From the NCBI GenBank assembly GCA_031276105.1, contig JAISNS010000187.1, positions 1 to 16,763 on the forward strand: 16,763 nt of DNA, read 5' to 3'. The DNA is from Dysgonamonadaceae bacterium. Its GTDB lineage: Bacteria > Bacteroidota > Bacteroidia > Bacteroidales > Azobacteroidaceae. Shown in pieces: positions 1-16,763 of this stretch. The position numbers and the translations under genes were made by a program. Every line of letters starts with the position of its first letter. Positions within the stretch are counted from its first letter, which is position 1. The notes beneath the pieces were generated by a model. It saw only the letters and a program-made list of their open reading frames with translations, ran no database searches and had not been told where the DNA came from.

Positions 1-432
1 TGTCTTTAAGTCCCGTTTACCCCATACAAAGGATACAATTTCTCCACATTCTCTGTCGTATGCATAAATCAAGCACACTTTATTTTTCTTTTCTCCAACA
101 TAAGTCCAAAACTCATCCACTTCCAATGATGCTTAATGATTGCATTTCGGTTTAATTTAATAATACGATTTGACTAATACCGACAATATCTTAACTACAC
201 TAATTCCCTCTATTACAGATATATTTCTAACTCCAATACCGCGAACCATCATCAGTAAAATACGTTTTATTATCGACGAATGACAGCCTTTATAATCTAA
301 TGCATGGTCGCCTGTAAATTGGCGTCCACAATGTTTGCACAAATAAGTCTGCTTTCCCGAGTGTTTTTTGCCATTTTTCTTTACCTTTGTTCTATGACAA
401 TGGGGGCAATAAAGTTCTATCTTTATTTTCAT
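1..432 (-). pseudogene. IS1-family transposase, 5' part, interrupted by two stop codons
   Basis: The first 91 codons (432 down to 160) give an InsA-like N-terminus: a four-cysteine zinc ribbon (CPHC near residue 9, CKHCGRQF near residue 32) followed by a helix-turn-helix-like stretch (GIGVRNISVIEGIS). A TAA follows at 159-157. Reading on in the same frame gives seven codons (IKPKCNH), a second TAA at 135-133, then 44 codons to the window edge that resemble the start of the InsB/DDE domain (LEVDEFWTYVGEKKNK, then YAYDREC and VWGKRDLK). The Asp in EVDEFW is the expected first catalytic Asp. The two halves are in one frame, so this resembles a single-ORF IS1-family element with two nonsense mutations rather than the classic insA/insB -1 frameshift arrangement. 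A TAACTTTG element (444-437) lies just upstream of the ATG and could be its promoter. The 3' end of the element is outside the window, so whether the rest is intact cannot be seen. Confidence 0.85.
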
Positions 433-799
433 TTTACAAAGTTAGCATGAAATTCTCAATTACACACAACCGCATAAAAATATCTTGCAAAATTTATAGG
501 GGAAAAATACTACTTTTTCCCTCATTGTCATTACTTTATATCAGCATACTTTTTAAAGCACCACCTAATCGTTTTTTTACGAAACAGATAGATTAACAGT
601 TTTTGGTATTTTTTTGGCTTTACTTGTGTAATCTTAATGCAAGAGGGGAAGACTTTGCTATTTTCTCTCGCTGGATACAAGGAGTACGAAATTTTAATTA
701 CTCCCGGAATTGCTGGCAAATTTTTATCAGTTTGCGTGTAACTGGAAATTTAATGCTAACTTTGCAGGCAAAATTAAAATTATTCGGAATTTGCTTGTA
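433..799. other. Gene-free region: outer end of the IS element and lipoprotein promoter
   Basis: No credible gene is seen here; the short open frames have no family features. Reading leftward from about 534, the minus strand begins GTAATGACAATGAGGG, which is similar in style to IS1-family ends, so the outer end of the IS may lie near 530-536; this cannot be confirmed because the other end is not in the window. A perfect 8-bp inverted repeat (GGGAAAAA at 500-507, TTTTTCCC at 514-521, six-base loop) sits just inside that point. The right part carries the promoter of the next gene. The stretch 540-725 shows nothing else I can support. Confidence 0.5.
731..764 (+). promoter_or_regulatory. Bacteroidota-type promoter for the lipoprotein gene
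   Basis: TTTG at 731-734 and TAACTTTG at 757-764 match the -33 and -7 elements of the Bacteroidota housekeeping promoter, with a spacer of 22 bases, slightly long compared with the usual 19-21. Transcription would start near 770, about 30 bases before the ATG at 800. This argues against the in-frame ATG at 710, which lies upstream of the promoter. Confidence 0.65.
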
Positions 800-2704
800 A
801 TGCCGCTCATTCGTTTTATAAAAAACAGTTTATTCATTGCCGTTTACTTGTTGTTGATAATAAGCGGATTGTATGCTTGTGCAAGTATAGGCAATCCTTC
901 CGGAGGCGATTACGACGTAAAGCCGCCGCAATTCACCGCCAGCAAACCGGCGCGGGATGCAATCGAATTTAAAGGAAACAAAATTGAAATCCAATTCGAT
1001 GAGTTTATCAGCATCGAAAAACCTTCGGAAAAAGTAATTATCACGCCGCCTCAGCAAAAATCGCCGGTTATCCGGGCGGTAGGTCGCAAAATTACCGTAG
1101 AATTAAAAGATTCGTTAATTCCCAATACGACTTATACATTCGATTTTACGGACGCTATTGTGGATAACAACGAAAAAAATCCTATCGAAGGCTTTTCTTT
1201 TGCTTTCTCAACCGGCGCTATCCTCGATTCTTTGATTATTTCGGGAATCTTGCTGAACGCCGAAAATTTGGAACCGATGCCGAATGTGATGATCGGACTG
1301 CATGTCAACCGGGAAGATTCGGCTTTTACCTCTCTCCCTTTCATGCGCACTTCGCAAACCAACGACCGGGGAATGTTTTGGATTCGCAATGTCGCGCCCG
1401 GCGCTTACCGGATTTTCGCGCTGACGGATATGAACCGAAATTTCAAATTCGACCAACCGGGCGAAGCGATTGCTTTCTGCGACAGTTTAATTGTTCCGTC
1501 TTTCGAACCGGCTATCCGCATGGATACTATATGGAAAGACAGTTTGACCGTCGATACGATTCGGGAAATTCAATATACCCGATTTACTCCGGATGATGTA
1601 AAACTTTTTCTGTTTAGGGAAGAGTTTGAACCGCAATATTTTTCCAAAATCGAACGCCCGGACGAAAAGCGTTTTATCCTTCATTTTAATTCGGAAAAGG
1701 CTCTACCGCCCGATTTGCACCTGACGGAAAATAACCCGGAAAACGACCGGTTCATCCGTGAATTTTCGCCCGACAGAAAAAGCATTACCTATTGGATAAG
1801 CGACTCCCTTGTGTATAAAAGAGATACGTTGAGAATGGAAGTAACTTACTGCGTCGATGACAGCCTGAATCAGTTGATTACCCGTGTAGATACTTTGCAG
1901 GCCATTTTTCGAAAACGGGAAGTTTCTTCCAAAGATAAAGAGGCAAAAATCGATTTTCTGGGCGTCGAAATAACGCCGTCCGGTATGATGAATGTGTACG
2001 ACACGTTAAAAATCACCTTTTCGGAACCGCTTCCTGCCTTGGATATTCCCGCTATTTGCTTTCAACAGAAGGTAGATACGCTGTGGGAAGACCGGGATTT
2101 CCCGCTTATCAGGGATAGCCTGAATCCCCGGCTTTATTATGTATTTAAAAATTGGCCTTATGGACAGGAATATCAGGTAAAAATCGATTCGGCAGCCATT
2201 TACAGTATTTACAATAAATGGAATAATTCGGTAGAAACCAAATTGAAAACGCCTGACGAGGAAGAATATGGCCATTTGTATGTGATAATCGAAGGAAATG
2301 AAGGCCCCGGTTGGGGACAATTATTGGATGGATCGGACAAAATCGTCAAAGAATCGGCGCTTTATGATGGCGAATTGATTTTTGAAAATATAAAACCGGG
2401 TAAATATTATTTGCGTTATATCGACGATGTAAACGGCAACGGAAAGTGGGATGCGGGAAATTATGCCGAAAAACGGCAATCGGAATCCGTCTATTATTAC
2501 CATTCTTTCTTTGAGATCAGGAAATTCAGCGAATTCGAACAAAATTGGAATATAAAGGAATTTCCGTTCGAAAAGCAGAAACCGTTGGAAATAACAAAAA
2601 ATAAACCGGTAGAAAAAAAACCTAAAAGAAATGAGCAAAATGCAAATCAACGAAATTCAAATTCGACGCGCACATCTTCCATGTCCGGAATGCCGAGGCT
2701 TTAA
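800..2704 (+). CDS. Ig-like domain lipoprotein, cell envelope
   Basis: A 634-residue protein with a lipoprotein signal peptide: charged start, hydrophobic core and a lipobox ending at Cys27 (LYAC). Residues about 40-140 look like a bacterial Ig-like domain of the SbsA/Big_5 type (PPQFTAS, then PNTTYTFDFTDAIVDNNEKN, ending FAFSTG). Next comes a prealbumin-like/carboxypeptidase-regulatory-like fold (GMFWIRNVAPGAYRIFALTD). Two similar motifs, DMNRNFKFD near residue 210 and DVNGNGKWD near 541, resemble calcium-binding or prealbumin loop motifs. The tail is basic and Asn/Ser-rich. The family is common in Bacteroidota as a hypothetical Ig-like protein; its function is not known to me. I chose the ATG at 800, not 710, because it begins the signal peptide and follows the promoter at a normal distance. 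The 3' end overlaps the next gene by 74 bases, suggesting coupled expression. Confidence 0.85.
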   Translation: MPLIRFIKNSLFIAVYLLLIISGLYACASIGNPSGGDYDVKPPQFTASKPARDAIEFKGNKIEIQFDEFISIEKPSEKVIITPPQQKSPVIRAVGRKITVELKDSLIPNTTYTFDFTDAIVDNNEKNPIEGFSFAFSTGAILDSLIISGILLNAENLEPMPNVMIGLHVNREDSAFTSLPFMRTSQTNDRGMFWIRNVAPGAYRIFALTDMNRNFKFDQPGEAIAFCDSLIVPSFEPAIRMDTIWKDSLTVDTIREIQYTRFTPDDVKLFLFREEFEPQYFSKIERPDEKRFILHFNSEKALPPDLHLTENNPENDRFIREFSPDRKSITYWISDSLVYKRDTLRMEVTYCVDDSLNQLITRVDTLQAIFRKREVSSKDKEAKIDFLGVEITPSGMMNVYDTLKITFSEPLPALDIPAICFQQKVDTLWEDRDFPLIRDSLNPRLYYVFKNWPYGQEYQVKIDSAAIYSIYNKWNNSVETKLKTPDEEEYGHLYVIIEGNEGPGWGQLLDGSDKIVKESALYDGELIFENIKPGKYYLRYIDDVNGNGKWDAGNYAEKRQSESVYYYHSFFEIRKFSEFEQNWNIKEFPFEKQKPLEITKNKPVEKKPKRNEQNANQRNSNSTRTSSMSGMPRL

Positions 2705-3518
2705 TGCTTTTCGATTTTCGGGAATTGTAATCTGTTTCGTTTGGTATGTTCAAGTTTTTTACGCCCAAACGGAAAAAATACCGTTCCAAAATGGGGAAGA
2801 ACTCAACTACGATATCCGTTACAAGTACGGATTGGTCATGTTGAAAGCCGGAACCGCCAAATACCGGATAAACGTAACCGACTACAACGAATCGGAGGCT
2901 TATCAATCTTCCCTCCTCTTCAAAACGACCTCTTTCTTCGATAAAATCTACAAAATCAGGGATACGCTAAATTCCTATGCAAGCATCCCCTATCTTATCC
3001 CACTTTTTCACGACAGGGTTGTTAATGAGGGAAATACTCATTTTAAAGAGGAACTCATTATCCGTGAATACACGCCCGAATATTCGGAAGTGTCGATAAA
3101 GCGCAAACGCAATGAAGAAATCCGGTTCGACACTATCCTGATCGCCGATAATTTGGGAATAGACATCCTGAATATTTTCCTCTTTGTTCGCGCATTGGAT
3201 TATTCGGAAATAAAAAAAGGCGATTCGTTCAAATTCACTACTTTCGTAGGAAAAAGGAAAAACAATATCATCATTCGCTATGCAGAGCAAGCCGTAATAA
3301 AAAAAGACGGTAAAAAATATAAAACGCTCAAATTAACCATTGACGTTGCTGCCGAAGCATTTAATGCATCTAAAAATTCGATGGAAGTATGGATAAGCGA
3401 CGACGAAAATAAAATTCCTGTCCGGATAAAAGCCAAATTGAAAATCGGGGCGGCGGAAGCCGATTTATCTTCCTATAAAAACCTGAAAAACCCTTTCGAC
3501 GCCGAATCATCACGATGA
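2631..3518 (+). CDS. Exported DUF3108 family protein
   Basis: A 295-residue protein whose body starts around ENGEELNYDIRYKYG-like sequence (FQNGEELNYDIRYKYG) and ends with KIPVRIKAKLKIGAAEADL, the pattern of DUF3108 proteins, which are exported beta-rich proteins of unknown function. A hydrophobic stretch (IVICFVWYVQVFYAQ) near residues 32-46 looks like a signal peptide, but it is preceded by an unusually long N-terminal segment that overlaps the previous gene in another frame. The only in-frame ATG codons upstream of the hydrophobic core are at 2631 and 2640. An ATG at 2704, right at the upstream stop, is out of frame and ends after eight codons. The start is therefore uncertain; a small indel moving the natural start out of frame is possible. 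It ends 15 bases before ribF and is probably in the same operon. Confidence 0.75.
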   Translation: MSKMQINEIQIRRAHLPCPECRGFNAFRFSGIVICFVWYVQVFYAQTEKIPFQNGEELNYDIRYKYGLVMLKAGTAKYRINVTDYNESEAYQSSLLFKTTSFFDKIYKIRDTLNSYASIPYLIPLFHDRVVNEGNTHFKEELIIREYTPEYSEVSIKRKRNEEIRFDTILIADNLGIDILNIFLFVRALDYSEIKKGDSFKFTTFVGKRKNNIIIRYAEQAVIKKDGKKYKTLKLTIDVAAEAFNASKNSMEVWISDDENKIPVRIKAKLKIGAAEADLSSYKNLKNPFDAESSR

Positions 3519-3533
3519 TTAATCAAATCATTT

Positions 3534-4460
3534 ATGAAGGTAATTGATATTAATGATTTTAGCGAAATACAGAAAGAAACAGCCGGAACTACCGGTTTTT
3601 TCGACGGCGTTCACCGGGGACACCGCTATCTTATTGAACAGTTGAAAGATAAGGCCGCTTTGTTGGGCTTGCCGTCTTCCCTCATTACTTTTTCCAACCA
3701 TCCTAAAAAAATATTGGACAAGAACTTTCAGGTAGCATTACTAAATTCGTTCGACGAAAGAATCGACCGTTTGGCTTCTACCGGAATCGACTATTGCTAC
3801 GTTATCCGCTTTACTCAAGCATTTTCCGAAATCACCGCCGAAGATTTTATCCGGCAAGTGTTGAGAGAACAATTGAAACTCAAGTTTTTATTGATTGGCT
3901 ACGATCATCGATTCGGAAAAGGGCGACGCGATACGTTCGAACATTACCTTACATTCGGCCGGATGTATGGGCTAACCGTCGATAAAGCCGGAAAACTGCC
4001 CGATGATTCCGTTTCTTCCTTTAGTTCAACAACTATCAGGCATTTATTGCAGGAAGGAGAGGTGAAAAAAGCCGCCGGAATGTTAGCTTATAATTACCCG
4101 TTGGTTGGAATTGTAATTGCCGGCGACCGGGTAGGACGAACAATCGGCTTTCCTACGGCCAATATTGAACTTATTGAAAAAGAAAAACTTATACCCAAAG
4201 AGGGCGTCTATGCCGGCTGCGTGAGTCTCGACGGAAAAAAATATGACGGAATGGTTTATATCGGGCGACGCCCCACCTTATCTTTGCAGGGAGAATCACG
4301 GATCGAAGTGCATATCCTTGATTTTAACGAAAATATCTATGGAAAACGAATCTGCGTGGAATTAATTGATTTTCTTCGTCCCGACCGGTTTTTCCACAAC
4401 CTGAACGACTTACAAAAACAATTGGAAAAAGACAAGGAAAGCGTCCGGCATTTAAAGTGA
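3534..4460 (+). CDS. ribF: Bifunctional riboflavin kinase / FMN adenylyltransferase
   Basis: A 308-residue protein, normal length for RibF, which converts riboflavin to FMN and then FAD using ATP in the cytoplasm. The N-terminal FAD-synthetase half shows the nucleotidyl-transferase motif GFFDGVHRGH near residues 22-31 and ITFSNHPKKIL near residue 56, plus SSTTIRHLLQEGEV near residues 163-176. The C-terminal riboflavin kinase half shows GRTIGFPTANIE, PKEGVYAGCV, YIGRRPTL and a C-terminal FLRPDRFF...LQKQLEKD pattern. All main family motifs are present. The ATG at 3534 is right for the family, though the segment before the nucleotide-binding loop (ETAGTTGFF) is a little unusual. It follows the DUF3108 gene closely and faces a small RNA unit on the opposite strand whose terminator touches the ribF stop codon. 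Confidence 0.96.
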   Translation: MKVIDINDFSEIQKETAGTTGFFDGVHRGHRYLIEQLKDKAALLGLPSSLITFSNHPKKILDKNFQVALLNSFDERIDRLASTGIDYCYVIRFTQAFSEITAEDFIRQVLREQLKLKFLLIGYDHRFGKGRRDTFEHYLTFGRMYGLTVDKAGKLPDDSVSSFSSTTIRHLLQEGEVKKAAGMLAYNYPLVGIVIAGDRVGRTIGFPTANIELIEKEKLIPKEGVYAGCVSLDGKKYDGMVYIGRRPTLSLQGESRIEVHILDFNENIYGKRICVELIDFLRPDRFFHNLNDLQKQLEKDKESVRHLK

Positions 4461-4484
4461 AAAAGGGAATTCTCCCGAACTCCC
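4460..4484 (-). terminator. Intrinsic terminator of the putative small RNA
   Basis: On the minus strand GGGAGTT (4484-4478), loop CGGGAG, AATTCCC (4471-4465) form a 7-bp stem with one G-U pair, followed directly by five T (4464-4460). On the plus strand the same hairpin has no T-run after it, so it ends leftward transcripts rather than ribF mRNA. Confidence 0.6.
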
Positions 4485-4533
4485 TAATCCAATCTTTGTT
4501 AACCTTAAATCTAATACTATTATGAAAAAACCA
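4461..4533 (-). ncRNA. Putative small RNA of about 70 nt
   Basis: On the minus strand a near-perfect promoter is followed about 50 bases later by a classic intrinsic terminator, with no open reading frame of note between them. The predicted transcript starts near 4533 and ends in the T-run at 4464-4460. The body is AT-rich (about TTCATAATAGTATTAGATTT). It lies between two converging genes, so it could be antisense to the 3' untranslated region of ribF mRNA or a stand-alone small RNA. I do not recognise an Rfam family. Ends are inferred from promoter and terminator positions only. Confidence 0.5.
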
Positions 4534-4538
4534 CTCTG

Positions 4539-4570
4539 CAAAGGTAAAGCCCTTTTGTTTTTTCGCCAAA
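4539..4570 (-). promoter_or_regulatory. Consensus Bacteroidota promoter, reading leftward
   Basis: On the minus strand TTTG (4570-4567), a 20-base spacer and TACCTTTG (4546-4539) followed by CA match the Bacteroidota -33/-7 consensus very well. It reads away from ackA and towards the end of ribF, so it does not serve any annotated coding gene. Confidence 0.65.
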
Positions 4571-4620
4571 TTATTTCGTTTAATTAGTGTTAAGTATTTT
4601 TCGCCTTGCGTTAAATGATA

Positions 4621-5814
4621 TTAATCCAACAGATTCAAGGTATCCAAGGCAATCATAAGTTCTTCATCCGTAGGAATAACGACTATTTTTACCAACGAAC
4701 CGGCGCTGCTGATAACCGTTTCTTCTCCCCGTATTTTATTTAACGTGTCGTCGATTTGGATACCCATAAACGCCAAGTCTTCGCAAACAATCTTGCGCGT
4801 CTCTATTTGATTTTCCCCGACGCCTCCGGTAAAAACCAAAACATCTATTCCGCCCAAAGCGGCAGCATAAGAACCTATGTATTTCTTTATCTTATAATTA
4901 TATATGTTCAACGCCAATAATGCCCGCTCGTTTCCTTCTTTAACGGCTGCCGATACTTCGCGCATGTCGGAAGAAACGCCCGAAACGCCCAATATGCCGC
5001 TATATTTATTGACAATCGTAGAAATAGCTTGGAATCCAACGTTTTCCTTTTCCATAAGGTAGGTGAGAACTCCCGCATCAATATCGCCGCTTCGGGTACC
5101 CATCAACAATCCTTCGACGGGGGTCATCCCCATAGACGTGTCGATTGAAACGCCGTTCCGTATGGCGGCAATCGAAGCTCCGTTCCCGATGTGACAGGTG
5201 ATAATTCGCTGTTTTTCGTACGGAACGCCCAAAAATTCGCAAGCACGTTTGGATACGTAGCGGTGGCTTGTCCCGTGAAAACCGTAACGGCGGATGGCAT
5301 ATTTCTCGTAAAGCGAATGAGGAAGCCCGTACATGTAAGCATAATCCGGCATGGTTTGATGAAAAGCCGTATCGAAAACGGCTACCTGCGGAACGGACGG
5401 CATCAGGGTTTTAATTGCCAATATCCCGTTCAGATTGGGCGGATTATGCAAAGGCGCCAAATCAATACATTCGATGATTTTCTGAATCACTTCATCATTA
5501 ATCAAAACGCTTGAATTGAATTTTTCCCCGCCATGTACAACCCTGTGGCCTACTGCGTCGATTTCATCCAACGAACGGATGCAACCGTATTTCTCGCTTG
5601 TTATTACTCCCAAAATGTATTCGATACCCGTCTGATGCTCCAAGATTTCACCTTCGAGGATAACTTTGTCGCCGTTGGGTAATGTGAGTTTCAGGAAAGA
5701 ACCGGTCAATCCGATTTTTTCAATCCCTCCCTGCGCCAAGGCTGCACGGGTTTCCATATCCAACAATTTGTATTTGATAGACGAACTGCCGCAATTTAAT
5801 ACCAATATTTTCAT
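4621..5814 (-). CDS. ackA: Acetate kinase
   Basis: A 397-residue protein of normal length. It interconverts acetyl phosphate + ADP with acetate + ATP in the cytoplasm and supplies ATP in fermenting cells. Family motifs are all visible: N-terminal LVLNCGSSSIKY, GHRVVHGG with the substrate-binding Arg, VFDTAFHQTMP with the catalytic Asp, RRYGFHGTSHRYVS with the conserved His, GMTPVEGLLMGTRSGDIDAG with the catalytic Arg, FTGGVGEN, and PTDEELMIA at the end. It is the last gene of a pta / dehydrogenase / ackA set on this strand, 33 bases after the dehydrogenase gene, and probably shares their transcript. Confidence 0.97.
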   Translation of the reverse strand: MKILVLNCGSSSIKYKLLDMETRAALAQGGIEKIGLTGSFLKLTLPNGDKVILEGEILEHQTGIEYILGVITSEKYGCIRSLDEIDAVGHRVVHGGEKFNSSVLINDEVIQKIIECIDLAPLHNPPNLNGILAIKTLMPSVPQVAVFDTAFHQTMPDYAYMYGLPHSLYEKYAIRRYGFHGTSHRYVSKRACEFLGVPYEKQRIITCHIGNGASIAAIRNGVSIDTSMGMTPVEGLLMGTRSGDIDAGVLTYLMEKENVGFQAISTIVNKYSGILGVSGVSSDMREVSAAVKEGNERALLALNIYNYKIKKYIGSYAAALGGIDVLVFTGGVGENQIETRKIVCEDLAFMGIQIDDTLNKIRGEETVISSAGSLVKIVVIPTDEELMIALDTLNLLD

Positions 5815-5847
5815 TTTTGTAGTCTGTTTGTTTATTAATTTCTCCGG

Positions 5848-6819
5848 TTACTTGAAAAACGGATTAGGCGCTACCGGTTTGTTGTTCTCGTAAATGTAAA
5901 ATCCTTTTCCGGTGCGGATTCCCAATTGCCGGGTACGGTAGAGCCGCCACAAAATGGGATTGGGTTTGTATTTTTTGTCGCCGTATTCGTTGAACATGTC
6001 TTCCATCAGGCAAACTAATTTTTCGATGCCGATTAAGTCGGCCATTTGGAAAATGCCTAAGCGCATTCCGTAAACAGTTACCGTCAGCCGGTCGATATCT
6101 TCCATTGCGGATACATTTTCCATCATCATTTGGCAGGCTTCGTTCAAAAGGACGACGACTAAGCGCAAGCTGACCAATCCGCTGTTTTCGTGTACGTTTA
6201 TTGTCTGATATTTAATCAGTTTGGCAAACAGCAATACCTTATTATATACTTCTTCCGATGTATATACTCCTTTCACTATTTCCAACAATTTGGCGTCGCT
6301 GTGGGCAACCGGAAAATGAAGGCTTATGCAACGTTCCCTGTGTTTCAATTCGGAAGCCAATTCGCTGATAACTACCGTAGTGGCATTTGTCGCAATGATG
6401 GCTTCGGGCGATACTGTTTTTTCTATTTCCATGAAAGCCTGTTTCCGCAGGAGGGTATCCCGTTCGCCGGTTTCGCTGTCGAAACGGATACATTCGATGA
6501 CGAAGTCGCAGTCTTTCAAGGCAGAATAATCCGTCGATCCGGTGATTCGTCCCAAAATTGCCCGTTTTTCCGTGGGCGTCAGTCCCCAATTTTCTATGCG
6601 GCTGTCGAGGCCTTCGCTGATTCGTTCAAAAGCGAAGTCGATTCGTTCTTGGTTGACTTCGATGAAAATGACTTCCAATCCGGCGGAAGAAGTCAACCGG
6701 ATAATGTTACGGCCATCCCGTCCCGCGCCAACTACTCCAATTTTGGAGAATAAAGATTTCTTTTTGTCTTTCGCGAAAAGTCCGAAAGCTTCAATGGGTT
6801 CTATTATTGTTTCTGCCAT
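5848..6819 (-). CDS. Divergent 3-hydroxyacyl-CoA dehydrogenase family protein
   Basis: A 323-residue protein with an N-terminal Rossmann domain (IGVVGAGRDGRN near residues 27-38; the three glycines of GxGxxG are kept) and a C-terminal 3HCDH domain ending GKGFYIYENN. Family members oxidise 3-hydroxyacyl-CoA with NAD+, for example in butyrate or fatty acid metabolism. The catalytic His and Glu pair is kept with the right spacing of 12 (LHFPVAHSDAKLLEIVKG). Other motifs are changed: the usual GFVxNR segment reads SGLVSLRL, and the usual PMGPxxLxDxxGLD reads LGIFQMADLIGIEKL. An extra N-terminal segment of about 25 residues precedes the Rossmann fold. It sits between pta and ackA, so a link with acyl-CoA/acyl-phosphate turnover is likely, but its substrate is unknown. 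Confidence 0.85.
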   Translation of the reverse strand: MAETIIEPIEAFGLFAKDKKKSLFSKIGVVGAGRDGRNIIRLTSSAGLEVIFIEVNQERIDFAFERISEGLDSRIENWGLTPTEKRAILGRITGSTDYSALKDCDFVIECIRFDSETGERDTLLRKQAFMEIEKTVSPEAIIATNATTVVISELASELKHRERCISLHFPVAHSDAKLLEIVKGVYTSEEVYNKVLLFAKLIKYQTINVHENSGLVSLRLVVVLLNEACQMMMENVSAMEDIDRLTVTVYGMRLGIFQMADLIGIEKLVCLMEDMFNEYGDKKYKPNPILWRLYRTRQLGIRTGKGFYIYENNKPVAPNPFFK

Positions 6820-6873
6820 TTATGTATTTGTTTTTAGAATGTAAACTTTGTTTTTAGACATAAGATATAAGAT

Positions 6874-6894
6874 AAACCCTGTCATTGCGGGTTT
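6874..6894. repeat. Small inverted repeat between pta and the dehydrogenase gene
   Basis: AAACCC (6874-6879) and GGGTTT (6889-6894) form a 6-bp stem with a nine-base loop in the 85-base gap between the two genes. On the minus strand no T-run follows, so it is more likely an mRNA-processing or stability hairpin than a terminator, if it matters at all. Confidence 0.3.
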
Positions 6895-6904
6895 GTCTTT
6901 TGTC

Positions 6905-7912
6905 TCATATCTTTTGTTTTATTGCCTGATTTGCGCAGATGGCTACCATTTTATAAATGTCGTCTGCCGAACAGCCGCGCGACAAGTCGTTGACGGGAGC
7001 TGCCATTCCCTGTAAAATTGGCCCTACCGCTTCTGCATTTCCCAAACGCTGCACCAATTTGTAGGCGATATTGCCACATTCCAAGTTGGGGAATACCAAT
7101 ACGTTGGCTTTTCCGGCAACCGAACTTCCGGGCGCTTTGCTGTTGCCGACCGACGGAACTAAAGCGGCGTCGGCTTGCAGTTCGCCGTCGATGGATAAAT
7201 CGGGCGCCAAGGCTTTTGCCAAACGGGTTGCTTCGATTACTTTGTCGGCGAGTTCGTGCCGGGCGCTTCCTTTGGTCGAGAAGCTCAACATGGCTACGCG
7301 AGGTTCTACGCCGACAATCGCCTGAGTTGTGCGGGCGGTTGCCACGGCTATCTCGGCCAATTCCTTTGCATCGGGATTGGGCATGACCGCGCAGTCGGCA
7401 AAGACTAAAACGCCGTCGTCGCCATACAATTTATCTTGGACGAACATCAGGAATGCTCCCGAAACGACGCTGATGCCCGGAGCGGTTTTGATGATTTGCA
7501 ACGCGGGACGCAAGACGTCGCCGGTCGTGTTTTGTGCGCCGGCAATTTCGCCGTCGGCGTCGCCGTTTTTAATCATTAAACATCCCAAGTACAAAGGGTC
7601 TTCGACTAATTGAGCGGCTTTTTCAGGCGTCATGCCTTTATTTTTTCTCAGCTTGACGAGCAATTCGATGTAGATTTCCTTTTTATCGTGCTTGCGCGGG
7701 TCGATGATGATTGCTTTTTCAATTTCGGGAAGATTAAGCAGTTGTGCCGACCGTTTTATTTCTTCCGGATCGCCCAACAGGATAATTGTTGCCACTCCGT
7801 CTGCGATTAAGCGGTTAGCTGCTGTCAATGTGCGTTTTTCTACGCCTTCGGGCAGTACAATTCGGCGTTTATTAGCTATCGCTCTTGCGATTATATCGTG
7901 CATTAAATCCAT
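6905..7912 (-). CDS. pta: Phosphate acetyltransferase
   Basis: A 335-residue short-form Pta, which turns acetyl-CoA + phosphate into acetyl phosphate + CoA for AckA. It has the catalytic domain only, without the N-terminal DRTGG/BioD-like part of long enterobacterial forms. Visible motifs: RIVLPEGVEKRTLTAA, IAGAQNTTGDVLRPALQIIK, DCAVMPNPDAKELAEIA, LSFSTKGSARHE with the substrate-binding Ser/Arg region, GELQADAALVPSVGNSKAPGS and VFPNLECGNIAYKLVQRLG. It starts at 7912 (MDLMHD); the second Met at 7903 is a possible alternative. It is the first gene of the minus-strand operon, with a -7 element about 40 bases upstream. Confidence 0.96.
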   Translation of the reverse strand: MDLMHDIIARAIANKRRIVLPEGVEKRTLTAANRLIADGVATIILLGDPEEIKRSAQLLNLPEIEKAIIIDPRKHDKKEIYIELLVKLRKNKGMTPEKAAQLVEDPLYLGCLMIKNGDADGEIAGAQNTTGDVLRPALQIIKTAPGISVVSGAFLMFVQDKLYGDDGVLVFADCAVMPNPDAKELAEIAVATARTTQAIVGVEPRVAMLSFSTKGSARHELADKVIEATRLAKALAPDLSIDGELQADAALVPSVGNSKAPGSSVAGKANVLVFPNLECGNIAYKLVQRLGNAEAVGPILQGMAAPVNDLSRGCSADDIYKMVAICANQAIKQKI

Positions 7913-7953
7913 AATACAGTAAAAAATTTGATGATTATTGTTTTTTGATGGTG

Positions 7954-7961
7954 CAAAAATA
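7954..7961 (-). promoter_or_regulatory. -7 element of the pta promoter
   Basis: On the minus strand TATTTTTG (7961-7954) followed by CA matches the Bacteroidota -7 element TAnnTTTG and lies about 40 bases before the pta ATG. The nearest TTTG upstream (7989-7986) leaves a 24-base spacer, longer than usual, so only the -7 part is well supported. Confidence 0.5.
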
Positions 7962-8087
7962 CAAATAATTGTAATATGGAAGTTGCAAAATAGGATATTT
8001 TATGTATTATTTTTCAAATCTATGTTTTATCAGGGATTCAGGAGAAGGCTATTCGCTTCCGCCCTAAAAAAAAGATTTAACCGAATA

Positions 8088-8119
8088 TTTGCATAATTTG
8101 ATTTATTGAATTACATTTG
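8088..8119 (+). promoter_or_regulatory. Consensus Bacteroidota promoter reading into the repeat region
   Basis: TTTG (8088-8091), exactly 20 bases, then TACATTTG (8112-8119) followed by CA. Transcription would start near 8125. If it is the promoter of the six-gene locus, the mRNA has a leader of about 500 bases containing the palindrome, the microsatellite and the A/T-tract array. No equally good promoter is seen closer to 8628. Confidence 0.6.
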
Positions 8120-8187
8120 CAGCGGTTTTTGTAAAACAACAACAAAGAATATGGCAACTTCCGCAATTTACAACTTATTATGTATTA

Positions 8188-8212
8188 TTAACTTCCAATA
8201 TTTGGAAGTTAA
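8188..8212. repeat. 25-base near-perfect palindrome
   Basis: TTAACTTCCAA (8188-8198) and TTGGAAGTTAA (8202-8212) are perfect 11-base inverted repeats separated by TAT. It lies about 63 bases after the expected transcription start of the rightward promoter. It could be the operator of a dimeric regulator or an RNA hairpin; it has no T-run, so a simple terminator is unlikely. Confidence 0.7.
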
Positions 8213-8223
8213 TGGAATTATGC

Positions 8224-8309
<86 letters not shown>

Positions 8310-8318
8310 TTTAAATGT

Positions 8319-8328
8319 CGCGCGCGCG
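8319..8328. repeat. (CG)5 run next to the microsatellite
   Basis: Five CG units ten bases after the CA run, in a very AT-rich context. Alternating CG is the strongest Z-DNA former, so the two runs together may act as one structural element. Confidence 0.8.
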
Positions 8329-8419
8329 AAATATAATAATTATCAATTAAATAAACAAACAAACCTATCTCCGTTTTCCTTTCTGTATGTCTTTTTTTTC
8401 AGGGGAAGACGGCCTGTTT

Positions 8420-8443
8420 ATTTACAACTAAGCGGTTGTAAAT
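8420..8443 (+). terminator. AT-rich hairpin followed by T-run (weak terminator or attenuator)
   Basis: ATTTACAAC (8420-8428), loop TAAGCG, GTTGTAAAT (8435-8443) form a perfect 9-bp stem, followed by further T (8444-8446). The stem has few G-C pairs, so it may be a weak terminator, an attenuator or only a structural repeat. It directly abuts the 22-base array. Confidence 0.4.
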
Positions 8444-8552
8444 TTTCATATAGGCGAAAATTTTTTTTTATCAAGACAAAAAAAAATTTTCTCTTAGATC
8501 AAAAAAAATTTTCATCTAAGAGAAAAAAAATTTTCATAAGGACGAAAATAGA
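8443..8552. repeat. Five tandem 22-base units with phased A/T-tracts
   Basis: TTTTC or TTTTT occurs at 8443, 8465, 8487, 8509 and 8531, exactly 22 bases apart. Each is followed by a nine-base variable core (ATATAGGCG, ATCAAGACA, TCTTAGATC, ATCTAAGAG, ATAAGGACG) and then an A-rich tract, eight A in the middle units. The 22-base period is about two helical turns, so the A-tracts lie on one face and the DNA should be strongly curved. The cores differ in sequence while the tracts are constant. Confidence 0.8.
8487..8526. repeat. 13-bp inverted repeat within the 22-base array
   Basis: TTTTCTCTTAGAT (8487-8499) and ATCTAAGAGAAAA (8514-8526) are perfect inverted repeats with a 14-base A/T-rich loop. 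The match reaches into the nine-base cores of the third and fourth units, so it is not only a consequence of the A/T tracts. It lies about 100 bases before the LPP20-like gene. Confidence 0.75.
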
Positions 8553-8627
8553 TGTCTTGCCGAAGTAATAACAAAGAGTTAAAAAGAATATTTTTAAAAT
8601 TATAAAACATTTAAACAGTAAAATTTT

Positions 8628-9305
8628 ATGAAACGATTATTAGTATTATTAGTAGTGGTGGGAGCGATGGTTTTGACTTCTGCCGTGGTAGTAAACGCTC
8701 AATCACAGAAAGAGCGACAGGAAGCTTTGAAACAGAGAAAAGACGAATTGAACAAAAAATCGAGCAAGGCGGCCCGAAATGAAGCAAAAAAATTTGTCAA
8801 AGAGGGATGGTTAGTCTCCCCCGGAGCTTTGCCGCTCGACAAGCAGTTGGACCGATCGTATCTGATGCAGTTGGAATGGGACGAATCCGGTCTTTATCCA
8901 AAATACTTTATGAGCGAGGCTATGTCTATCGGTGAAAATTATGACGCCGCTAAACTACAGGCGCTCGAATTAGCCAAGCAAAACCTTGCCGGGCAAATTC
9001 AAACCGAAGTAATCGCGTTGATTGAAAACACAGTTGCCAACAAACAGCTTGCCGCCGAGCAGGCTGCTTCGATTACCGAAAGCGTTATGGCAAGCAAAAA
9101 TTTGATTTCGCAGAGTATAGGCAGAGTAATTCCCGTTGTAGAAGCTTATCGAACAAAAAGCGATAAAAACAAAGAAGTGCTTGTACGCATTGCTTATAAC
9201 TCGCAAGTGGCGATGGAAAAGGCTAAAAAGGCTATCCGTCAGGATTTGGAAGAAAAAGGTAAAGACTTGCACGAACAGTTGGATGCAGTCTTGGGAGTCG
9301 AATAA
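8628..9305 (+). CDS. LPP20-like exported protein, first gene of the six-gene locus
   Basis: A 225-residue protein with a Sec signal peptide (MKRLLVLLVVVGAMVLTSAV, likely cleaved after Ala24). The Gln after the cleavage site and lack of a Cys lipobox mean it is periplasmic rather than lipidated. The mature part has a charged helical stretch (residues 25-60), then a pattern like LPP20 proteins: GENYDAAKLQALELAKQNLA near residue 104, a central Ala-rich helix, and KEVLVRIAYNSQVAMEKAKK near residue 188. Such proteins are small envelope proteins, often found beside DUF4384 and caspase-like genes in Bacteroidota; their role is not established. Its AT-rich leader holds the repeat array, and the next gene begins 10 bases after its stop. 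Confidence 0.7.
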   Translation: MKRLLVLLVVVGAMVLTSAVVVNAQSQKERQEALKQRKDELNKKSSKAARNEAKKFVKEGWLVSPGALPLDKQLDRSYLMQLEWDESGLYPKYFMSEAMSIGENYDAAKLQALELAKQNLAGQIQTEVIALIENTVANKQLAAEQAASITESVMASKNLISQSIGRVIPVVEAYRTKSDKNKEVLVRIAYNSQVAMEKAKKAIRQDLEEKGKDLHEQLDAVLGVE

Positions 9306-9315
9306 TTCCGTTTGA

Positions 9316-10194
9316 ATGATGTGCCGAAAATTAATATACGGACTATTGGCAGGGATAATATTCCCCACTGTGATGTTGGCTCAAAAAACGGTAAACATCT
9401 GTGGGGAATATACCTACAATGCGCCCGAAAACGTAACTCTGGAGCAGGCTAAACAGACGGCTTTGGAACGTGCGAAATTAGAAGCGCTGGCAAATAAATT
9501 CGGAACAAATCTTTCGCAACAGAATACCACATTAATCGAAAATCAAAACGAAAGGTCGAATACTCAATTTCTTGCATTAATGGGTAGTGAAGTGAAAGGC
9601 GAATGGATTGAAGACACTAAACCGCCGGTGTACGATATTACGACCGTGCAAGATATGTTTACAGTTTCGGTTTCGGTATGCGGAAAAGCCCGTGAAATAA
9701 AGGGCGCAGGAATCAATTTCACCGCACAAATCCTGCGAAACGGCACGGAAAGCAAATTCGAAAGCGATGAATTTAAACACAACGATGATTTTTATCTCCT
9801 CTTCAAAACGCCTGTCGAAGGTTATCTTGCCGTTTATTTGATGGACGAAATGCAAACGGTGTTTTGTCTTCTCCCCTATCGCGGCGACGCTTCGGGGAAA
9901 ACGCAGGTGAAAGCCGGAAAAGAATACATTTTTTTCTCCGAAAAACATGCCGACAAAGAAATGACATTTGTGGATGAATATACGCTGACTTGCGAAAAAT
10001 CGTCGGTACAGAATTTTCTTTACATCATCTTTTCGCCTAACGAGTTTACTAAAGCAAGCGATAATCAGTCGGATAACGAACTCGTTCTGCCAAGAGAACT
10101 GCCTTTTGAGGATTTTCAACGCTGGCTGGCGAAAAACAGAACTAAAGATAAAGATATGAAAGTGGAAACGAAAAGTTTAATGATAAAAAAATAA
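9316..10194 (+). CDS. Exported protein with DUF4384-like C-terminal domain
   Basis: A 292-residue protein with a signal peptide ending near MLAQ (residues 19-22). The N-terminal half has an LPP20/FlgT-like segment (LEQAKQTALERAKLEALANK near residue 42), similar in style to the preceding gene product. The C-terminal half resembles DUF4384: DDFYLLFKTPVEGYLAVYLM near residue 156, CLLPYR near 178, KAGKEYIFF, and LPFEDFQRWLAKNR at the end. DUF4384 domains often occur in or next to caspase-like proteins, which fits the two such genes downstream. No catalytic motif is visible. There are two adjacent ATG codons (9316 and 9319); either could be used. The TIR-GTPase gene starts 10 bases after the stop, so the two are probably co-transcribed. 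Confidence 0.7.
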   Translation: MMCRKLIYGLLAGIIFPTVMLAQKTVNICGEYTYNAPENVTLEQAKQTALERAKLEALANKFGTNLSQQNTTLIENQNERSNTQFLALMGSEVKGEWIEDTKPPVYDITTVQDMFTVSVSVCGKAREIKGAGINFTAQILRNGTESKFESDEFKHNDDFYLLFKTPVEGYLAVYLMDEMQTVFCLLPYRGDASGKTQVKAGKEYIFFSEKHADKEMTFVDEYTLTCEKSSVQNFLYIIFSPNEFTKASDNQSDNELVLPRELPFEDFQRWLAKNRTKDKDMKVETKSLMIKK

Positions 10195-10204
10195 AGAAAA
10201 ATTT

Positions 10205-11641
10205 ATGGAAAGTAAAGAATACCAAGTTAAAGGATTTCTGAGTTATTCAACTCAGGATGATGAGTTTTTTAATCGTAAGGATATTACAAGATTGAAGCAA
10301 AACATTGAAAATTACATGCGCCGTTTATCCGGCATTGACATACCTGTTTTCCAATATGCTGAAAATATGAAATATGGACAAATTTTATCGGATGAAATAA
10401 AACGACAAATGCAAGAATCCTCATTTTTTATTCCAATTATTACACCTAATTATTTTATGAGTCAACCATGCAGGGAAGAATTTGAATACTACATGGAATC
10501 TCTGAAATCGACTGAATGTCGTCGGATATTCCCTATATACTTTGCAGATATAGATGATAATGTCGCTGCCTTGGACAATGAAGCTATAAATTTATATAAC
10601 AGGTATCGTGAAACCCAATTATATTACTGCGATTTAAGGAAACTGCAAATTGACGAAACAAATTCGGACTATATAAAAACGATAGAAAGTTTTTCGAAAA
10701 ATATATGTAAATTTTTACACCCATTATTACAAATAATAAAACACGTAAATGAAGAACCTTCCATTTTAATTTGTGGAGCAACAGGCGTCGGCAAGACAAC
10801 CACAGTAAATACGCTTTTTGGGAAAAAGTTAGGGCATGTTGAAGGTGGAAGAAGGGGTACAACTCAATTACATCAACATACGTTGATGTCGGAAGGCGGT
10901 AATGTTATTATTTATGATGTTCCGGGATTGGGTGACAGTAAGGAGATAGACAAACAAACTAAAAAAATTTACAGCGAAATAATAAAGTTGGGAGTTGGAG
11001 GAATAATCGTTGTCATTGTACCTCCGAGACCGGCTGCATTTGGCACTTTAGAAACGGTGAAATTGCTTATAAGCAAAAATGTCGATATCCGTAAAATTGT
11101 TTTCGGATACAATAAATTGAGTTATTTACGCTATGACGACGATGATGGTGAAAATAAAAAAATAGCAGACATTGATTCGCTATTCGGACCGGTTGATGAA
11201 AAAGAAAAGAAAGCTATCGACGATGCAAAAGATATGTTCTTTCAGGATTTGAATGCTTATTTTCCGGACAAAGGTTTTAAAAAAGAACAAATCATTGAAT
11301 ATGATTCTATTTCAGGATGGAATTTTTATAAAATGTTCGAAACCATTGCAAAAGTTATACCTCCAAATGCCGCTATAAAACTGAAAAAAGCTGTCGATAA
11401 GGCACATAATGAGTTAGTAGAGAAACAAGAAAAAAAACGCAAGTCTGTTGAAGAAGACATCACTATAACGGATGAAAAGAAAGAACAGAAGATAATAAAG
11501 ATAAACACAGAAATCCAAAAACTGAATGAAGAACGGGAAACATTCACCAATCTTATCTATGATACGGTGATAGAATTTATTGGTTCTGTAATAGATTTAT
11601 CTGTTAAAAAGATTAAAAATTGGATTAATAAGTGGTTTTAG
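10205..11641 (+). CDS. TIR-domain / GTPase fusion protein, cytoplasmic
   Basis: A 478-residue protein without a signal peptide. Residues about 8-170 resemble a TIR domain: KGFLSYSTQDDEFF at the start, MQESSFFIPIITPNYFMSQP near 69-88, then CREEFEYYME, where Glu91 or Glu92 fits the catalytic Glu of NAD-cleaving TIR domains, and RRIFPIYFADI. Residues about 185-380 are a P-loop GTPase: G1 GATGVGKTT (191-199), a possible G2 Thr in RRGTT, G3 DVPGLGD (238-244), and a degenerate G4 NKLS (303-306) in place of NKxD. Residues about 395-450 are a charged coiled coil, and the last 25 residues are an amphipathic helix (GSVIDLSVKKIKNWINKWF) that may touch membranes. It is clearly AT-rich: hand counts give 15 of 60 G+C at 10381-10440 and 18 of 60 at 11101-11160. 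It is the only cytoplasmic product in the locus. NAD cleavage and GTP binding are inferred from motifs. Confidence 0.85.
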   Translation: MESKEYQVKGFLSYSTQDDEFFNRKDITRLKQNIENYMRRLSGIDIPVFQYAENMKYGQILSDEIKRQMQESSFFIPIITPNYFMSQPCREEFEYYMESLKSTECRRIFPIYFADIDDNVAALDNEAINLYNRYRETQLYYCDLRKLQIDETNSDYIKTIESFSKNICKFLHPLLQIIKHVNEEPSILICGATGVGKTTTVNTLFGKKLGHVEGGRRGTTQLHQHTLMSEGGNVIIYDVPGLGDSKEIDKQTKKIYSEIIKLGVGGIIVVIVPPRPAAFGTLETVKLLISKNVDIRKIVFGYNKLSYLRYDDDDGENKKIADIDSLFGPVDEKEKKAIDDAKDMFFQDLNAYFPDKGFKKEQIIEYDSISGWNFYKMFETIAKVIPPNAAIKLKKAVDKAHNELVEKQEKKRKSVEEDITITDEKKEQKIIKINTEIQKLNEERETFTNLIYDTVIEFIGSVIDLSVKKIKNWINKWF

Positions 11642-11707
11642 GGGTTTTAATAATTAATGTGTGTAAATGAGACAAATATTTTTTAATAACATAAAATAGA
11701 ATATATA

Positions 11708-13222
11708 ATGAAAACAAGTGTATTGAAAATCTTCCTTTTCACCTTTTGTCTATGTATGGGAAGTCCTGCCTTTGCGCAGGAAGACGAAGCCGTCACCGCT
11801 AAATTGGAACAGAAATATGAACATGTATATTTTAGTGAAAATTATTACCGTGTAAGATTAAATGGCAAATGGGGTGTTGTTGACAAGCAAGGCAACGAAA
11901 TTGCTGCACCTAAGTACGATGATGTCGAAATTGTTCAATTTAAAGATTACTATGTCCATGTCAAGGCAAAAGTGAATGACAAATGGGGTGTTATTGATAA
12001 CCAAGGCAACGAAATCATTCCTTATGAATACACTTATATTACTTTTGGCGAAAAAATCATTTTTTTTGCCAAAGGGGGAAATATTGTTTATAAATATGAT
12101 CCTCCAATAGGAGCCAAATGGGGGATATATAATATTGCTCAACGAAAGATAATAGAATGTAAGTATGATTATTTATCTCATTCTTCTGAAGGATTGATTG
12201 CTTTTAATATCGGAGGAACTCTATCTGTGGCTGGAGCTAATTTCGCAAATGTGAAAACAGAGAAAGTTTCCGGCGGCAAGTGGGGATATATTGATTTAAA
12301 CGGCAAAGAAGTTATACCCGCTCAATACGAAACCGCCGACAACTTTAAGGATGGCGTAGCTATGGTGTCGCTTAACGGGCAAACCACGCTTATCGAAAAT
12401 CCTTTAACCGGAGGAAAGGCAAATATCGGGATAAGAGGTGGCTTTACGGCAGATGTGGATATTAATATACCGGTTTCAAGTGTACAAAGCGCCGAAACAT
12501 TTGCTTTTATTTTTGCCAACGAAAGCTACCCAAACTACAGCGTGCCTTTTGCAGGAAACGATGGAAAGATATTCAAAGAATATTGCACCAAGACGCTGGG
12601 TATTCCCGAACATAATATCCGTTTTTACGAAAACGCAACCATTGGAAATATGGTAGCCGCCGTAAACAAAGTGAAAGAAATTGCCGACACTTATGAAGGC
12701 AATGCACAATTTATCATCTACTATTCGGGGCAGGGTATGACCGACGAAAGTAACAAAACACCTTATCTGCTTCCGGTGGACGCCTCTTTGAATAATCTTG
12801 CCGTCACCGGCTATAGTGTAAGCAAACTAAGCGCTGAGTTGAGTCAAATTCCTTCTAAATCGACACTGTTGATTTTGGATGCCTGTTTCAATGGCAGCGA
12901 CCGTGAAGGAAAAACATTGGCTTCTACCCGTAGCGTAGCGATAAAATCCAAACAGGCACAACCCAGCGGCAATCTGATAGTGTTTTCAGCTGCCACCGGC
13001 GACGAAACAGCTTATGTTCACCAAGAGAAAAATCACGGGCTTTTCACTTACTACATTCTCAAAAAATTACAGGAAACCAAAGGAGAAGTCAGTTACAAGG
13101 CGTTGATTGAGTATGTGACATCGGAAGTGAAAAAACAATCGGTCTCCAAACCTCGGATACAGTCGCCCGCTTTAGCAGTATCTACTAAACTACCACATTG
13201 GCAAACTTTAAAAATAAAATAA
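11708..13222 (+). CDS. Exported WG-repeat / caspase-like protein, probably inactive (His to Gln)
   Basis: A 504-residue protein with a signal peptide cleaved after Ala23 (SPAFA/Q). Four WG-type repeats follow (KWGVVDKQGNE, KWGVIDNQGNE, KWGIYNIAQRK, KWGYIDLNGKE, residues about 50-245); such repeats form beta-rich modules thought to bind ligands. Residues about 262-500 are a caspase-like peptidase C14 domain: TFAFIFANESY, YYSGQG, LLILDACFNGSD, FSAATGDETAY and HGLFTYYILKKLQE. The Cys is kept (Cys393), but the position of the catalytic His in the usual GHG motif is Gln342 (CAG at 12731-12733). It is probably a pseudo-protease, perhaps a partner or decoy of the next gene product. The gap of 66 bases before it is the largest in the locus and may hold a promoter. 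The WG part is AT-richer than the caspase part. Confidence 0.88.
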   Translation: MKTSVLKIFLFTFCLCMGSPAFAQEDEAVTAKLEQKYEHVYFSENYYRVRLNGKWGVVDKQGNEIAAPKYDDVEIVQFKDYYVHVKAKVNDKWGVIDNQGNEIIPYEYTYITFGEKIIFFAKGGNIVYKYDPPIGAKWGIYNIAQRKIIECKYDYLSHSSEGLIAFNIGGTLSVAGANFANVKTEKVSGGKWGYIDLNGKEVIPAQYETADNFKDGVAMVSLNGQTTLIENPLTGGKANIGIRGGFTADVDINIPVSSVQSAETFAFIFANESYPNYSVPFAGNDGKIFKEYCTKTLGIPEHNIRFYENATIGNMVAAVNKVKEIADTYEGNAQFIIYYSGQGMTDESNKTPYLLPVDASLNNLAVTGYSVSKLSAELSQIPSKSTLLILDACFNGSDREGKTLASTRSVAIKSKQAQPSGNLIVFSAATGDETAYVHQEKNHGLFTYYILKKLQETKGEVSYKALIEYVTSEVKKQSVSKPRIQSPALAVSTKLPHWQTLKIK

Positions 13223-13223
13223 A

Positions 13224-15005
13224 ATGAAAAAGATTATTGTAGTATTAACATTTGCAATTTTCCCCATTTTTTTATGGGGACAGTCTTATCGGTCAGAACA
13301 AAAAAACGAAAAATATGGATTAGTCGATTCCGACGGTAATGTCGTTGTTCCTTATAATTATTCTTATGTAGGGAAGGATGTAACGGATGGCAGATATGTT
13401 AGAGTATCGCGAGGAGATGAAAAAGATGGAATGTATGATATAAAACTTCAGAAAGAAGTCATTCCTTGTGTTTATGATTATATACATATATCTGGAGAGT
13501 CGGATAAATATGTTCAAGTATCGCGAGGAAAAGGGAAATATGGACTATATGATATAAAACTTCAAAAAGAAGTTGTTCCGTGTGTTTATGATTTTGTGGA
13601 GATAGATATTTTCTGTGAAGACGGATATTTTAAGGTACAACAAGCAAGCGGAAACGATATAAAACACGGACTCTATGATATTCAACTTAAAAAAGAAATC
13701 ATTCCTTGCGTTTATGGTTCTGTAGCGTGCCTAATGTCATTAGAAAACAGATATTTTATTGTAATAGATGGAAACTCTAAAAAATGGGGGCTATATGATG
13801 TTAAGATTAGGAAGGAAATCATTCCTTGTGTTTATGATGTTGTAGGTACAGACTTTGTTATAAATGACAGGTACTTTGCCGTATTTCAAAACGGAAGACA
13901 TGGATTATATGATATTCAACTGAAAAAAGAAGTTGTTCCTTGCAAGTATGATAATGTTTCCAATGCATCCGAAAATTTAATTCTTGTAAAGAGCGGCAGC
14001 AAATGGGGTTACGTGGACATTACTACCGGCAAAGAGATTATTTCTCTGCAATACGACGAAGCGCAACCGTTCGACAAAGGCGTAGCCCGCGTAAAAAAAG
14101 ATGATAAGATTACTCTTATTAACAACCCGTTAAAAGAAGGCAATGTTATTGCAGCGGCGCCGACTTCCAATACAAAAAAAGACCCTAACGCTCCTGCCGT
14201 ATCCCGTTATCCTGCGCCCAACTCCGATGTGGACAAAGACATTCCCACAGTCAAAACCAATGAAAACAGCGCGTTGTTTGCCTTTATCATTGCCAACGAA
14301 AACTACGAATCAGCCCCTGTTCCGTATGCGCTCAACGACGGTCGCATGTTTAAAGAATACTGTCAAAAGACGCTTGGATTGCCCGACAAACACATTCGTA
14401 TGTTCGAGGACGCATCGCTGGGCAATATTATCACTGCCGTCGAACAGTTGAAAAGGATAGCCACAGAATACGACGGCGAAGCGTCGGTGATTTTCTATTA
14501 TGCCGGTCACGGCGTACCCGACGACAAGGGAAACTCCGCCTATCTTCTGCCGGTCGATGGCAGCAGTTCCGACATCACCACCACCGGCTACAGTCTGGCA
14601 AAGCTATACAGCGAACTTGCCAAACTGCCGTTGCGTTCGGTCACCGTATTTTTAGACGCCTGTTTCAGCGGCGCTACACGCGAAAACGAAATCCTTGCTT
14701 CGGCGCGTGGCGTAGCGGTGAAAGTAAAAGACGAAACGCCACAGGGTAATATGGTTGTCTTTTCATCGGCTACCGGCGACGAAACCGCTCATCAGTACGA
14801 AGAAAAAGGACACGGACTGTTCACATACTTTCTGCTGAAAAAACTGCAGGAAACGAAAGGCAACGTCAGCTATGGCGAATTGTCGGACTATGTGACCCGA
14901 CAGGTAAAACGCCACTCGGTAGTCATCAACGACAAACGCCAAACGCCTACCGTGATACCTTCGCCTGCGTTGGCGGATAAATGGCAAACGCTCAAACTGA
15001 AATAG
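13224..15005 (+). CDS. Exported WG-repeat / caspase-like cysteine protease
   Basis: A 593-residue protein with a signal peptide (MKKIIVVLTFAIFPIFLWGQ). About seven WG-like repeats fill residues 25-300; the middle ones are a distinct subtype, GLYDIKLQKEVVPCVYDF and close variants, with a Cys in nearly every copy. The last one (KWGYVDITTGKE) resembles the last repeat of the previous protein. A linker rich in Pro/Asn leads to a caspase-like domain (residues about 350-590) with both catalytic residues: His429 in YYAGHG and Cys480 in FLDACFSGA, plus FSSATGDETAH and HGLFTYFLLKKLQE. It should be an active cysteine endopeptidase, of unknown substrate preference, outside the inner membrane. It starts one base after the stop of its paralogue, so the two are surely co-translated. 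G+C changes sharply within the gene: 20 of 60 at 13501-13560 versus 34 of 60 at 14461-14520. Confidence 0.92.
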   Translation: MKKIIVVLTFAIFPIFLWGQSYRSEQKNEKYGLVDSDGNVVVPYNYSYVGKDVTDGRYVRVSRGDEKDGMYDIKLQKEVIPCVYDYIHISGESDKYVQVSRGKGKYGLYDIKLQKEVVPCVYDFVEIDIFCEDGYFKVQQASGNDIKHGLYDIQLKKEIIPCVYGSVACLMSLENRYFIVIDGNSKKWGLYDVKIRKEIIPCVYDVVGTDFVINDRYFAVFQNGRHGLYDIQLKKEVVPCKYDNVSNASENLILVKSGSKWGYVDITTGKEIISLQYDEAQPFDKGVARVKKDDKITLINNPLKEGNVIAAAPTSNTKKDPNAPAVSRYPAPNSDVDKDIPTVKTNENSALFAFIIANENYESAPVPYALNDGRMFKEYCQKTLGLPDKHIRMFEDASLGNIITAVEQLKRIATEYDGEASVIFYYAGHGVPDDKGNSAYLLPVDGSSSDITTTGYSLAKLYSELAKLPLRSVTVFLDACFSGATRENEILASARGVAVKVKDETPQGNMVVFSSATGDETAHQYEEKGHGLFTYFLLKKLQETKGNVSYGELSDYVTRQVKRHSVVINDKRQTPTVIPSPALADKWQTLKLK

Positions 15006-15009
15006 GGTG

Positions 15010-16455
15010 ATGAAACGACTGTTTACTTTTATTTTTGGTGTTACATTATTGCTGGTTAGCGTTTCGGCGACAGCCCAAGATCGTGATTTGAAAAAGGAAT
15101 ACGAAGAATTTCGGAATCGTGCGAGGAAACAATACAATGATTTCCGCGACCGAGCCAATGCCGAATATGCCGAATTTATGCGCAAAGCATGGGAACGGTA
15201 TCGCGTGTCGCCGGCAATACCCATTCCGCCATCGCCCGACCCTGTCGAGCCTCCGGTCTTCGACCCGAAAACAGAACCGGATAATAAGCCGGTTCCGTAT
15301 GAGGAGATTATTCCGTTACCGCAACCCGTTCCTCCTCCGCAGCCTGTCGCGCCTCTTCCACCTCCGCCGACGCCGGTAAAACAGATGTTTCCTTTTCTGT
15401 TCTATAATACGGAGTGCAAAGTGGGACTGGAATCCGGCTGGAAAATCCGACTGTCCGACCTGTCGGAAGAAAGTATTTCCCGTGCATGGACAATGCTGTC
15501 GGACAGTCGTTACAACAGTGTGATTACGGATTGTCTGAAGTTGCGCCGGACGCTGAATCTCTGCGATTGGGCATATATTCGGTTGGTACGTGAAATGTCG
15601 GAAAAATACTACGAATCATCAACTTCAAACGAAGCTGTGCTGTTTCAAATGTATATCCTTACGCAATCGGGTTATAAGGTTCGTATCGCGAAAACCAACA
15701 GTCGTCTGGTGTTGCTGATCCCTTCACGGAATACGATTTACGAACATTCGTATCTCAATATCGGCGGAGTGAAATATTATTTGGCAGATCAATCGTTGAA
15801 AGATGATACATTTCATATTTTCGATCATGAGTTTCCTAAGGAACAGTTTATTTCGTTACAGTTGGAACAGCCCTCGTTGACCGTTTCCGAAACGTCGGAT
15901 AAAGAATTTGTATCCGAATGTTATCCCGAAATAAAAGTATGTGTCAGGACAAATAAGAACTTGATAGATTTCTTCAATTCATATCCCCGTACGCCGGAGT
16001 GGAATTTATATTCGGAAGCCTCGATAAGCAACACGTTGAAAGACAGTTTATATCCGGTGTTATGCAACGCCGTCGCCGGATGTAGCGAAACAGACGCAGC
16101 TAATCGACTGATAAATTTTGTCCAGACGGCGTTCGACTATCAAACGGACGGCGAACAGTTCGGATATGAACGTCCGCTTTTTGGCGACGAACTTTTCTAC
16201 TATCCGGCAAGCGATTGCGAAGACCGTTCGATTCTTTACTCTATCCTTGTACGCGAACTGTTGGGGCTTGATGTGGTTTTGCTGCATTATCCGGGTCATC
16301 TTGCTACGGCAGTATGCTTCAACGAAGATGTGGAAGGCGATTATTTGATTATCGACGATAAAAAATTTACCGTCTGCGACCCTACGTATATCGGCGCTCC
16401 TGTCGGTAATGCGATGACGGCGTTTAAAGATGTTGAAGTAATAGTGATCAAATAG
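15010..16455 (+). CDS. Exported transglutaminase-like (papain-fold) protein
   Basis: A 481-residue protein with a signal peptide (MKRLFTFIFGVTLLLVSVSA, cleaved before DRDLKK). Residues about 24-65 form a charged helix with the repeated pattern EYEEFRNRARKQYNDFRDRA. A Pro-rich linker follows (residues about 70-125). The rest ends in a transglutaminase-like core: Cys403 in ASDCEDRS, His430 in YPGHLATAV and Asp457 in VCDPTYIG, in the order and spacing of the papain-like Cys-His-Asp triad. Such domains act as transglutaminases, proteases or peptidoglycan/peptide hydrolases, so the reaction cannot be given. I start at the ATG at 15010; a GTG at 15007 is also possible. It follows the active caspase-like gene by 4 bases and ends the co-directional set before a strong hairpin. 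Confidence 0.82.
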   Translation: MKRLFTFIFGVTLLLVSVSATAQDRDLKKEYEEFRNRARKQYNDFRDRANAEYAEFMRKAWERYRVSPAIPIPPSPDPVEPPVFDPKTEPDNKPVPYEEIIPLPQPVPPPQPVAPLPPPPTPVKQMFPFLFYNTECKVGLESGWKIRLSDLSEESISRAWTMLSDSRYNSVITDCLKLRRTLNLCDWAYIRLVREMSEKYYESSTSNEAVLFQMYILTQSGYKVRIAKTNSRLVLLIPSRNTIYEHSYLNIGGVKYYLADQSLKDDTFHIFDHEFPKEQFISLQLEQPSLTVSETSDKEFVSECYPEIKVCVRTNKNLIDFFNSYPRTPEWNLYSEASISNTLKDSLYPVLCNAVAGCSETDAANRLINFVQTAFDYQTDGEQFGYERPLFGDELFYYPASDCEDRSILYSILVRELLGLDVVLLHYPGHLATAVCFNEDVEGDYLIIDDKKFTVCDPTYIGAPVGNAMTAFKDVEVIVIK

Positions 16456-16459
16456 TGAC

Positions 16460-16559
16460 AAGTAAACAAGTAAACGAGTTGACGAGTAAACGAGGGCGCG
16501 AAGCAAGTCTTGTTTACTCGTTTACTTGTTTACTCGTTTACTCGTTTACTTGTTTACTT
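16460..16559. repeat. Long inverted repeat made of octanucleotide units
   Basis: The left side holds AAGTAAAC twice, GAGTTGAC and GAGTAAAC (16460-16491). The right side holds six units of GTTTACTC or GTTTACTT (16512-16559). The left 32 bases pair with 16528-16559 with only two mismatches, giving a very stable hairpin four bases after the stop of the transglutaminase-like gene. It probably ends or protects the transcript of the locus. The octamer units on the two sides differ in number, which suggests copy-number changes. Confidence 0.8.
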
Positions 16560-16625
16560 AAAATTTTAACACTTTTGCCGAAAAAATGAGGCAGCCGGAT
16601 GGCTATCGTTTCGTTAAATAAGATG

Positions 16626-16633
16626 TATCTTTG
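16626..16633 (+). promoter_or_regulatory. -7 element of a promoter for the last gene
   Basis: TATCTTTG followed by CA matches the Bacteroidota -7 element and lies 26 bases before the next ATG. A TTTG at the right distance upstream is not seen, so the -33 part is weak. Confidence 0.5.
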
Positions 16634-16659
16634 CACGTCGAATTAATATCTGTTTGATA

Positions 16660-16763
16660 ATGAAAAAGTATTGTCTGTTTATTGTATGGTTGTGGACGGT
16701 AATACAACCGGTCGTTGCACAAACAAGCTTGAAAGAGCGGCTGAAAAAACATGTCTATATTCT
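16660..16763 (+). CDS. Start of an exported protein, cut by the window edge (possibly M28 peptidase)
   Basis: Only 34 codons are visible. They encode a clear signal peptide (MKKYCLFIVWLWTVIQPVVA, cleaved before QTSLKE) and the start of a mature protein (LKERLKKHVYI). The pattern LKxHVxxLAS soon after a signal peptide is typical of exported M28 aminopeptidases in Bacteroidota, but too little is present to say more than that it is possible. It has its own promoter element and lies after the long hairpin, so it is probably not part of the upstream locus. Confidence 0.6.
   Translation, partial: MKKYCLFIVWLWTVIQPVVAQTSLKERLKKHVYI

What the first reader, a model, noticed from the sequence alone, without database searches (positions are those of the whole stretch)
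8628..16455. Six-gene locus joining a TIR-GTPase with two WG-repeat caspase-like proteins and a transglutaminase-like protein
Seen: six co-directional genes with gaps of 10, 10, 66, 1 and 4 bases, flanked by a repeat-rich leader and a strong 3' hairpin. Known: bacterial TIR domains and caspase-like proteases are used in immune and cell-death systems, and DUF4384 often accompanies caspase-like proteins. Inference: the locus may be a signalling or defence system in which TIR-GTPase sensing is tied to proteolysis and transpeptidase-like chemistry. Against a simple defence model, five of the six products carry signal peptides, so the proteases would act outside the cytoplasm; envelope stress, development or inter-bacterial conflict are equally open.
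Basis: partly seen in the sequence, partly recalled or inferred. Interest (0 to 1): 0.8.

Follow-up and report, generated by a model that had tools for sequence, protein, structure and literature searches.

The report
Exported caspase operon with dead twin
This gut-bacterium locus is one copy of a widespread set of exported proteins built around a caspase-like protease that sits next to an inactive sister protease, and it carries, as a rare extra, a cell-interior protein of a kind seen in bacterial immunity.

Summary
The six co-directional genes are real, but the unit is not 'TIR-GTPase plus proteases'. The core is an exported Bacteroidales module: g1 (unknown), g2 (DUF4384), caspase, g6 (transglutaminase-like). 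Of 80 contigs found through g1 (the best 80 of 164), 69 have g2 nearby, 60 a caspase and 44 g6; 1 has the TIR-GTPase. In 393 order genomes only the window's own has it. It is a rare accessory, seen twice, both times right after g2.

Two findings go further. (1) g4 is a pseudocaspase: catalytic His is Gln. Its 17 nearest listed relatives share this. Degenerate sequences form one clade. In 4 of 5 loci with DNA it lies directly upstream of an intact WG-caspase. (2) The variable genes are a shared repertoire: 40 of 69 recur across loci, against 2.9 on average for flanking genes. Cytosolic ones include SIR2, AbiGi, DUF2971 and HEPN-like proteins.

Best reading: an envelope caspase with an inactive regulatory partner and exchangeable cytosolic partners. 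Defence is plausible, unproven: raw PADLOC hits were not enriched over flanks, and only 9 of 60 caspase loci carry such a gene.

The parts
8226..8550 (.). repeat-rich leader: (AC)41.5 array 8226-8308 and 22/44-base A/T-rich array 8440-8550
   Evidence: a promoter-like match at 8310-8337 + is only a consensus match
8628..9305 (+). g1: exported 225-aa protein of unknown fold, first gene of the core module; some orthologues carry a lipobox-like site (10 of 76 by a crude scan)
   Evidence: no Pfam family above threshold, no PDB relative
9316..10194 (+). g2: exported protein with a C-terminal DUF4384 domain
   Evidence: 25 bits, cut-off 27; next to g1 in the relatives; 1434 relatives at E<=1e-3
10205..11641 (+). 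g3: TIR domain plus AIG1/GIMAP-type GTPase, no export signal; rare accessory gene
   Evidence: P-loop GATGVGKTTT and DVPGLGD kept in the only full-length relative
11708..13222 (+). g4: exported WG-repeat pseudocaspase, catalytic His replaced by Gln, Cys kept
13224..15005 (+). g5: exported WG-repeat caspase with intact His/Cys dyad (YYAGHG, LDACFSG)
15007..16455 (+). g6: exported transglutaminase-like protein, Cys404/His431/Asp458 kept
16460..16560 (+). 3' hairpin made of an 8-base repeat; a dispersed element of this genome, perhaps also a terminator

Best explanation
The locus is one version of a combinatorial envelope module of Bacteroidales. Shown by sequence: g1, g2, a caspase and g6 are kept together in many genomes and nearly all carry export-type N-termini; the caspases' N-terminal repeats and several extra genes vary from locus to locus. 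Inferred: the variable exported parts (WG, WD40, LRR, TPR/CARDB, Sel1, outer-membrane barrels) act as sensors or substrates in the envelope, g1 and g2 form a constant scaffold, the caspase is the proteolytic switch, and g6 processes or crosslinks envelope proteins. In this version the WG-caspase pair holds one dead member (g4) and one intact member (g5); I infer that g4 binds and controls g5, or competes for its substrates, as an inactive paralogue does in other protease pairs (cFLIP with caspase-8 is the comparison, recalled). The TIR-GTPase is a cytosolic add-on that in other copies is replaced by SIR2 plus an ATPase-like protein, AbiGi, a DUF2971 protein or a HEPN-like protein; I infer that it is an NAD-consuming or membrane-acting effector fired on envelope attack. 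How a signal would cross the inner membrane is not known.
For: Linkage: 69 of 80 loci have g2, 60 of 80 a caspase, 44 of 80 g6, 37 of 80 all three with g1. In genomes drawn from the order, by hand count over the tables, 18 of 43 g1 places have a listed caspase on the same strand within about 6 kb, 16 of 21 if g1 is at least 38% identical; the caspase list was cut, so this is a lower bound. Of 18 such regions fetched, 4 repeat earlier loci; of the other 14, 13 show g2 and 9 a caspase in the stretch displayed. Export. Pseudocaspase: 18 of 18 top proteins (g4 and 17 relatives at 64-90% identity) have Gln for His, and 15 of 18 keep Cys; of the other 102 listed, 101 are His/Cys and 1 is Gln/Cys. 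In 73 caspase domains of the window and the 80 loci, 68 are His/Cys and 5 are not; 4 of these 5 lie directly upstream of an intact WG-caspase with gaps of 1, -25, -4 and -4 bases. 22 degenerate rows form one clade, support 99/90; 23 rows with the divergent L130 added, 87/93. The intact partners of eight pairs fall in one 12-row clade, 99/97. Caspase domains of pseudocaspases are less alike than their partners in 28 of 28 comparisons, 69% against 83% on average, while the WG parts are equal at 51%. Shared repertoire: 40 of 69 variable genes against 2.9 (sd 2.3, largest 13) in 1000 samples of flanking genes. Cytosolic accessories recur in pairs of loci at 37-59% identity.
Against: No expression, binding or activity data. 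Structure prediction never ran, so the folds of g1, g2 and g6 are untested. Raw PADLOC matches are not rarer in flanking genes (up to about 8 of 69 variable genes; among 121 controls families such as mad3 in 3, mad8 in 3 and mad2 in 2, with only 25 of 47 families shown). Only 9 of 60 loci with g2 and a caspase carry one of the recognised cytosolic accessories; none was found in the 14 further loci by BLAST with the same representatives. Pfam describes AbiGi as an antitoxin, not an effector. The HEPN-like and DUF2971 Pfam matches are under their cut-offs. The window's locus sits beside housekeeping genes, and no plasmid, phage or viral-contig relative was found. One pseudocaspase (L113) has no intact caspase in its gene run, and tandem pairs with two intact dyads exist (L108, L137), so pairing with a dead member is not a rule of the module. 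20 of 80 loci show no caspase nearby, 12 of them with at least 8 kb of downstream sequence.
Confidence: 0.4

Rival explanations
1. A house-keeping or niche-specific envelope system: an exported protease-transglutaminase assembly that matures surface proteins or handles envelope stress. The cytosolic accessories are unrelated genes that landed in the operon.
For: Most copies have only exported parts; neighbours are metabolic genes; no viral or plasmid copies; no PADLOC enrichment over flanks.
Against: The distribution is patchy: g1 in 38 of 393 order genomes at E<=1e-10 and 15 of 97 relatives at E<=1e-3. Five cytosolic families recur inside the module in pairs of loci and never in the 486 flanking control genes; TIR-GTPase recurs twice.
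Confidence: 0.33
2. A phage-defence (abortive infection) locus, with TIR-GTPase as sensor and proteases as executioners.
For: TIR and AIG1-type GTPases occur with caspases in conflict systems (PMC7159879, passages and two sections read); accessories of SIR2, AbiGi and PDC families in sister loci.
Against: TIR-GTPase is in 1 of 80 sister loci and 1 of 393 genomes; proteases are exported; one is catalytically degenerate.
Confidence: 0.15
3. An interbacterial or host-directed weapon: the exported proteases act on other cells, and the dead copy and g1/g2 give self-protection.
For: Export-type N-termini; variable repeat domains would fit varied targets.
Against: No secretion-system gene or toxin domain found in the six genes; N-termini look like ordinary Sec signals; nothing shows release from the cell.
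Confidence: 0.1

Closest known systems
EACC1-caspase two-gene membrane-associated conflict system (System 4, Kaur et al. 2020, PMC7159879, section read)
   Same: A constant caspase coupled to many alternative domains and a membrane-linked partner.
   Different: There the caspase is N-terminal and the alternatives are fused to its C-terminus, and the partner is the EACC1 membrane helix; here the caspase is C-terminal, exported, and the partners are g1/g2. g4 and g5 score 62.8 and 72.8 bits against a cut-off of 140 for the NCBIfam EACC1-type caspase.
vWA-MoxR ternary systems with inactive and active caspases (Kaur et al. 2020, PMC7159879, sections and passages read)
   Same: About 70% of caspases in the vWA effector position are inactive, and when a caspase is there a second caspase nearly always accompanies it in the VMAP component; TIR and AIG-type GTPases also occur.
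   Different: Those are NTP-dependent systems built on MoxR, vWA and VMAP proteins, none of which is in this window.
Bacterial pseudo-orthocaspases (Klemencic et al. 2019, PMC6426788, two sections and passages read)
   Same: Caspase p20 domain with a substituted dyad; a Gln-Cys form is common in Rhizobiales and its proteins also hold DUF4384, as g2 does here.
   Different: Those QC proteins also hold a trypsin domain and are alphaproteobacterial; the paper counts only 10 pseudo-forms of 1078 in Bacteroidetes, and the parts I read describe no tandem pair with an intact caspase.
cFLIP and caspase-8 (recalled)
   Same: Catalytically dead caspase beside a live one.
   Different: Eukaryotic, cytosolic and joined by death-effector domains; homology of regulation is not claimed.
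AIG1/GIMAP GTPases and LeoA
   Same: g3 passes the AIG1 cut-off (31.1 against 27 bits) and resembles GIMAP4 (E 8e-4) and LeoA (E 2.4e-8).
   Different: Fused to an N-terminal TIR domain; only one other full-length protein of this kind was found (with capped candidates).

Membership tests
Caspase family C14 (g5) | Caspase domain with His and Cys of the catalytic dyad | tested here: met
   Peptidase_C14 82.1 bits, cut-off 21.4; YYAGHG and LDACFSG
Caspase family C14 as active protease (g4) | Catalytic His and Cys | tested here: not met
   Domain present at 62.9 bits but His is Gln; Cys kept
Pseudo-orthocaspase (definition in PMC6426788) | Caspase domain with one or both dyad residues substituted | tested here: met
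   g4: Gln-Cys; loss of activity itself not testable here
EACC1-associated caspase system | Caspase matching the EACC1-type model and a neighbouring EACC1 gene | tested here: not met
   62.8 and 72.8 bits against 140; no EACC1 match in the other four products
vWA-MoxR ternary conflict system | MoxR ATPase, vWA and VMAP or iSTAND components | tested here: not met
   No such domain in the six products at E<=0.1
Thoeris | ThsB-type TIR with a ThsA partner | tested here: not met
   ThsB only at 12.6 bits, E 0.022; no ThsA match
AIG1/GIMAP GTPase | AIG1 domain above curated cut-off | tested here: met
   31.1 bits against 27
TIR NADase | TIR domain with catalytic Glu and NAD hydrolysis | tested here: inconclusive
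   TIR_2 42.8 bits; a SxPCRxEFE/SxPCRxELE stretch is kept in the one relative, that this holds the catalytic Glu is recalled; activity not testable
Transglutaminase-like superfamily (g6) | Domain match and Cys-His-Asp triad | tested here: inconclusive
   Transglut_core 13.6 bits, cut-off 23; Cys404, His431 and Asp458 kept; fold not tested because structure prediction never ran
DUF4384 (g2) | Pfam match above cut-off | tested here: inconclusive
   25 bits against 27; several close relatives carry PF14326 in precomputed annotation

The most novel reading that the evidence does not exclude
Bacteroidales run an envelope apoptosome-like switch: an exported caspase held by a dedicated, long-lived pseudocaspase, wired to exchangeable cytosolic killers (TIR-GTPase here; SIR2, AbiGi, DUF2971 or HEPN-like proteins elsewhere). 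One bold wiring not excluded: the caspase is kept harmless by export, and when infection or damage stops secretion it stays inside the cell and fires the cytosolic partner, so that export itself is the guarded process.
Probability: 0.12. Interest if true: 0.9.

Novelty: new variant of a known kind. Interest (0 to 1): 0.6.

Why it matters
Bacterial caspases in conflict systems are described mainly as cytosolic or membrane-linked parts of NTP-driven switches (PMC7159879). An exported caspase module with a conserved dead twin and a shared pool of exchangeable parts would move that chemistry into the envelope of common gut bacteria. It also gives a testable prokaryotic case of a pseudoprotease that has stayed beside its live paralogue: the pair is present in a cultured strain, Palleniella intestinalis PINT (L087).

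Tried and rejected
TIR-GTPase as the defining gene: rejected. Hairpin as a locus boundary: rejected. Mobile element, phage or plasmid origin: g1 gave no match in plasmids and no confirmed relative in viral contigs, g3 none in phages; other genes were not tried there. PADLOC enrichment of the variable genes over flanking genes: tried and not shown. First scan of genome contigs with g3 found nothing. Profile searches of the PDB with g1, g2 and g6 gave no relative of note, and g5 none. mis-scored L118 (it is intact) and L130 (it is Gln/Gly) because a wrong segment was aligned; correct this. One search used wrong coordinates and one search printed nothing. Which of the 69 variable genes matches AbiEi was not traced. 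Of the 35 proteins scanned one matches LPP20 (E 3e-4); which one is not known.

Literature: searches showed no paper on this gene set or on WG-repeat caspases; the library lacks most subscription papers and all preprints, so absence from print is not claimed.
Full report
What is there. I call them g1 to g6. Pfam gives DUF4384 (just under its cut-off) for g2, TIR_2 with an AIG1-type GTPase for g3, WG repeats with a C-terminal caspase domain for g4 and g5, and a sub-threshold transglutaminase match for g6; g1 has nothing. g6 keeps Cys, His and Asp at conserved columns in an alignment of 14 relatives. All but g3 begin like exported proteins (crude scan). Upstream are dinucleotide and A/T-rich arrays. 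The 3' hairpin is strong but belongs to a dispersed repeat with 75 matches in the genome. The other side of the locus is a run of metabolic genes on the - strand (names from recall).

What belongs together. I looked at relatives in three samples. In 97 related genomes g1 is in 15, g6 in 24 and the full TIR-GTPase in 2, the window's and one other (the other four matches cover only part of the GTPase or a similar short stretch). A scan of named genome contigs with an alignment of g1 found 164 relatives and returned the best 80. Within 4 kb upstream and 10 kb downstream on the same strand, 69 of 80 have g2, 60 a caspase, 44 g6, and 1 the TIR-GTPase; 37 have g2, caspase and g6. Of 58 loci with at least 8 kb downstream, 50 have g2, 46 a caspase, 37 g6 and 0 the TIR-GTPase. 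In 393 genomes drawn from the order, g1 is in 38 (E<=1e-10), a caspase like that of g4 in 78 (E<=1e-30) and the TIR-GTPase in 1. By hand count 18 of 43 g1 places have a listed caspase within about 6 kb on the same strand, 16 of 21 where g1 is at least 38% identical. So the core module is g1, g2, caspase, g6. It is patchy and reaches many Bacteroidales, including cultured strains such as Palleniella intestinalis, Leyella stercorea, Phocaeicola plebeius and Odoribacter lunatus (record titles). The window's own genome has a second, diverged copy with WD40 and TPR-CARDB-caspase proteins.

The TIR-GTPase. It follows g2 both here and in the other genome that has it (L002/L082, from a different genus of the same family), with 49% identity over 490 aligned columns. 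That contig ends after the gene, so its caspase is unseen. In a search of 5.8 billion proteins only these two carried TIR and GTPase together among 12 hits, but the candidates were capped at 7998.

The dead twin. g4 has Gln where caspases have the catalytic His. In the database search with the caspase part of g4, the 18 best proteins (g4 and 17 relatives, 64-90% identical) all have Gln; Cys is kept in 15, Ser in 2 and Gly in 1. Among the other 102 of the 120 listed (6067 in all), 101 have His and Cys and 1 has Gln and Cys. A sequencing error or recent decay cannot give this. With the two catalytic columns left out, 22 degenerate rows (two identical) form one clade in an 85-row tree, support 99/90, in 98% of 200 bootstrap trees; the bootstrap had not fully settled. 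Adding the divergent Gln/Gly protein of L130 keeps one clade of 23 at lower support, 87/93, in 84% of bootstrap trees. Among 73 caspase domains of the window and the 80 loci, 5 lack the dyad: the window, L084, L087, L113, L130. In four of them the degenerate copy lies directly before an intact WG-caspase (gaps 1, -25, -4, -4); L113 has none in its gene run. Six further pairs are inferred only from equal longest-contig lengths and were not seen as DNA. Over these six with the window and L084, the degenerate caspase domains are less alike than the intact ones in 28 of 28 comparisons (69% against 83%; not independent), while the WG parts are equal. The intact partners of these eight pairs fall into one 12-row clade, 99/97. 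So one old paralogue lost its His, kept Gln in most lines, evolves faster in that domain, and stayed beside its live sister. Pairs with two intact caspases exist too (L108, L137).

The exchangeable parts. Genes lying between g2 and the last caspase or g6 gene, 69 of at least 100 residues, recur across loci: 40 of 69 have a homologue (E<1e-10, under 90% identical) in another locus's module, against 2.9 (sd 2.3, largest 13) in 1000 equal samples from 486 flanking genes. By Pfam they include Sel1 repeats (7 members), WD40-type propellers (4), outer-membrane barrels (4), LRR_5 (2) and CHASE2 (2). Caspase N-termini vary likewise: WG, WD40, TPR with CARDB, CARDB, LRR_5. Cytosolic-looking ones are SIR2_2 with an ATPase-like neighbour (L115, L130), AbiGi (L129, L158), a PADLOC candidate family PDC-S32 (L089, L092), a weakly HEPN-like protein (L099, L141) and a DUF2971/PDC-S31 protein (L108). 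Their positions differ: right after g2, between caspases, or right before g6, often with overlapping ends. Pairs are 37-59% identical, so they are not recent copies, and none has a homologue among the 486 flanking genes. The TIR-GTPase fits this list.

Against over-reading this: raw PADLOC matches are not rarer among 121 flanking control genes than among the 69 variable genes; only 9 of 60 loci with g2 and a caspase carry a recognised cytosolic accessory; 14 further loci showed none by BLAST with the same representatives; Pfam calls AbiGi an antitoxin; several matches are sub-threshold. The pattern that convinces is recurrence inside the module, not a defence label.

How it may work. Shown: gene linkage, export-type N-termini, loss of the dyad in g4, repertoire sharing. 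Inferred: variable exported repeats sense or present targets; g1 and g2 are the constant scaffold; the live caspase is the switch; the dead one regulates it; g6 processes envelope proteins; the cytosolic accessory executes. The link across the inner membrane is the weak point. In this window no product has an obvious membrane anchor besides the export signals, and I did not run a membrane-helix predictor.

Compared with what is known. Inactive caspases accompanying active ones, and TIR or AIG-type GTPases near caspases, are described in NTP-dependent conflict systems (PMC7159879; passages and sections 12 and 33 read). Pseudo-orthocaspases, among them Gln-Cys forms in proteins with DUF4384, are described in Rhizobiales, with only 10 of 1078 in Bacteroidetes (PMC6426788; passages and sections 12 and 13 read). 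PMC8195603 was seen in passages only. The locus fails the tests for the EACC1-caspase system, the vWA-MoxR systems and Thoeris. I therefore file it as a new variant of caspase-centred conflict-type modules, with function open.

Noticed in passing
window 4456-4534, - strand: Rfam match to BTncRNA_FopS (57.2 bits, gathering 56), a family of Bacteroidetes small RNAs.
   Followed up: no
window 157-432, - strand: Short ORF that looks like the N-terminal part of an IS1-type transposase protein (recognised from recall).
   Followed up: no
G000:C78 (L078): Second, diverged copy of the module in the same genome: g2-like, g6-like, WD40 and TPR-CARDB-caspase proteins.
   Followed up: partly
window 16460-16560 and 75 matches across the genome: Dispersed hairpin-forming octamer repeat (GTTTACTC/GTTTACTT) of unknown role.
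   Followed up: partly
L149 (JAMPDC010000001.1): Record titled Staphylococcus sp. MAG carries a Bacteroidales-type module on a 2.6 Mb contig; probably a mislabelled record.
   Followed up: no
L111, L131, L135, L138: g1 homologues without g2 or caspase, followed by a recurrent set of genes of about 308, 400-450, 445-473, 471-476 and 342-346 residues (L131 with four of them): possibly a second module type built on g1.
   Followed up: no
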